A DNA stretch of 64,000 bases from Qipengyuania pelagi (GTDB taxonomy: Bacteria; Pseudomonadota; Alphaproteobacteria; Sphingomonadales; Sphingomonadaceae): contig NZ_WTYD01000001.1 in assembly GCF_009827295.1 (NCBI RefSeq), positions 1,364,001 through 1,428,000 on the forward strand, read 5' to 3'. Shown piece by piece: positions 1-64,000 of this stretch (position 1 is its first letter; every line of letters starts with the position of its first letter). The position numbers and the translations under genes are program-made. The notes below the pieces were generated by a model. It was not told the DNA's origin. It did not search any database and saw only the letters and a list, made by a program, of their open reading frames with translations.

Positions 1-2
1 CG

Positions 3-107
3 CGCCAGGCTGCGGCCGTGTTTTGTCGCAAGCCGTTCGGCAGCGGGCCCAGTTCGCAAATCGCCGAGCGCTTCGGCTACGCGCGCTGTCGCCTGATCCT
101 GGCGTAA
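3..107 (+). CDS. Possible C-terminal end of an unidentified gene (partial)
   Basis: An open frame enters from the left edge and stops at a TAA at 105-107. Its roughly 34 codons strongly favour G or C in the third position, as real genes here do, and end in a run resembling a protein tail ([11 protein letters not shown]). It would converge on pssA and overlap its last bases. I do not recognise the family and too little is visible to name a function. It could also be a chance open frame in GC-rich DNA. Confidence 0.35.
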   Translation, partial: RQAAAVFCRKPFGSGPSSQIAERFGYARCRLILA

Positions 108-895
108 CGCAGCCACCCATAAGGCAGCAGCGCGAGATAGATCGCGCAGATCCCTACCAGCGTCCACCACGGCTCCAGTAACAGAGCCGCGAAGAACAGA
201 CCCGCAAACGCCAGCAATTCGAGGCGCACGCTTCGACGCGGCCGTAGCGACGTCCAGCTGAGCGTGGCGAGGTTCGAGATCATCAGGGCCGCGATCAGAG
301 CGACCCAAGGACCGACCAGATAGGGCGAGCGGAACAGCGCCTCACCCGTGGCGATCCATAGATAGAACGGCAGAAAGACGAGCCCCGCTCCGACAGGCGC
401 GGGTATCCCGGTCAGGAACCCAAGCGATTTGTGCGGCTGGACGTCCGTGTCGATCTGCGCGTTGAACCGCGCGAGGCGCAGGGCACAGCAGACTGCGAAG
501 GCCAGCGCCGCGAACCAGCCGAAGCGCGGCAGATCCTGCAATGACCAGAGATAGACGATGATCGCGGGCGCCGTTCCGAAGGACAGCGAATCGGCGAGGC
601 TGTCCAATTCGGCACCGAACCGCGATTGCGCGTTCAACAGCCGCGCTATGCGTCCGTCGATCCCGTCGAGCACGCCGGCGAAAATGATCGCCATCACCGC
701 GAAGCCCCAATCCCCTCCGATTGCAAAGCGCACGCCTGTCAGCCCGGAACAGAGCGCCGCAGCGGTGATCGCATTCGGTAGCAGCGCACGCAGCGACAGG
801 CCCTTGCGCGCCGGAACCGGGGTGGCATCGAACGGCTCGTCTTCCGTCGCCTTCGGGCCGAGACGCGGGCGATCTTCGGGAGAGGACGTGGTCAT
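77..895 (-). CDS. pssA: CDP-diacylglycerol--serine O-phosphatidyltransferase
   Basis: This 272-residue integral membrane enzyme makes phosphatidylserine from CDP-diacylglycerol and serine, the step before phosphatidylethanolamine. The CDP-alcohol phosphatidyltransferase signature is visible as DGIDGRIAR followed by [12 protein letters not shown], the spaced Asp residues that bind metal and substrate. Several hydrophobic segments follow to the C-terminus. The N-terminal 35 or so residues are charged and cytosolic. The ATG overlaps the psd stop codon (ATGA), so the two genes are translationally coupled and together form the PE branch of phospholipid synthesis. The start is well supported by this overlap. 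Confidence 0.95.
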
Positions 896-1644
896 TGGGC
901 AATTCCTTCGATCAGCTTGCGGGTGCCGATCTCGGCCAGCACCGTTTCGCCCGCGATAACGCGTTGGCCCAGCAGAACCTTCGAATCGGTCCCTGCGGGC
1001 AGATACACATCCACTCGGCTACCGAAGCGGATCAGGCCGACCCGCTGCCCTACGCCCAGCGTATCGCCGACCTTCACGAAGGGCACGATGCGCCGCGCGA
1101 CGAGGCCTGCGATCTGGGTAAAGCCGATCCGCACCCCATCGGCACGCTCGATCATGATGTGCTGGCGCTCGTTCTCTTCGCTGGCCTTGTCGAGATCGGC
1201 ATTGAGGAACCGGCCCGGCAGATAGACCAGGCGCCGCACCACGCCGCCGATCGGCGCGCGATTGATGTGCACGTCGAACACGCTCATGAAGATCGAAACG
1301 CGGGTCACCGGTCCTGCCGGCAGGCCCGCAATCCCGCTGCCATCGTCGATCTGCAACTCCTCCGGCGGCTCGACCTCGGCGATCAGAGTGACGAGCCCGT
1401 CGGCGGGCGATACGATCGCCCCCTCGCTCTGGGGCACGACCCGCTCGGGATCGCGGAAGAAGGCGAAGACCCCGGCGGAAAGGGCCAGCAACGGCCAGCC
1501 GATCAGGTCCCAGTCCAGCAGCAACAAAAAGATCAGGCTGATGCCGAGGGCGATCAGGCCGAATTTGCGCCCTTCGGGATGGATCGAGGGCAAGGACCAG
1601 CTGGCATCGCCCCGCCCGTGATTGTCTAGCAGTTCACCTGGCAT
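892..1644 (-). CDS. psd: Phosphatidylserine decarboxylase proenzyme
   Basis: The 250-residue protein decarboxylates phosphatidylserine to phosphatidylethanolamine at the inner membrane. It has two hydrophobic segments near residues 28-60, then the decarboxylase core including a DVHINRAP stretch and, near the C-terminus, [11 protein letters not shown], where the Gly-Ser is the expected self-cleavage site that generates the pyruvoyl group. The length fits the short archaeal/alphaproteobacterial-type Psd rather than the longer E. coli form. It lies directly upstream of pssA with a four-base overlap, so the pathway enzymes are co-expressed. Confidence 0.93.
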
Positions 1645-1693
1645 AGACCGCGTCTAGAGCCGCGCGGCGCACCCGGCAAGCGCCGGAGCGCCC

Positions 1694-2833
1694 TCATCCC
1701 ACCTTGCGGACGAATACGGTCCCCGCGGAATAGCCCGCGCCGAAGCTGCAAATCAGGCCACTGTCACCGCTTTGGAGGTCCTCATTGTTCAGGTGAAACG
1801 CGATGATCGATCCGGCGCTCGACGTATTCCCGTAAGTGTCCAGCACGGTCGGGCTTTCATCCTCGCTCGCCTCGTGGCCGAGCACGCGCTGGGCGATCAG
1901 GCGGTTCATCCCGGCATTGGCCTGATGCAGCCAGAGGCGCCGCAGCCCGCGCGGATCGATCTCCAGCCGCTCCGCTTCGGCAACGATCATTTCGGCGACC
2001 AAGGGCACGACCTCCTTGAAGACCTTGCGCCCTTCCTGAACGAACAATTTGTCCGCCTCGTTCGTATCGTCGGGCGTCGCGCGATTGAGGAAGCCGAAAT
2101 TGTTGCGGATATTGTTGGAGAACACCGTCTTCAACCGCGTGCCCAGAATGTCCCAATGGCTGGTGGGCGCAATGCTGGCATCCTCGACGAGCACGGCGGT
2201 CGCGACATCGCCGAAGATGAAATGGCTGTCCCGGTCGCGCCAGTTCAGATGCCCGCTGGTGATTTCGGGGCTGACGACCAGCACGCTCTTCGCATTGCCC
2301 GCGCGGATATAATCCGCCGCCGTCTGGATCCCGAAGGTCGCCGACGAGCACGCCACGTTCATGTCGAAGGCGAACCCGTCGATCCCCAGCGCCTGCTGGA
2401 TCTCGATCGCCATCGCCGGATAGGGGCGCTCCATGTTGGACGCCGCGCACAACACTGCATCGACATCCGCCGCATCGCGCCCTGCCCGTTCGAGCGCCTG
2501 GCGGCACGCCGCCACGCCGATCTCGGCCATCATCGAAAGCTCGTCATTCCCGCGCGCATCCCAGCGCGGCGCCATCGTCGCGGGATCGAGCACCGGCTCC
2601 TTCGCCATGACATGGCGAGCCTTAATGCCGCTGGCCTTCTCGATGAATTCGACCGAACTGGGCTGGAGCGCATCCATCTCACCCGCAGCGATCGCTTCGG
2701 CGTGCGCGGTGTTGTGCCGCTCGACATACGCGTTGAAGCTTTCGACCAGCTCGGCGTTCGAAATGCTGTGTTCGGGCGTGAACAGGCCGGTGGCGGAGAT
2801 GACCGGGTGATGGGTTGCGTCAGAGTGAGTCAT
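1694..2833 (-). CDS. Beta-ketoacyl-ACP synthase III-type (FabH-like) thiolase-fold enzyme
   Basis: The 379-residue protein has the FabH/KAS III fold: catalytic Cys in NVACSSATFG, His in WLHQANAGMN and Asn in YGNTSSAGSI, the C-H-N triad of condensing enzymes that use acyl-CoA primers. Family knowledge says such enzymes start fatty acid synthesis or make related ketoacyl products. It is about 50 residues longer than E. coli FabH, with an insert around residues 40-110, and it is not beside plsX or other fab genes, so it may be a specialised paralogue rather than the housekeeping FabH. The exact substrate cannot be read from sequence. Confidence 0.85.
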   Translation of the reverse strand: MTHSDATHHPVISATGLFTPEHSISNAELVESFNAYVERHNTAHAEAIAAGEMDALQPSSVEFIEKASGIKARHVMAKEPVLDPATMAPRWDARGNDELSMMAEIGVAACRQALERAGRDAADVDAVLCAASNMERPYPAMAIEIQQALGIDGFAFDMNVACSSATFGIQTAADYIRAGNAKSVLVVSPEITSGHLNWRDRDSHFIFGDVATAVLVEDASIAPTSHWDILGTRLKTVFSNNIRNNFGFLNRATPDDTNEADKLFVQEGRKVFKEVVPLVAEMIVAEAERLEIDPRGLRRLWLHQANAGMNRLIAQRVLGHEASEDESPTVLDTYGNTSSAGSIIAFHLNNEDLQSGDSGLICSFGAGYSAGTVFVRKVG

Positions 2834-2951
2834 CGCGACCGGTTAAGCCCAGGCTCGCCCGCGAGCAAGACCGACGTCGAAAGGAACGTCATCCGGCCCT
2901 GCGCAGCAAGGCGGTCGGCCGAACCGATCTCGAATGGCGAAGCGGTCGATC

Positions 2952-2984
2952 GGGAGAAAGCTGGTGGCAGGGCTTGAATCGAAC
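2952..2984 (-). repeat. Candidate left attachment site (degenerate tRNA-Tyr 3' end copy)
   Basis: TGGTGGCAGGGCTTGAATCGAAC at 2962-2984 matches TGGTGGACAGGGCTGGATTCGAAC at 7816-7839 apart from one gap and two substitutions. Both copies are preceded by GGGAGAAAG at a similar distance. On the minus strand this is the T-loop, acceptor strand and CCA of tRNA-Tyr. The mismatches may be decay after integration, or the copy may derive from another tRNA. Confidence 0.55.
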
Positions 2985-3035
2985 TTCGCAAATAACGTTT
3001 TGAAATCAATTTAGTAATCGCGGGCGTCGCAATCG

Positions 3036-3057
3036 CTCCCCCACACTCTCCCCCACA
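3036..3057 (+). repeat. Tandem CTCCCCCACA motifs, candidate integrase arm sites (left)
   Basis: CTCCCCCACA occurs at 3036-3045 and again at 3048-3057, a 12-base period, about 50 bases inside the left attachment copy. A near-identical tandem pair, CTTCCCCACA with an 11-base period, lies near the other end at 7670-7690. Paired short direct repeats near both ends of an element are what arm-type integrase binding sites look like. This role is inference. Confidence 0.5.
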
Positions 3058-3368
3058 TTTTCGTTCATATAAGCCTTGTTCGATTCAGCTTCTCGGCAAT
3101 TAAACTGAATATTTCGGGCTTTCGCGATGCACTCGCATGCGATTTTCGGGGTCGATCAAGACCTACCGAACTCCACTTACAGACACTGCTCCCAGCCGTC
3201 GAGCACCTGGCTGCAAGTTCAGCCCGACAACTCAATTCAGCCCCCTCCCCAGTTCTTGGTATTGACGTACGAAACTCTCACTGACTCAACCAGTCCCATG
3301 AGAAGACATTGCGGACGAAATCGGATCGACAGGTGCAACCATTCCAGCACCTTGCTAGGTGTCGGAGG

Positions 3369-4307
3369 ATGAAGACCGACCTCGATCATCTGCCCCCGCA
3401 AAAGCAGCGCGAAATTGAACGCGTGGTGCAGCTGATTTTTGAGGAGTTCGACGATGCCTTCGCGCTCGCCAAGCATGAGTGGAAAAAGGCCGGACGCATC
3501 CTCAAGGTGATCCTCTACGGCAGCTATGCGCGCGGGACCTGGGTCGACGAACCGCATACGGCCAAGGGCTACCAGTCGGACTACGACCTGCTGATCATCG
3601 TCAATGACAAGCGGCTGGTGGACCGGGTGAAGTACTGGTCGAAGCTCGATGACCGGCTGATGCGCGAATACGGGGTGACGAAAGCGCTGAAGACGCCGGT
3701 CAATTTCATCGTCCACACATTGCAGGAGGTGAACGACGGTCTGGCGCACGGGCGCTACTTCTTCATGGACGTCAAGCAGGACGGGATCGCGCTCTACGAG
3801 TCCGACGATACCGAACTGCACACGCCGAAGCCCAAGACACCGACACAGGCGTTAGCCATGGCGCAAGAGTACTTTGAGGAGTGGCTACCGAGCGGCCAAC
3901 AATCGTTGGAGACTGCTCGCTTCACGATTGAAAAGGGCTGGAACAAGAAGGCCGCTTTCAACCTCCACCAAGCGACTGAAGCGCTTTACCACTGTGTGCT
4001 GCTAGTCTGCACTTTCTACACCCCGCACGTGCACAATCTCGGCTTCCTACGCACCCAGGCTGAGCGCATCGATGCGCGGCTTACTTACGTTTGGCCACGC
4101 AACACGAGGCAGGACCGCGCCCGCTTCGAAAAGCTGAAAGAAGCCTACGTCAAGGCGCGCTACTCCAAGCACTACCGTATCACCAAAGAGGAACTCGAAT
4201 GGCTCGGCGAGCAGGTCGAGGAACTAGGCCGCGTGGTCCACGAGGTCTGCTCGGAGCGCCTCGATAAACTCAAAGCCGATGCTAAGGCGCGCCCTGACAA
4301 AGCTTAG
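3369..4307 (+). CDS. Fused MNT nucleotidyltransferase and HEPN domain protein
   Basis: Measured from the ATG at 3369 the protein has 312 residues. The N-terminal half is a minimal nucleotidyltransferase: GSYARG at residues 51-56 and DYDLLIIV from 71 give the G-S and D-x-D of the pol-beta fold. The C-terminal half (about 150-300) is an alpha-helical HEPN domain with FNLHQATEALYHCVLL. MNT and HEPN commonly act as antitoxin and toxin or as defence genes; this single-chain form is known but its target is unclear. The frame is open from a TTG at 3309, but homologues I recall begin near MKTDLDHLP. A GGAGG abuts the ATG with no spacer, so the start is uncertain. It is followed after two bases by the HNH gene. 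Confidence 0.8.
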   Translation: MKTDLDHLPPQKQREIERVVQLIFEEFDDAFALAKHEWKKAGRILKVILYGSYARGTWVDEPHTAKGYQSDYDLLIIVNDKRLVDRVKYWSKLDDRLMREYGVTKALKTPVNFIVHTLQEVNDGLAHGRYFFMDVKQDGIALYESDDTELHTPKPKTPTQALAMAQEYFEEWLPSGQQSLETARFTIEKGWNKKAAFNLHQATEALYHCVLLVCTFYTPHVHNLGFLRTQAERIDARLTYVWPRNTRQDRARFEKLKEAYVKARYSKHYRITKEELEWLGEQVEELGRVVHEVCSERLDKLKADAKARPDKA

Positions 4308-4309
4308 AC

Positions 4310-4759
4310 ATGGGCGCTCGTCGGCGCGATCGGGAGACGCGATGTCGTCTGCTTGCTTTCCGACCAGCTCGCAGTCTCCGCGCAATCCTGTCTCCATCGC
4401 GGCAGGCTAAATACTGCACCGTGGCCGCTACCAAACAACGTGCCGGACAACTCCGAGCTCTTCGCTGGGCTCAGGGATCGCTGTGCGCCGGGTGCGGGGC
4501 GCATGTTCCAAGCAGCACTCGGCTCAAGCGATATGATCCCGCCTATCCAACATTCGATCATGTCACGACGCGGAGCACGGGCGGCGGCAGAACACTCGGC
4601 AATGGTCTTCTGAAGCACCAGCGCTGCAATCAGAAGCGCGCCAATCGAGCGTCCACTGGGTGCGATCTGATCTGGCTTGAGTTCGTCACAGCGCGGCTTT
4701 CAATGCGCCCGAAGAGCTTCAAGCCGACCTTCAATGGCGGTGTTCGCAACCCGGCATAA
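4310..4759 (+). CDS. HNH endonuclease-like protein, C-terminus run into IS66 remnant
   Basis: The frame encodes a zinc-knuckle HNH nuclease signature: C59-x2-C62, then TFDHV with Asp83-His84, an Asn at 98 and H103-x2-C106 in LLKHQRCNQKRAN. Such proteins cut DNA with a beta-beta-alpha metal fold. The ATG lies two bases after the MNT-HEPN stop, so the two are probably one transcript. The last few residues (from about 4744) are encoded by IS66 DNA, so the native C-terminus is lost or altered. No clear ribosome binding site is visible. The pairing with MNT-HEPN on an island suggests a defence or toxin role, which is inference. Confidence 0.6.
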   Translation: MGARRRDRETRCRLLAFRPARSLRAILSPSRQAKYCTVAATKQRAGQLRALRWAQGSLCAGCGAHVPSSTRLKRYDPAYPTFDHVTTRSTGGGRTLGNGLLKHQRCNQKRANRASTGCDLIWLEFVTARLSMRPKSFKPTFNGGVRNPA

Positions 4760-5694
4760 CCATCGACGTGCAGCACGCCCTTGAAGCGCTCAAGATGGGC
4801 GAGCGGACGCTCGGCCTTGCGATCAGGCGCGAACAGATAGACCGCCGCAGGCGGTGCAGGCCCGCCCCACCCGCGCTGTTCGCGGGCATAGACCCACAAG
4901 CGCCCGGTCCTGGTTCGTCCGCGCCCCGGATCGAGCACCGGGACCGGCGTATCGTCGGCGAACAGATGATCGCTGGCGAACACGTCAGCACACAGCCGAT
5001 CGTGCAAGGCTTCGAGCCACCAACATGCACCGCCGACCCATCCGGACAGCGTCGAGCGCGCCAGATCAACGCCGTGCCGGGCGAAGATGCGCGACTGACG
5101 GTAGAGCGGGGTGTGGTCGCAATATTTGCTTACCAGCACCTGCGTCAGCAGTGCAGGTGTTGCCAGCCCGCCTGCGATCACGCGCTCGGGAGCGGGAGCC
5201 TGAACGAGGCTGCCGCATGCGCGGCAGGCATATTTGGGCCGCGTTGTACGGATGACGCGCAGCTTTGCTGGCACCCAGTCGAGCATCTCGGAGACGCTCT
5301 CGCCCATACTATGAAGCGCACCGCCGCAGCACGGACAGGCCTCGTGCTGCGCGTCGATCACTACCTCTTCGCGCTCCAGATGATCGGGCAGCGGCACGCG
5401 GTGCGCACGCCGTCCGACCGCATCGGCATCGCCAGCGATGACCGGACGGTGCTCCTCGATGCGCGCGATATCGGCATCGAGGTCTTCCAGACCCAGCGCC
5501 AGCTGATCGGGATCGAGCCGCTCGGAGCGGCGCCCGAACTGCATGCGCTGGAGCTTTTTGATGATCGCCTGAAGGCGCTCGATCTCGTCATCGCGGGTCT
5601 CGACCAACGTTGCCATGTCGCGCACCAGCTGGTGCAGAAGACCGACATCGGACGGCAGATTGTCGAGTTCGAGCCGCATGGATTCTGCTACCAC
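4630..5694 (-). pseudogene. IS66-family transposase TnpC, truncated
   Basis: The 354-codon frame matches the N-terminal two thirds of an IS66 transposase (full length about 510). Visible parts are the coiled leader (VETRDDEIERLQAII), the zinc-binding CPCCGGAL and CRACG pairs, and the catalytic core up to FADDTPVP and HVDGYAG, which carry the first two acidic residues. Family-like sequence ends near position 4744; the last 35 or so codons read through the HNH gene on the opposite strand. The third catalytic acidic residue and the C-terminal domain are missing, so it cannot transpose. Confidence 0.85.
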
Positions 5695-5751
5695 GAAGAC
5701 CGCATTTTCTCAAGCTTTTCTGCCGGTTTTGCGCGGGTTTCCGGCAGCTTT

Positions 5752-6105
5752 TCAGCCCGCTTTTCGCGGCTTCCACTGCTGCTCCGGACGCCGCCAGTCG
5801 ATCCCCTCGATCAGCATCGCCAGCTGCGCATGCGAGAGCGTCACGCTCTCACCCACCTGGTGCACGCTCGGCCACACAAAGCCGCCGTGCTCCATCCTTT
5901 TGGTGAACAGGCACAGCCCGCTCCCGTCCCAGAACAGGATCTTGATGATGCGCGCATTGCGCCCCCTGAACGCGAACAGGTGACCCGAGAAGCTGTCTTC
6001 CCTGAGCACTTCCTGCACCATGGTCGCCAGCCCATCGATCCCCTTGCGCATGTCGGTATGACCCAGCGCCAGATGCACCTTCGTACCTGCCGGAAGCAGC
6101 ATCAT
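5752..6105 (-). CDS. tnpB: IS66 accessory protein TnpB
   Basis: The 117-residue protein is the IS66 Orf2 type, with the family pattern GHTDMRKGIDGLATMV, FRGRNARIIKILFWDGSGL and WPSV. Its exact biochemical role in IS66 movement is not settled, but it is needed for transposition in studied members. It appears intact. It overlaps the end of tnpA by four bases and is followed by tnpC after 57 bases. Confidence 0.9.
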   Translation of the reverse strand: MMLLPAGTKVHLALGHTDMRKGIDGLATMVQEVLREDSFSGHLFAFRGRNARIIKILFWDGSGLCLFTKRMEHGGFVWPSVHQVGESVTLSHAQLAMLIEGIDWRRPEQQWKPRKAG

Positions 6106-6344
6106 CGTCCATCCTCCTCAACCCGCACCGTCACCAGACGCACCTTCTCGCTCGCTCCAAGCCCGAGCTGCGCGCGCCAGCGGAACAGCAGCGAAGCCGC
6201 GATCCCGTGCCGCCGCGCAACCTGCGAGACCGTCACATGAGGCTCGAGCGTCTGCATCGCGATCGCGCGCTTCTCGTCCTCGCTGAAGCTGCGGCGCTGC
6301 ACCCGGTCCGCCTGTTCGGGCCCACGCAAAGCGCCGTCGGTCAA
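6102..6344 (-). CDS. tnpA: IS66 TnpA helix-turn-helix protein, N-terminus uncertain
   Basis: The 80-codon part has the typical TnpA helix-turn-helix: SFSEDEKRAIAMQTLEPHVTVSQVARRHGIAASLLFRWR, given here in outline as a recognition helix ending FRWRAQLG. The listed start is a TTG. The same frame stays open upstream to about 6542 with protein-like sequence (SRHSLARWRDLLAE, VPVDWRARL) but contains no ATG or GTG, so the true 5' end is probably lost. It ends with a four-base overlap on tnpB. Confidence 0.7.
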   Translation of the reverse strand: MTDGALRGPEQADRVQRRSFSEDEKRAIAMQTLEPHVTVSQVARRHGIAASLLFRWRAQLGLGASEKVRLVTVRVEEDGR

Positions 6345-6374
6345 CCCCGCATCGGCAACTTGCGGCAGATTATT

Positions 6375-6405
6375 AGGACTAAGCCCGTCCTTAGTCCTAG
6401 GACTA
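6375..6405. repeat. Short inverted repeat inside the tnpA 5' region
   Basis: AGGACTAAG at 6375-6383 pairs perfectly with CTTAGTCCT at 6390-6398 around a six-base loop, and a further AGGACTA follows at 6399-6405. It lies within the open upstream frame of tnpA. It could be a repressor site or a leftover of a nested insertion. Confidence 0.5.
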
Positions 6406-6651
6406 GCAGCGCTGCTTATTGGCGGCCTCGCGCTCGGATGCAGCCGCGCCCGCCAGTCGACCGGAACCTCCCGTTCGGCCAGCAGATCGCGCCAGCGCGC
6501 GAGGCTATGACGCGAGATTGCCAGCGCTGCCGCATAACCTACTCAGATAAAGCTCCAGATTATGGGCTCCTTATCTTGTATCGCATTTCAGGGCTGCCCT
6601 TCGGGCGACCTGCTCTATCCGCTGCGCGGACCGGGCCTGTAGTCCCGGCCC

Positions 6652-7608
6652 CTACGGGTGACGATCAGGAGCAGCTGGAAAATGAGCGGGACTTCTGGAG
6701 GACGCGCTCTGTCCCGCGCATTCTGCGCTCCAGAGGGCGCGGCGTCTTTGAGCTAGCACGCCCATTGCGGCCTCGGAAAGCGGGACGACGTGTGCCTTGC
6801 TGCGCTTCATGTGCTCGGCCGGAATCGTCCAGAGCCGTTCCTCCAGATCGAATTCCTCCCATGTCGCGAGTCGGACCTCCTGCGAGCGCGTGCCGGTCAG
6901 GATGAGGAGTTCGAGCGCGAATCGTCCGAAGGATGGCTTGCGCCTTAGTGCGGTCAGAAACGCTGGAATGGCGACATAGGGCATCGCCTTGCGGTTCTGA
7001 GTCTTCTTGATCTGCCGTGGCAGGCCCCTGCCCGCTTTCAGGCTGCCGTTGCCAGATGGCGCTTCGGTCGACCGCCAGCCCTTGGCGTGCGAATAGTCCA
7101 GTACCGCGCAAATCCGGTTGCGTACCTGGCGGGCGGTTTCCGGGATTTCCTGCCAGATCGGCATGAGCACATCGATGATGTCAGCTGCAGTGATACTGCC
7201 GGTGGGCATATCGGCAAGCTTGGGAAAACCGTAGTTCTCCAGACTGGCGAGCCACTGGCGCGCGTATACCACGCTCTTCCAGCCCGCCTCGTTTTCGGAA
7301 TGGTACTGTGTGGCGGCTTCTCGGAAGGTCACCTTGGCGGCAGCCTCGTCCTTGCGCTCCGTGAGGACATCGCGCTTTTCGACCTTCACGGCCTTGCGCA
7401 GTTCGTTCGCTTTCTCGCGTGCTTCGGCCAGTGTGACCAGCTTTGCGCTCCCCACTCCGATGTCCCGACGCTTCCCGTCCTGCTGGAGTCGGAGCAGCCA
7501 TGAAGCGGAGCCGGTTTTCCCAACTTTCAGAAAAAGACCGTCCCCATCCTGGTACGTGCCGGGATGCGCTAAAGCGGCCTTCACCGCCACCGCCGTGAGC
7601 TTGCCCAT
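6652..7608 (-). pseudogene. int: P4-type tyrosine integrase, C-terminally truncated
   Basis: From the ATG at 7608 the frame reads MGKLTAVAVKAAL, the usual beginning of the DUF4102 arm-binding domain of P4-like integrases, then the core-binding domain (FREAATQYHSENEAGWKS) and the catalytic domain with the first Arg in LTGTRSQEVRLATW (R241) and MKRSKAHVVPLS. Family-like sequence stops near residue 290. The H-x-x-R box and the catalytic Tyr are absent, roughly 100 residues short, so it should be inactive. It starts about 210 bases from tRNA-Tyr and points into the island. The frame is open upstream of 7608 but that part is not family-like. Confidence 0.85.
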
Positions 7609-7612
7609 TTTT

Positions 7613-7690
7613 CTTCCCCACATTTCCGCAGTCCGTTCCGGAAAGTACAAGTGTGGGGAAGCACCTATCCTTCCCCACACCTTCCCCACA
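7613..7690. repeat. CTTCCCCACA repeat cluster upstream of int (right arm sites?)
   Basis: Exact CTTCCCCACA occurs at 7613-7622, 7670-7679 and 7681-7690, and inverted at 7652-7661; a weaker inverted copy, TGTGGGGACG, lies near 7725. The cluster covers the region just upstream of the integrase start, where arm-type sites and the int promoter would be expected. The related pair at 3036-3057 marks the opposite end of the element. Confidence 0.6.
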
Positions 7691-7815
7691 TTAGGCCTCG
7701 GTTGCGGGTGGATCGCGATGGCCGTGTGGGGACGGAATAGAGGCAATATACCGCAGAAATCCAAGGGTTTCTATGGATTTCTGGGGATGCAGGTAGAGGC
7801 TGGGAGAAAGGGCGG

Positions 7816-7901
7816 TGGTGGACAGGGCTGGATTCGAACCAGCGTACGCTTGCGCGGGCAGATTTACAGTCTGCTGCCTTTAACCACTCGGCCACCTGTC
7901 C
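7816..7901 (-). tRNA. tRNA-Tyr (GTA anticodon)
   Basis: The 86-base gene folds as a class II tRNA with a long variable arm. The acceptor strands GGACAGG and CCTGTCC pair, the anticodon GTA sits at 7865-7867, the T-arm reads GGTTCGAATCC and CCA is encoded. Its 3' end is the insertion point of the neighbouring island, and the tRNA itself remains intact. Confidence 0.97.
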
Positions 7902-8041
7902 ATCGGCTTGCCGATATCGCGATTCACGCGACGGGCGCGGCGGGCTGAGCCGCCGGGAGGCGCCCCTTTGGCGAAGCGGCGCTTGCCTGTCAATGGGGCC
8001 GCTGGCACAGGGCCTGCCAAGATATGGAAGGATTACCCGCA

Positions 8042-8830
8042 ATGGCCAAACCCGAACGCAAGCGAGCCCTTCGCGGCCGCGCCGGACGCATGAAGGGCGG
8101 GCGCGGCAGTGGCCGGGCGAGCACGGGGCAGGTGCGCCTGTGGGGCCATCACGCGGTCGAAGCCGCGCTGCTGAACCCCGCGCGCCGCCACCACAAATTA
8201 TGGGCCACGCGCGAGGCGATCGCCGAGCTCGATGGCGAAATGCCGCAGGATTTCGCCGTGGAATACGCCGCCCCCTCCGATCTCGACCGGCTGGTGTCGC
8301 GCGATGCGCCGCATCAGGGCCTGGTGCTCGACTGCGCGCCGCTGGAAGACGTGTTCCTCGACGATGTGCTCGATGGCGATGCGGCGCGCCCCATCGTCCT
8401 GCTCGACCAGGTGACCGATCCGCACAATGTCGGTGCGATCATGCGGTCGGCGGCGGCGTTCGGCGCGGCGGCCATCGTGACGCAGGACCGCCATGCCCCG
8501 CCCGAAGGCGGCGTGATCGCCAAATCCGCGTCGGGCGCGCTCGAAGTGCTGCCCTGGGTGCGGGTGGTCAATCTCGCCCGCGCACTCGACGATATCGCCG
8601 AAGCGGGATATTGGCGGCTGGGCCTGGCAGGGGAAGCCGAGGCTACCCTGGCCGAGGCGCTTCCGGCCGGGCCGGTGGCGCTGGTTTTGGGCGCTGAAGG
8701 ACCGGGGATGCGCCACAATATCGGCCAGCATTGCGACGCCCTCGCCCGGCTGCCGATCGGTGAGCAGATCGAAAGCCTCAACGTGTCCAACGCCGCCGCG
8801 ATCGCTCTTTACGCCATCGCTGCAAGATAG
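8042..8830 (+). CDS. rlmB: 23S rRNA 2'-O-ribose methyltransferase, TrmH/SpoU family
   Basis: The protein (262 residues from the ATG at 8042) is a SPOUT methyltransferase. The SpoU motifs are LLDQVTDPHNVGAIMRSA, LVLGAEGPGM and IGEQIESLNVSNAAAIALY, which form the knotted S-adenosylmethionine site. The N-terminal part is basic and contains the small substrate-binding domain typical of RlmB, which methylates G2251 of 23S rRNA. The start at 8042 is preferred over the ATG at 8024 because GGAAGGA lies about nine bases upstream. It converges on the HU gene with a shared terminator. Confidence 0.9.
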   Translation: MAKPERKRALRGRAGRMKGGRGSGRASTGQVRLWGHHAVEAALLNPARRHHKLWATREAIAELDGEMPQDFAVEYAAPSDLDRLVSRDAPHQGLVLDCAPLEDVFLDDVLDGDAARPIVLLDQVTDPHNVGAIMRSAAAFGAAAIVTQDRHAPPEGGVIAKSASGALEVLPWVRVVNLARALDDIAEAGYWRLGLAGEAEATLAEALPAGPVALVLGAEGPGMRHNIGQHCDALARLPIGEQIESLNVSNAAAIALYAIAAR

Positions 8831-8838
8831 AAGCGCGC

Positions 8839-8887
8839 AAACGAAAACGCCGCGCCGATCCTTGGGACCGACGCGGCGCTTCGTTTT
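8839..8887. terminator. Bidirectional terminator between rlmB and HU gene
   Basis: The arms AACGAAAACGCCGCG and CGCGGCGCTTCGTT form a long stem with a loop of about 17 bases, flanked by T-rich sequence on the plus strand and the complementary A-rich sequence on the other side. It lies between two convergent genes and can serve both. Confidence 0.85.
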
Positions 8888-8902
8888 TCAGGAAAAGCAG
8901 TC

Positions 8903-9175
8903 TTAGTTGACCGAATCCTTGAGGCCCTTGCCAGCCTTGAACTTGGGCTGGTTCGACGCCTTGATCGTCATCGGCTCGCCGGTGCGCGGATTGCGACCGG
9001 TCGACGCCTTGCGCTTGGCGACGGAGAACGTGCCGAAGCCGACGAGGCGCACTTCGTCGCCGTTCGAGAGCGACTTGGTGATGGCGTCGAAAACGCCTTC
9101 GACCGCGCTCGACGCGTCGTTCTTCGACAGGCCGCTGGATTCGGCAACGGCGCTGATAAGATCGTTCTTGTTCAT
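8903..9175 (-). CDS. hup: HU family nucleoid-associated DNA-binding protein
   Basis: The 90-residue protein is full-length HU. It begins MNKNDLISAVAE, has GFGTFSVAKRKAS and the signature arm GRNPRTGEPMTI with the intercalating proline, and ends in a short helix. HU dimers bend and compact DNA. A GGGGGAA ribosome binding site precedes the ATG. It lies downstream of lon on the same strand but a separate 230-base gap and a stem-loop suggest its own promoter; the lon-HU neighbourhood is common in proteobacteria. Confidence 0.97.
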   Translation of the reverse strand: MNKNDLISAVAESSGLSKNDASSAVEGVFDAITKSLSNGDEVRLVGFGTFSVAKRKASTGRNPRTGEPMTIKASNQPKFKAGKGLKDSVN

Positions 9176-9351
9176 TGTGATGTTTCCCCCAAAGGTTTGA
9201 AAAATCGTCCTGCGACGACATGATCGTTGGTATGGGAACCGGGGAATCGCCGGCTCGAAGGCGCGGAGAGTGAGCGCATCCGATCGTTTGTGTCAAAGCC
9301 TAATCGGCTCCAAACGTGAGGAAATCGGTCGAATAGAGCGCTAAAGTGGTT

Positions 9352-9379
9352 AACCCGGCGCATGGGGATGCGCCGGGTT
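9352..9379. terminator. Perfect stem-loop downstream of lon
   Basis: AACCCGGCGCAT at 9352-9363 and ATGCGCCGGGTT at 9368-9379 form a perfect 12-base-pair stem with a GGGG loop, 33 bases after the lon stop. No long T-run follows on the lon strand, so it may be a weak terminator or an mRNA 3' end stabiliser. Confidence 0.6.
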
Positions 9380-9411
9380 CGATATTGCGAATTTTGCGAA
9401 TAGATCGAATG

Positions 9412-11817
<2,406 letters not shown>

Positions 11818-12060
11818 GCCGCGAATATGGGAAGCGCGAGGGAGGGCTGCAACGGGGGCGATGCGGGAAGCTGTGGGGAAGCGGGTGGCAGAAAGCTGTG
11901 CAAGGACAGTCTCGGTGTTCGGCCTTTGGCTGAATGGAGTTGCGGCGGGAAAGATAGGAGGGAATGATTGCAATGACTGAAAAATTTTCCGAAGCGTGAG
12001 TGGATTTGGAGCAATTCGTATGGCTTCGAGTCCCATATTCTTGAGACTAGTGAGTCGCAT

Positions 12061-12897
12061 ATGAAGTTTCATTGGTTCGCTGTTCTAGGGATTGTCTGCT
12101 CGGTGCCGACCTCCGCGCAGGAGGCAGACGAACAAGTTGGTGACATCTTTCGCATCACCGTGTTCCATGAATCGCGAAGTGACGGAGACACTGGCTCCTC
12201 CAGCCACGGCGGAGGGCACGAGTTTATTGAGAAGATTGTCGCACTAAGACCGGGCGGAGTTGAGAAAATTTATGACGTGCCTCGCGAACCGAACGAGGAA
12301 TCGCGACTGATTGATTGGCAATTTCCAGTCAGAATATTCGAAGCGGCAGATGGACAGATGGAGATCGTCAATCGAGGCGAACTAGAAGCCCGCAGGGATT
12401 TATGGCTGGAAGCGGCCAAGATGCGTTCTGATGCTTGCGGATCGTGGTATTTTACGTGGAATGCGTTTCAGGTGAAATGTGATCCTGATGAAGTCCTAGA
12501 GACAATCCTTGCCATCAAGATACAGCCCGAACGCTTAGAGGTAGGCGAGAGCTTTTCTCATCCGGCTGCAATGCAGCCGGATGAGCTTCAATTAATCGGA
12601 AACGAAGGCTGGAAATTCCACGCCAGCATGAGCATCGACCCAGATTACTTTCGTCGCGTCGAGGCTCGGTCAGATGTGATCGTAAGTGAAATCATGAAAG
12701 AACCGATCACTTTCGAACAAGCCTATGCCCGGCGCAGCGACGAGCTTATCACTGGAGCTATCGAAGTTGTCCTAACCGCTTCTGAGAGCGGGCGTGTTCT
12801 GAAAAAAGTCACCACAATTCAGACGACAAAGATCGAGTCCGACGGGGAGACCGAAAGGACCACTTCGGTAGAAACTATCGAGCGAACGAAGTTGTAA
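12061..12897 (+). CDS. Secreted protein of unknown function
   Basis: The 278-residue protein has an N-terminal signal peptide (MKFHWFAVLGIVCSVPTSAQ, cleavage expected after SAQ) and a mostly hydrophilic mature part with two cysteines (in SDACGSW and KCDPDE) that could form a disulfide. The C-terminal 60 residues are rich in Thr, Glu and Lys and look beta-stranded. I recognise no domain. Codon use is clearly AT-richer than its neighbours, suggesting recent acquisition or low expression. It is divergent from lon; no clear ribosome binding site is visible. A periplasmic or exported location is inferred from the signal peptide. Confidence 0.6.
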   Translation: MKFHWFAVLGIVCSVPTSAQEADEQVGDIFRITVFHESRSDGDTGSSSHGGGHEFIEKIVALRPGGVEKIYDVPREPNEESRLIDWQFPVRIFEAADGQMEIVNRGELEARRDLWLEAAKMRSDACGSWYFTWNAFQVKCDPDEVLETILAIKIQPERLEVGESFSHPAAMQPDELQLIGNEGWKFHASMSIDPDYFRRVEARSDVIVSEIMKEPITFEQAYARRSDELITGAIEVVLTASESGRVLKKVTTIQTTKIESDGETERTTSVETIERTKL

Positions 12898-13092
12898 CTT
12901 CGTCGCTCACGCCGTCATTGACCAAGCTGAGCTTGGAGGGTTGGTCGCTTTAGGACGTACATTCTTGTCGTCTGTGGCTGGGTTGACGATCGGCCGACCG
13001 AAACTTTTTTTGGCGAGATATTGCTGGGCGAGTCGCAAACGCCTTAGACGAGCTTATCCGCGCTCGACGAAACACCCCGCGAGCCAATTTCG

Positions 13093-13887
13093 TCATCTCC
13101 GAAACCCCGGATCGATCCGGTCCAGCTTCCGCAGCAACGCCGGCCAGGCGAGCCCGTCCGCGACCATGCCCATGCCCGCTGCGGGGGTCTGACCCTTCAC
13201 CTTTTCGGGCGTGCCCTGCGGCGGGGTGTTGAGGTTCTCCCTACCCGCGCTCAGCATCTTGACCTGAGCTTCGCAGGCGCGCTCGATGAAATAGAGGCGC
13301 AGGAAGGCCTGGCCGACCGTCTTGCCGATCGCCAGCGTGCCGTGATTGCGCAGGATCATCGCGTGCTTGTCGCCCATGTCCTCGACCAGCCGCTCGCGCT
13401 CTTCGAGGTCGGTCGCGATGCCTTCATAGTCGTGATAGGCGATGTCGTGGCGCGCGATCATGCCCGTCTGGGTGTGTTCCAGCAGGCCGAATTCCATCGC
13501 GCTGACCGCCTGGCCGTTCGGCGTGTGCAGATGCATCACCGCCGCCGCATCCTCGCAATTCATGTGTAGCGCTGAATGGATCGTGAAGCCCGCCGGATTG
13601 ACCGGATGGCTGGTCTTGAGCACTGGCTGCCCTTCTACGTCGATCTTGACCAGCGACGAGGCGGTGATCTCCTCGAACATCATGTCGTAGGGGTTGATGA
13701 GGAAGTGGTGTTCCGGCCCCGGAATGCGCGCGGACAGATGCGTGAAGATCAGATCGTCCCACCCATACAGCGCCACCAGCCGATAAGCCGCGGCGAGATC
13801 GACGCGGACCGCCCATTCCTCATCCGAAACCTGCGCGCGCACGTCGCTTTCATTGCCGACCGCATTGTCGTTCATCACCGTAGCCAT
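13093..13887 (-). CDS. Class II aldolase/adducin family protein
   Basis: The 264-residue protein has the class II aldolase fold. Visible metal-ligand motifs are VMHLHTPNG and, later, LRNHGTLAIG. Relatives include fuculose-phosphate aldolase and several decarboxylases and epimerases, so the substrate cannot be assigned. The ATG at 13887 is chosen because GGAGAGAG lies a suitable distance upstream; the frame continues further but is not family-like. The family typically needs a divalent metal and acts in the cytosol. It lies just downstream of the 2OG-Fe(II) hydroxylase gene on the same strand and may share its transcript. Confidence 0.85.
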   Translation of the reverse strand: MATVMNDNAVGNESDVRAQVSDEEWAVRVDLAAAYRLVALYGWDDLIFTHLSARIPGPEHHFLINPYDMMFEEITASSLVKIDVEGQPVLKTSHPVNPAGFTIHSALHMNCEDAAAVMHLHTPNGQAVSAMEFGLLEHTQTGMIARHDIAYHDYEGIATDLEERERLVEDMGDKHAMILRNHGTLAIGKTVGQAFLRLYFIERACEAQVKMLSAGRENLNTPPQGTPEKVKGQTPAAGMGMVADGLAWPALLRKLDRIDPGFRR

Positions 13888-13939
13888 CTGATCTCTCTCC
13901 TCTGGCGGCACTTGTATCACGAACGCAGCGGCGGTTCCA

Positions 13940-14641
13940 TCAGACCGAGAGGCCGTCGTGCCGGCGCTTGTCAAACGTGTAGAAGCAACTGAAGGTAAAC
14001 CGCTCTCCCGCCGTGATTTTCTCCACCCCGTGGAGGTAATTCGCGGTCGAGGGGAAATAGGCGAGCAGGCCCGGCTTCAGCTCCGGGCGCAGGCCCAGTT
14101 TCGGGAAATGGATCGCCCCGCCCTCATATTCGTCGTTGAGGTAGATGATCGAGGCGAAGGCGCGCCACGGGAACTGGTTGGGGCTGCCATCCGGCTCCTC
14201 GCAATCGGCATGGGCGGCCTGATCGTCGCCCACCCGCCAGCGCACCAGTTGTAGCGTGTCGGCATAGATCGGATCGGTGATGCCGTAATCCGCCGCGATA
14301 TGTCTGGCGGTGCGGCGCCTGATCTTTTCCATCAGCTTCAAGATCTTGGGCGGCATGGAGCGCGGATTAATCATCCGCCCATGCCACACGTCGCTCTTCG
14401 GCAGATAGGTTTCCCACGGCGCATCGGGCGAGCGGGCGAAATGCAGCAATTGCTTGCGCTCCCCCTCGCTCAGGAAATCGTAGGCGAGGCCGACATCGTT
14501 CCCGTCGAGCGTGCGCGCGTGACGGAATGTCTGGGCGACCGGCATGGGCGGCCTCGCGCCCAGACCGGGCATGGTCGCACCACCGATCGGAAGCTGCGCC
14601 CCCGCGCCGGGGCCGTTAGGATTGTGGTTGAAAATCGACAT
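13940..14641 (-). CDS. 2-oxoglutarate/Fe(II)-dependent oxygenase (prolyl 4-hydroxylase type)
   Basis: From the ATG at 14641 the protein has 233 residues. The double-stranded beta-helix core shows the iron facial triad H144-x-D146 and H204 (in NYLHGVEKI), with Arg214 in GERFTF placed to bind 2-oxoglutarate. This matches the P4Hc domain. The N-terminal 40 residues are Gly/Pro-rich and low complexity. GGGAGGG precedes the ATG at good spacing. It probably hydroxylates a protein or small molecule; the substrate is not evident. It follows ybaB on the same strand. Confidence 0.85.
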   Translation of the reverse strand: MSIFNHNPNGPGAGAQLPIGGATMPGLGARPPMPVAQTFRHARTLDGNDVGLAYDFLSEGERKQLLHFARSPDAPWETYLPKSDVWHGRMINPRSMPPKILKLMEKIRRRTARHIAADYGITDPIYADTLQLVRWRVGDDQAAHADCEEPDGSPNQFPWRAFASIIYLNDEYEGGAIHFPKLGLRPELKPGLLAYFPSTANYLHGVEKITAGERFTFSCFYTFDKRRHDGLSV

Positions 14642-14693
14642 GGCGCCCTCCCGATCGCGGATCGTTTCCGTTCCCGTTACCGTCGGCGCCGGG

Positions 14694-15035
14694 TCAGCCC
14701 ATTCCGGGCAGGTTGAATCCCGGCGGGAGCCCCATACCGGACTGCAATTGCGCCATTTCCTCGCTCGCGCGGCGATCCGCCTTGTCGCGCGCATCGTTGA
14801 AGGCGGCGGTGACGAGGTCTTCGAGCATCTGCTTCTCGTCGAGGTTCATCAGGCTGTCGTCGATCGCGACGCCGAGGATGCGGCCGCGCGCCGTGGCGCG
14901 GACCTTGACCATGCCGCCACCGGCATTGCCTTCGACCTCGATCGTATCGAGCTTGGCCTGCGCCTCACCCATCTGGTTCTGGATCGTCTCGGCGGCCTTC
15001 TGGGCGGCGGCCATCATTTCTTCCATCGACTTCAT
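14694..15035 (-). CDS. ybaB: YbaB/EbfC family nucleoid-associated protein
   Basis: The 113-residue protein begins MKSMEEMMAAAQKAAETIQ, with the helical arm and the VKVRATARGRILGVAIDDSL beta region of YbaB. Members bind DNA as dimers. The C-terminus is Gly/Pro-rich (PPGFNLPGMG). The ATG overlaps the dnaX stop codon as ATGA, which settles the start and gives the classic dnaX-ybaB coupling found widely in bacteria. Confidence 0.95.
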   Translation of the reverse strand: MKSMEEMMAAAQKAAETIQNQMGEAQAKLDTIEVEGNAGGGMVKVRATARGRILGVAIDDSLMNLDEKQMLEDLVTAAFNDARDKADRRASEEMAQLQSGMGLPPGFNLPGMG

Positions 15036-16882
15036 GCTTCGCGTCTCCAATCGCGCCGGGGGGACGGCGCCTGTCTTTCTTCCAGGATTTCAGCATCGGG
15101 GAAGGCGGCGAATGCAGCCTTCACCAGCGGATGTTCGCGCGCCTCGCGCTGGGCATCGGCGGCGGCATCCTGTTCGCGTTCGATCACCGATGGCGATCCG
15201 CCGTCCGGCGCTTCCTCGATCTGCCAGCGTTCGCCGGTCGCAAGATGCAGGGCTTCGCGCAATTGCGGACCGATATCGTCCCGGTAGCGCCCATCGCGGC
15301 TGTATTTCAGCATCCCGCTTTCGACCGCGATCGGGCGAATCTGCAATTTCATCGTACTGGCGGCGAGATGCTGCCCCGCATCCTCCACTTTCGCGATCAG
15401 ATCGAGCCAGTCGAGCGCCTTGGCCGCGGGCGCCGCTGCATCGGCAGCGCTCTCAGGCGCGTTGGACACCGCAGGCGCTTTCGCCGCCGAATCGGCGATG
15501 ATCTGCGCCAGCCGTCCGGGATCGGGCAGGTCGTTGGCGTGGAGCGTGCGCAGCAGCGCCATGCGCAGGGAAACGAGCGGATCGGGCGCCTGCCGCACCT
15601 CCTCATGCCCCTTGAGCAGCAATTGCCACAAGCGATGGAGGCGGCCCGCGGGAATCGCGTCCGCCCAGGCGGCGAGCTGCGCGCGTTCCTCCGCGCTGGG
15701 CGCATCGGGTTCGGCGCCGGAAACCTGCGCCACGGTGATGCGATGGACGATATCCATCAGCGCCCGCATCATCGACAGCGGCTCGACGCCGAGCGCGTAT
15801 TGCTCGTCCAGGCCCGCCAGCAACGGCTTCGCCTGCCCTTCGAGCAGATGGCCGAGCAGCCGCCGCTGCGCGCCCTTGTCGGCGAGGCCGAGCATGGACT
15901 GGACCCGCTCGGCAGTGACCCTGCTGTCCGATCCCTCATCGGCGCCCATATCGGCATGGGCGATCGCCTGATCGAGGATCGAGAGCCCGTCACGCACCGA
16001 GCCTTCGGCCGCATTGGCGACGATGGCGAGCGCCTCGTCCTCCGCTTCGACATCCTCCTTCCGGCAGATTTCGGCGAAATGCTCTTTCAGCAGGTCGGCG
16101 GGAATGCGCCTGAGGTCGAAGCGCTGGGTGCGGCTGAGCACCGTCACCGGCAGCTTGTCGACTTCCGTCGTGGCGAACAGGAACTTCACATGCGCGGGCG
16201 GCTCTTCCAACGTCTTCAGCAGCGCGTTGAAGGCGTTGCGAGACAGCATGTGGACTTCATCGATGATATAGATCTTGTAGCGCGCGGACACTGCGGAATA
16301 GCGCACCGCCTCGATAATCTCGCGCACGTCGTCGACGCCGGTGTGGGAGGCGGCGTCCATCTCGATCACGTCGATATGGCGGCCTTCCGCGATGGCGGTG
16401 CAGGGCTCGCACACGCCGCACGGATCGATCGTAGGCCCGCCATTGCCATCCGGCCCGACGCAGTTCAGCGCCTTGGCGATCAGGCGCGCGGTCGAGGTCT
16501 TGCCCACCCCGCGCACGCCGGTCATCAGGAAGGCATGGGCCAGCCTGTCGCGCGCGATCGCATTGGCGAGCGTGCGGACCATCGGTTCCTGCCCGATCAG
16601 TTCGGAAAAGGTCTGGGGCCGGTATTTGCGCGCCAGCACGCGATAAGGTTGCGCCGGGTCTGTCGCGACGGGCTGCGCTTGCGGAGTATCGGCGGGTTCG
16701 GCGCGCGGCTCGGGCGGCGGAGCATCGGGCGACGGAACATCCGCCCGTTCCGGCGCAGCACCGAACATCGATCCCTGGCCCGCCTCCTCAAGCTCGGCGA
16801 CGCTGGGCGTGTTCTCCTCCGAAGCGTCGCCCGCTCCGGTCTCCCACGGGAGGCCGTCTGAAGTGTCCGGTGAATCACCCAT
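15032..16882 (-). CDS. dnaX: DNA polymerase III subunits gamma and tau
   Basis: The 616-residue clamp-loader protein has an acidic, Pro-rich N-terminal leader of about 78 residues before the core YRVLARKYRPQTFSELIG. The Walker A is GVRGVGKTS (122-130), the zinc cysteines lie in NCVGPDG...DPCGVCEPC, and the Walker B/sensor region is IYIIDEVHMLS. The C-terminal tau region (DNA polymerase and helicase binding) is present. The long N-terminal leader is unusual against E. coli but common in alphaproteobacteria, as far as I recall. AAGGGG precedes the ATG. It sits just downstream of the SRP RNA gene on the same strand. Confidence 0.96.
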   Translation of the reverse strand: MGDSPDTSDGLPWETGAGDASEENTPSVAELEEAGQGSMFGAAPERADVPSPDAPPPEPRAEPADTPQAQPVATDPAQPYRVLARKYRPQTFSELIGQEPMVRTLANAIARDRLAHAFLMTGVRGVGKTSTARLIAKALNCVGPDGNGGPTIDPCGVCEPCTAIAEGRHIDVIEMDAASHTGVDDVREIIEAVRYSAVSARYKIYIIDEVHMLSRNAFNALLKTLEEPPAHVKFLFATTEVDKLPVTVLSRTQRFDLRRIPADLLKEHFAEICRKEDVEAEDEALAIVANAAEGSVRDGLSILDQAIAHADMGADEGSDSRVTAERVQSMLGLADKGAQRRLLGHLLEGQAKPLLAGLDEQYALGVEPLSMMRALMDIVHRITVAQVSGAEPDAPSAEERAQLAAWADAIPAGRLHRLWQLLLKGHEEVRQAPDPLVSLRMALLRTLHANDLPDPGRLAQIIADSAAKAPAVSNAPESAADAAAPAAKALDWLDLIAKVEDAGQHLAASTMKLQIRPIAVESGMLKYSRDGRYRDDIGPQLREALHLATGERWQIEEAPDGGSPSVIEREQDAAADAQREAREHPLVKAAFAAFPDAEILEERQAPSPRRDWRREA

Positions 16883-16947
16883 GCCCCTTAGGTAGGTGCA
16901 CTGGCCGCGCTTGTCATGCTGCGTGTGCGGTTTTGACGTGCAGGAAA

Positions 16948-17037
16948 AAGGAGCCGAGCGACCCGCTGCCATCTACCTGGGCTGCTTCCTTCCGGACCTG
17001 ACCCGGTGAGCAGACGCGAACGTCCACCCGACTCCCG
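16948..17037 (-). ncRNA. ffs: Signal recognition particle 4.5S RNA
   Basis: The minus strand carries the universal SRP core GGTCAGGTCCGGAAGGAAGC followed by AGCCCAGGTAGATGGCAG, with the outer arms GGGAGTCGGG and CTCGGCTCC pairing into a long hairpin and a T-run just after. About 90 bases long, it is the short bacterial form that binds Ffh to target membrane proteins. It lies directly upstream of dnaX, as in many proteobacteria. The ends are approximate. Confidence 0.92.
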
Positions 17038-17120
17038 GTCGGCCATATGGCGGTGGTGGAGCGGGTTTGCAAGTGTTGCGAGGGGACGAAGCAAGCCCAC
17101 CCCGCTGCGACTGGCGAGCA

Positions 17121-17199
17121 AGCTAGTAAGTCTCGCAACCCCTCCCGCAAGCGGGAGGGGCGGTGGAGCTTGGCGAACCACACGTGAGCCTAGCGAACC
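17121..17199. repeat. Intergenic repeat cluster with hairpin (copy 1)
   Basis: The segment holds AGCTAGTAAG (17121-17130), a perfect stem CCCCTCCCGC/GCGGGAGGGG with an AA loop (17139-17160), AGCTTGGCGAACC (17167-17179) and CCTAGCGAACC (17189-17199). The same modules in different order occur at 51355-51464, so this is a dispersed repeat rather than only a terminator. Confidence 0.65.
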
Positions 17200-17222
17200 G
17201 GGGTGGGAATCGCCCGCGAAGA

Positions 17223-17501
17223 CTAGCGGAAATTATCCGCGTAGGCCTGCAATTTCAGTGTCTTGGGCGGTGTCACATGGACGCGTGCGGGGATGCCGTA
17301 TTTCTCGGCATAGGCCTTCGCCTCGTCCTTGGAGGGAAATTTGAGCTGGATCTGGGCCTGCGTATCGCCGCTGCCCGTCCACCCCATCAAGGGATCGGCG
17401 CGGCGCGCTTCGGATTGTTCGAATTCGAGCACCCATTCATCGACGCGCGCCTTGCCGGACTGCATCGCACTCTTGGGTCGCTGGTAGATACGGGCGGTCA
17501 T
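17223..17501 (-). CDS. Complex I accessory subunit, NDUFS4-like
   Basis: The 92-residue protein (MTARIYQRPKSAMQSGKARV at its start) matches the ETC complex I subunit family related to mitochondrial NDUFS4, with WVLEFEQSEARRADPLMGWTGSGDT and the conserved PSKDEAKAYAEKYGI. In mitochondria and alphaproteobacteria it is an accessory subunit of NADH:ubiquinone oxidoreductase on the cytosolic arm. Presence of this gene supports an alphaproteobacterial origin of the window. It stands alone, away from any nuo operon. Confidence 0.9.
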   Translation of the reverse strand: MTARIYQRPKSAMQSGKARVDEWVLEFEQSEARRADPLMGWTGSGDTQAQIQLKFPSKDEAKAYAEKYGIPARVHVTPPKTLKLQAYADNFR

Positions 17502-17617
17502 CTTGTTGAGTCCCTCAGACGCCGGGCGCGAGCCGTCCGGCTCGCTTGGCTTCCTCGCATAAGCTCGGGCGCGCGGTCGCGCTTGCGGGCCGTCTTTGCG
17601 GCCCGACGTGCCGAAAA

Positions 17618-20077
17618 TCAAGCACTCCCACGCGAAAAGGCGTTCTTCGTCTTCAGGCTCGGCGCTTCCTTCCACGGCTCGTCCGGCCAGCGGTGTTTGG
17701 GATAGCGGCCCTTCATCTCCTTTTTCACCTCCGCCCAGCTGCCGCGCCAGAACCCGGCGAGGTCGCGCGTCGACTGGATCGGGCGTCCGGCGGGGCTCGT
17801 CAGCTTGAGCAGCAGCGGTGTGCCGCCGTTCTCCGGTCCGACCATCGGGTGGCGCTCGAGACCGAACAGCGCCTGCACGCGCACCTCCACGCTCGGTGCC
17901 TCGTCCCCGGTATAATCGATCGCGTGATGCGTCCCTGCGGGCGACACGAATTCGCGCGGGGCGATCCGGTCGAGGCGCTGGCGCGAGTCCCAATCGAGGA
18001 GATTCAGGACCGCTTCGACCAGTCGGCCTGTCGCCACGCCGAGATCGCGGCGGCCCGAAAGCAGGGGCGCGAGCCAGAGATCGGCGCTGTCCGCCAGTGC
18101 CTCTTTCGAAAGCGCGCCGATCCCGGCATGGCGCGCCCGCGCCAGCAGCGCCTCGGGCAGGATCGTCCCCAGCCTCTCCCGCGCCTTATCCACAAGCATG
18201 TCCACAATCGCCGCAGGATCAGGACTGGGATCGGGGCCGCTCGACAATCTGATCGCGCCCAGCCGTCGTTCCAGTCGCGCTTCGACCCGCTGCTCGTCCT
18301 CGTTCCAGTTGAGCACTGAGGCGCGCTCGATCAAATCCGGGAAATGCGCTTCGATATCGGCCAGTTCCAGTTGCGCCGCCGAGGTGATCCGCGCGCCACG
18401 GGCCTGTCCCTGCGCATCGGCGACGATCAGCCATTCCGCGCGCGCCAGAGGGGACGCCGGGTCGAGCACGAAGCCCCGACCGCCTGCCGCGATCCAATGT
18501 TCGCCCGAAGCATCGCGACGCTTGGCGATAAAATCCGGGCGCGCCGCAGCGAGGAAGATCGCGGGATTGTCGGCGTCCGCGATTGATCTGTCCGGCTCGC
18601 CTTCCTCCCCGATCAATTTCCTCGCGCGATCGGCCCAACCCTTCGCCAATGTCCGGCTCGCTTGCGACCGAGGGCTCCCGTCGCTTCGCCAGCGAGCGAG
18701 GCGCGCGGCCAGATCCTCGCCCCGCCCGCCCAGGCCGCGCTCCTGCGTCAGCAACAGCAGTTCGGCAGCCTCCCGCGCCCGCCCGGCCCTCCCTCCATAC
18801 AGCACCGCCGCTGCGCCCTCGGGATCGAGCGGCATGGCGGCCAGCCGCGATCCGAACCCGGTGATCCGCCCATCGGCGTCGAGCGCGCCAAGCTTCTCCA
18901 ACCGCTTCCGCGCCGAGGCGAGCGAGGCCTCGGGCGGCGGATCGAGCCAGCGCAGATCGCACGGATCGCTGCCCCATTGGGCGATCTTCAGAACGAGCGG
19001 CGCGAGATCGGCGGTGACGATCTCGGGCGCGTCATAGGGGGGGCGCCCCTTGTGACCGCCCTCCTCCCACAAGCGATACGCGGTTCCCGGCCCCTGCCGC
19101 GCCGCCCTTCCCGCACGCTGGGCGGCAGCGGCCTGGCTGGCGCGGGCGGTGACCAAATGCGTCGAGCCCGCCGCGCGATCGAATTCGGCGCGGCGCGACA
19201 GCCCGCTATCGATCACGATCGTAACACCATCCAACGTCAGCGAGGTCTCAGCGATAGCGGTCGCCAGAACGATGCGCCGCCTGCCTTCGGGATCGCGCCG
19301 GATGGCGGCGCGCTGGCCGGACGACTCGACCTGACCGTGTAGGGGTAGGACAAGCGCATTGGGCAGTCTGGTCTCGACTCGCTCGCGCACGCGCTCGATC
19401 TCGCCAACACCGGGGAGGAAAGCGAGGATATCGCCCGCCCGCTCGCGCCATGCGAGCGCAATCGCATCGGCCATCGCATCCTCGATCCGCTGCTGGGGCG
19501 AACTGCCCAGCCATGCGATTTCGAGCGGAAAGGCGCGCCCTTCGCTTTCGATCACCGGGGCATCCGCCGCGAGAAGGCGGGCGAACCGGCTTCCGTCGAT
19601 TGTCGCCGACATGACGAGGACGCGCAGATCCTCGCGCAGTACCGACTGGCTCTCCAGCGCGAGGGCGAGGCCGAGATCGCTGTCGAGATGGCGCTCATGC
19701 GCCTCGTCGAACAGGACCGCGGACACGCCGGACAATTCGGGATCGTCGAGGATGCGATTGACGAAGATCGCCTCGGTGACGACGAGGATGCGGGTCCGGG
19801 AGGATGTCTTGCTGTCGAGCCGGGTCAGATAGCCGACCGTCTCGCCCGGCTTCTCGCCGAACTGCGCCGCCATCCGCTCCGCCGCCGCGCGCGCCGCGAC
19901 CCGGCGCGGGCTGGTGAGGATGACTTGCCCCTCGCACCAGTCCTCCGCGATCAAGGCGGGCGCCACAGCCGTCGTCTTACCCGCCCCCGGCGGCGCGACG
20001 AGCACGGCGCCGGTCTGCGCGCGCAGTGCGGCCAGAAGATCGGGCAGTACCGCGTGGATGGGAAGGGTGGAAACCAT
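17618..20077 (-). CDS. hrpB: ATP-dependent DEAH-box helicase HrpB
   Basis: The protein (about 819 residues) is a DEAH/DExH helicase: Walker A PPGAGKTTAV, DEAHERHLDSD, and SATIDGSRF in the first RecA domain, then the helicase C domain with TAIAETSLTLDG and QRAGRAARQGPG, and the HrpB-specific C-terminal domain ending YPKHRWPDEPW. The E. coli homologue is non-essential and its substrate is not firmly known, so a role in RNA handling is inferred. The start at 20077 (MVSTLPIHAVLPDLLAAL) is preferred; a further in-frame start lies at 20104. Confidence 0.93.
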   Translation of the reverse strand: MVSTLPIHAVLPDLLAALRAQTGAVLVAPPGAGKTTAVAPALIAEDWCEGQVILTSPRRVAARAAAERMAAQFGEKPGETVGYLTRLDSKTSSRTRILVVTEAIFVNRILDDPELSGVSAVLFDEAHERHLDSDLGLALALESQSVLREDLRVLVMSATIDGSRFARLLAADAPVIESEGRAFPLEIAWLGSSPQQRIEDAMADAIALAWRERAGDILAFLPGVGEIERVRERVETRLPNALVLPLHGQVESSGQRAAIRRDPEGRRRIVLATAIAETSLTLDGVTIVIDSGLSRRAEFDRAAGSTHLVTARASQAAAAQRAGRAARQGPGTAYRLWEEGGHKGRPPYDAPEIVTADLAPLVLKIAQWGSDPCDLRWLDPPPEASLASARKRLEKLGALDADGRITGFGSRLAAMPLDPEGAAAVLYGGRAGRAREAAELLLLTQERGLGGRGEDLAARLARWRSDGSPRSQASRTLAKGWADRARKLIGEEGEPDRSIADADNPAIFLAAARPDFIAKRRDASGEHWIAAGGRGFVLDPASPLARAEWLIVADAQGQARGARITSAAQLELADIEAHFPDLIERASVLNWNEDEQRVEARLERRLGAIRLSSGPDPSPDPAAIVDMLVDKARERLGTILPEALLARARHAGIGALSKEALADSADLWLAPLLSGRRDLGVATGRLVEAVLNLLDWDSRQRLDRIAPREFVSPAGTHHAIDYTGDEAPSVEVRVQALFGLERHPMVGPENGGTPLLLKLTSPAGRPIQSTRDLAGFWRGSWAEVKKEMKGRYPKHRWPDEPWKEAPSLKTKNAFSRGSA

Positions 20078-20179
20078 GCCGACTGCGTAGTCATGGTCGC
20101 ACAAATTTTGGAGCGCTAATTCGGCGAAGGCGCCAAGTCGGTAAATCGACCCGGCGCCTCCGAACTTTTTTGCGTGTTA

Positions 20180-20404
20180 TCAGTCGAGTCGGAGGCCGAA
20201 TGTACGGTTCTGTGGTCCCTGATAGGTGTCGCCAGGGCAATAAGCCTGCAATTGAGTTTGGACACAACGCTCCACATCGGGATCGTTGTAGCAGATCAGA
20301 TCTCGGACGTTTTGCTCACAATCGCCGACAGTTTCCTGAGCCGAAACGGTCGTAGAACAGGTGAGCAAAAGACCTGCCAGAACGGACATACCGAATGTTT
20401 GCAT
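20180..20404 (-). CDS. Small exported cysteine-containing protein
   Basis: The 74-residue protein has a clear signal peptide (MQTFGMSVLAGLLLTCSTTVSAQ, cleavage after SAQ) and a mature part of about 50 residues with four cysteines (GDCEQ, LICYN, ERCVQ, AYCPG), likely two disulfides. An AAGGAG ribosome binding site lies at proper spacing, which supports a real gene. I recognise no family. It is a monocistronic gene between hrpB and the prenyl diphosphate synthase gene, on the same strand as both. Confidence 0.6.
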   Translation of the reverse strand: MQTFGMSVLAGLLLTCSTTVSAQETVGDCEQNVRDLICYNDPDVERCVQTQLQAYCPGDTYQGPQNRTFGLRLD

Positions 20405-20507
20405 GACACTTTCTCCTTCGCGTCAGATCGACGCAAAGGAGATCGTACATATTCGGATGGTTAAGTCAGCGCCGATGGGAATTAAGACTTTGTAATCCCG
20501 GTTTTTG

Positions 20508-21524
20508 TTAATAGCCCCGCGCCACCGCGAAACGCGCCGCTTCCACCATGGCCTGCCGCGCCTTGCCATCTGGGAAGATTGCCAGCGCATCCACCGCGCG
20601 CTGGGCGAAATGGCGTGCCCGGTCGCGCGTGTCGGACAAGGCGTCGTGCCGGGCGATCAGCGCGCAGGCGTGGTCGAGATCGGCGTCGCTGGTGCGGTGC
20701 CCGATGATCGCATCCCGCCAGAAGGCGCGCTCTTCCTCGCTGCCGCGCGCATAGGCGAGGATCACGGGAAGCGTCATCTTGCCCTCGCGGAAATCGTCAC
20801 CGCGATCCTTGCCCATCGCGGCGGCATCCGAATCGTAATCGATCGCATCGTCGACCAGCTGGAAGGCGACGCCGAGATTGCGGCCATACTCGTCGAGCGC
20901 CTGCTCCTTCTCCTCGTCACACTCGGCGACGACCGCCGCGATCCGGGCGGCGGCGGCGAAGAGCGCGGCCGTCTTGGCGCGGATGATGCCGAGATAGCGC
21001 TGCTCGCTGGTTTCGATGCGGCGCTGGGCGGTGAGCTGGTCGACCTCGCCTTCCGCGATGATTGCGCTGGCGCCGGAGAGGATTTTGAGCACCTTGAGCG
21101 ATCCGTCTTCGGTCATCAGCTCGAAGCTGCGGCTGAACAGGAAATCGCCCACCAAAACGGTCGCGGGATTGCCGAAGATGATGTTCGCCGCTGCCTTGCC
21201 GCGACGCATCTCGCTTCCATCGACGACATCGTCATGCAGCAGGGTCGCGGTGTGGATGAATTCGACCGCCGCGGCCAGCTTGTGATGGCGGCTGCCCTGA
21301 TAGCCCACGAGCTCCGCACCGGCGAGCGTGAGCATCGGGCGAAGGCGCTTGCCCCCGCCGGAGATCAGATGCCCCGCGAGAGCCGGGATCAAGGGGATCT
21401 CGCTCTGCATCCGGCCGAGTATGACCGAATTGACCGCGTTCATGCCCTGCGCGGTCAAAGCCAGCATGGGATCGAGTGAAGGGTCCGATCGACGATCGTG
21501 GAGGGGAATGATATCGGCGCTCAT
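20508..21524 (-). CDS. ispB: Long-chain trans-prenyl diphosphate synthase (ubiquinone side chain)
   Basis: The 338-residue enzyme extends farnesyl diphosphate with isopentenyl units to the ubiquinone tail. The first aspartate motif DDVVD is at 98-102 in LLHDDVVDGSEMRRG and the second is VDDAIDYDSD. The residues before the first motif are small (HTAT), which fits a long product; octaprenyl or decaprenyl cannot be told apart by eye, though Q10 is usual in alphaproteobacteria. It is divergent from the chorismate mutase gene with a 65-base shared promoter region. Confidence 0.92.
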   Translation of the reverse strand: MSADIIPLHDRRSDPSLDPMLALTAQGMNAVNSVILGRMQSEIPLIPALAGHLISGGGKRLRPMLTLAGAELVGYQGSRHHKLAAAVEFIHTATLLHDDVVDGSEMRRGKAAANIIFGNPATVLVGDFLFSRSFELMTEDGSLKVLKILSGASAIIAEGEVDQLTAQRRIETSEQRYLGIIRAKTAALFAAAARIAAVVAECDEEKEQALDEYGRNLGVAFQLVDDAIDYDSDAAAMGKDRGDDFREGKMTLPVILAYARGSEEERAFWRDAIIGHRTSDADLDHACALIARHDALSDTRDRARHFAQRAVDALAIFPDGKARQAMVEAARFAVARGY

Positions 21525-21589
21525 CTGGGACCGGCAATGGGGAGGCTGACCGGGCTTGGCAAGTGCACATTTATTGCTAGCTTGGCGCG

Positions 21590-21922
21590 ATGCCTCGCGA
21601 AACGCCCTCTGCTCGCCCGATATCGGCGCAGTCTCCTGCCGAAGATGCGGTGCTGGCCGGCTATCGCAAGAGCATCGACAATATCGACGCCGCGCTGATC
21701 CACATGCTCGCCGAACGCTTCCGCATCACCCAGGCGGTGGGCGCCTACAAGGCGAAGGCCGCCCTGCCGCCCGCCGATCCGGGCCGCGAGCACGCCCAGA
21801 TCGCACGCCTGCGCGCGCTTGCGCAGGATGCCGAACTCGACCCGGAATTCAGTGAAAAATTCCTGCGCTTCATCATCGATGAGGTGATCCGGCACCACGA
21901 GAAGGCGCGCGCGAGCACCTGA
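21590..21922 (+). CDS. Chorismate mutase (AroQ class, monofunctional)
   Basis: The 110-residue all-helical protein converts chorismate to prephenate for phenylalanine and tyrosine synthesis. It has the AroQ pattern YRKSIDNIDAALIHMLAERF, KAKAALPPADPGRE and the C-terminal helix FIIDEVIRHH. No periplasmic signal is present, so it is cytosolic. It stands alone rather than fused to prephenate dehydratase. The 20-residue N-terminal leader before the first helix is poorly conserved, so a slightly later start is possible. Confidence 0.9.
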   Translation: MPRETPSARPISAQSPAEDAVLAGYRKSIDNIDAALIHMLAERFRITQAVGAYKAKAALPPADPGREHAQIARLRALAQDAELDPEFSEKFLRFIIDEVIRHHEKARAST

Positions 21923-22069
21923 TTGGCCGACCAATACGGTCGGATTGTGGCCAAAATGCTGCAATTTTGGTGATTGGGTTCCACTTTCTCGACATTGCTC
22001 GGCAAAGGGTTGAAAGGATACGAGCAATTCCGTATCGACCCAACTCGATTTTCTCATAGGGGATTTGAT

Positions 22070-22282
22070 ATGAAGTTTAGCAAGCTTGCACTGGCCGCTT
22101 CTGCTGCCAGCGTTGCCTTGGGTTCGATTGCTGGTCAGGCCGCGGCAGCGGACCGCTCGGTCGCGCCGATCGAAGGCGAGTCGGAACTTGGCGGTGGGAT
22201 CGGCCTGCTCCTGGGCTTTTTCATCGTGGCACTGGCCGTTGGCCTGGTTGCCAGCGACGATGAAGGCCCTGTCAGCCCGTAA
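22070..22282 (+). CDS. Small exported or membrane protein of unknown function
   Basis: The 70-residue protein has a signal-like N-terminus (MKFSKLALAASAASVALG, with cleavage near AAA) followed by a second hydrophobic segment GGGIGLLLGFFIVALAVGLVA and an acidic tail SDDEGPVSP. Similar short proteins occur in Sphingomonadales, as far as I recall, without known function. AGGGGAT precedes the ATG. A strong terminator follows. It is probably membrane-anchored by the second segment. Confidence 0.7.
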   Translation: MKFSKLALAASAASVALGSIAGQAAAADRSVAPIEGESELGGGIGLLLGFFIVALAVGLVASDDEGPVSP

Positions 22283-22310
22283 TCGTTTTCAACGAGCGAT
22301 ATGAAAAAGA

Positions 22311-22343
22311 AAAACGGGGTCGGATTTCTGATCCCGTTTTTTA
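22311..22343. terminator. Bidirectional intrinsic terminator
   Basis: The stem AAAAACGGG(G)TC / GATCCCGTTTTT with a loop of about nine bases lies between the convergent small membrane protein gene and the histidine kinase gene, with a T-run on the plus side and the A-run that becomes a T-run on the minus side. Confidence 0.9.
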
Positions 22344-22351
22344 TTGCTTAT

Positions 22352-23800
22352 TCAGGTTGAGGGAACGCTTTCAATAAAGCCGGAAGAGCCCCCGGCGCGT
22401 GGCAATGCCAGCTTGACCAGCAAGCCGCCTAGATCCTCGCTCTCCGCCAGCGAGACCGTGCCGCCATAGATTTCCGCCACGTCGCGCACGATCGCAAGCC
22501 CAAGGCCCGTGCCCGGCTTGCCCGTATCGAGCCGCGCCCCCCGATCGAATATGCGCGGCCATTCTTCTTCGGGAATGCCCATCCCGTCATCCTCGATCCA
22601 GATGACGCAATGCGGGGACAGCGGTTCGGCATCGACCGTCACGAACACGCTTCCCCCGCCATATTTCGCTGCATTCTCGATGAGATTGCCAAGAATTTCG
22701 TCGAGATCCTGCCGCTCCATCGCAGCGATCGCGTCCTTGTTGCCGTCAAGATCGAAGCGCGTGCGCTCGTAGATGCGCGTCACCGCGCGCAGCACGCTTT
22801 CCACGCTCGGCCAAATCTCGGCACGCGAATGTCCGCTTGCGCGCCGCCCCACCGCACGCGCGCGGGCGAGGTGGTGTTCGACATGGCGCTGCATCGTCTT
22901 GGTCTCGCGACAGACGAGGTCGGACAGCTTGGGATCGTGGGCGGTCGCGGCATTGGTCAGCACGGTGAGCGGCGTCTTCAGCGCATGGGCGAGATTGCCG
23001 GCATGGGTGCGCGCTTCTTCGGCCTGACGCTCGGAATGCGCAAGCAGGGCGTTGACCTCCTCGACCAGAGGCTGGACTTCCAGCGGGAGCGGCTCGTCGA
23101 TCCGGTTGGCGCCCGCGCTGCGCATATCCTGGATCGCCGCCCGCACCCGGCGCAGCGGGCTGAGGCCGATCCAGTTCTGAAGAACTGCGAGCGCGAACAG
23201 TCCCAGTCCGAGCAGGGCAAAGCTCCAGACGAGGATCGCACGGATGCGGGCGATCTGGTCGTCCAATTGCTGCCTCGCGGAGGCGACCGCGAAGGTCCAG
23301 CGCGCGTCGCTGTCGGGAAGGATGACAGTACGCTGGGCGATACGCAGAGGCTCGTCCGCGAATTGCTGGCTGTCGTAGAAACGCGGATCGAAATTGTCGG
23401 CATCGCGCCGGATTTCCAGCGTGTTGTCCCACAGCGATCGCGAAGGATAGCCTTCCTTCCCCGGCGCGCTGATCTGATAATACAGCCCGCTATTGGGTTC
23501 GAGAAAGCGCGGCTCCCCCAGAACGCGGTTGAAATAGACCTCGCCATCGAGGTCGATTTCGGCCGTCACGATCATGGCGTTCAGCAGATATTCGAGCTGG
23601 TCGTCGAAATTGCGCTCGACCAGATTGGTGAGCGTCCGGTCCAGCGCAAAGCCACCTGCCAGCAGCAGGACGGCGATCCACCCCGCCGCGATCGCCATCA
23701 TGCGGCGCGCGAGGCTGCCTTCGACCTTCGTGCCCTTGGCGCGCGCCTGCTCCGGCGTTACCGCACCGGCACCGCCCGCGTCGACAGGCGGTCCAGGCAC
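22352..23800 (-). CDS. Two-component sensor histidine kinase
   Basis: The kinase has two transmembrane segments flanking a periplasmic domain of about 135 residues, a HAMP-like linker (LRRVRAAIQDMRS), the H-box NLAHALKTPLTVL with the phosphorylated His, and the ATPase N, G1 and G2 boxes (NLIENAAKYGGG, WIEDDGMGIP, GTGLGLAIVRD). This order resembles PhoQ-like kinases. The frame opens at a TTG at 23887, an ATG at 23878 and a GTG at 23800; the GTG, just after the regulator stop, is chosen, but the earlier starts overlapping the regulator by up to 77 bases cannot be excluded. Confidence 0.85.
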   Translation of the reverse strand: MPGPPVDAGGAGAVTPEQARAKGTKVEGSLARRMMAIAAGWIAVLLLAGGFALDRTLTNLVERNFDDQLEYLLNAMIVTAEIDLDGEVYFNRVLGEPRFLEPNSGLYYQISAPGKEGYPSRSLWDNTLEIRRDADNFDPRFYDSQQFADEPLRIAQRTVILPDSDARWTFAVASARQQLDDQIARIRAILVWSFALLGLGLFALAVLQNWIGLSPLRRVRAAIQDMRSAGANRIDEPLPLEVQPLVEEVNALLAHSERQAEEARTHAGNLAHALKTPLTVLTNAATAHDPKLSDLVCRETKTMQRHVEHHLARARAVGRRASGHSRAEIWPSVESVLRAVTRIYERTRFDLDGNKDAIAAMERQDLDEILGNLIENAAKYGGGSVFVTVDAEPLSPHCVIWIEDDGMGIPEEEWPRIFDRGARLDTGKPGTGLGLAIVRDVAEIYGGTVSLAESEDLGGLLVKLALPRAGGSSGFIESVPST

Positions 23801-23810
23801 AGGCCCGGCG

Positions 23811-24488
23811 TCAGGCGCGTGGCTGGTCGGCGGGATCGTCGAGCGAGTAGCCAAGGCCGCGGATCGTGGTGATGACATCCGCGCCAAGCTTCTTGCGGAT
23901 GCGGGTAACGAAGACCTCGATCGTGTTCGAATCGCGGTCGAAATCCTGATCGTAGATATGTTCGATCAGTTCGGTGCGGCTGACCACCTTGCCCTTGTGG
24001 TGCATCAGGTAGCTCAGCAGCTTGTATTCCTGCGCAGTCAGCTTGACCGGCTCGCCGTTCAGCGTGACGCGGCCCGAGCGCGTGTCGAGGCGCACGTCGC
24101 CCGCCGTCAGTTCGGCGCTGGTATTGCCCGACGCGCGCCGGATCAGCGCCCGCAGGCGCGCGATCAGCTCCTCGGTCTGGAACGGCTTGGCGAGATAATC
24201 GTCCGCGCCCGCATCCAGTCCTGCGACCTTGTCGCTCCAGCTGTCGCGAGCGGTCAGGACCAGAACCGGGAAGCCCCGCCCTTCCCTGCGCCACATGCCG
24301 AGCACGGTCAGGCCGTCGATTTCGGGCAGGCCGAGATCGAGGATCACCGCGTCGTAATCCTCGGTACTGCCGAGGAAATGTCCGTCCTCGCCATCGGTGG
24401 ACAGGTCCACCGCATAGCCGTTCTGCTCCAATGTCGACTTGAGCTGCTGGCCGAGCGTGGGCTCGTCCTCGACGATCAGAATCCTCAT
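23811..24488 (-). CDS. OmpR/PhoB-family response regulator
   Basis: The 225-residue regulator has a receiver domain (phosphoacceptor Asp51 in VILDLGLPEIDG, Lys101 in YLAKPF) and a C-terminal winged helix with LTAQEYKLLSYLMHHKGKVVSR and the recognition-helix region DSNTIEVFVTRIRKKL. It pairs with the kinase directly downstream. The PepSY protein gene upstream on the same strand is probably co-transcribed and may be part of the sensed pathway. The start ATG is clear. The signal is unknown. Confidence 0.95.
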   Translation of the reverse strand: MRILIVEDEPTLGQQLKSTLEQNGYAVDLSTDGEDGHFLGSTEDYDAVILDLGLPEIDGLTVLGMWRREGRGFPVLVLTARDSWSDKVAGLDAGADDYLAKPFQTEELIARLRALIRRASGNTSAELTAGDVRLDTRSGRVTLNGEPVKLTAQEYKLLSYLMHHKGKVVSRTELIEHIYDQDFDRDSNTIEVFVTRIRKKLGADVITTIRGLGYSLDDPADQPRA

Positions 24489-24610
24489 TATATCTTGGTC
24501 CCCGGTTGCGCGGTTGCGGCGTGTGGGCCGCCTGTCGCCGTGATGTCGTTCATGTACATGAACACGTCAAGCAGCCGACAGTTTCGCACGGTTGCAGCGG
24601 AAAAGGATTT

Positions 24611-24910
24611 TCAGTCGCTGCGCCCGAGCACGCGCCCGGTCCGCGCATCGACATCGACGAACAGGACGCGCCCGTCGCGGATGAATTTCAGGCGATAGGC
24701 CATGGCGGTGGAATCGTAAGCAGGGCCGAGATATTCGGCGCCGCGCATGGTGGGCACGATCCGCGCTTCGATGTCGCGCAGCGAAACCAGATTGCCCGCC
24801 CGCATCTCCTTGCGCGCCTCACCCTGTTCGCTGCGCGCCTGCGCGGCCAGGGGAGCCGCGGCCGGTATCGACAACCCTAGGGCGAGACAGGAGGCGATCA
24901 GGCTTTTCAT
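24611..24910 (-). CDS. Exported PepSY-like domain protein
   Basis: The 99-residue protein has a signal peptide (MKSLIASCLALGLSIPAAAPLAAQ) and one PepSY-type unit with LRDIEARIVPTMRGAEYLG and VDARTGRVLGRSD, which matches the family's beta-hairpin ending. Such periplasmic proteins often accompany two-component systems and may modulate proteases or the sensor. Here it is 122 bases upstream of the response regulator on the same strand, so co-regulation is likely but not proven. Confidence 0.8.
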   Translation of the reverse strand: MKSLIASCLALGLSIPAAAPLAAQARSEQGEARKEMRAGNLVSLRDIEARIVPTMRGAEYLGPAYDSTAMAYRLKFIRDGRVLFVDVDARTGRVLGRSD

Positions 24911-24977
24911 GACGCCTTCCTGCCTAGCGCGAGGGCATTGAACAAGGTGTGAATGTGCCGCTCTGCTGCGTTAAGGA

Positions 24978-25703
24978 TCAACGCGTCAGTTCATATTTGA
25001 CCGTCATCGTCACCTGCGTGCCGACCTGGCCGGGCCGGGTCGGGGTCGATATCCGGCTTCCGGTCACGACGATCGCCTGGGGCGCACGATCATACATCGG
25101 CTGCTGGAATCCCATCTGCTCCTCGACGGCAAGCAGGCGGACGCCGCTATAGCCGGCCATGCGGGCGTATTCCTCGGCCTGCGCCTGAGCCTTAGCGAAG
25201 GCGGCCTTGCGGGCCTGCGCCTTTTGCGGCTCGTCATTCACGATTTCCCAATTAGGCCCGCTGAGATTGTTGGCACCGGCGGCCACCAGCGCATCGAGCA
25301 CCGGTCCGATCCGGTCGAGATTGCGCAGATCGACGGTCACCCGGTTGGTCGCTTCGTAGCCGATGAATTCGGGCGGAAGGTTCTGGCGGTGATTATATTG
25401 CGGATTCAGCGTGATCCCCGCCGTCTGCACGCGATCTTCGGGAATACCGAGCGAATCCATGCGCTTGAGCACCCGGTCCATTTCGACCGCGTTCTGCTGC
25501 ATCGCCGCGACGGCGGTCTGCGCCCGCGTGGTGACGCCCGCGCTGATGGTCGCCTTGTCGGGATCGCCCAGGACCTGCTGCGATACCTGCAATTCCACCA
25601 CCGGTCCGTTCGCGGCGATCGAGACTTCGGCGGCATTCGCCGGGACTGCGATCAAAGCGGGCGTCAGCGCGGCGGCGGCGAGCGAGAGGGCGAAACGTTG
25701 CAT
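24978..25703 (-). CDS. SIMPL domain (DUF541) exported protein
   Basis: The 241-residue protein has a signal peptide (MQRFALSLAAAALTPALIAVPANAA) and a SIMPL/DUF541 domain with VSQQVLGDPDKATISAGVTT, the helical AVAAMQQNAVEMDRVL and the late ARKAAFAKAQAQAEEYARMAG. Related proteins are periplasmic or outer-membrane stress proteins of uncertain function. GGAG lies eight bases before the ATG at 25703; the longer frame upstream is not family-like. It ends just before the region with the divergent pepSY gene and shares no operon partner. Confidence 0.88.
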   Translation of the reverse strand: MQRFALSLAAAALTPALIAVPANAAEVSIAANGPVVELQVSQQVLGDPDKATISAGVTTRAQTAVAAMQQNAVEMDRVLKRMDSLGIPEDRVQTAGITLNPQYNHRQNLPPEFIGYEATNRVTVDLRNLDRIGPVLDALVAAGANNLSGPNWEIVNDEPQKAQARKAAFAKAQAQAEEYARMAGYSGVRLLAVEEQMGFQQPMYDRAPQAIVVTGSRISTPTRPGQVGTQVTMTVKYELTR

Positions 25704-25872
25704 GGGCGATACTCCAATCGGTGTGTTGGTGTGGCGAATGCCTATAACGCGCTTACGCCCCGCTGAACCGATGGGTTCCGCGATCGAGGCGCTATAGGCT
25801 CCGAATTGTAAGCCTCGTGAGGCCCACACCGGCCTTGCCGATCACCGCGCCCGCGCCTACCTGCCGCGCTCC

Positions 25873-27681
25873 ATGGCACAACCACCGATCCTCAGCTGGG
25901 AAGGTCTCGGCCTGCAACAGGGCGGCCGCTGGCTGTTTGGCGGGCCGGATCAGGACCCGATCGACCTGCATATCGGCGCGCGCGACCGCCTGGCCCTGAT
26001 CGGGCGCAACGGGGCGGGCAAGACGACGCTGTTCCGGCTGATCGAGGACCGGATCGAAGCCGATCGCGGCCTGCGCAAGGTCAAGCCCGGCACGCGCATC
26101 GTGGTGCTGGAACAGGAACCCGATCTCTCGGGCCACGCAACCCTGATGGACTGGGCGCTCGCGGGCGAGAACCCGCCTGAGGAGCACGAGGTCGAGGCGA
26201 TCGCAGGCCAACTCGGCATCGCCATGGCGACGCCCACCAAGGGCGCCAGCGGGGGCGAGAAGCGCCGTGCCGCCATCGCCCGCGCGCTGGCGCAGGACCC
26301 CGACCTGCTCCTGATGGACGAGCCGACCAACCATCTCGATCTCGCCGCGATCGACTGGCTGGAAGGCTGGCTCGACCGCTACAAGGGCGCCTTCGTCGTC
26401 ATCAGCCACGACCGCACCTTCCTGAAACGCCTCACCCGCGCGACCCTGTGGCTCGACCGGGGAACGATGCGGCGCAAGGAGGTCGGCTTCGGCGGGTACG
26501 AGGCGTGGGAAGAACAGGTCTATGCCGAAGAGGCACGCGCGGCGGAAAAGCTCGACGCGAAGCTCAAGCTGGAAGCCCACTGGCTCGAACGCGGCGTCAC
26601 CGCGCGGCGCAAGCGCAATCAGGGGCGGCTCGAGAAACTCCACCAGATGCGCGCCCAGCGCGCGTCCATGATTTCAGGCGGCGGCACTGCCAAGCTGAAG
26701 CTCGCGACGGAAGAGGATTTCAAAAGCAAGTCCGTCATCGTCGCGGATGCGATTGCCAAGACCTATGGCGATCGCACGGTCATCAAGCCGTTCAGCCTGC
26801 GCATCCAGCGGGGCGACCGGATCGGCATCGTCGGTTCCAACGGCGCAGGCAAGACCACGCTTCTGAAGATGCTGACGGGCGAACTCGCGCCCGATACCGG
26901 CTCCGTCGACATCTCGAACAAGCTGACCGGCGTGATGATCGACCAGCAGCGCGCTTTGCTCTCTCCCGACAAGACGGTGCGCCAGGTGCTGGCCGAAGGC
27001 GGCGACTGGATCGACGTTCAGGGCCACCGCAAGCACGTCCAGGCGCATCTCAAGGATTTCCTGTTCGATCCCAAGATCGTGGACACCAAGGTCGGCATCC
27101 TGTCGGGTGGCGAGCGCAGCCGCCTGCTGCTCGCGCGCGAATTCGCCAAGGCGTCGAACCTGCTCGTGCTGGACGAGCCGACCAACGATCTCGACCTGGA
27201 AACGCTTGACCTGTTGCAGGAAGTGATCGCCGATTACGAAGGCACCGTCCTGCTCGTCAGCCATGATCGCGATTTTCTCGACCGGACCGTGACGCTGACG
27301 CTCGGCCTCGACGGAAGCGGCAAGGTCGATATCGTGGCGGGGGGATACGAGGATTGGGAGCGCAAGCGCACCGAAAGCGCGGCCCCGTCGCGCAATCCTG
27401 CCTCCAAGGCGAGCGGCGCATCGCCCGCGCCCGCCCCGCCGCCGCCCAGATCGACCAAGCTCAGCTACAAGGATCAGCGCGATTACGAGCTGCTTCCCGC
27501 CCGGATCGAGGAGCTGGAAGCGGCCATCGCAAAGGGCGAGACGATCCTGGCCGATCCCCAGCTCTACACCACCGACCCGCAGAAATTCGCCACGATTTCC
27601 AAGGGGCTGGAAAATGCGCGGGCGGAAAAGGATGCGGCGGAAGAACGCTGGCTGGAACTGGCCGAACTGATCGAAGGGTGA
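25873..27681 (+). CDS. uup: ABC-F family ATPase (Uup type)
   Basis: The 602-residue protein has two ATPase cassettes in one chain (LIGRNGAGKTTLF and IVGSNGAGKTTLL; signature GASGGEKRRAAIARAL and LSGGERSRLLLA; Walker B LLMDEPTNHL and LVLDEPTNDL), no membrane segments, and a C-terminal coiled coil of Uup type (IEELEAAIAKGETIL and following). ABC-F proteins act on ribosomes or DNA intermediates; Uup is linked to transposon excision and replication fidelity. The UDG-like gene overlaps its stop by four bases. Confidence 0.93.
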   Translation: MAQPPILSWEGLGLQQGGRWLFGGPDQDPIDLHIGARDRLALIGRNGAGKTTLFRLIEDRIEADRGLRKVKPGTRIVVLEQEPDLSGHATLMDWALAGENPPEEHEVEAIAGQLGIAMATPTKGASGGEKRRAAIARALAQDPDLLLMDEPTNHLDLAAIDWLEGWLDRYKGAFVVISHDRTFLKRLTRATLWLDRGTMRRKEVGFGGYEAWEEQVYAEEARAAEKLDAKLKLEAHWLERGVTARRKRNQGRLEKLHQMRAQRASMISGGGTAKLKLATEEDFKSKSVIVADAIAKTYGDRTVIKPFSLRIQRGDRIGIVGSNGAGKTTLLKMLTGELAPDTGSVDISNKLTGVMIDQQRALLSPDKTVRQVLAEGGDWIDVQGHRKHVQAHLKDFLFDPKIVDTKVGILSGGERSRLLLAREFAKASNLLVLDEPTNDLDLETLDLLQEVIADYEGTVLLVSHDRDFLDRTVTLTLGLDGSGKVDIVAGGYEDWERKRTESAAPSRNPASKASGASPAPAPPPPRSTKLSYKDQRDYELLPARIEELEAAIAKGETILADPQLYTTDPQKFATISKGLENARAEKDAAEERWLELAELIEG

Positions 27682-28271
27682 ACCCGGCACAGGAGAAGGC
27701 CGAGGATCTCGCGCGGCGCATCGCCGTATGCCGGGTCTGCGCCGCCCATTTGCCCCACGGGGTCAGGCCTGTGACCAGCTTTTCGCCGAGCGCGAAACTG
27801 CTCATCATCGGACAGGCGCCGGGATCGAAAGTGCATCTGAGCGGCACTCCTTGGGACGACAAGAGCGGCGACCGGTTGCGCGAATGGACCGGGCTGGATC
27901 GCGAGACCATGTACGATTCGGCGCGCGTGGCACTCGTTCCGATGGGCTTTTGCTATCCCGGAAAGGCGAGCGGCGGGGACAAGCCGCCCCGGCGCGAATG
28001 CGCGCCTTTGTGGCATGACGAGGTGCTCGCGATATTGCCCGAGGACCGTTTGACGCTGCTCGTCGGCAGCTATGCGCAATCGTATTATCTGCCCGCAACG
28101 CGCACTCTGTCGATGACCGAGCGCGTGCGCCGCTTCCGCGATTTCCTGCCCGAGGTCCTGCCCCTGCCGCACCCGGCATGGCGTTCCACCTTATGGATGC
28201 GGCAGAACCCCTGGTTCGAGACCGAAGTCCTGCCGGTCCTGCGGACGCGCATTGCGGCGATCCTAGCCTAG
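27678..28271 (+). CDS. Uracil-DNA glycosylase family protein
   Basis: The 197-residue protein starts at a GTG that overlaps the uup stop (GTGA), so translation is coupled. It has the UDG superfamily motifs IIGQAPGSKVH near residue 43, GFCYPG, LLVGSYAQ and the late PLPHPAWRS, with a short cysteine pair CRVCAAH near the N-terminus. The motif order resembles the UDG family proteins related to phage SPO1 enzymes. It may excise uracil or bind DNA ends; its exact class is not assigned. Coupling with Uup suggests a shared role in genome maintenance. Confidence 0.85.
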   Translation: MNPAQEKAEDLARRIAVCRVCAAHLPHGVRPVTSFSPSAKLLIIGQAPGSKVHLSGTPWDDKSGDRLREWTGLDRETMYDSARVALVPMGFCYPGKASGGDKPPRRECAPLWHDEVLAILPEDRLTLLVGSYAQSYYLPATRTLSMTERVRRFRDFLPEVLPLPHPAWRSTLWMRQNPWFETEVLPVLRTRIAAILA

Positions 28272-28849
28272 ATAAGCCCTTCCGCTTCCATCGCCTGCTT
28301 CACCGCTGGACGCCCCTTGTTCCGCGCACGGAAGGTCGTGAGTGCGTCGGGCAATTCGATGCCGAACTTGTCGGCCCAAAGCAGCGTGACGAAAAGATAA
28401 TTGTCAGCGACGGTCAGCCGGTCACCGACGAGAAAGTCGCCGCCGTCCATGAGCGTCTCGGTCAGACGATACGTCTCGGCCAGTCTGTCCTTCGCCTTTG
28501 CCTGGCGATCATCGGTGTCGCCACCGAACAAGGGGTGATAGCCGCCATGGATCTCGGTACCGATGAAGCCGATCCATTCGAGCATCTTGTAGCGATCGAC
28601 ACCGGACGGGGCCGCATCGCCGCGATCGGCGATATAGGTGAGGACGGCGGGGTTCTCGGTCAGCAGGCCGACATCGTCGGTTTCGATGGCGGGGACGTAG
28701 CCGCGCGGACTGATGGCGTAGAAATCATCCCCATTCTCGGTCTCATGCTTCGACAGATCGACCCTCACGGCCTCGTGCTCGATCCCCTCCTCTATCAAGG
28801 CGATATGGCTGGCGAGGCTACAGGCGCCGGGCGAAAAATAGAGTTTCAT
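28268..28849 (-). CDS. Glutathione S-transferase family protein
   Basis: The 193-residue protein has the thioredoxin-like N domain (MKLYFSPGACSLASHIAL, with the catalytic Ser/Cys region SPGACS) and ESXXI-like site TENPAVLTYIADR, then an all-helical C domain with FLVGDRLTVADNYLFV. The SPGACSL pattern is beta-class. GST activity toward a particular electrophile is not readable. It converges with the UDG-like gene, their stop codons overlapping by four bases. AGGA precedes the ATG at 28849. The frame runs far upstream but is not family-like there. Confidence 0.92.
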   Translation of the reverse strand: MKLYFSPGACSLASHIALIEEGIEHEAVRVDLSKHETENGDDFYAISPRGYVPAIETDDVGLLTENPAVLTYIADRGDAAPSGVDRYKMLEWIGFIGTEIHGGYHPLFGGDTDDRQAKAKDRLAETYRLTETLMDGGDFLVGDRLTVADNYLFVTLLWADKFGIELPDALTTFRARNKGRPAVKQAMEAEGLI

Positions 28850-28914
28850 TAGAGTGTCCTTTCGATGGGGTATGCCTCTATGCAACGGGGCCGGGAGCTG
28901 ATGGGTCCGACCGT

Positions 28915-29388
28915 CTACAGCCGGTAGAATCCCGCCACCCGGTCGAGCGCGATGCCGAGCACCAGCTTGCCCGAGCGGGCCGGCCAGCTGAGCGCCTTTT
29001 CCGCGCTCGGCAGGCTTTCGCAGGCGCAGACGACGCGCCACAAAACGTCGGAAAGCCCCCTTCCCGCCTCGCGCATGGCGCCATCGAAGCGCTCCTTGGC
29101 AGCGATCTGGCGCTCGCCTGGCGTCAGGTCCGCGCCGCCCGACCCGCCATCCACACGCACCGGGTCCCAGCGCATGGTGACCGAGGGTGCGAGCTGGGCG
29201 CGCTCGTAATCTAGGCGCAACCGTTCGCCCGCATCGAACTGGCGATCGTTGAGATGGCCGCGCGAATGCAGCCAGCCCAGGGGCGATTCGGCGAGATTGA
29301 CCGTGACCGACCGCTTGCGCTTTGCGACGCCGGACCCGCGACGAGGCCCCTCTTCCGTCAATTCGCGTTCGACCAGTTCCCGCTTCAT
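28915..29388 (-). CDS. DUF6456-type protein of unknown function
   Basis: The 157-residue protein begins MKRELVERELTEEGPRR and has basic RGSGVAKRKRS and the conserved-looking NLAESPLGWLHSRGHLNDRQFDAGERLRLDYERAQLA, given here in parts. It matches my memory of the alphaproteobacterial DUF6456 family, which is thought to be regulatory. The C-terminal half is helical with one LWRVVCACESLP stretch. GGAG lies nine bases before the ATG at 29388. It is divergent from the helix-turn-helix regulator with a 109-base shared region. Confidence 0.7.
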   Translation of the reverse strand: MKRELVERELTEEGPRRGSGVAKRKRSVTVNLAESPLGWLHSRGHLNDRQFDAGERLRLDYERAQLAPSVTMRWDPVRVDGGSGGADLTPGERQIAAKERFDGAMREAGRGLSDVLWRVVCACESLPSAEKALSWPARSGKLVLGIALDRVAGFYRL

Positions 29389-29497
29389 GCCCGTCTCTCC
29401 GATTCGTCTTGCGTTCGCGTCCGAGAGCACCCTTGCAAAATGGTGATGTCTGTAGGAAAGCGAAAACCGATCTGGTTATTTTTTGGGAACGGCACCC

Positions 29498-30070
29498 GTG
29501 ATCAATCGCATTCGCGACATTCGCAAGCAGAAGGGCATGACTCTGGCGGACCTCGCCGAGGCCTGCGATCCCCCGACGACGCCGCAGACCGTCGGCCGCC
29601 TTGAAACCGGAATGCGCAATCTGTCGATCAAATGGATGGAACGCATCGGACAGGCGCTCGGGGTGGAGCCGGAATTGCTGGTCCGCTCCGAAAGCGCAGG
29701 CCATCCCCAATTGATCGCTACGCTCGCGGCCCAGGGGGCGGAAGCCCTTTCCTCGCCGCGCGATGCCATTCTGGCGACCGACCTTTCGGGCGACGGCGCT
29801 TTGGTGGTGATGAGTATCGACTATCCGCATGGCGAATACCGCCCGGGTGACCAGCTTTGGCTGCGCCAGCTCGCGCCCGACCAGGCAGGGCGTGCGATCA
29901 ATCGCGACGTCCTCGTGCCGCGCCGCGCAGGGCGATTCGCGTTCGGGCGCCTGATCGATCGGCAGGGTGACATGGTGGGTGTGCTGCCGCCCGGACACGG
30001 TCAGAAGCAGGAAGTGGTGAAGGACCCGCCCTGGATCGCGGTCGCGGAAATGCTGGTCAGGAAGCTCTGA
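29498..30070 (+). CDS. XRE-family helix-turn-helix transcriptional regulator
   Basis: The protein (190 residues from the GTG at 29498; a TTG at 29483 is an alternative) begins with a Cro/C1 helix-turn-helix: INRIRDIRKQKGMTLADLAE, then PQTVGRLETGMRNLSIKWM and IGQALGVEPELLV. The C-terminal domain (about residues 75-190) looks like a peptidase S24-like fold (YRPGDQLWLR, FAFGRLIDRQGDMV) but I do not see a clear catalytic Ser-Lys pair. It is followed after two bases by a glycosyltransferase gene in the same direction. Confidence 0.85.
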   Translation: MINRIRDIRKQKGMTLADLAEACDPPTTPQTVGRLETGMRNLSIKWMERIGQALGVEPELLVRSESAGHPQLIATLAAQGAEALSSPRDAILATDLSGDGALVVMSIDYPHGEYRPGDQLWLRQLAPDQAGRAINRDVLVPRRAGRFAFGRLIDRQGDMVGVLPPGHGQKQEVVKDPPWIAVAEMLVRKL

Positions 30071-30072
30071 GC

Positions 30073-31266
30073 GTGCCGCGCGTCCTGTCGCTTTCCACGC
30101 TCTATCCGAACGACTCCAACCCGCGTTTCGGCACCTTCGTGGCCCGTTCGCTGGAAGCGTTGCAGCGCGAGACCGATTGGGAGATGACGGTGGTCAATCC
30201 GATCGGCCTGCCCCCGCTGTCCAAGCGCCTGCTTCCTGCACGGTATCGCGCCCTCGCCGAAGCGGCGCATGACGGATCGGAAAACGGTGTCTTCGTCCAC
30301 CGGCCGCGCTTCCCGCTGATCCCCGCGATCGGCGGGCGTTTCAATCCCGGCGCGATCGCGCGTGCGGTTCTCCCTCTGGTGCGCGAACTGCATCGCAAAA
30401 CGCCGTTCGACCTCGTGGACGCGCAATTCTTCTATCCCGACGGCCCCGCCGCCGCCCGCATCGCCAGGGCGCTCGACCTGCCGCTATCGATCAAGGCGCG
30501 CGGGGCGGATATCCATTACTGGGGCGGCAAATCCTACGCCCGCGACGCGATGATCGACGCCGGAAAACAGGCTGCGGGCCTGTTGTCGGTCTGCGAGGCG
30601 CTGGCGGCGGATATGGTGGCGCTCGGCCTGCCCCGCGAAAAAATCGCGATCCACTACACCGGGCTCGACCGGGACCGGTTCCGCCCCCTCAATCACACCC
30701 GGCTGCGGTCACGATTGGCCACGGAACTCAGTGTTCCGATCGACGACAGGAAGCCCCTGCTCGCCACGGTCGGGGCGCTGATCCCGCGCAAGGGACAGCG
30801 ACTGGTCATAGAAGCATTGTCCGATCTGCCCGACGCGCGCCTGCTGCTTGTCGGCAAGGGTGAGGACGAGGCCGATCTTCGCGCGTTCGCGCAGGAACGG
30901 GGACTGGCGGATCGCGTCCATTTCCTCGGCTCGCTCGATCACGATCTCCTGCCGCTGGTCCTGTCCGCTGCCGATGCGATGGTGCTGCCATCGAGCAGCG
31001 AAGGGTTGGCCAATGCCTGGGTGGAAGCGCTGGCCTGCGGCACGCCGCTCGTCATCACCGATGCGGGCGGCGCACGCGAAGTGGTGGACGGTCCCGACGC
31101 CGGGATCATCGTCGCGCGGGACGCCGGGGCCATCGCTGACGGAATACGCCTGGTGCTGGCGCGCGCGACCTCCCCGCAGACTGTCGCGGCGAAGGCCGAA
31201 CGCTTCGACTGGCGCGTCAACGGGCGGACGCTCGGCGCGTATTACGACCGCATCGTCCGCCCGTAA
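30073..31266 (+). CDS. Glycosyltransferase family 4 protein
   Basis: The 397-residue protein has the GT-B fold of GT4: N-terminal LSTLYPNDSNPRFGTFV and C-terminal LATVGALIPRKGQ, LLLVGKGEDE and VLPSSSEGLANAWVEALACGTPLVITDAGG with the EX7E-like pair of acidic residues. It transfers a sugar from a nucleotide donor, probably to an envelope glycan; neither sugar nor acceptor can be told. The start is GTG, two bases after the regulator gene stop. No other glycan genes are nearby. Confidence 0.9.
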   Translation: MPRVLSLSTLYPNDSNPRFGTFVARSLEALQRETDWEMTVVNPIGLPPLSKRLLPARYRALAEAAHDGSENGVFVHRPRFPLIPAIGGRFNPGAIARAVLPLVRELHRKTPFDLVDAQFFYPDGPAAARIARALDLPLSIKARGADIHYWGGKSYARDAMIDAGKQAAGLLSVCEALAADMVALGLPREKIAIHYTGLDRDRFRPLNHTRLRSRLATELSVPIDDRKPLLATVGALIPRKGQRLVIEALSDLPDARLLLVGKGEDEADLRAFAQERGLADRVHFLGSLDHDLLPLVLSAADAMVLPSSSEGLANAWVEALACGTPLVITDAGGAREVVDGPDAGIIVARDAGAIADGIRLVLARATSPQTVAAKAERFDWRVNGRTLGAYYDRIVRP

Positions 31267-31285
31267 CGCGAGAACGAATCGCGGA

Positions 31286-32266
31286 TCAGCGGCCCTCGCG
31301 TGCGAGGCGGGACTGACGGTCCTCGTCGCTCTCGTCGGGCACGAAACTGTTCGACGTGACGCCCATCCACACGAGCAGAGGTGCCGCCATGTAGATCGAG
31401 CTGTAGGTGCCGACGAAGATACCGAGCGTGATTGCCGCGACGAGGCCGAACAGGCTTTCCGGCCCGAACAGCAGCAGCGGCACCAGCGCGACCAGCAGCG
31501 TCAGCGAGGTCATCACGGTACGGGCCAGCGTCTCGTTGACCGACAGGTCGAGCAGTTCGGGAAGCGGCATCCGGCGGTATTTCTTCAGATTTTCGCGGAT
31601 GCGGTCGTAAACCACGATCGTATCGTTCAGCGAATACCCGATGATCGCCAGGATGGCGGCGATGATCTGAAGGCTGAATTCGAGCTGGAACAGCGCGAAC
31701 ATCCCCAGGGTCAGCGACACGTCGTGGAACAGCGCGAACAGGCCGCCGACGCCGAACTGCCACTCGAAGCGGATCCAGATATAGGCGGCGACCGCGAGCA
31801 TCGCGGCGACCAGTGCCCAGATGGCATCGTCGCGAAATTCGCCCGAAACCTTGCCGCTGACCGAATCCACGCCATCGATACGAACATCGGGGTGGTCTTC
31901 CTCCAGCGCGCCGGTAATCCGGTCGGCCATCCGGTTGGCGTATTCGGGATCGCCGTCCGCTTCGGCGGGAAGCGCGACGCGGATCGACACCTGATTGGGC
32001 GCGCCGAAGCGCTGAATCACGGGGTTTTCCACCCCTTCCAGCCCACCGACCGTGGTGCGGATTTCGCCCACCGGTGCCTGCGCCTCACCCACGAAGGTCG
32101 CGCGGATTTCCTGGCCGCCGGCGAAATCGACGCCGTAATTGAGGCCGTTCACGGCGACCATGATCCAGCTCGCCGCAATCAGCACGATGCTGACCGCGAA
32201 GAACGGAACGCGCCATTTCAGGAAGTGGATATTCGTATCGTCGGGGACGAGTTTCAGGAGCTTCAT
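31286..32266 (-). CDS. secF: Protein translocase subunit SecF
   Basis: The 326-residue membrane protein works with SecD and YajC to use the proton gradient to pull proteins through SecYEG. It has the first membrane segment, a periplasmic domain (including VDFAGGQEIRATF and IDGVDSVSGKVSGE) and five further segments, with the SecF signature NDTIVVYDRIREN. The length is typical. It follows secD after 13 bases; together with yajC they form one operon. The C-terminus is a short charged tail. Confidence 0.97.
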   Translation of the reverse strand: MKLLKLVPDDTNIHFLKWRVPFFAVSIVLIAASWIMVAVNGLNYGVDFAGGQEIRATFVGEAQAPVGEIRTTVGGLEGVENPVIQRFGAPNQVSIRVALPAEADGDPEYANRMADRITGALEEDHPDVRIDGVDSVSGKVSGEFRDDAIWALVAAMLAVAAYIWIRFEWQFGVGGLFALFHDVSLTLGMFALFQLEFSLQIIAAILAIIGYSLNDTIVVYDRIRENLKKYRRMPLPELLDLSVNETLARTVMTSLTLLVALVPLLLFGPESLFGLVAAITLGIFVGTYSSIYMAAPLLVWMGVTSNSFVPDESDEDRQSRLAREGR

Positions 32267-32279
32267 GGGTCTCGCCTCC

Positions 32280-33878
32280 TCACAGGTTCAATTCGTTCGG
32301 CCGCGCCTTGCGCAGCCATCCGGCGACCCACATGCGGGTCAGGGTCACGGCGGTGAAGACGCTGGTGAACAGGCCGATCACGAGCACCACCGCGAAACCG
32401 CGGATCGGGCCCGAGCCGAACAGGAACAGCAGCACCCCGGCGATGAAATTGGTGACGTTCGCGTCGTAGATCGCGCGGCTCGCTTCCTTGTAGCCGGTCT
32501 CGACCGCGGCGACCACGCGCCGCCCGCGCTTTCGCTCCTCGCGGATGCGTTCGTTGATCAGCACGTTGGCATCGACCGCCGCACCGATCGTCAGCACGAA
32601 ACCGGCGATACCGGGCAATGTCAGCGTGGTGTTGAGCACGGCCATGATACCCAGGATCATCAGCACGTTGATGACCAGAGCTGCCGTCGCGTAGAGACCG
32701 AACCGGCCATAGGTCGCGATCATCAGCACGATCACCGCGACCGAACCGATCGTCATCGCGAGCAGGCCCGACCGGATCGAATCGGCGCCGAGATCGGGAC
32801 CGACCGTGCGCTCCTCGATCACCGCCAGATCGACCGGCAGCGCGCCCGACCGCAGCGAGATCGCGAGATTGTTGGCGGTTTCGGTCGTGAACCCGCCGGA
32901 GATCGAGGCGCTGCCGCCCAGAATCGGTTCGTTGATATTGGGCGCGGACAGGACCTTGCCGTCGAGGATGATGGCGAAGGGCTTGTTGACGTTCTCGCGC
33001 GTCAGATTGGCGAAGCGCGCCCCGCCCTGCTGGTCGAATGTGATCGAGACGACCGGCTCGTTGGTCTGCGGATCGAAGGTCTGCTGCGCGCCGACGAGAT
33101 TGTCGCCGCGAATGCCGCCCAAACGCCGCACCGCGAGCGAGGTGCCTGCCTGCGCGGTGGTCTCGGCATAGGGTACGATCTCGCTGCCCGGAGGCGCGAC
33201 ACCGGCGGCCACGTCGCTCGGCAAGGCGGTCTGGTCGACCAGCTTGAATTCGAGCCGCGCGGTCTGGCCGAGCAGTTCCTTCAGCGCGTCGGGGTCCTGC
33301 AGGCCGGGCACCTGCACGACGATGCGGGTATCGCCCTGGCGGATGATGGTCGGCTCGCGCGTGCCGAGCGAATCGATGCGCTTGCGCACCACTTCCGTGG
33401 CGCTGTCCATCGCATCGGTGACGGCCTGTTCGAGGCCCTGTTCGGTCGGCGTCAGGACGAAGCGCGTCTCGTCCACCATCGACAGGTCCCATTCGCGGAC
33501 CATGCCGTTGCCATTGACCAACGGAAGGATGAGTTCACGCGCACGATCGACCTCGCCCATGTCCTCGACCATGAAGGTCAGACGGCCATCGGCAGTCGAG
33601 ACGTCGCCGATGCGGATGCGCGGTTCGGCCTGGCGCAAGGCGGTGCGGACCGCCTCTTCCAGGTTCTCGAGCCGCTGCGCGGCGACCTGGGACGGCTCGG
33701 CTTCGAGCAGGATGTGGCTGCCGCCTGCAAGGTCGAGCCCGAGATTGACAGTCGGGTCCGGCAGGGCCTCGGGCCATTTCGCACTGGTCATCGAGACCAG
33801 CGACGGCAAAGCGGCGAGGATGGCGACGGCCGTGATCAGCCACAGCCAGGTCTTCTTCCAGGTCGGAAAATCGAGCAT
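32280..33878 (-). CDS. secD: Protein translocase subunit SecD
   Basis: The 532-residue subunit has a first membrane segment (LWLITAVAILAALPSLV), the large periplasmic domain with NLGLDLAGGSHILLE and the P1 head, and five C-terminal segments with the RND-like GAAVDANVLINERIRE motif. It is the partner of SecF in proton-driven late-stage export. The length is shorter than the E. coli protein (615), which is usual in alphaproteobacteria. It lies between yajC and secF. Confidence 0.97.
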   Translation of the reverse strand: MLDFPTWKKTWLWLITAVAILAALPSLVSMTSAKWPEALPDPTVNLGLDLAGGSHILLEAEPSQVAAQRLENLEEAVRTALRQAEPRIRIGDVSTADGRLTFMVEDMGEVDRARELILPLVNGNGMVREWDLSMVDETRFVLTPTEQGLEQAVTDAMDSATEVVRKRIDSLGTREPTIIRQGDTRIVVQVPGLQDPDALKELLGQTARLEFKLVDQTALPSDVAAGVAPPGSEIVPYAETTAQAGTSLAVRRLGGIRGDNLVGAQQTFDPQTNEPVVSITFDQQGGARFANLTRENVNKPFAIILDGKVLSAPNINEPILGGSASISGGFTTETANNLAISLRSGALPVDLAVIEERTVGPDLGADSIRSGLLAMTIGSVAVIVLMIATYGRFGLYATAALVINVLMILGIMAVLNTTLTLPGIAGFVLTIGAAVDANVLINERIREERKRGRRVVAAVETGYKEASRAIYDANVTNFIAGVLLFLFGSGPIRGFAVVLVIGLFTSVFTAVTLTRMWVAGWLRKARPNELNL

Positions 33879-33894
33879 CGTCGTGTGCGCCGGC

Positions 33895-34218
33895 TCAGTC
33901 GTTCGCGGGCGCAGCGGCGGTGGGCGAAATCACATCGCCGATCGTGCTCTTCACCGCGCGGACCTTCACGCCCTTGCTGATCTCCAGCTCGGCATAGTGT
34001 TCGTCGACCTTGGTGACCTTGCCGACCAGTCCCCCTGCGGTGACAACCTCGTCCCCGCGCTTCAGGCCAGCGACCTTCTGCTGATGCGCCTTCTGCTGCT
34101 TCATCTGCGGGCGGATGATCAGGAACCAGAAGATCAGGATCATGCCGACGATCGGCAACCAGCTGATCCAGGCGGGCGGCGGCGCGGCGCCGGTGGCTGC
34201 GCCTAACATGTAAAGCAT
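33895..34218 (-). CDS. yajC: Sec translocase accessory protein YajC
   Basis: The 107-residue protein has one membrane segment (WLPIVGMILIFWFLII) followed by the conserved RPQMKQQKAHQQ and a beta-rich domain LKRGDEVVTAGGLVGKVTKV. It forms a complex with SecD and SecF. It is the first gene of the operon, 16 bases before secD, and its promoter lies in the 34219-34487 gap. The N-terminal MLYMLGAATGAAPPPAW is short and not a cleavable signal by eye. Confidence 0.95.
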   Translation of the reverse strand: MLYMLGAATGAAPPPAWISWLPIVGMILIFWFLIIRPQMKQQKAHQQKVAGLKRGDEVVTAGGLVGKVTKVDEHYAELEISKGVKVRAVKSTIGDVISPTAAAPAND

Positions 34219-34487
34219 CGATGAACTGCCTGTTGTGAAACGATCCGTAGGCCCGCATCTGGGTTGGCACGTGCCGAAATCAAGTCGGCTCGCCGCGCCC
34301 GCCCCGCGGGAATGCAGCGGCGCCTAGCAGTATCGCGCGGCCTTGGAAAGACGGCCTTGGAAGGATGGGGGGCCGCTCCGATGCCTGCCAGCCTGATCCC
34401 GCCTGACGCGCACCGTGATCAAAGCGGAGCGGATCGGCGCTTGCCATCGCGAAGGCCCCCTCCTATAGGGCCGCCCTCCACTGGTCT

Positions 34488-34564
34488 CGGGACGTAGCGC
34501 AGCCTGGTAGCGCATCACACTGGGGGTGTGGGGGTCGCAGGTTCGAATCCTGTCGTCCCGACCA
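34488..34564 (+). tRNA. tRNA-Pro (GGG anticodon)
   Basis: The 77-base gene starts CGGGACGTAGCGCAGCCTGG, has acceptor strands CGGGACG and CGTCCCG, the anticodon stem TCACA/TGTGG around a loop with anticodon GGG, the T-arm CAGGTTCGAATCCTG and an encoded CCA. It is divergent from yajC. A TATAGG at 34464 upstream could be part of its promoter. Confidence 0.96.
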
Positions 34565-34619
34565 GTGGAAATTCCCCTTCCTGGCAAGAACCCCGCCCTT
34601 TTCGGGACGCGGCGAGGAT

Positions 34620-34952
34620 CTACCTCGTTTCGGCGCGGCAGGCTTCGCGCAGGCGGTCCGCCATATCCTCCAGGCCGATGAAGACCTGCGCTGCATCGGT
34701 GTGGCCGCTGTCCAAGACGCTCGCGACCGACAATTGCATCTGCGTGACGCGGTCGATGTTCTGGAGGCTTTCGACGTGTTTGCGGATGACCGCATCGTCG
34801 CAGGCGAGTTCATAGGCCAGATCGTTGAGCAGGCGCGAGGCGATACGCAATTCCTCGGCCAAAGCCGCATGAAGCGGGGTCGCGGCGGTATCGGCTGCGA
34901 CCGGGGCGATCGCGTTCGCCTCGTCCGGCACCGGGATCGGATCGTGCATCAT
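34620..34952 (-). CDS. Small helical protein at the end of the chemotaxis operon
   Basis: The 110-residue protein has a variable N-terminus and then about 75 residues of predicted helix (LAEELRIASRLLNDLAYEL, SLQNIDRVTQMQLSVASVL, GLEDMADRLREACR) with no membrane segment or signal. I recognise no family. The ATG at 34952 overlaps the stop of the CheB-like gene as ATGA, so the two are translationally coupled. A chemotaxis accessory role, such as a helical partner of CheY or the CheB-like protein, is inference from position alone. Confidence 0.7.
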   Translation of the reverse strand: MMHDPIPVPDEANAIAPVAADTAATPLHAALAEELRIASRLLNDLAYELACDDAVIRKHVESLQNIDRVTQMQLSVASVLDSGHTDAAQVFIGLEDMADRLREACRAETR

Positions 34953-35950
34953 TTCCCGCACGCCCGCATCACTTCGATCGCGAGTTGGCTCGCGGAGACC
35001 GCCTGTACCGCCTCGCCGCGTTTCAACCGATACCCGTCATCGGTCGCATTGAAGGCATGGGAGCGCGCCTCGCCAAGCACGCTTGCCGCGCGTTCGCCGT
35101 CCTCGCCCCCGGTCCCGAACACCACGCCGACCGCTTCCTCGCCCGCGGCCTTGGCGGCGGAGGCGAACAGGAGCGAGGCGGACGGACGGACGCCGCCGAC
35201 CGGATCGCGTTCCATCAGGCGGCAATGCCCGCCCGGCCAGGTGTCGAGGACGACGTGCTTGTCCGCTCCGGGCGAGAAATAGATCTTGCCCTGCGCCAGC
35301 GTGGTGCCGTCGCTCGCGATCTCCAGCGCGGGCTTAACCTTGCCCGACAGCTCGCCGAGAAGCGCGTAGATCGCTCCCATGTCCATGTTCTGCAAAGCAA
35401 CCAGAGTGGGCGGGCAATTGTCCGGCAGGCGCGTGAGAAAGCCCTTGAGCGCGTCAAGGCCCGAAGAATCGCAACCGATCAGGAGCGGGCGGCCGTTCCA
35501 GTCGATCGGCGGCACCGGCCCATCGTCCTTCGCGGCGGCGGCCTTGGTCAGTTCGGCTTCGCGCTCGGTCTTGATGCACTTGGCGACGTCTTCGATCACC
35601 TTCTTCATCATGTCCGGCGGGCCAACCGGTTTGGGGAAGCATCCGATCGCGCCCAGACGCTTCGCTTCCGCGGTGTCGCCCGTCCCTTCGGTCGTGCGGG
35701 TCGAGAACATGATGACCGGGAGGGGCCTTGTCGTCATGATCTCTTCGAGAAAGGCGATGCCCGACATGCCCGGCATCTCAACGTCCAGGGTCAGCACGTC
35801 GGGATGGAGCTGCGCGATCTTCTCGCGCGCTTCGTCGGCACCATCGGCCTCGCCCACCACGGTGATGTTGCGGATTTCCTCGAGAGCAGAGGTGATCAGG
35901 GTTCGCATCATGCGCGAATCGTCGACAACGAGGACTCTGGTCTCGGACAT
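34949..35950 (-). CDS. CheB-like response regulator with degenerate methylesterase domain
   Basis: The 333-residue protein has a normal receiver domain (phosphoacceptor Asp56 in LTLDVEMPGMSG; Lys107 in FPKPVG) followed by a CheB-type C-terminal domain whose catalytic residues are changed. Where the active CheB (38451 region) has GASTGG with the nucleophile Ser, this has GCDSSG (159-164), aspartate at the Ser site; where active CheB has QHM, this has QNM (187-189), asparagine for the His. The Asp of the GMGNDG box is kept (Asp284). It is therefore probably not a methylesterase. Coupled to the small helical protein downstream, 47 bases after cheW. Function unknown. Confidence 0.85.
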   Translation of the reverse strand: MSETRVLVVDDSRMMRTLITSALEEIRNITVVGEADGADEAREKIAQLHPDVLTLDVEMPGMSGIAFLEEIMTTRPLPVIMFSTRTTEGTGDTAEAKRLGAIGCFPKPVGPPDMMKKVIEDVAKCIKTEREAELTKAAAAKDDGPVPPIDWNGRPLLIGCDSSGLDALKGFLTRLPDNCPPTLVALQNMDMGAIYALLGELSGKVKPALEIASDGTTLAQGKIYFSPGADKHVVLDTWPGGHCRLMERDPVGGVRPSASLLFASAAKAAGEEAVGVVFGTGGEDGERAASVLGEARSHAFNATDDGYRLKRGEAVQAVSASQLAIEVMRACGK

Positions 35951-35997
35951 CGTTCGGTCTTTCAGTCAGTATGGGACGGGGACGGCTACGCGGGGCT

Positions 35998-36441
35998 TCA
36001 GGCCGCTTCCGCGGGCGAAGGGTTCGAAAAGGCGAGGCGGTCGAGCGCGAGGATCGAGATCACCCGGTCCTCCACCGTCGCGAGCGCCTCGAGGAAGTTG
36101 GGCGCCTGCGGATCGTGGGTGTTCGGCGGCGGTTGCAGATCGTCCTGCGAGACGGTGACGATGTCGTTCACCGCATCGGCGATGATGCCCTGCAACTGGT
36201 CGTTGATCGAGGTGACGATGATGACGTGGCGTTCGTCCGTATCGGTCAGACCCCAGCCCAGCTTGGCCTTGAGGTCGACGACCGGAAGGACCACGCCGCG
36301 CAGATTGACGACGCCGCGAACGTGCTGTTCGACATTCGGCAGAGGGGTGGTGAGCGACCAGGCGCGGATTTCGCGGATCGCCATGATGTCCATGCCAAGA
36401 GTCTGGCCGTTGATCTGGAAGGTGATGAGCTGTCGGTTCAT
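35998..36441 (-). CDS. cheW: Chemotaxis coupling protein CheW
   Basis: The 147-residue protein is a single CheW/SH3-like fold domain: LITFQINGQTLGMDIMAIREI, NVEQHVRGVVNLRGVVLPVVDL and VIIVTSINDQLQGIIADAVNDI. It links receptors to CheA. The length is typical. It is the only CheW in the window. It lies 23 bases downstream of cheY and upstream of the CheB-like gene, so one CheA-CheW set is served by this operon. Confidence 0.96.
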   Translation of the reverse strand: MNRQLITFQINGQTLGMDIMAIREIRAWSLTTPLPNVEQHVRGVVNLRGVVLPVVDLKAKLGWGLTDTDERHVIIVTSINDQLQGIIADAVNDIVTVSQDDLQPPPNTHDPQAPNFLEALATVEDRVISILALDRLAFSNPSPAEAA

Positions 36442-36464
36442 GTCGGTATCTTCGCCTTTCTGGA

Positions 36465-36827
36465 TCAGTGGAGAACGCGGCGGATCGCCACGGCGAGCTT
36501 TTCGGGATGGAAGGGCTTGACGATCCAGCCGGTGGCCCCGGCAGCGCGCGCGCGCTGCTTCTTTTCATCCGAGCTTTCGGTGGTCAGAACCAGGATCGGC
36601 ATCTCGGTGCAGCCCTTGCCGCGCACGGTTTCGATCAGCCCGAAGCCATCGAGGCGCGGCATGTTGATATCGGTGATCAGCAGGTCGGGCTGGTTTCCTT
36701 CCAGCTTCTCCAGCGCATGGACACCGTCTTCCGCCTCGACGATGTCGTAGCCGAGATCGGTGAGAGCAGCGCGCAGCAGCATCCGCATGCTGGGAGAATC
36801 ATCGACAGTGAGTATCGTCTTGGTCAC
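36465..36827 (-). CDS. cheY: Chemotaxis response regulator CheY
   Basis: The 120-residue single-domain receiver has TVDDSPSMRMLLR near the start, the phosphoacceptor Asp in LLITDINMPRLDG (residue 53) and the conserved Thr and Lys in LVLTTESSDEKKQ and IVKPFHPEK. It carries the CheA phosphoryl signal to its output. No output domain is present. In this operon it lies between cheD and cheW. Its target here is unknown because no flagellar genes are seen. Confidence 0.95.
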   Translation of the reverse strand: MTKTILTVDDSPSMRMLLRAALTDLGYDIVEAEDGVHALEKLEGNQPDLLITDINMPRLDGFGLIETVRGKGCTEMPILVLTTESSDEKKQRARAAGATGWIVKPFHPEKLAVAIRRVLH

Positions 36828-36856
36828 GGAGTGGATCCTCGTGTTTGAAATTCGGG

Positions 36857-37408
36857 TCAGAAGAATTCGACGTCGCCTTCGCTGGCGGGGGTGGGTTTTG
36901 CCACGGGGGTATTAACAACCGTTGGTGGCCCAGCGCCGGTGACGGTGCGGCAGCGGGCCATGCCGAGGCCTGCGCGAAACTCCACGCGCCGCGCGCTGAA
37001 GCCGCCGACATCCTCGCCCACCAGCGGGATCTTCTCGTCGCGCAGGAAGGTACGCGCGAAATCGATATTGGACTTGCCGATATCCTTGAACGCGCTGTGC
37101 ATCCTGGCCCCGCCGAAGATGCGCGCCTTGAGGCGATGGCGCATCGCGCCGCGCTTGAGCATCTCGTTGATGAGCACTTCCATCGCGTGGATGCCGTAGC
37201 GCTGGAGATTGCCGGGGTTGTGATCCGATCCGGCGGCGAGGAGATAGTGGTTCAGGCCCCCGACGCGTTCGACGGGATCGTAGAAGCAGCAGGCCACGCA
37301 GCTGCCGAGAATGGTGGTCAGCACCACGTCGGCATCGCCACTGACCCGCGCCTCTCCCTGCGCGACGGTGATCTTGCGGAAATCGTCCCGGCGAGAAAGC
37401 GTGCTCAT
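36857..37408 (-). CDS. cheD: Chemoreceptor glutamine deamidase CheD
   Basis: The 183-residue enzyme deamidates receptor glutamines. The catalytic Cys37 lies in LGSCVACCFYDP and His54 in GLNHYLLA. The ATG at 37408 overlaps the cheB stop (ATGA), which settles the start. The C-terminal 25 residues (VNTPVAKPTPASEGDVEFF) are Pro-rich and variable. It is co-translated with cheB, so receptor demethylation and deamidation are supplied together. Confidence 0.94.
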   Translation of the reverse strand: MSTLSRRDDFRKITVAQGEARVSGDADVVLTTILGSCVACCFYDPVERVGGLNHYLLAAGSDHNPGNLQRYGIHAMEVLINEMLKRGAMRHRLKARIFGGARMHSAFKDIGKSNIDFARTFLRDEKIPLVGEDVGGFSARRVEFRAGLGMARCRTVTGAGPPTVVNTPVAKPTPASEGDVEFF

Positions 37409-38451
37409 GCCCGGCACCATTCGAGAGCGCGCGCACCGATTCGGCGCAGGGGCAATTGTTCGGTCACCGCGCCGCATGCGAAGGCTTCGGCGGGCATTCC
37501 GTAGACGATGCTGCTGGCCTGATCCTGACCCAGCGTCATCGCACCGGCGTTGCGCATGGCAAGCAGGCCCTTCGCGCCATCATTGCCCATGCCCGTCAGG
37601 ATCATGCCGAGCGCATTGGCGCCGGCGAAGCGTGCCAGCGAATGGAACAGGCGATCGACCGAGGGGCGATGGCCGTTCATCTTGTCTCCTTCGATCAACC
37701 GGCAATGCAACCTCGACGGATCGCCCGCGATTTCGAGATGCTGGAGGCCGCCGGGTGCAAGATACACCTTGCCGGGCGCCAGCACCGCGCCCGGACGCGC
37801 TTCTTCCACGCTCGGCGGGCAAAGGCGATCAAGCCGGTCCGCGAAGCTCTTGGTGAAGCTTTCCGGCATATGCTGGACGATGACGGTGGGCGGGCAATCG
37901 ACGGGGAAATTGCGGAGCAATTCGATCAGCGTTTCGACGCCGCCGGTAGAAGCGCCGATTCCGATCACGCTGCGATCGCGGGCGCGATAGGTCGTCGCGG
38001 CCTTGGCCTGCGCCGGGCTCTGTACTCTCGCTGCTCGGTTCCCGAATCCGGGCGAGGTGCGAGCCTTCGCGGCGGTGAAGACCAGATCGACGAGCGAGGA
38101 CTTGCCTGCTTCGCCCCGCAGGGAGAGATCGCGCTTGTCGAAGCAACCGATGGCACCGATTTCGAGCGCGGTGAGGCTGGCCTCGGCGCCCTCGCTGGTC
38201 AGGGAAGATACCATGACCACCGGCGTCGGGCGCAGGGTCATGATCCGTTCGAGGAATTCGAGCCCGGACATCCCGTCCATTTCGATATCGAGAGTCACGA
38301 CATCCGGGTCGAGCGCCTTGATCATCTGGCGCGCTTCCTGCGCGCTGGAGGCGATACCGACGACCGAAATCGCGTCCGAACCCTCCAGCTCGCGGCTGAC
38401 GAGCTGCTGCATCGTCCGGGAATCGTCGACCACGAGAGCGCGAACAGTCAT
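37405..38451 (-). CDS. cheB: Chemotaxis protein-glutamate methylesterase CheB (canonical)
   Basis: The 348-residue protein has an N-terminal receiver (phosphoacceptor Asp55 in VTLDIEMDGMSG) and a C-terminal methylesterase with the full triad: Ser168 in IGASTGG, His194 in VQHMPES and Asp291 in GMGNDGA. It removes receptor methyl groups when phosphorylated by CheA. The ATG overlaps the cheR stop by one base. The contrast with the degenerate copy at 34949-35950 is clear. It is upstream of cheD. Confidence 0.96.
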   Translation of the reverse strand: MTVRALVVDDSRTMQQLVSRELEGSDAISVVGIASSAQEARQMIKALDPDVVTLDIEMDGMSGLEFLERIMTLRPTPVVMVSSLTSEGAEASLTALEIGAIGCFDKRDLSLRGEAGKSSLVDLVFTAAKARTSPGFGNRAARVQSPAQAKAATTYRARDRSVIGIGASTGGVETLIELLRNFPVDCPPTVIVQHMPESFTKSFADRLDRLCPPSVEEARPGAVLAPGKVYLAPGGLQHLEIAGDPSRLHCRLIEGDKMNGHRPSVDRLFHSLARFAGANALGMILTGMGNDGAKGLLAMRNAGAMTLGQDQASSIVYGMPAEAFACGAVTEQLPLRRIGARALEWCRA

Positions 38452-39320
38452 TAGGCGACCTTCCGGTAAGATGTGCGTCCGACGATTTCGAACCGCGGAG
38501 CGACGCTGGGATCGAGCCGCTCCGAATGGCCGATGCACAGCAGACCACCCAAAGCGAGACGATCGGCCAGACGCGCCTGCAATTTCGCCTTGGTGGGACC
38601 GTCAAAATAGATCATCACGTTGCGGCAGAAGATCGCATCGAACATCGTTCGGATCGGCCAGTCACCGAGGAGATTGAGCGAATTGAACGTGATCGCATCG
38701 CGCAGCATGGAATCGACCTGGAACTGGTCGCCCGGCTTCTTCTTCAGCCACGTCTTCGCCAGCGGCGCGGGCACCGGCTCCACCGTCTGCGCACAATAGA
38801 TGCCCTCCCTCGCCCCGGCCAGCGCGCTGGCGGAGATATCGGTGGCGAGCATACGGAAATCCTGGGCCAGGAGCTTGCCCGTCTTCGTCCGGTCGCTGCC
38901 GAACATGGCCATCAGCCAGCTATAGGGCTCCTCCCCGCTCGAACAGGCCGCCGACCACAGGCGAACGCGCCCTCGCCCTTCCAGCCGCGCTTTCAGATCG
39001 GGCCAGGCGAGCGTGTTGAAATCCTCGAAGTGATGCCCCTCGCGAAAGAAGAAGGTGTGATTGGTCGTCAGCGCATCGATCATCCGATTGCGCTCGACGG
39101 GATCGTTCTCGATCCTTTGCAGGTATTCTGCCACGCTGCCGAGCCCGCACGCGCGCACACGCGGGGCGAGGCGACCATAGACGAGCTGCATTTTCGAGTC
39201 GGGCAGCAGGATGCCGACCTCGCGATAGGCGAGGTCCGCTACCGCGCGGTGATCCGCCGCGTCGAAGGCGAATTCCCGTCCACGCTGGGTTGGCTCGGCT
39301 GGCTGGGCCATCGCGCTCAT
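38451..39320 (-). CDS. cheR: Chemotaxis protein methyltransferase CheR
   Basis: The 289-residue enzyme methylates receptor glutamates from S-adenosylmethionine. It has the N-terminal helical CheR domain and the Rossmann domain with RVRLWSAACSSGEEPYSWLM and FDAIFCRNVMIYFDG, the expected SAM-binding residues. The start is an ATG overlapping the cheA stop (ATGA). The C-terminal beta-subdomain is present. It is followed by cheB. Confidence 0.96.
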   Translation of the reverse strand: MSAMAQPAEPTQRGREFAFDAADHRAVADLAYREVGILLPDSKMQLVYGRLAPRVRACGLGSVAEYLQRIENDPVERNRMIDALTTNHTFFFREGHHFEDFNTLAWPDLKARLEGRGRVRLWSAACSSGEEPYSWLMAMFGSDRTKTGKLLAQDFRMLATDISASALAGAREGIYCAQTVEPVPAPLAKTWLKKKPGDQFQVDSMLRDAITFNSLNLLGDWPIRTMFDAIFCRNVMIYFDGPTKAKLQARLADRLALGGLLCIGHSERLDPSVAPRFEIVGRTSYRKVA

Positions 39321-41608
39321 GCCGCGCTCGCAAGGCTGGGCGTGCCGCGCATGTCGCGATGCGATGCGACCAGTTCATGCGCATCGACGATGAGGGCGAC
39401 CTTCCCGTTGCCGAGGATCGTGGCCCCCGCCACGCCGTCGATCGGCTGGAAATTGGCTTCCAGACTCTTGACCACGACCTGGCGCTGATCGTTGATCGCA
39501 TCGACCATCAGGGCGACCTGGCCCTTGTCGCTGTCGACCACGACGAGGACGCAATCGGACGGATTGCGCGGTTTGTCATCGACCTTCAGCGCGTGGGCGA
39601 CCGACACGATCGGCACATAGCTTCCGCGCACGTTGAGCAGATGGTCGGAGCGACCATAGGCTTCGATCGTATCCGCAGTAGGACGTACGTTCTCGACGAC
39701 ATGCGAGAGCGGTATCACCATCGTCTGGTCGCCGACCGTCACGACCATACCGTCCAAGACGGCCAGCGTGAGCGGGAGGCTGAGCGAGAACGTCGAGCCC
39801 TTACCCGGTTCGGAAGAGATCGCGATCCGGCCGCCGAGCGCCTGAATGTTCTTGCGCACGACGTCCATGCCCACGCCGCGACCCGAAATGCTCGAGACGA
39901 CTTCGGCGGTGGAGAATCCGGGGGCGAAGATGAGCTGATCGATTTCCTCGTCGCTCAGCACGGCATCGCTATGTACGATCCCGCGTTCGATGGCGCGTTC
40001 GCGAACCTTGGCGCGATTGATCCCGCGACCGTCGTCGCTCACCGCGATGACGATACGACCGGACTGGTGCGTTGCGGAGAGGCGGATCAGCCCTTCTGCG
40101 CTCTTGCCCGCTTCGATCCGGCCCTCGGTGCTTTCCAGCCCGTGATCGACAGCATTGCGGATAAGATGCGTCAGCGGTTCGCCGATGCGCTCGATGACGG
40201 TCTTGTCGACTTCCGTCATCTCGCCTTCGAATTCGATGCGGACCTTCTTCTTCGTTTCCGCCTCGAGATCGCGGATGAGGCGCGGAATGCGGCTGTAGAC
40301 CGTCTTCATCGGCTGCGCGCGGATCGCCATCGTCGATTCCTGCAAGTCGCGCGTCAGCAGTTCGAGATCGGCCAGTTCGTCGGCATGGGCGGCGTTACGA
40401 TCCAGCAGTCGCTGGGACAGCATGGCCTGTGTGATGACCAGCTCGCCGACGAGGTTCACCAGACGGTCGAGCCGATCGAGATCGACGCGGATGGTCTGCG
40501 AAACCGGAGCCGCAGCCGGTTTTTCCACGGCGCGGGGCGGAGCCGGAGGAGCGGGCGCAGCGACAGGTTCGGATGCTTTTGCGGCCGCGGGTGCCTGTTC
40601 CGTTTCAGGCGAAGGGACAGGGGCGGGAACGGGTTCTGGAACCACCACGGGCTCGACCGGCGCATCGGGCAGCGGTTCGGCCTGGACAGTCGGGCTTTCG
40701 AGGACTGGCTGCTCCGGCGCGGAAGGCTGCGCAAGCGGTGTGAGCGTGTAGCAATCGGGCTCGAAAAATTCGAACACCGAACGAATCTCGTCTTCCGCGA
40801 GGGCCGAGGGAAGCACCATCGTCCAGCGCAGATAACCGAGCGAGGCATCAAGCGCTTCGAGCTGAGGGAGGCTATCGGTGTGACAGCATCGGTTCACGGC
40901 GCCCAGACCATGCAATTCGCGCAATACGAGCAGGGGTTCGCCGCCATTGGCGAAGGCCCGCGCGCCGGGCGCATATTCGAGCAGCCAGCCGCCAGCCTCC
41001 GCTACCCCACTATCGGGGGCGCTCACTTCAGGCTCGCTCTCGACGGTGGTTTCGGTGCTGGCTGCGACGGAAAGATCGTCCGTTTCGCTCTGCGACGCGC
41101 CGAAATCGGGCAGGTCTAGCATAGCCATCAGGTCGTCGAAATCGTCGCCGCCAGCCGATGCGCCGGTTTCCGGGGCAGTCGGTTCGGACGGTGTCTCGGC
41201 CTGAGCCGGTTCGGGCACTGCGGGCTCCGGCGTTCCCTCGCACCGCGCGATCAATTGGCCGATCATGGCCGCATCGTCAGGCGCGTCGCTATGGCTTCTG
41301 GCACTCGCTACGTGGTCCGACAGAATATCGAAGGCCCGGACGAGCAGCGACAGCAGATCGTCATCGAGAGCGATCTTGCCCGAGCGCACCAGATCGAGCA
41401 GCGATTCGAATTCGTGCGCGTATTTCTGAAGGCGCTCCAATCCGAAGGCGCCCGCGCCTCCCTTGATCGAGTGTACGTGACGGAAGATCGTGTTGATCGT
41501 CTCGGGATCCTGCTCGTCGCCGTTCAATTCGGCGAAACAGGATTCCAACCCGGCCAGCCCTTCCTCGCATTCCTGGAAGAAGATCGCCTCGATTTCATTC
41601 ATGTCCAT
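39317..41608 (-). CDS. cheA: Chemotaxis histidine kinase CheA
   Basis: The 763-residue kinase has the P1 phosphotransfer domain (His46 in RHVHSIKGGAGAFG), a P2-like region (about residues 200-300), a long Pro/Glu-rich linker of about 60 residues, dimerisation helices, the ATPase domain (LTHLIRNAVDHGLES, GRGVGMDVVRKN) and a C-terminal CheW-like domain. It is complete. It autophosphorylates and passes phosphate to CheY and CheB. It lies between the STAS gene and cheR. The start MDMNEIEAIFFQECEEGL is standard. Confidence 0.96.
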   Translation of the reverse strand: MDMNEIEAIFFQECEEGLAGLESCFAELNGDEQDPETINTIFRHVHSIKGGAGAFGLERLQKYAHEFESLLDLVRSGKIALDDDLLSLLVRAFDILSDHVASARSHSDAPDDAAMIGQLIARCEGTPEPAVPEPAQAETPSEPTAPETGASAGGDDFDDLMAMLDLPDFGASQSETDDLSVAASTETTVESEPEVSAPDSGVAEAGGWLLEYAPGARAFANGGEPLLVLRELHGLGAVNRCCHTDSLPQLEALDASLGYLRWTMVLPSALAEDEIRSVFEFFEPDCYTLTPLAQPSAPEQPVLESPTVQAEPLPDAPVEPVVVPEPVPAPVPSPETEQAPAAAKASEPVAAPAPPAPPRAVEKPAAAPVSQTIRVDLDRLDRLVNLVGELVITQAMLSQRLLDRNAAHADELADLELLTRDLQESTMAIRAQPMKTVYSRIPRLIRDLEAETKKKVRIEFEGEMTEVDKTVIERIGEPLTHLIRNAVDHGLESTEGRIEAGKSAEGLIRLSATHQSGRIVIAVSDDGRGINRAKVRERAIERGIVHSDAVLSDEEIDQLIFAPGFSTAEVVSSISGRGVGMDVVRKNIQALGGRIAISSEPGKGSTFSLSLPLTLAVLDGMVVTVGDQTMVIPLSHVVENVRPTADTIEAYGRSDHLLNVRGSYVPIVSVAHALKVDDKPRNPSDCVLVVVDSDKGQVALMVDAINDQRQVVVKSLEANFQPIDGVAGATILGNGKVALIVDAHELVASHRDMRGTPSLASAA

Positions 41609-41624
41609 TTTTCAAATCCCTCGA

Positions 41625-41888
41625 TCAATGGACGACGAGATCGTCGAGACCGGCAAGGTCGGCCATGTCCGCCAGCCGATTGCTGCACGGGTCGACGCTG
41701 AACGACAGCCCCGCAGCAATTGCGGACGCTCGGGCTGCGAGCAGGACCTGGAGACCGGCCAGGCCGATGCGCTCCACCTGCCCGCCATCAATGGCGACCG
41801 GTTCCTTCGCGTTGATCCGTTCGATGACGGCTTGCGCCAGTCGTTCGGCTTCTCCGACGGTGATGTTCGATGGCAATTCAAGCGACAT
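41625..41888 (-). CDS. STAS domain protein in the chemotaxis operon
   Basis: The 87-residue protein is a lone STAS/anti-sigma antagonist-like domain (LELPSNITVGEAERLAQAV, VAIDGGQVERIGLAGLQVLLAA). The loop expected to bear the phosphorylated Ser/Thr reads QVERIGLAGL, with no Ser, so regulation by serine phosphorylation is unlikely. Small STAS proteins occur in some alphaproteobacterial che operons, where they are linked to CheA or receptors. It lies between the MCP gene and cheA, 16 bases before cheA. Confidence 0.85.
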   Translation of the reverse strand: MSLELPSNITVGEAERLAQAVIERINAKEPVAIDGGQVERIGLAGLQVLLAARASAIAAGLSFSVDPCSNRLADMADLAGLDDLVVH

Positions 41889-41936
41889 CGCTTCTTTCCT
41901 GGGCTTGAGTGCAGCGTGAGCGGGTAACCGAAAGGA

Positions 41937-43382
41937 TCAGAATTCCGACCAATCGTCCTCGGCGAGCATCGCGCCGCCACCGCCACCGCCAGCAGCCACG
42001 CGCTTGGGCGCAACCGACGCTTCCTGCCGGGGCGCGGGTTCGGCTCGCGTGGCGCTTGCCGCGCGCGCCTGGAGGCGGTGCACCGGGTTGGCCGGCACAC
42101 TGCTGCCCTTGCCGTCGCGCACACGGAACTGCGCGATCTTCTGGTTGAGCGTTTCGGCTTCCTCGGCCAGGCTGCGTGCCGCCGCGGTCGCTTCTTCCAC
42201 CATCGCCGCGTTCTGCTGAGTCACCCCATCCATCTCGCTGACAGCGGTGTTGACTTGCTGGAGCCCGGTCGACTGCTGCTTGGCGGAGGCCGCGATGGTC
42301 CCGACCAGATCGGAAATCTCGGCGATGCGGCCGATGATCCGTTCGAGCGCCTGGCCCGTTTCGCTGACCAGAGCGACCCCATGTTCGACCTGATCGGTCG
42401 AAGCGGTGATCTTTTCCTTCACGTCCTTGGCCGCTTCCGCCGAACGCTGGGCCAGGGCCCGGACTTCCGACGCGACGACGGCGAACCCCTTGCCGGCATC
42501 GCCGGCGCGAGCCGCTTCAACGCCTGCGTTGAGAGCAAGGAGATTGGTCTGGAACGCGATCCCGTCGATCACGCTGATGATTTCGCTGATTTCGTTCGAG
42601 GCGCGCTCGATACCGTTCATCGATTCCACCGCACGGCGCACGACTTCGCCCGAGCGTTCGGCATCGCCGCGCGTTTCGCTGACGATGCTGTCGGCGCGGC
42701 TCGCGCCTTCTGCGGTTTCCCGGACGGTGCCGGTGATCTCATCCATGGCGGCGGCGGTTTGTTCGAGGCTGGCCGCCTGCTGTTCGGTCCGCTGCGACAG
42801 GTCATCCGATGCCTGACGGATGTCGCTGGCGCCGTTGCCGATCCCGTTGGCGGCTTCCATCACGCTCGCCATGACCTCGCTGAGCGAATCGATCGCGCCG
42901 TTGAAGTCCGAACGCAATTGCTCGTAATCGCGCGGGAAGGGCTCTTCGATGCGGCACGTAAGATCGCTCTTCGCCAGGCGCGAAAGCCCATCGCCTAGCG
43001 CACCGACGATCTGCTGCTGTGCTTCGGCTGCATCGCGCACCTGTTCGCCATGCTGGCGGAAGGTGTCCATCGCCTTAGTCATGCGGCCGACACAGTCGGT
43101 ATATTGCGTACGCTCGATCGGGCTGGAAAGATCGCCGGCGGCAAGGCCTTCCATCCTCACGACGGTGTCGACGTAGGGATCGCAAACGATCTTCTTGAAG
43201 GCGAAGCCGAGGGCAATGGTCATCACGACCGCAATGGTCTCCGCAGTCAGGACGGCAGCGGATACCGTTTCGTTTGACAGGATCGTCAACAGGAACGGGA
43301 TCGCCGAAAGCAAGGCGAAGACCGCAATCATGACGTCGAATTTCCGCCGGATAGGCGCTTGCTCGCGAAACCAGGTAACCAT
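41937..43382 (-). CDS. Methyl-accepting chemotaxis protein lacking a periplasmic sensor
   Basis: The 481-residue receptor begins MVTWFREQAPIRRKFDVMIA with two adjacent membrane segments (about 17-36 and 44-63) separated by only a few residues, so there is no periplasmic ligand domain. It then has a HAMP linker and the signalling hairpin with the conserved tip IDGIAFQTNLLALNAGVEAA. The C-terminus ends in DDWSEF, a pattern like the W-x-x-F tail that binds CheR or CheB in other receptors. It may sense through the membrane, the HAMP or cytosolic partners. It starts the che operon. Confidence 0.9.
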   Translation of the reverse strand: MVTWFREQAPIRRKFDVMIAVFALLSAIPFLLTILSNETVSAAVLTAETIAVVMTIALGFAFKKIVCDPYVDTVVRMEGLAAGDLSSPIERTQYTDCVGRMTKAMDTFRQHGEQVRDAAEAQQQIVGALGDGLSRLAKSDLTCRIEEPFPRDYEQLRSDFNGAIDSLSEVMASVMEAANGIGNGASDIRQASDDLSQRTEQQAASLEQTAAAMDEITGTVRETAEGASRADSIVSETRGDAERSGEVVRRAVESMNGIERASNEISEIISVIDGIAFQTNLLALNAGVEAARAGDAGKGFAVVASEVRALAQRSAEAAKDVKEKITASTDQVEHGVALVSETGQALERIIGRIAEISDLVGTIAASAKQQSTGLQQVNTAVSEMDGVTQQNAAMVEEATAAARSLAEEAETLNQKIAQFRVRDGKGSSVPANPVHRLQARAASATRAEPAPRQEASVAPKRVAAGGGGGGAMLAEDDWSEF

Positions 43383-43664
43383 ATTCGAGCATCCTAAATC
43401 GATCGGCAGGGCCGAAAGGTGAGGGGTGAATGCCGGACGATTACGCATTATGCGCTAAATTAAAGTTAACGACCCGGATGCTGACAAAAACCGCCGGAAT
43501 TCAAGTCGCCTCACCCCCTCGCTCACGCACAGTCAAACGCAGTCAGGATTTGCGCGAAGGCGCGTTGGCGCATCTGCTGGCGCAATCATTCGAAGGGAAT
43601 TGCGCAGCGTCGGGCGGAATAGTTGAACCATCTCTTCCCACGATTACCAAGCATTAACCAAAAA

Positions 43665-45533
43665 ATGCGTAATCCTCGCTCCATGTCGCGAGCGACCGGA
43701 ACCAGATTTGCTTCGAACTGGCTTGGCCCGGTTCTGTTTGCCGGCCTGTATGGCGGCATGGCCGCTCTGTCTTTGGCGACGACCCAGACGGAGATGGGCA
43801 TCGCGATCATCTGGCCGTCCAGCGGCGTCCTGGTGGCCGGGCTTCTGCTGATAGGAACGGCATCGCGAGCGATGTTGCTGGGCATGATCGTGCCGGTCAG
43901 CGTGCTCGTCAATCTGGCGTTCGGCGCGTCGCTCGGCCTGGCTCTGGGACTGACGCTCGCCAACGTCCTCGAAGGATTCCTCGCGGCCAGAATCGCCTGT
44001 GGGGCTAACGGTAAATGCGGACAATTCGACAATCCGCAGTGGGTGTTGCGATTTGCCTTCGCCGCGATCTGCGCATCCGCCGCGAGCGCGATCACGGCAT
44101 CGATCGCGGCGGGCTCGCTTGGCGATCCGTCCTTCCTCTATTCCTGGTTTGCGACCGTCCTGCTCGGAATGCTGATTGTTGCGCCTGTCATCGTGAGCGG
44201 CGTCCGATCGTTCTCGCGCAAAGACCGGGCGAAGATCGACGTAACAAAAGCCTGGGCCGCAGGCGTTTTCGCACTCCTCTCCATCACCGCAACCTTCGCG
44301 CAGACACACTACCCGCTCCTGTTCCTCCCCGTCGTCGCGACCGTCCTGCTGACCTTCGTTCTCGGTGTAACCGGCGCCCTGATAATGACCTGCGCGATCA
44401 CCGTCGCGGCGACAATGTCGGTCATTTACGGGTCGAGCCCGATCGCCTTCATTCCGGGACGGCTCGAGCAGATCTATTTCACGCAATTCTATCTCGCCAT
44501 GATCTTCGTCTCGGCTCTGCCCCTGGCGGCGCTGCTGGCCCGATCCCGCTCCCAGATGGCGGAAATCGCGCGGCGGAAGGCGCAACATGACGCCGCGCAG
44601 GCCTTCGCCCATGTGGGCCACTGGCGATATTGCCTGAAGACCAATACCAGCGAATGGTCCGACGGGATGTTCGCGATCTACGGCCTCGACCCCAGGGTCG
44701 ATCCGGCGCGCAATCTCGAACATGGCTCGATCATCGAGGAGGATTCGGAGGCCGTGCGCGCGGTCCTGGAAAGGGCCGTGATCGACCGGCAGCCATTTAT
44801 TCTCGAAGCGAGGATCAGGACGCAATCGGGCGAAATCCGGCACATCGAATCGCTCGGTGACGTGGAGATCGAGGACGGCAATGTCGTCGCGATCTTCGGC
44901 GTCCTGAAGGATGTCACCGCACATGTCGCGGCCCTGCAACAGATCGAAGCCGAGAAAGAGCGCGCCGAGGCGCTGGCGGACAAGTCGCTTCGCCTGTCGG
45001 AAACCGACCAGCTCACGGGGATCGCCAATCGGCGCAAGCTGCTCGAAACCCTCGACCGGGAGATTGCCCGGACTCAACGCGAGGGAACGGATTTGTCGAT
45101 CGTCATGATCGATGTCGATCACTTCAAGTCGATCAACGACCGCTATGGTCACGGGGTTGGTGACGAAGTGCTGAAACATATCGCGAATTTGGGATCGACG
45201 GCGCTGCGGAGAGGCGATCTGTTCGGTCGGCTCGGCGGCGAGGAGTTTCTCGCCATCCTCCCCTCCGCATCGCCCCGGGCCGCGATGCGGATCGGCGAGC
45301 GGCTGCGCCGCAAATGCGAGGATCTCGACTGGGGAAAAATCGCGAATGTCGAGGGAGTTACAATCAGTCTGGGAGTCGCGCGGTATCAGTTCGGCCATGA
45401 CGAGACGAGCCTGCTCCATGCGGCCGATACGGCGCTCTATTTCTCCAAGGGCGCGGGGCGTAATCGCCTGACAGTCGCGGATCAGACGTCTCCCCTGTCG
45501 GAGGGTTCACCCGTCGGGGTCACGCCCCGCTGA
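43665..45533 (+). CDS. Diguanylate cyclase with MASE1 membrane sensor
   Basis: From the ATG at 43665 the protein has 622 residues: an N-terminal MASE1 region of about 8 membrane segments, a PAS-like domain (about 300-425, HVGHWRYCLKTNTSEW), a short coiled coil and a C-terminal GGDEF domain with the active motif RLGGEEFLAIL and an inhibitory RxxD site just before it (RRGDLFG). It makes cyclic di-GMP. The frame also opens at a TTG at 43623, and 43683 is another ATG; no start has a strong ribosome binding site. It is divergent from the MCP gene, sharing 282 bases. Confidence 0.88.
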   Translation: MRNPRSMSRATGTRFASNWLGPVLFAGLYGGMAALSLATTQTEMGIAIIWPSSGVLVAGLLLIGTASRAMLLGMIVPVSVLVNLAFGASLGLALGLTLANVLEGFLAARIACGANGKCGQFDNPQWVLRFAFAAICASAASAITASIAAGSLGDPSFLYSWFATVLLGMLIVAPVIVSGVRSFSRKDRAKIDVTKAWAAGVFALLSITATFAQTHYPLLFLPVVATVLLTFVLGVTGALIMTCAITVAATMSVIYGSSPIAFIPGRLEQIYFTQFYLAMIFVSALPLAALLARSRSQMAEIARRKAQHDAAQAFAHVGHWRYCLKTNTSEWSDGMFAIYGLDPRVDPARNLEHGSIIEEDSEAVRAVLERAVIDRQPFILEARIRTQSGEIRHIESLGDVEIEDGNVVAIFGVLKDVTAHVAALQQIEAEKERAEALADKSLRLSETDQLTGIANRRKLLETLDREIARTQREGTDLSIVMIDVDHFKSINDRYGHGVGDEVLKHIANLGSTALRRGDLFGRLGGEEFLAILPSASPRAAMRIGERLRRKCEDLDWGKIANVEGVTISLGVARYQFGHDETSLLHAADTALYFSKGAGRNRLTVADQTSPLSEGSPVGVTPR

Positions 45534-45660
45534 CAGGCGATCCAAAGACCGATTTCGCGATGTAGTCCGATATCTAGTTACGCAGATCCCACCCAGAATT
45601 CGCTTTCCTACATGAACCTATATGGTTACCTTAATCGCTTTCTCGAACCGGAGTAAGCGT

Positions 45661-46074
45661 ATGCCACTCGTCGAATCGCTCGTCGGCCCCCTCGCCTCGC
45701 TGCTGGACAAGCTGATCCCCGACAAGGAGGCCCGCGCGAAGGCCAAGCTCGAATTGCTCGCGCTGGAAGGGACGCAGGAGCTGCGCGTGATCGAAACACG
45801 CCTCTCCGCTATCCTCGCCGAAGCGCAATCCGGCGATCCGTGGACCAGCCGCGCGCGTCCCGCCTTCCTCTACGTGATCTACGCCCTGATTCTGTGGGCG
45901 CTGCCGATGGGGCTGATCGCCGCGATCTCGCCCGGCGCGGCCCAGAATATCGCTTCGGGCATGAACGCCTATCTCGGCGGCCTGCCCGAGCCGCTCTACG
46001 CCCTCTTCGGCACCGGCTATCTCGGCTACACGGCGGCGCGCCAGTGGGGCAAGGTCAAGGGCGTCGATCGGTGA
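45661..46074 (+). CDS. 3TM-type holin (gene transfer agent holin family)
   Basis: The 137-residue protein has a charged helical N-terminus (LLDKLIPDKEARAKAKLELLALE) then WTSRARPAFLYVIYALILWALPMGLIAAI and GYLGYTAARQWGK, the layout of the 3TM holin family used by alphaproteobacterial gene transfer agents for release by lysis. GGAG lies seven bases before the ATG at 45661. No capsid or portal genes are in the window, so the main GTA cluster, if any, is elsewhere. It could also belong to a decayed prophage. Confidence 0.75.
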   Translation: MPLVESLVGPLASLLDKLIPDKEARAKAKLELLALEGTQELRVIETRLSAILAEAQSGDPWTSRARPAFLYVIYALILWALPMGLIAAISPGAAQNIASGMNAYLGGLPEPLYALFGTGYLGYTAARQWGKVKGVDR

Positions 46075-46132
46075 GACCGCGCTTCCCCAAACCCCGCTTC
46101 CCCAAACGGCGGCGGGACGGTAGCTTCAGGCG

Positions 46133-46567
46133 ATGACCTCCACCATATTCGCCCTCAACGGCCCGAACCTCAATCTTCTCGGCACGCGCGAGCCGGAGAT
46201 CTACGGATCGGACACGCTCGATGATATTAGCGCGATGGTTGCGGCGCGGGCGAGCGAATTGGGCCTCGAAGTGGATTTTCGTCAGACCAACCACGAAGGA
46301 ACGCTCGTCGACTGGCTGCACGAGGCCCACGCGACGGATGCGAAGGCGATCCTGCTGAACGCGGCGGCCTATACCCATACCTCCATCGCCCTGTTCGACG
46401 CAATCAAGGCGATCCGTGTGCCGGTGATCGAAGTCCACCTTTCCGACCCAGAGACCCGCGAGCCCTTCCGCCACCACTCCTTCGTCGAACCCGGCGCGGT
46501 GGCCGTGGTCAAGGGATTGGGCGCGAAGGGCTATCTGGTCGCGCTGGAGCGGGCCGCCGCACTGTAG
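46133..46567 (+). CDS. aroQ: Type II 3-dehydroquinate dehydratase
   Basis: The 144-residue enzyme makes 3-dehydroshikimate in the shikimate pathway. It has the flexible-loop motif LNGPNLNLLGTREPEIYG (with the catalytic Arg and Tyr), NHEGTLVDWLHEA and the late EVHLSDPETREPFRHHS. The length is typical. It lies directly upstream of accB and accC, an arrangement common in alphaproteobacteria, so shikimate and malonyl-CoA genes may be co-transcribed. Confidence 0.96.
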   Translation: MTSTIFALNGPNLNLLGTREPEIYGSDTLDDISAMVAARASELGLEVDFRQTNHEGTLVDWLHEAHATDAKAILLNAAAYTHTSIALFDAIKAIRVPVIEVHLSDPETREPFRHHSFVEPGAVAVVKGLGAKGYLVALERAAAL

Positions 46568-46649
46568 GACCCACAGCGGTCTGCCCCTCCCCCTTGCCTT
46601 GCGGCGATCCGGGTAGCATAGGCGCCCGATCCATAGATTAAGGGTTCCC

Positions 46650-47150
46650 ATGGCCGAACGCAAAGGCACCGCCGGTTCCAAATCCGGCATGAACGTCGAT
46701 ATCGACATCGTCCGCGAGCTTGCGGAATTGCTCGCCGATACCGGGCTTACCGAAATCGAGGTGGAGGATGGTGATCGCAAGGTGCGCGTCGCGCGCGGCG
46801 GTTTCGCGTCCGCCGCCCCCGCGATGGCCGCGCCGGTGGCCGCTCCCGCTGCGCCTGCCGCGCAGCCCGCCGCCCCCGCTCCAGCACCGGCGAGCGAGAC
46901 GTCCGCCCCCGACATGGCGGGCGCGCTCAAATCGCCGATGGTCGGCACCGCTTATCTCGCGCCCGAGCCCGGCGCGCCCGACTTCGTCAAGGTCGGCGAC
47001 AGCGTGAAGGAAGGCGACACGCTCGTGATCGTCGAGGCGATGAAGGTGATGAACCCGATCGCCGCCGACAAGTCCGGCACGGTCAAGGCGATCCTGATCG
47101 AGAACGCCCAGCCGGTCGAGTTCGACCAGCCGCTCGTCATCATCGGGTAA
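46650..47150 (+). CDS. accB: Acetyl-CoA carboxylase biotin carboxyl carrier protein
   Basis: The 166-residue carrier has a basic N-terminal region, a long Ala/Pro-rich linker (about 53-85) and the C-terminal biotinyl domain with Lys132 in VEAMKVMN. It carries biotin between the carboxylase and transferase in malonyl-CoA synthesis. The linker is longer than in E. coli. It precedes accC by nine bases. Confidence 0.96.
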
Positions 47151-47159
47151 GGCGCGGGC

Positions 47160-48509
47160 GTGACTATCAATCGCATCCTGATCGCCAATCGCGGCGAAAT
47201 CGCGCTGCGCATCCATCGCGCCGCGCATGAAATGGGTATCGAGACGGTGGCGGTCCATTCCACCGCCGATGCCGATGCCATGCATGTGCGCCTGGCCGAT
47301 CACGCCGTCTGCATCGGCCCGCCGAGCGCGACCGACAGCTATCTCAATATCGCCAACATCATCTCGGCGGCCGAGATCAGCCAGGCGGACGCGATCCATC
47401 CCGGCTACGGCTTCCTCTCCGAAAACGCCAAATTCGCCGAGATCGTCGAAGCGCACGAGATCAAGTGGATCGGCCCCAAGCCCGAACATATCCGCACCAT
47501 GGGCGACAAGGTCGAGGCGAAGCGCACCGCGGGCGCCCTTGGCCTGCCGCTGGTCCCCGGTTCGGACGGCGCGGTGTCCGATTATGACGAGGCGAAAAAG
47601 ATCGCCGCCGAAATTGGCTACCCCGTCATCATCAAGGCGGCGAGCGGCGGCGGTGGGCGCGGGATGAAGGTCTGCGCCGAGGAAGACCAGCTCGAAACCC
47701 TGATGAAGCAGGCGGGCAGCGAGGCGAAGGCCGCGTTCGGCGATGCCACCGTCTATATCGAGAAATATCTCGGCAATCCGCGCCACATCGAATTCCAGGT
47801 CTTCGGCGACGGCAATGGCGCGGCGATCCATCTGGGAGAGCGCGACTGTTCCTTGCAACGCCGCCACCAGAAGGTTCTCGAAGAAGCGCCCTCGCCCGTC
47901 CTTTCGCCCGAGGAGCGCGATCGCATGGGCGAAATCTGCGCCAAGGCCATGCGCGACATGGCCTATCGCGGCGCGGGCACGATCGAGTTCCTGTGGGAGA
48001 ACGGCGAGTTCTATTTCATCGAAATGAACACCCGGCTTCAGGTCGAACACCCGGTCACCGAGATGATCACCGGCATCGATCTGGTGCGCGAACAGATCCG
48101 TATCGCGGACGGCAAGCCGCTTTCCTGCACGCAGGACGAAATCCGCTTCACCGGTCACGCGATCGAATGCCGCATCAACGCCGAAGACCCGTTCACCTTC
48201 GCGCCCAGCCCCGGCAAGATCGACTATTATCACGCCGCTGGCGGGATGCATGTGCGCGTCGATAGCGGGCTCTATGCGGGCTACCGCGTGCCGCCCTATT
48301 ACGACAGCATGATCGCCAAGCTGATCGTCTATGGCCGCAGCCGCGAGAAATGCATGATGCGCCTGCGCCGCGCGCTGGAGGAAATGGTGATCGAAGGGGT
48401 CAAGACATCGATCCCGCTGCACCAGGAACTGATCCAGCAGCCCGACGTGCAGAGCGGCGACTATTCGATCAAATGGCTCGAGGAATGGCTGAAGGAACGC
48501 GAGGGCTGA
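47160..48509 (+). CDS. accC: Acetyl-CoA carboxylase biotin carboxylase subunit
   Basis: The 449-residue ATP-dependent enzyme carboxylates biotin on AccB. It starts at a GTG with [18 protein letters not shown], has the ATP-grasp glycine loop [13 protein letters not shown] and the catalytic [12 protein letters not shown] and [18 protein letters not shown] regions, with the carboxylase C domain at the end. The length and motifs are complete. The PhyH-like gene overlaps its end. Confidence 0.97.
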
Positions 48510-49168
48510 GCCAGCTCGACCTCGACCGCGACGGAGCCGCGCTCCATCGCGGTGCGGCAGCTGGCTTTCTCGACGCGCTAGGTATTGCCTTCGGACAAGG
48601 TCCATCGCCCGGGCGGCGGGTCAAGTCCCTCGCGGGACTGGATAGCGTGCTTGGTCGCCATGGTCCCGTGGGCAAGATCGCGGCGAGCCATCTCGGACCG
48701 AAGAGCCGCCCCGTTCGCGCGATTGCCTTCGACAAGACCGAGGGTGCGAACTGGTCGCTGGGCTGGCATCAGGATCGCACGATCTGTGTCAAGCAACGCG
48801 TGGATTTGCCAGGATTCGGCCCCTGGACGGTCAAGCAAGGCATCGACCATGTCGAGCCGCCATTCGATCTCCTCGCCCGGATGCTGACCGTCCGCATCCA
48901 TGTCGATTCCGTCGACATCGAAAACGCCCCCCTTCGCATCGCGCTCGGAAGCTATGCCAATGGTCTGATCCCTGAAAGCGATATCGCGCTCCAGGTCGAG
49001 CGATCGGAAATGCACGAATGTCTGGCCCAAGCGGGCGATGTCTGGGTGTACCGCACGCCGATCCTGCACGCGTCCGAGAGAGCGGCGGTCGGACGGCGAC
49101 GACGGGTGTTGCAAGTGGACTATTCTGGCGACAGCCTGCCCGATGGGCTGAGTTGGTTCTACGACTAG
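48485..49168 (+). CDS. Phytanoyl-CoA dioxygenase-like (PhyH family) oxygenase
   Basis: From the ATG at 48485 the protein (227 residues) overlaps accC by 25 bases. It has the Fe(II) ligands of the PhyH family, GWHQDRTI and the late ILHASERAA, and an Arg after the second His for 2-oxoglutarate. The family hydroxylates lipids or small molecules. The substrate is not evident; the coupling to accC suggests a lipid link only by position. Another in-frame ATG lies at 48473; no Shine-Dalgarno at good spacing decides. Confidence 0.8.
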
Positions 49169-49201
49169 GAAAGCGGTGCAGATCGGATTATCTTCGTTCG
49201 C

Positions 49202-49402
49202 ATGAAAACGATCACCTTCGAGTGCTATATGCAGAATATCCGGGACCAACAGGCACGCCTCGAACTCGCGGGCGAGCTACCGGACCTCGAATCCTGCCGC
49301 AATGACGGCGCACGCCGCACGCCGAACAAGCGCCGCTTGCTCGCCAATGCCGAAGCGCGTGCGAAGGCTGCCGGGATTGAGCCGGTCCCGTCCAAGTATT
49401 GA
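49202..49402 (+). CDS. Possible small conserved protein
   Basis: This 66-residue frame (MKTITFECYMQNIRDQQARL at the start) ends RRTPNKRRLLANAEARAKAAG, a basic helical tail reminiscent of short sphingomonad proteins I have seen, though I cannot name a family. It has no Shine-Dalgarno and no neighbours in frame. It could be spurious, but codon use is like that of real genes here. Confidence 0.45.
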   Translation: MKTITFECYMQNIRDQQARLELAGELPDLESCRNDGARRTPNKRRLLANAEARAKAAGIEPVPSKY

Positions 49403-49641
49403 CCTCCATTCGCTGGCCGCTCGCTCTCCCACGAAAGCTTGCTTTCTTCGCCGTTTTCGCCTAGGCGCGCGCCCGTTCTCGTACTCCTTTCGGATTCTCG
49501 CAGGACCTTCGCTCGGCATCCGGCCTTGCGGAGAACACGGCCCTCTTGCCCCGTTCGCCCCGCAATGGTGCGGGAGACGGGTAAAGACCCCGGATAAACC
49601 GGTGGCCGGTAGCAAAACGAACGACAGGAATATCCTACCCT

Positions 49642-51348
49642 ATGGCAAGCACAGCCAATCCCACCCGTGACGATTTCGCCGCCATGCTCGACGAGCAGCT
49701 CGGCGCTGCCGATGAAGGCGGCTTCGAAGGCCGCGTCGTCAAGGGCACCGTCACTGCCATCGAAAACGGCATGGCGCTCATCGATGTGGGCCTCAAGAGC
49801 GAAGGCCGCGTCGATCTCAAGGAATTCATGCGCGGTGAAGACGCGCACGGCCTGACCGTCGGCAGCGAAGTCGAAGTCTTCGTCGACCGGGTCGAAAACG
49901 CCGACGGCGAAGCCATGCTGTCGCGCGACCGGGCCCGCCGCGAAGCCGCGTGGGACAAGCTGGAAAGCGAATTCGGCGAAGGCAAGCGCGTCGAAGGCCG
50001 CATCTTCGGCCGCGTCAAGGGCGGCTTCACCGTCGATCTCGACGGCGCCGTGGCCTTCCTGCCCGGTTCGCAGGTCGACATCCGCCCGGTGCGCGACGTC
50101 ACCCCGCTGATGGACATGGCCCAGCCCTTCCAGATCCTCAAAATGGATCGCCGCCGTGGCAACATCGTGGTCTCGCGCCGCGCCGTGCTGGAAGAAACCC
50201 GCGCCGAACAGCGCAGCGAGCTGATCAACGACCTGACCGAAGGCCAAGTGATCGACGGTGTCGTCAAGAACATCACCGATTACGGCGCCTTCGTGGATCT
50301 CGGCGGTATCGACGGCCTGCTGCATGTCACCGACATGAGCTACAAGCGCGTCAACCACCCCAGCGAAATGATCGAGATCGGCCAGACCGTGACCGTCCAG
50401 ATCATCCGCATCAACGAAGATACGCAGCGCATCAGCCTCGGCATGAAGCAGCTGGAATCGGATCCGTGGGATGGTGTCTCGGCCAAGTATCCGGTCGGCA
50501 TGAAGCTGACGGGCACCGTCACCAACATCACCGAATACGGCGCGTTCGTGGAAATCGAACCGGGCATCGAAGGCCTGGTGCACGTTTCGGAAATGAGCTG
50601 GACCAAGAAGAACGTCCATCCGGGCAAGATCGTCTCGACCAGCCAAGAAGTCGAAGTGATGGTGCTGGAAGTGGACAGCGAGAAGCGCCGCATCTCGCTC
50701 GGCCTCAAGCAGGCCCAGCGCAATCCGTGGGAAGAATTCGCCGAAGCGCATCCCGTCGGCTCGAAGGTCGAAGGCGAAGTCAAGAACGCCACCGAATTCG
50801 GCCTGTTCGTCGGCCTTCCGGGCGACGTCGACGGCATGGTCCACATGTCCGACATCGCTTGGGGCATTTCGGGCGAAGACGCGCTGGCGCTGCACCGCAA
50901 GGGTGAGCAGGTCGAAGCGGTCGTGCTCGATGTCGATATCGACAAGGAGCGGATCAGCCTCGGCATGAAGCAGCTCGAAAAGGGTGCGCCTTCGGCAGAC
51001 GGCACCGATTCGGGTGCGCTGCGCAAGGGCCAGGTGGTCACCGTCACCGTGCTCGAAGTTCGCGATGGCGGCCTCGAAGTGCAGGTCGGCGACGACGGCG
51101 CGACCGGCTTCATCAAGCGTTCGGACCTCGGCCGCGACCGCGACGAGCAGCGTTCGGACCGCTTCCAGACGGGTGCCAAGGTCGACGCGATGGTCACCGG
51201 CTTCGATCGTTCGAAGAAGCCGACCTTCTCGATCAAGGCGCACCAGATCGCCGAAGAGAAGGAAGCGGTTGCGCAGTTCGGCTCGGCCGACAGCGGCGCG
51301 TCGCTGGGCGACATCCTCGGCGAAGCGCTGAAGAAGAAGGAAGACTGA
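49642..51348 (+). CDS. rpsA: 30S ribosomal protein S1
   Basis: The 568-residue protein carries six S1 RNA-binding domains in a row, seen as repeated GAFVDLGGIDGLLHVTDMS, GAFVEIEPGIEGLVHVSEMSW and GLFVGLPGDVDGMVHMSDI units. It delivers mRNA to the ribosome and is usually essential. AGGA precedes the ATG. The 239 bases upstream (49403-49641) hold no gene and probably the promoter and leader, a frequent site of S1 autoregulation. The common cmk neighbour is absent here. Confidence 0.97.
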   Translation: MASTANPTRDDFAAMLDEQLGAADEGGFEGRVVKGTVTAIENGMALIDVGLKSEGRVDLKEFMRGEDAHGLTVGSEVEVFVDRVENADGEAMLSRDRARREAAWDKLESEFGEGKRVEGRIFGRVKGGFTVDLDGAVAFLPGSQVDIRPVRDVTPLMDMAQPFQILKMDRRRGNIVVSRRAVLEETRAEQRSELINDLTEGQVIDGVVKNITDYGAFVDLGGIDGLLHVTDMSYKRVNHPSEMIEIGQTVTVQIIRINEDTQRISLGMKQLESDPWDGVSAKYPVGMKLTGTVTNITEYGAFVEIEPGIEGLVHVSEMSWTKKNVHPGKIVSTSQEVEVMVLEVDSEKRRISLGLKQAQRNPWEEFAEAHPVGSKVEGEVKNATEFGLFVGLPGDVDGMVHMSDIAWGISGEDALALHRKGEQVEAVVLDVDIDKERISLGMKQLEKGAPSADGTDSGALRKGQVVTVTVLEVRDGGLEVQVGDDGATGFIKRSDLGRDRDEQRSDRFQTGAKVDAMVTGFDRSKKPTFSIKAHQIAEEKEAVAQFGSADSGASLGDILGEALKKKED

Positions 51349-51354
51349 CGGTGC

Positions 51355-51464
51355 AGCTTGGCGCCTGCGTAAGCGGGCGCCTAGCGAACCGTCACCCCCG
51401 CGAAAGCGGGGGTCTCCATCAGCTTTCGCGCTAGCTAGTAAGCAGTCCCAGCTGTCGCTGGGAC
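51355..51464. repeat. Intergenic repeat cluster with hairpins (copy 2)
   Basis: The segment holds AGCTTGGCG (51355-51363), CCTAGCGAACC (51380-51390), a perfect stem ACCCCCGC/GCGGGGGT (51394-51413), AGCTAGTAAG (51433-51442) and a stem GTCCCAGC/GCTGGGAC (51445-51464). The modules match those at 17121-17199 in a different order, so this is a dispersed repeat family; the hairpins also sit after rpsA. Confidence 0.65.
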
Positions 51465-51479
51465 GACGGAGACAAGAAT

Positions 51480-51514
51480 GGCCCGCCCTCCCTTCCGGGA
51501 CGGCGGGCCTTTTC
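51480..51514 (+). terminator. Intrinsic terminator after rpsA
   Basis: GGCCCGCC at 51480-51487 and GGCGGGCC at 51502-51509 form a stem with a 14-base loop, followed at once by TTTTCTT. It ends the rpsA transcript on the plus strand before gloB. Confidence 0.9.
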
Positions 51515-51544
51515 TTGTCCGGCATAGCTTCCTAGGTTGCTCCT

Positions 51545-52300
51545 ATGCTTCAGATCCATCAGTTCCTCTGCCTGTCCGATAATTACGGATTTCTCCTCCA
51601 CGATCCCGACAGCGGCGAGACGGTCGCGATCGATACGCCGGACGGGGAGAAATACCTCGCCGAGGCGGAGGCCAAGGGCTGGACGATAACCCAGGTCTGG
51701 AACACGCACTGGCATCCCGACCATGCCGGCGGGAACGAGGCGGTCGTGAAGGCGACCGGTGCCAGGATCGTCGCCCCCGCCGAGGTCGCGAAGCTCAGCG
51801 CGATCGACACGCAGGTGAAGCACGGCGACACCGTTTCCATCGGATCGCACCAAGCGCGCGTGATCGACGTGTCCGGCCACACCAACGGCCACATCGCCTA
51901 TCACCTGCCGCAGGACGATATCGCCTTTGTCGGCGACAGCGTCTTCGCGCTCGGCTGCGGGCGCATGTTCGAAGGCGAGGCCGAGCAGTTCTGGGCCAGC
52001 CTCCAGCGGATCAAGGCGCTGCCGCCCGAAACGACCCTTTATTGCGCGCATGAATACACGGCGTCGAACGCCAAATTCGCGCTCCATGCCGATCCCGACA
52101 ATCAGGCCTTGCAAGCCTATGCGGCGGAGATCGCCGAGAAGCGCGAGCGGGGCGAGCCGACCGTACCGATGGGCCTGGCGCGCGAATTGGAGACCAATCC
52201 ATTCCTGCGCGCCGATGAGCCCGCGCTACAGGCCTGCTGGGGCGGTGACAGCGCCGCCGAGACCTTCGCGGCGCTGCGCAAGGCGAAGGACGCGTTCTGA
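51545..52300 (+). CDS. gloB: Hydroxyacylglutathione hydrolase (glyoxalase II)
   Basis: The 251-residue metallo-beta-lactamase-fold enzyme hydrolyses S-lactoylglutathione to lactate, finishing methylglyoxal detoxification. The metal motif THWHPDH (His55, His57, Asp59, His60) is present, with further ligands in VIDVSGHTNGH and FVGDSVF. The C-terminal helical glutathione-binding domain ends with ETFAALRKAKDAF. Its stop overlaps the next start by one base (TGATG), so it is coupled to the DOPA dioxygenase-like gene. Confidence 0.95.
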   Translation: MLQIHQFLCLSDNYGFLLHDPDSGETVAIDTPDGEKYLAEAEAKGWTITQVWNTHWHPDHAGGNEAVVKATGARIVAPAEVAKLSAIDTQVKHGDTVSIGSHQARVIDVSGHTNGHIAYHLPQDDIAFVGDSVFALGCGRMFEGEAEQFWASLQRIKALPPETTLYCAHEYTASNAKFALHADPDNQALQAYAAEIAEKRERGEPTVPMGLARELETNPFLRADEPALQACWGGDSAAETFAALRKAKDAF

Positions 52301-52626
52301 TGCGCCTGCGCGGCTTCCACGCTCACATCTATTTCGATCCTTCCGAACTGGCCGAGGCCGAGGCGTTCGCGGCCAGCGCGAAGGACCGCTTCGGCTGTCC
52401 GGTGGGTCATTTCCATCTTGCTCCGGTCGGGCCGCATCCACGCGGATCGTGCCAACTGTCTCTGCGTCCGGCCCAGTTCGCGGATTTCGCCGTCTGGGCG
52501 ACGGAAGCACGCGGAGACCTGACGATCTTCGCACACGGGTTGAGCGGAGACGATATCGCCGATCATACCAGACATGTGGTCTGGTTCGGTCCGTCCGAAG
52601 CTCTGGACCTGTCGATCTTCGATTGA
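52300..52626 (+). CDS. DOPA 4,5-dioxygenase-like protein
   Basis: The 108-residue protein matches the DOPA dioxygenase-like family: FHAHIYFDPSELAEAEAF, GHFHLAPVGPHPRGSCQL and HTRHVVWFG, with the His residues that could ligate iron. Bacterial members are mostly uncharacterised. It is translationally coupled to gloB. The pair shares a terminator with the convergent F0 operon. Confidence 0.85.
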   Translation: MRLRGFHAHIYFDPSELAEAEAFAASAKDRFGCPVGHFHLAPVGPHPRGSCQLSLRPAQFADFAVWATEARGDLTIFAHGLSGDDIADHTRHVVWFGPSEALDLSIFD

Positions 52627-52634
52627 CGCAAAGA

Positions 52635-52675
52635 AAAAGCGCGCCGCAGTCGACAGGACCACGGCGCGCTTTTCG
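52635..52675. terminator. Bidirectional intrinsic terminator between the gloB pair and atpF
   Basis: AAAAGCGCGCCG at 52635-52646 and CGGCGCGCTTTT at 52662-52673 form a 12-base-pair stem, with A-rich and T-rich flanks on each side. It can end both the gloB operon and the F0 ATP synthase operon. Confidence 0.9.
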
Positions 52676-52691
52676 ACGTTTTCGCTCTGGA

Positions 52692-53261
52692 TCAGATACC
52701 GGCGATCAACTGATCCGCCAGCGCCTTGTCGGCTTCCGCATCGTGCTTTTCCGCGATCAGCTTGCGGCTGGCGGCCGTGGCAGCGATGGCGGCCCGGTTG
52801 CGCACGTCGGCGATCGCCTCGCGCTCGGCAGCGGCGATCTTGTCTTCGGCCATGCGTTGGCGGCGCTCGACCATCGCCTGCCCGTCGGCTTCGGCCTTGG
52901 CGAGGATCGTCTCCGCCTCGTGCCGGGCCGTTTCCAGCATGGTTTCGGCGTCCTTTTCCGCCGAAGCGATCCGCTTGGCGTATTCGTCACGCAGCGTTTC
53001 GGCTTCGTGGCGCAGGGCCTTCGCCTCGTCGAGCTGTTCCTTGATGGCGGCGATCCGCCCGTCTAGCCCGCCCGCGATGGTCTTGTGCACCTTGGCGCCG
53101 AAGAAGGCGATCAGGAACAGGATGAGCATCGCGATCGAGACCCACTGGAAGGGCGCGAGGCCCAGCAGTTCGGGTTCGACATGCGTCGGGGCGCCGCCAT
53201 GGCCTTCTTCGACGAAGGCTTCGGCGGATTCGGTGGCGAAGACTTGCGGGGGATTAGCCAT
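52692..53261 (-). CDS. atpF: ATP synthase F0 subunit b
   Basis: The 189-residue stator subunit has a Glu/Pro-containing N-terminus, one membrane segment (WVSIAMLILFLIAFFGA) and a long charged coiled coil (about 65-180). Together with b' it forms the peripheral stalk heterodimer that holds F1. The start overlaps the end of the b' gene by eight bases. It is the last gene of the operon before a terminator. F1 genes are not in the window, as is usual in alphaproteobacteria. Confidence 0.92.
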   Translation of the reverse strand: MANPPQVFATESAEAFVEEGHGGAPTHVEPELLGLAPFQWVSIAMLILFLIAFFGAKVHKTIAGGLDGRIAAIKEQLDEAKALRHEAETLRDEYAKRIASAEKDAETMLETARHEAETILAKAEADGQAMVERRQRMAEDKIAAAEREAIADVRNRAAIAATAASRKLIAEKHDAEADKALADQLIAGI

Positions 53262-53748
53262 GGATCATGGCCTCCTTGACCGCCTTGTTCGCGGCGGGCT
53301 TGGTCACCTTGATCCCAGCGAGGCGCTGGACGATGTCCTGCGCCGCTTCGGCGGCAACGGTTTCGATCTCGCCCATCGCTTCTTCGCGCGATGCGGCGAT
53401 GCGCTGCTCGGCCTCGGCCAGACGGGCATCGAGCCGGCCCTGCGCCTCGGCGAGCTTTTTCTCGTTCGAAAGAGCCGCGTCGCTCTTGGCCTTGGCGATC
53501 AGCGCCTGGGCCGCGGCGCGGTTCTCGTTTTCGCGGGTACGCCAGGCTTCCTCGCGCTCGTCGGCGGCATCGCGTGCGGACTGGGCCGCAGCGAGATCGT
53601 CACCGATCTGCTTGTCGCGCAGGGCGACGGTTTCCATCACGCGCGGCACCATGAGCCGCCCGATGAAGAAGAAGGTGATGCCGAAGAACACCAGCAGCCA
53701 GAAGATCTGGCTCGACCAGGTTTCGGCAAGCTGGGCTATCTGAGGCAT
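53254..53748 (-). CDS. atpG: ATP synthase F0 subunit b'
   Basis: The 164-residue protein has a first membrane segment (IFWLLVFFGITFFFIGRLM) and a long coiled coil (RDKQIGDDLAAAQSARD and on). It is the second stator subunit paired with b in photosynthetic and alphaproteobacterial ATP synthases. The symbol varies between genomes (atpG or atpF'). It lies 112 bases downstream of the c subunit gene and overlaps atpF by eight bases. Confidence 0.9.
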   Translation of the reverse strand: MPQIAQLAETWSSQIFWLLVFFGITFFFIGRLMVPRVMETVALRDKQIGDDLAAAQSARDAADEREEAWRTRENENRAAAQALIAKAKSDAALSNEKKLAEAQGRLDARLAEAEQRIAASREEAMGEIETVAAEAAQDIVQRLAGIKVTKPAANKAVKEAMIHG

Positions 53749-53860
53749 TCACGCAACTCGCTGATAGAAGGCCGTTGGGGCAACTGCGAAAAATTCGGGC
53801 GGCGAGCCCTTGGGGGAGCGGGTCGATACCCGCCCTCCCCGAGGGCGCGACGCGTCCGCC

Positions 53861-54085
53861 TTACTGGAAGATCAGCAGGGCGGCGATGACGAAGGACAGA
53901 AGGCCCAGAAGCTCGGCACCGGCGAAACCGATGAAGAGACGGCCCTGCTGGCTGTCGGCGGCGCCGGGATTGCGCAGCGCGCCTTCGAGGAACTTGGCGA
54001 ACACGTTACCCACGCCGATAGCGGCAAGGCCACAACCGATCGCGGCAAGACCCGCACCCATGAGCTTGGCGGCTTCAGCTTCCAT
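53861..54085 (-). CDS. atpE: ATP synthase F0 subunit c
   Basis: The 74-residue proteolipid forms the rotor ring. It has two membrane helices, [13 protein letters not shown] with the tight Gly/Ala pattern and the proton carrier Glu58 in [11 protein letters not shown], joined by the [11 protein letters not shown] loop. The carboxyl carrier is Glu as in most alphaproteobacteria and mitochondria. No sodium-type ligand pattern is obvious. It follows atpB by 33 bases. Confidence 0.96.
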
Positions 54086-54118
54086 GATATGAACTCCTTA
54101 AGGTATTGAAACAGGTGG

Positions 54119-54904
54119 TTAGTGAAGGTTTTCGGCGTCGTTGATGTAAAGCGACGTCAGAAGGGCGAAGACATAGGCCTGGATCCCGGCGACCAGCAGC
54201 TCTAGCGCGCAGATCGCGATCATCAGAACCATGCTGGGGATGCCGATGGCGATCCCGTAGAGCGGGCCCGCATTGCCGCCCGAGATCACGAAGCTGGACA
54301 GCACTTCCAACAGGACGTGCCCGGCCATCATCGCCACGAACAGTCGCAGCGCGAGGCTGAACGGGCGGACCATGAAGCTGATCAGCTCGATCGGGGCGAT
54401 GATCGGCACCATCGGCCAGGGCGTGCCGTGCGGCACGAACAGGCTGAAAAAATGGAAGCCATGCTTGAAGAAGCCCACCAGCAGCACGATCGAGAACGAG
54501 ATCACGGCGAGAATGCCGGTCACGGTGAAGTGGCTGGTGAAGGTGAAGGGGTGCAGGCCGATCACGCCCAGCGGCAACAGGCCGAGCAGGTTGGCGAACA
54601 GGATGAACATGAACAGGCTGAAGACGTAGGGCACGTATTTGCGCCCCGCCTTGCCGATATTGGCTTCCAGCATATCGTCGATGAAGCCGGTGAAGCTTTC
54701 CACCATCATCTGCCAGCGGCCGGGCACCACCTGGCGCCGCATTCCGCCCGCCACGAAGATGGCGAGCACCACCACGGTGATCAGCATCCACAACGCGCTG
54801 TTGGTGAAGGCGATATTGAAGCCTGCCAGCTCCCAGTTCTCGGTGCCGGCAAGCGGCTCGATCGTGAACTGGTGCATCGGGTCGACCTTGGCCGAATGTG
54901 CCAC
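54119..54904 (-). CDS. atpB: ATP synthase F0 subunit a
   Basis: The 261-residue membrane subunit forms the proton half-channels. The essential Arg lies in SLALRLFVAMMAGH. It has about five or six membrane segments and the expected conserved GLLPLGVIGLHPFTF and GIQAYVFALLTSLYI. The start ATG is just after the AtpI gene. It forms, with subunit c, the proton path of the F0 motor. Confidence 0.95.
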   Translation of the reverse strand: MAHSAKVDPMHQFTIEPLAGTENWELAGFNIAFTNSALWMLITVVVLAIFVAGGMRRQVVPGRWQMMVESFTGFIDDMLEANIGKAGRKYVPYVFSLFMFILFANLLGLLPLGVIGLHPFTFTSHFTVTGILAVISFSIVLLVGFFKHGFHFFSLFVPHGTPWPMVPIIAPIELISFMVRPFSLALRLFVAMMAGHVLLEVLSSFVISGGNAGPLYGIAIGIPSMVLMIAICALELLVAGIQAYVFALLTSLYINDAENLH

Positions 54905-54958
54905 GTCTCTGGGTATCCCTAGTCCTGCGGTCTCGACGGCTGCCCCCGCGAAGCGAGA

Positions 54959-55279
54959 TCAGTCCCCCGGCGGCGTCTTCGCCGAACGGAAGATGTTCCT
55001 GAAGGCCACGATTATCCCGAGGAACAATCCGACCAACAGACCCCATGGCGAAGTGCCCGCCAGCCAGTCAACAAGCCAGCCGAGCACCAGGCCTCCGAGA
55101 ACGCCGCCGAGAAGATCGGCCAGGACGCGGTTGCCGCTGCGATAGCTCGCATCGGCCCCCTTGACCTGCGGCTTGTTGCGCTTGTCTTCGCGCTCGCGTG
55201 CGGCCTTCAGCCGCTCCTCGAGCGCGTCGATCCGCGCATCTTCGCCGATGGGTTCCCGTGCGGGTGTCTCGTCGCTCAT
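54959..55279 (-). CDS. atpI: AtpI/AtpZ-type F0 assembly protein
   Basis: The 106-residue protein begins MSDETPAREPIGEDARIDAL, is charged at the N-terminus, and has two membrane segments with GGVLGGLVLGWLVDWL and GLLVGLFLGIIVAFRNI. Members help assemble the c ring or carry Mg or Ca. GGAGG lies six bases before the ATG at 55279, so the longer frame to 55291 is not needed. It is the first gene of the operon before atpB. Confidence 0.88.
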   Translation of the reverse strand: MSDETPAREPIGEDARIDALEERLKAAREREDKRNKPQVKGADASYRSGNRVLADLLGGVLGGLVLGWLVDWLAGTSPWGLLVGLFLGIIVAFRNIFRSAKTPPGD

Positions 55280-55439
55280 GCCAGCCTCCATAGTGGATCG
55301 CGCGGCACAGGCAATAAGGTGCCCGCCGAGGGCGCCGCCCCCTTAGGCGGGGGGTATCTGCGAGTCAACACGGGTGGGGGAGTGATTGGCGGCGAGGCCG
55401 GGAAAAAACGGCCCGTCCCCGCCGCGACAAACGAAACGC

Positions 55440-55844
55440 TTACGGGCAGCGCGCATCGCGCTGGGGCACGCCCGCACCGCGGGTCGCCCAGCTGCCGTCG
55501 GGCGCCTGGTATTTCTCGCCCGGCTCGGTCTTCAAAATGGCCTGGCACCCGGCGGCGAAGGCGTATTCCTCCAGCGTGGCACGGGCGGCCTGCGCCTTTT
55601 CGGAATAGACCGCGCGGCGCTTGATATTGATGTCGTTGACGATGCGGCGCAGCGCGGGCGTTTCGACGACGACGATGCCGAGATAACCGTCCATCTTCTC
55701 GCCGATATCGCCCGATGCACGGGCCGACGCATAAGCAGGATCGCGCTGCGCGAAAGCGGGCGCGGCGACCCCACCGAGCGCGGTGGCCCCGGCCACGAGA
55801 GCAAAGGCGGCGTTGCGGGCGAATTGGGTGGTTCGGGTCATCAT
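55440..55844 (-). CDS. ydbL: YdbL-family exported protein (DUF1318)
   Basis: The protein (134 residues) has a signal peptide (FARNAAFALVAGATALGGV with cleavage near AFA), then the DUF1318 pattern GDIGEKMDGYLGIV and VNDINIKRRAVYSEKAQ. The E. coli partners YdbH, YnbE and YdbL form an envelope-spanning phospholipid transport system. The start at 55844 is favoured by AGGA eight bases upstream; 55853 is an alternative. It follows ynbE and closes the operon. Confidence 0.85.
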   Translation of the reverse strand: MMTRTTQFARNAAFALVAGATALGGVAAPAFAQRDPAYASARASGDIGEKMDGYLGIVVVETPALRRIVNDINIKRRAVYSEKAQAARATLEEYAFAAGCQAILKTEPGEKYQAPDGSWATRGAGVPQRDARCP

Positions 55845-55854
55845 GACACTCATC

Positions 55855-56058
55855 CTAGAAGATATCGGCGTTCTGGTCGATCGTGTTGCCCGCATCCTCA
55901 GCGAGGCGGTAGATCACCTCCTGCCGGATATTGACGTTCAATTCGATCACGATCGGCTCTTCGGGCGCGTTCACGGTGATGCAGCCGGGCAGGATCGCCA
56001 GCGTTCCAAGCATCGCGATTGCCGCAGCTCCCTTGGTCGACGGTTTGAATAGGGCCAT
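55855..56058 (-). CDS. ynbE: YnbE-family lipoprotein
   Basis: The 67-residue protein has a lipoprotein signal (GAAAIAMLGTLAILPGC with the lipid-modified Cys) and a short mature part VNAPEEPIVIELNVNIRQEV. It is the outer-membrane partner of YdbH and YdbL. GAGGGA lies before the ATG at 56058; a start at 56094 overlapping the ydbH stop is possible. It is cotranscribed with ydbH. Confidence 0.87.
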   Translation of the reverse strand: MALFKPSTKGAAAIAMLGTLAILPGCITVNAPEEPIVIELNVNIRQEVIYRLAEDAGNTIDQNADIF

Positions 56059-56090
56059 AGCGTTCCCTCGCTTTCCTGATGCTGAATGTG

Positions 56091-59000
56091 TCATGATCCC
56101 TCGTCCGCGCCGTTCGGCACGATATCCTCTTCCTCGATCCGCTCCTGCGCCTCTTCGCCGGTGATCTCGCGGCGCAGCAGGCGGCCCCCATCGGCGGATA
56201 ACAGCCCCAGCGAACGCGGATCGCGCACGGCGGCGGGATCATAGAGCGATTTGAGCGACGTGATCAGCTGATAGAACGGGGCGCGGATATTGACGCGGAA
56301 TTGCAGCGGCAGAGCGGCCAGCCTGCGGGTGATGAAATTGGACGAGGCGCCCTCGCCCTGGCTTACCCCATCGAAGCGCACGCGCGTTACGATCTCGCCC
56401 GTCAGCGGCCCGTCCATCGCGAGGCGCATCTGGCGATAATCGAGGCTACGCAGCGCATCGAAGGCGAAATTGGCGATCGGCGACAGGTCTTCGTAAGTCA
56501 GTTCGCCCACATAGGAGATATTGCCACCCGGCGCGCGCGACAGCAGCAACCCGCCCTCGATCCGGCCATTGCCGGCCGCGTCGAACACGATTGGCACCGT
56601 CCCGTCGAAAGTTCCGGTTGCGCTCAGATTGCCGATATCCATCTGATCGACGAAGGCGCCCGCATCCAGCCCGACGATTTCGAAGACGTAGCGACGTTCT
56701 TCCTCGACGCCGAAATTGAGGTCGACCTCGCGCAGGATCAGCTCGCCCCCCATGAACGGCCAGCGCCCGCCCTCAACCGACAGGAACTGCCAGTCGCGCA
56801 GCGCGAATTCGACCTCGCCGTCCAGCACCTCGATCCCCGGATTGATCGAGGCGACGCGCAAGGTCTGGCCGGGCGCGGTGGTGAGGTTGAGGAGATCGGT
56901 GAAACGGATCGTCCCGCTCGCGCCGCGCACCGGCCCGAAAGCGGCGGCGAGGTCGAGATCGTCGGTGGTCAATTGGCCCGAACTGGTCACGCCGTTCGCG
57001 CCCCAGTCCAACCGGCCCGTCCCGCTGACGATCCCGCTCACATTCGCGACCACGCCGAGGGCGAGACGCGACAGATCGTCGGGCTGGAGCAGCGGATCGA
57101 ATTGCAGGTCCGCGATCACGAGGTCGGCATGGCCGCGCCCGCTGGACAGATCATGGCGGATATCGGCGGCGGTCACGATCCGGTCGCTCGCCGGATTGCG
57201 CAGATCGGCGAAGGCGGTGATGAGATTGTCCTCAAGCGCCAGCGTGGCATCGCGCGCCACCAGCGGCTCGAACCGGTCGGGATCGGCGCGGTCGGTCAGC
57301 GTGAAGCTGCCATCGTTCAGCTCCAGCCGCCCGCCCGCATAGCGCCAGCTTCCCGAAGCTCCGCCGATATCGAGCGGCACGGCATCGAGCGTGACGTCCG
57401 CGTCGGAGAATGTGCCCGCGATATCCTCGCCGAAGCTCGCGTCGAGGCCATTGATCTGGAAGCGCGTCGCCGTGCCCACGGGGCCGAGCGATACGTCCAG
57501 CTCGCGCGCTGTCATCACGCCGGGATAGGCGAAGCCGACAGGGCCGCTGACCAGCCGGATCGGCGTGCTGCCGAGCCTGCCCGCGAGGTCGAGCGAGGGC
57601 GCGCCCGCCGCGATATTGAGCCCGCCCAGCCCATTGCGCACGATCGCGCTGCCCGGCGGAGGGCACAGGGTCAGGCGGCGGCGTTCGAGCGTGAGATTGG
57701 CGAGCGTCAGATTCTCGAAACCGATCTCGGTACAATCCGGCCACAGCGCCAGTGCCCCGCCCGGCATCCAGCGGCCCTCGATCGGCAGGCGCAGATTGCG
57801 GGTCGATCCGCCGGGAAGTGGCCCGCTCGCGATCGCCTCGCCGATGAAGCGCAGCGCGCCACTATCCGCTTGCGACAGCGTCAGGCGCGGGATTTCGAGC
57901 GCCGAACCGCCCGCTTCGTAGCGGCGCATGGCGAGCCGGAATTGGGTTGCGCCAGTGCCCCGCCGCTCCATCCGGCCGCTGACAGAGGGGAGCCCCGCGC
58001 CACCGAGCGCGACATTGCCTGCGAGAAGCGGCGGCGCGCCGTCGCGAAACTGCGCCTCGACGCGCGACAGCGATAAGAGCCGCGTGCCCGATCCCCCGCG
58101 CAGATTGCCGCGCGGCATGACCAGCGTCGCGCCGGTTGGCCCCCGACGCGCGGACAGGTCGGCGGCAAAGGAGCTGCCGCGCGATTCGCGGCGCAGGATA
58201 TCGGCGATGCGCTGCGCGATCGGGGCGACGAGAGTGCCCGCGCCGCTCCGTCCCAGCTGGGCCACCGCCGCATCGGATTGCGCACCCAGGCGCAACCCAT
58301 TGCCCTCGACATCGCCGCGCCAGTCGAGCCGCGACAGGCCGGGATCGCTGCGCAGCGCCCCGTCGAGCGTCACCAGCGCAGCGGTCGCATAGGGCGAGAC
58401 GGCCCCTCGCAGCGCCAGCGTGTGTTCGAGCGCGAGCACGTCGCCGCGCAGGCTCGCGCGCACCCGTCCGCCGATCCCGTTCGCCGCGTAAGCGCCCGCC
58501 TCGGCCCGGCCGAGCCGCAAGCCCGCCGAACCCGAGAAGTTGGCGAGCGCGGCATCGCTCTCCAATTCAAGCTGCGCCGATCCCGCGGCAAGCGAAACGC
58601 CGTCGCATTCCATCGAGCGGAACCGCATCGGCCCATCGAAGGACGGAACCCCATCCGAGGTGGCAAGCGCACCGTAAAGGCTCGCGCCTGCGATCCGGCA
58701 GGTGTCGGTCTCAATCTCGGGAGCGCTGGCCGCGAGAATGCCGGAAAACCCATCATCGATCCGCCCCTCGCCCTCGATCTTGAGGCCGATCGCGCCGTAG
58801 CGCGTTTCGATCAGCCCGCGCCCGTCGCGAATCGCGATGTCGAGTTCGGGCAGGCCCGGCGGCGCGGTGCTTTCGCGATAGATTACCCGGTCGAGACTGC
58901 CGAAACTCACGCGCCCGCCACGCAGCACCCCGTAGAGGCGCGGGCGGGTCAGAGTGATCCGGCCGATCTCGGGCGCGCCCAGTCGCTGGCGCAGCTTCAC

Positions 59001-59333
59001 CAGCACGCGGTCCGCCGTGAAGTCGGGTGCACGCGGATCGCCGACGACGAGGTCGGTCAGCACCGCCGCTTCCGGCCCGATGCTCTCGATCGTGTAGGTC
59101 GCGGGCAGATCGTAGGCCGCGAGCTGGTCTTCGATGACATTGCCCGCGATCCGCTCGCGCGAAAACCAAAGGGCGATGATGGTGATCGTGAGCAGGACGA
59201 GAACCGCGAAGGGGACCATCCAGCGCTTCTTGCGCCATCTTGGACGTGGAAGCGGCGCGAGGCCCTGCTCCGCTTCGGCGAGCGGTGCGGTCTCGGCCAG
59301 CTCGGCCTCGGCGTGCTCGTCGACCCCGGTCAT
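56091..59333 (-). CDS. ydbH: YdbH-family envelope phospholipid transport protein
   Basis: The 1080-residue protein has one N-terminal membrane anchor (MVPFAVLVLLTITIIALWF) after a basic stretch and a long periplasmic beta-rich region typical of AsmA-like bridge proteins, with a conserved C-terminal part. Together with YnbE and YdbL it is expected to span the periplasm and move phospholipids between membranes. The start at 59333 is chosen because it puts the anchor near the N-terminus; the frame stays open to 59519. It is divergent from radC. Confidence 0.88.
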   Translation of the reverse strand: MTGVDEHAEAELAETAPLAEAEQGLAPLPRPRWRKKRWMVPFAVLVLLTITIIALWFSRERIAGNVIEDQLAAYDLPATYTIESIGPEAAVLTDLVVGDPRAPDFTADRVLVKLRQRLGAPEIGRITLTRPRLYGVLRGGRVSFGSLDRVIYRESTAPPGLPELDIAIRDGRGLIETRYGAIGLKIEGEGRIDDGFSGILAASAPEIETDTCRIAGASLYGALATSDGVPSFDGPMRFRSMECDGVSLAAGSAQLELESDAALANFSGSAGLRLGRAEAGAYAANGIGGRVRASLRGDVLALEHTLALRGAVSPYATAALVTLDGALRSDPGLSRLDWRGDVEGNGLRLGAQSDAAVAQLGRSGAGTLVAPIAQRIADILRRESRGSSFAADLSARRGPTGATLVMPRGNLRGGSGTRLLSLSRVEAQFRDGAPPLLAGNVALGGAGLPSVSGRMERRGTGATQFRLAMRRYEAGGSALEIPRLTLSQADSGALRFIGEAIASGPLPGGSTRNLRLPIEGRWMPGGALALWPDCTEIGFENLTLANLTLERRRLTLCPPPGSAIVRNGLGGLNIAAGAPSLDLAGRLGSTPIRLVSGPVGFAYPGVMTARELDVSLGPVGTATRFQINGLDASFGEDIAGTFSDADVTLDAVPLDIGGASGSWRYAGGRLELNDGSFTLTDRADPDRFEPLVARDATLALEDNLITAFADLRNPASDRIVTAADIRHDLSSGRGHADLVIADLQFDPLLQPDDLSRLALGVVANVSGIVSGTGRLDWGANGVTSSGQLTTDDLDLAAAFGPVRGASGTIRFTDLLNLTTAPGQTLRVASINPGIEVLDGEVEFALRDWQFLSVEGGRWPFMGGELILREVDLNFGVEEERRYVFEIVGLDAGAFVDQMDIGNLSATGTFDGTVPIVFDAAGNGRIEGGLLLSRAPGGNISYVGELTYEDLSPIANFAFDALRSLDYRQMRLAMDGPLTGEIVTRVRFDGVSQGEGASSNFITRRLAALPLQFRVNIRAPFYQLITSLKSLYDPAAVRDPRSLGLLSADGGRLLRREITGEEAQERIEEEDIVPNGADEGS

Positions 59334-59438
59334 AGCTTGCGTCCCTTGCGCGAACGCCTCCCTAAAGGCAATGCGGCTTAACCGTAGATGATCTTGGGAT
59401 GATCTCGGGACGATCTCGAGTGGAGGCAGGAGGTTCGC

Positions 59439-60173
59439 TTGGCAGAAGATGCGCCCGCTTCGCCGCCTGCGCCGAACACTCCCGAAAAGAGTCCCATGCA
59501 AAATCCGGGCATCGGCCATCGCGCCCGGCTGCGCGAGCGGCTGCTGAAAGGCGGCGCGGAAGCGCTGGCCGATTACGAGCTGCTCGAATTCCTCCTCTTC
59601 GCCGGGATGCGGCAGGGCGATACGAAGCCGCTCGCCAAGCAGCTGATCGCGCGTTTCGGCTCGCTCACCGGCGTCCTCAACGCCGATCCTGCTGCTCTGA
59701 TGCAGGTCAAGGGCGTAGGCGAGGCGAATGCGGCGGCGCTGCGCAGCGTGGCTTTAGCGGCGCGCAGAATGGCGCGCGGCGCGGTGGAGAACCGACCGGT
59801 CCTCGGCAGCTGGCAGGCGCTGCTGGATTATCTCTCGATCGACATGGGGCAATTGGCGCATGAGCGGGTGCGCGTGCTCTATCTCAACACCCAGAACCGC
59901 CTGATCCTCGATCATCTCGCCAGCGAAGGTTCGATCGACGAGGCGGCGATCCACCCGCGCGAAGTGATGCGCAAGGCCTTCGACATCGGGGCGACCGCGC
60001 TGATCCTCGTCCACAACCATCCCAGCGGCGACCCGCAGCCCAGCCGCGCCGATATCGCCATCACCAACCAGATCGCCGAGGCCGGACGCCATGTCGGGGT
60101 GACGGTGCACGATCATGTCATCGTCGGCGGCGGCGGTCGCCACGTCTCGCTGCGGGCGAAGGGCTTGATCTGA
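59439..60173 (+). CDS. radC: RadC family JAB-domain protein
   Basis: The 244-residue protein has a helix-hairpin-helix N domain (LMQVKGVGEANAAALRSVAL) and a C-terminal JAB metalloprotease-like fold with the motif LVHNHPSGDPQPSRAD (His-x-His and the distant Asp) and metal-ligand Glu earlier. Despite its name a DNA repair role is not established. The start is a TTG with a strong GGAGG about six bases upstream. It is divergent from ydbH. Confidence 0.93.
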   Translation: MAEDAPASPPAPNTPEKSPMQNPGIGHRARLRERLLKGGAEALADYELLEFLLFAGMRQGDTKPLAKQLIARFGSLTGVLNADPAALMQVKGVGEANAAALRSVALAARRMARGAVENRPVLGSWQALLDYLSIDMGQLAHERVRVLYLNTQNRLILDHLASEGSIDEAAIHPREVMRKAFDIGATALILVHNHPSGDPQPSRADIAITNQIAEAGRHVGVTVHDHVIVGGGGRHVSLRAKGLI

Positions 60174-60234
60174 CGCGGCGCGCGCCCTAGCCGCAGCCGC
60201 GCAATCCCCCGCTTCATCTTACCCGGAGTCCCCG

Positions 60235-61584
<1,350 letters not shown>

Positions 61585-61622
61585 GTTCGCGAGAATAAAT
61601 CCGTCGGAAGGATAGACAGACC

Positions 61623-62054
61623 ATGCAAATCGTCCGCACGATCGTCTGGGTGGTGATCCTCGCCGCGCTGCTGATCTTCACCGCCTTCAACTGGAATTCG
61701 GTCGAAGTGCAGATCTGGACCAATATGGTGCTGGAAACGAAGATCCCGGCGCTGGTCATCGTCGCCTTCCTGCTCGGCCTCGTGCCGATGTGGCTGATCC
61801 ATCGCGGGACGAAATGGCGGCTCAAGCGGCGGATCGCGGGCCTCGAATCGGCGGCCCGCGCCAATGCCAAGGCCGCCGCAGCCACTCCGGTCATGGCCGA
61901 ACCGATCGCCCCGGTCCGCCCCGATGACGGGGTCGAGACGACGAGCGTCACGACATCGACGAGCGAACCGATCGCTCCGGTCGAGGCGGACACCGTGTCC
62001 GATCCCGACACCACGCCCGCAAGGCCCGAAACGGACAGCACGACCAGGCCATGA
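61623..62054 (+). CDS. lapA: LapA-type membrane protein
   Basis: The 143-residue protein has two membrane helices (VWVVILAALLIFTAFNW and ALVIVAFLLGLVPMWLI) and a long, Thr/Pro/Glu-rich C-terminal tail. LapA-domain (DUF1049) proteins are linked to lipopolysaccharide assembly through LapB. The tail is variable. Its stop overlaps the pyrF start (ATGA), so the two are translationally coupled, as is common in alphaproteobacteria. Confidence 0.85.
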   Translation: MQIVRTIVWVVILAALLIFTAFNWNSVEVQIWTNMVLETKIPALVIVAFLLGLVPMWLIHRGTKWRLKRRIAGLESAARANAKAAAATPVMAEPIAPVRPDDGVETTSVTTSTSEPIAPVEADTVSDPDTTPARPETDSTTRP

Positions 62055-62728
62055 GCAATCCCGTCTATCTCGCGCTCGACCTGCCGCAGCTGGACGCGGC
62101 GCGCGATCTGGCGATGAAGGTGCGCGCGCATGTCGGCGGGCTGAAACTGGGCCTAGAATTCTTCTGCGCCCACGGCCATCACGGCGTCCTCGACATCGCC
62201 CATGCGGCGAAACTGCCGATCTTCCTCGACCTCAAGCTGCACGATATCCCCAACACCGTCGCCAGCGCGATGCAGGCGATCAACACGCTCGAACCCGCCA
62301 TCGTCACCGTCCATGCCAGCGGCGGACGCGCGATGATGGAGGATGCCAAGGCAGCGGCGGGGGAAAACACCCGCGTGGTCGCGGTGACGATGCTGACCAG
62401 CCTCGACGAGCGCGATCTCGCGCGCACCGGGATCGAAGGATCGCCGCACGATCACGTGCTGCGCCTCGCCGATCTGGCGCACGATGCCGGACTGGACGGG
62501 ATCGTGTGCTCGGGCCAGGAGGTCGGCGCGGTCCACAAGCAATGGAAGGACGGCTTCTTCGTCGTCCCCGGCCTGCGCCCGGCAGGGGCCGCCGCTGGAG
62601 ACCAAAAGCGCACAGTCACTCCGCGTTCCGCCCGCGACGACGGAGCGAGCGTACTCGTCATCGGCCGCCCGATCAGCCGCGCCGAAGACCCGCTCGCCGC
62701 CGCCCGCGCGATCGAGGCGACGCTCTAG
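62051..62728 (+). CDS. pyrF: Orotidine 5'-phosphate decarboxylase
   Basis: The 225-residue TIM-barrel enzyme makes UMP from OMP. The active-site Lys62 and Asp65 lie in FLDLKLHDIPNT and the phosphate-binding region in SVLVIGRPISRAEDP. The ATG overlaps the lapA stop. It is followed after 11 bases by trpF. Confidence 0.97.
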   Translation: MSNPVYLALDLPQLDAARDLAMKVRAHVGGLKLGLEFFCAHGHHGVLDIAHAAKLPIFLDLKLHDIPNTVASAMQAINTLEPAIVTVHASGGRAMMEDAKAAAGENTRVVAVTMLTSLDERDLARTGIEGSPHDHVLRLADLAHDAGLDGIVCSGQEVGAVHKQWKDGFFVVPGLRPAGAAAGDQKRTVTPRSARDDGASVLVIGRPISRAEDPLAAARAIEATL

Positions 62729-62739
62729 AAGAGATTAGC

Positions 62740-63378
62740 ATGACCGATATCAAGATTTGCGGGCTCTCGACGCCCGAGACATTGGACGCCGCCGTGGATG
62801 CGGGTGCGACCCATGTGGGCTTCGTCCATTACGAGAAGAGCCCGCGCCACGTATCCCTGGAACAGGCGGCCAAACTGCGCCGCCGCGTGCCCGAATCGGT
62901 CAAGCTGGTGCTGGTTCAGGTCGCGATGCAGCCCGAACCGCTCGCCCGCGCCTATGAAGCGATCCGGCCCGACGTGATCCAGTTCCATGGATCGGAAACG
63001 CCCGAATGGATCAGACTGGTGCGCGATACGGTCAAGGTCGAATCCTGGCGCTCGATCGGGCTGCGCTCGGCGGAGACGCTCGATAATGCGAAGAAATTCG
63101 AAGGCGCGGCGGATCGGCTCCTCTTCGATGCGCCTGCAAAGGCCCTGCCTGGCGGCAATGGCGTCAGCTTCCAATGGTCCCTGCTCGACGGGTGGGAGCC
63201 CTTCATGCCCTGGGCGCTGGCGGGCGGGCTGACCCCCGACAATGTCGGCGAAGCGATCGCGCGCACCGGCGCGCCTCTGGTCGATGCTTCCAGCGGGCTG
63301 GAAACGGAGCCGGGCGTCAAGGATATCGAGCGGATCAAGGCCTTCTGCGAGGCGGTGCGCGCGGCGGACGCCGCCTGA
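62740..63378 (+). CDS. trpF: Phosphoribosylanthranilate isomerase
   Basis: The 212-residue TIM-barrel enzyme isomerises phosphoribosylanthranilate in tryptophan synthesis. The catalytic Cys7 is in IKICGL and the base Asp in [15 protein letters not shown]. The frame is open further upstream, but the ATG at 62740 is right for the family. It lies between pyrF and trpB. Confidence 0.96.
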
Positions 63379-63445
63379 TTCGGCCTCGCTGCTGACAAGC
63401 AAACCTGTCTCGACTCCGCCCGGCGCGAGCGGCATGGAGAAGGCG

Positions 63446-64000
63446 ATGAACGACACTCCCCCCAATTCCTTCCGCACCCAACCTGACGAACGCGGCCATT
63501 TCGGCGATTACGGCGGGCGCTATGTCGCCGAGACTCTGATGCCGCTCGTTCTCGACCTCGAGCGCGAATATCGTGCGGCCCAGGCCGATCCCGCCTTCGA
63601 CGCGCAGTTTCAGGACCTGCTCGAACATTATGTCGGCCGCCCCAGCCCGCTCTATTTCGCGGAGCGGCTGACCGAAGCGCTCGGCGGCGCGCAGGTCTGG
63701 TTCAAGCGCGACGAGTTGAACCACACCGGCGCGCACAAGATCAACAATTGCATCGGGCAGATCCTGCTCGCGCTGCGCATGGGCAAGACGCGGATCATCG
63801 CGGAAACCGGCGCGGGCCAGCACGGGGTCGCCACCGCCACGGTCTGCGCGCGCTTCGGCCTGCCCTGTACCGTTTTCATGGGCGCGGAGGACGTGCGCCG
63901 CCAGTCGCCCAACGTGTTCCGCATGAAATTGCTGGGCGCCGAAGTCCGCCCGGTGACGAGCGGGCGCGGCACGCTGAAGGATGCGATGAACGAGGCGCTG
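63446..64000 (+). CDS. trpB: Tryptophan synthase beta chain (partial)
   Basis: The frame begins [20 protein letters not shown] at 63446, where GGAG lies six bases upstream, and runs off the right edge after 185 residues of about 400. The pyridoxal-phosphate lysine Lys98 in HTGAHKINN and the conserved [12 protein letters not shown] and [14 protein letters not shown] are visible. It makes tryptophan from indole and serine. It follows trpF; trpA is expected beyond the window. Confidence 0.96.

Follow-up and report, generated by a model that had tools for sequence, protein, structure and literature searches.

The feedback loop in which CheR and CheB act on receptor methylation is textbook knowledge. 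The window (the whole stretch of 64,000 nucleotides from Qipengyuania pelagi that was analysed) contains a chemosensory operon encoding, in addition to a canonical CheB, a second CheB-like protein in which two of the three catalytic residues are replaced.

The operon and its second CheB

On the minus strand, the operon runs in the order MCP, cheA, cheR, cheB, cheD, cheY, cheW, cheB2, and a small gene (Table 1). The open reading frame of cheB2 was confirmed over the boundaries proposed in a sequence-only reading of the same DNA, which had not given the strand. The catalytic triad which that reading assigned to the canonical CheB (S168/H194/D291, counted from an ATG) was also recovered. These residues become 197/223/320 when counted from an upstream GTG; the true start is probably the ATG at 38451, giving 348 aa.

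Table 1. Coordinates of the operon's genes, of the parts of cheB2, and of orphan B2 genes found without this cluster's cheA and cheB
Feature	Position	Strand	Remarks	Evidence
cheB2 (putative pseudo-CheB)	34949-35950	minus	333 aa, ATG start	ORF and Pfam
cheB2, receiver	residues ~4-120
cheB2, linker	residues 121-150		followed by DWNGR
cheB2, pseudo-methylesterase domain	residues ~152-333
Small gene	34620-34952	minus	110 aa; ATG overlaps the cheB2 stop (ATGA)
cheW	35998-36441	minus		Pfam
cheY	36465-36827	minus	receiver only	Pfam
cheD	36857-37477	minus	longest ORF given; later start likely	Pfam
cheB, canonical (B1)	37405-38538	minus	intact Ser-His-Asp	Pfam, alignment
cheR	38451-39320	minus		Pfam
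cheA	39317-41608	minus	Hpt, H-kinase_dim, HATPase_c and CheW domains	Pfam
Chemoreceptor (MCP)	41937-43448	minus	ends in DDWSEF, a C-terminal xWxxF pentapeptide
Orphan B2, locus L238	8027-9049	plus
Orphan B2, locus L241	7962-9128	minus
Orphan B2, locus L169	9239-10330	plus

Among the eight MCP genes found in the window's genome, the xWxxF pentapeptide end is present in the operon's MCP only, and a WxxF end occurs in 42 of the 62 MCP ORFs of the loci examined (some genomes being counted twice). The genome also carries a second che cluster (C1:1.895-1.905 Mb), with flhA at 1.923 Mb. PADLOC returned no match.

The cheB2 product consists of a receiver (Pfam Response_reg, 81.2 bits against a cut-off of 30.2) followed by a CheB_methylest domain (71.4 bits, cut-off 24), the latter matching profile positions 2-137 of 174 only; this CheB-like effector domain distinguishes it from a receiver-only CheY. 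It scores below both NCBIfam CheB cut-offs (NF001965, 207.8 vs 293 bits; NF009206, 158.4 vs 342 bits); of these, only the first is reached by the operon's canonical CheB (386.9, against 329.4 for the second). Alignment to that CheB reproduced the features picked out by the sequence-only reading, namely the GCDSSG loop, the QNM motif, the phosphoacceptor D56, and the last Asp, D284. The serine is thus replaced by Asp161 and the histidine by Asn188, with Asp284 kept, so that the Ser-His-Asp triad is broken. Because one extra residue is inserted in the strand preceding Asn188, the His to Asn call depends on the downstream register; the upstream register would place Gln187 at this position. The receiver residues involved in phosphorylation (D10, D11, D56, S83, and K107) are all present, and each is at least 90% conserved both among relatives of the second protein (hereafter B2) and among canonical CheBs (B1).

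In the AlphaFold model of cheB2 (mean pLDDT 91, pTM 0.68), each domain fits its CheB counterpart, at 2.4 A over 177 residues to 1chd and 2.0 A over 135 to 3t8y; the catalytic-domain fold is thus present. The model of the canonical CheB (pTM 0.87) is docked as in 1a2o (1.8 A over 340), whereas the two domains of B2 are not (11.3 A over 315 for the whole chain), in an arrangement that is itself uncertain. B2 is therefore not predicted to pack in the closed manner of CheB, but this result may be explained equally well by the low confidence in how its domains are arranged. Fold searches with the whole model were dominated by receivers, and the absence of other families from these lists carries no claim. 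The rest of the fold had been described as intact; this applies to the core, but the C-terminal end is rewritten and shortened after about residue 298.

Overall, cheB2 resembles CheB (PF00072 and PF01339; Salmonella 1a2o, Pectobacterium 6ymz) by its domain order, both folds, its receiver phosphorylation residues, and its place in a che operon, and differs from it by the loss of the Ser-His pair, the erosion of the TGMG and GMP loops, and the shortened C-terminus. The passage on the Ser-His-Asp triad in PMC7698151 concerns the P. atrosepticum enzyme (6ymz).

A triad-broken clade in the Sphingomonadaceae

Homologues were collected through two protein searches, both restricted to the 120 relatives most similar to the B2 query. 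The first scored 5320 relatives among 7999 candidates; in its best 120, the Ser position is occupied by D (90), E (27), or N (3) and never by Ser, and the His position by H (100), Q (14), N (5), or I (1). The triad Asp and the phosphoacceptor Asp are present in 120/120. The second search used a more distant relative (L018) as the query, and its best 120 give S 110, G 6, A 3, and T 1 at the Ser position, then Q 66, P 22, R 15, A 12, H 2, G 2, and S 1 at the His position, again with both Asp residues kept in 120/120. Ser and/or His is thus lost in 238 of the 240 homologues among the matches listed, while all 240 retain the phosphoacceptor and the last Asp of the triad.

The two exceptions, P0140 and P0165, have all three triad letters, but with LH or MH replacing QH and EAP replacing GMP; in the tree described below, P0165 branches from within the broken members, and P0140 is outside the tree sample. 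Relatives retaining the triad, which the sequence-only reading had regarded as decisive against it, therefore exist in letters for two of the 240 listed, with the other 238 broken, and inactivity cannot be taken as proven for every B2 member. That reading had also asked if the Asp/Asn pair is conserved across Sphingomonadales: what is conserved is a triad-broken paralogue, not this pair of replacements. Judging from the alignments, His to Asn is a local change, with Ser loss (to Asp or Glu) marking one half of the clade and His loss the other. Among the 115 B2 proteins left after removal of sequences with more than 80% identity, Ser is kept in 53, His in 49, and both in 2.

A tree of 124 CheBs (117 from loci and 7 from the database; support values from FastTree) groups all triad-broken proteins, cheB2 among them, together with P0165 in a single B2 clade of 56 tips with support 1.0, the other 68 tips all being Ser-His-Asp. 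Exactly the same 56 tips were recovered with the receiver only (117 columns, support 0.78) and with the effector domain deprived of the triad columns (142 columns, support 1.0), and a long-branch artefact was rejected on these grounds. The broken or intact state switches twice on the tree, compared with a mean of 41 switches (minimum 32) in 200 shuffles. The clade divides into two halves, with supports of 1.0 and 0.90: one has D, E, or N at the Ser position and mostly keeps His, and the other has S, G, A, or, once, N at the Ser position, without His apart from P0165. The simplest reading of this pattern would be an ancestor with both Ser and His, followed by separate inactivation in each half; alternatively, the ancestor may already have been dead through another change, for example in the GMP loop.

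In the samples examined, the B2 clade is confined to the window's own family, the Sphingomonadaceae sensu lato, in which members were found in many genera. In a sample of the class, 23 of 385 genomes gave a match at E 1e-90 or better, a threshold at which distant B2 members could be missed, and the 21 that lie outside the family are all Ser-His-Asp. An intact triad was likewise seen in 10/10 loci sampled from four further families of the order. No B2-level match was found in the 30 other genomes listed from the window's genus (best 3.3e-68), which makes B2 patchy within the genus; the operon with B2 may have been gained, or retained, by few members. Where source names are given, they are mostly CheB or response regulator, many of them saying CheB, methylesterase, or methyltransferase, so that annotation hides the pseudo-CheB.

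Selection, pairing and genomic context

Conservation differs between the two domains. Across 34 matched genomes, the mean pairwise identity of the receiver is.587 in B1 and.621 in B2, and that of the effector.579 in B1 and.439 in B2. The seven B2 pairs with the lowest dS (dS <0.55) have Nei-Gojobori dN/dS of.03-.19 (effector.04-.27), with the limit that these pairs are not independent, three being among L118, L120, and L125 and two sharing L136; the eighth-closest pair is at.379, and one distant pair among those listed reaches.893. Over all the pairs kept for limited synonymous difference (866 for B2 and 1461 for B1, many of them saturated), the median dN/dS is.446 in B2 (receiver.290, effector.609) and.414 in B1 (receiver.393, effector.430). 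Taken together, the low close-pair dN/dS and the weaker effector conservation indicate that B2 is under selection, with a relaxed effector.

With a B1 set taxonomically wider than the B2 set, 36 positions are at least 90% conserved in B1 and below 70% in B2. The receiver accounts for 6 of them; among the 30 that follow it are four positions of the nucleophile loop (Ser, Thr, Gly, and Gly), the catalytic His with the Gln preceding it, the Thr-Gly-Met-Gly stretch ahead of the Asp, and the Gly-Met-Pro loop. D284, H232, P256, S257, and G285 of the effector are kept at 90% or more. B2 also has signatures of its own: Glu70 in 115/115 members, where 57 of 58 B1 proteins have Lys or Arg, and Trp151 and Gly153 after the linker, with a WNG motif there in most members.

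B2 is regularly paired with an intact CheB. In the A-R-B-D-Y-W clusters with both genes in view, a Ser-His-Asp CheB accompanies a non-Ser-His-Asp B2 in 33/33 loci (32 genomes, since L039 and L146 come from one genome), B2 lying after cheW or divergently beside the MCP/cheA end. In seven further loci, B2 is present and the canonical gene is not within the fetched stretch. The same division holds in 34/34 genomes from which both proteins were extracted. Although this sorting used the triad, sorting by clade agrees for every locus protein in the tree, and the clades are independent of the triad columns. In the stretches fetched around other alphaproteobacterial cluster types, B2 was found in 0/9 loci (two from other families), and in 0/8 further other-type clusters of the family.

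Genome G050 has one PF02895 (CheA) match and one FlhA-type match, and its B2 is part of the cluster containing this CheA. A single PF02895 match was also obtained in each of G024 and G109, but B2 is not located there; its neighbours are a receptor and a CheA-like protein that PF02895 misses. In the 2.1 Mb genome G024, this B2 lies away from the main che cluster, next to a receptor of the protoglobin type and a CheA-like protein of 557 aa (L194, 10718-12388, plus strand) with Pfam matches to HATPase_c and CheW only, without Hpt or dimerisation domain; the latter protein is perhaps a CheA variant, or a pseudoenzyme next to the CheB pseudoenzyme. The G109 locus has the same neighbour labels.

Three genomes (G344, G384, and G345) contain an orphan B2 reading Gly-Asp-Asp, without this operon's CheB and CheA. 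At L169, cheW and a cheU-like gene remain close by, a layout that loss of the cluster's central part would leave. The G344 and G384 orphans have both flanks in common and no che genes within 17 kb; between them, dN/dS is.095 at dS 1.49, within the range of five neighbouring genes (.030-.184). Both genomes possess another che cluster, akin to the second cluster of the window's genome, with its own CheA and canonical CheB, and G344 additionally has a CheB-CheR fusion. In G345, the sole other CheB is in a CheB-CheR type fusion, and there is no PF02895 match; genome profile searches gave no FHIPEP match in G384 and G345. B2 can therefore be kept without its twin, which weakens a pure "competitor of CheB" reading; the possibility raised from the sequence, of competition with CheB for CheA, receptors, or CheD, is only partly supported. 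Another CheA could feed the orphan in two of the three genomes (G344 and G384).

As a separate observation on CheB-related genes, two similar gene sets lie apart in one genome (L191, G000:C1:2168000-2182000, and L192, 12000-26000), each encoding, besides a CheR-like protein and a short CheB that lacks a receiver but has an intact triad, one long protein (about 1150 aa) and another of about 377 aa.

The small gene downstream of cheB2 belongs to a family that occupies the cheU position in che clusters of alphaproteobacteria, cheU being "hardly described" according to PMC10579534. One related small ORF is present in each of 119 loci, including L071, which has a cyanobacterial title. The window's protein gave a weak DUF7776 match under the cut-off, and eight other members gave none over the cut-off. 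The Q, D, and Q of a QxxDxxxQ motif are invariant in 87/87 unique locus sequences, while the 10 database homologues include two exceptions, P0259 without the D and P0260 without the first Q. CheZ and HisKA_3 kinases have DxxxQ as their phosphatase motif, and CheZ (PF04344) gave no match in 13/13 genomes searched; the small protein is a candidate phosphatase of CheY-P or CheB-P. A role as a dedicated B2 partner was rejected, the family being also found in che clusters without B2.

Possible roles of cheB2

Several CheBs per cell are known elsewhere. In PMC7698151, the four CheB paralogues of Pseudomonas aeruginosa differ in receptor recognition, being pentapeptide-dependent or independent, and are treated as methylesterases; B2 is similar in being one of several CheBs, and unlike them in lacking the triad. 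Caulobacter, also an alphaproteobacterium, has CheBI and CheBII with a related operon content including cheU, although, according to PMC10579534, these are in two separate operons, while B2 shares, or adjoins, the operon of the first CheB. The sequence-only reading knew of no named system of this kind, and this is borne out: none was found in the open literature searched, nor any description of a catalytically dead CheB or of the sphingomonad B2, most subscription papers being outside this scope.

The explanation that we favour, at slightly better than even chances, is that cheB2 is a conserved pseudo-CheB, kept as a phospho-dependent binding regulator of the chemosensory pathway rather than as a methylesterase. 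It is based on the clade-wide loss of catalytic residues, the intact receiver site, the purifying selection seen between close relatives, and the regular pairing with a CheB that has the triad. With its receiver site intact, Asp56 would be phosphorylated by CheA-P, which would alter the exposure of the dead esterase domain. This domain would then bind a partner also met by the canonical CheB, most likely the methylation helices or the tether of the receptors, or CheD, and the bound partner would be shielded or scaffolded rather than demethylated. The effect would be a tuning of the gain or kinetics of the adaptation set by CheR, CheB, and CheD. Receptor tethering is a reasonable guess for the partner, because the operon's MCP ends in DDWSEF and pentapeptides of the xWxxF kind are reported to bind CheR/CheB in other bacteria (PMC7698151). 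Several observations speak against this explanation, namely the two listed homologues that spell the triad, the orphans without this operon's CheA and CheB, the G024 gene off the main cluster, and the lack of B2-level scores among the 30 listed genus mates. The median effector dN/dS, higher in B2 than in B1, also fits a mostly passive domain.

A passive domain is precisely what is assumed if B2 merely drains phosphoryl groups off CheA and thereby shortens the CheY-P signal, the esterase domain being a remnant. Extra CheYs act as phosphate sinks in some alphaproteobacteria, and B2 would likewise be an extra receiver fed by one CheA, although it differs from them by carrying a conserved effector domain. 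The receiver is indeed the best-kept part of B2, the effector is relaxed, and none of the 13 genomes searched has a CheZ match. However, a passive domain should vanish or decay, yet effector dN/dS remains low in the seven closest pairs and five effector positions, D284 among them, are kept at 90% or more; this explanation is unlikely.

B2 could also act outside adaptation, as a response regulator whose dead domain serves output or scaffolding by binding a partner that is not a CheB substrate. The G344/G384 orphan, under constraint in shared flanks far from che genes, would be accounted for, as would the absence of FHIPEP matches in G384 and G345 and of a PF02895 match in G345, and the G024 gene beside a protoglobin receptor and an Hpt-less CheA-like protein. 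Nevertheless, B2 is inside or beside a che operon in all 33 loci with both genes in view, it is in the cluster of the single PF02895 match of G050, and the other che clusters of G344 and G384, with their own CheA and CheB, could feed the orphan. We consider this role improbable.

Still more doubtful is an altered enzyme, in which Asp or Glu would serve as the nucleophile in an Asp-His-Asp arrangement in the Sphingomonas half, with a new chemistry or ligand pocket. The composition of the best 120 of 5320 homologues (D or E for Ser in 117, His in 100, Asp in 120) is in line with it, but the window's own protein lacks the His, most members of the sister half combine Ser with a His position taken by Gln, Pro, Arg, or Ala, and the TGMG and GMP motifs are eroded. 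As for a decaying duplicate without function, the triad residues do drift, the tree requiring 10 letter changes for Ser and 13 for His, but the absence of internal stops in the B2 matches listed, the low close-pair dN/dS, the kept receiver site, and the presence of members in many genera leave it hardly any credit; pseudogene decay was rejected on the open frames, close-pair dN/dS, and receiver site. The earlier view of a selective loss rather than general decay is supported.

Returning to the pseudo-CheB regulator, a broader and more tentative proposal can be derived from it, according to which adaptation in Sphingomonadaceae would employ two CheBs encoded in one operon, one active and one dead. 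The inactive copy would read or shield methylation sites in a phospho-dependent manner, and the ratio of the two competing CheBs would set demethylation, with the Ser and His losses arising separately in each half of the clade. The genome G050, with one CheA match and one B2, makes this idea testable with one deletion. If true, B2 would constitute a pseudoenzyme branch of the receptor-modification cycle, and a triad-broken CheB beside an intact one across a family would add non-enzymatic control to the adaptation loop.
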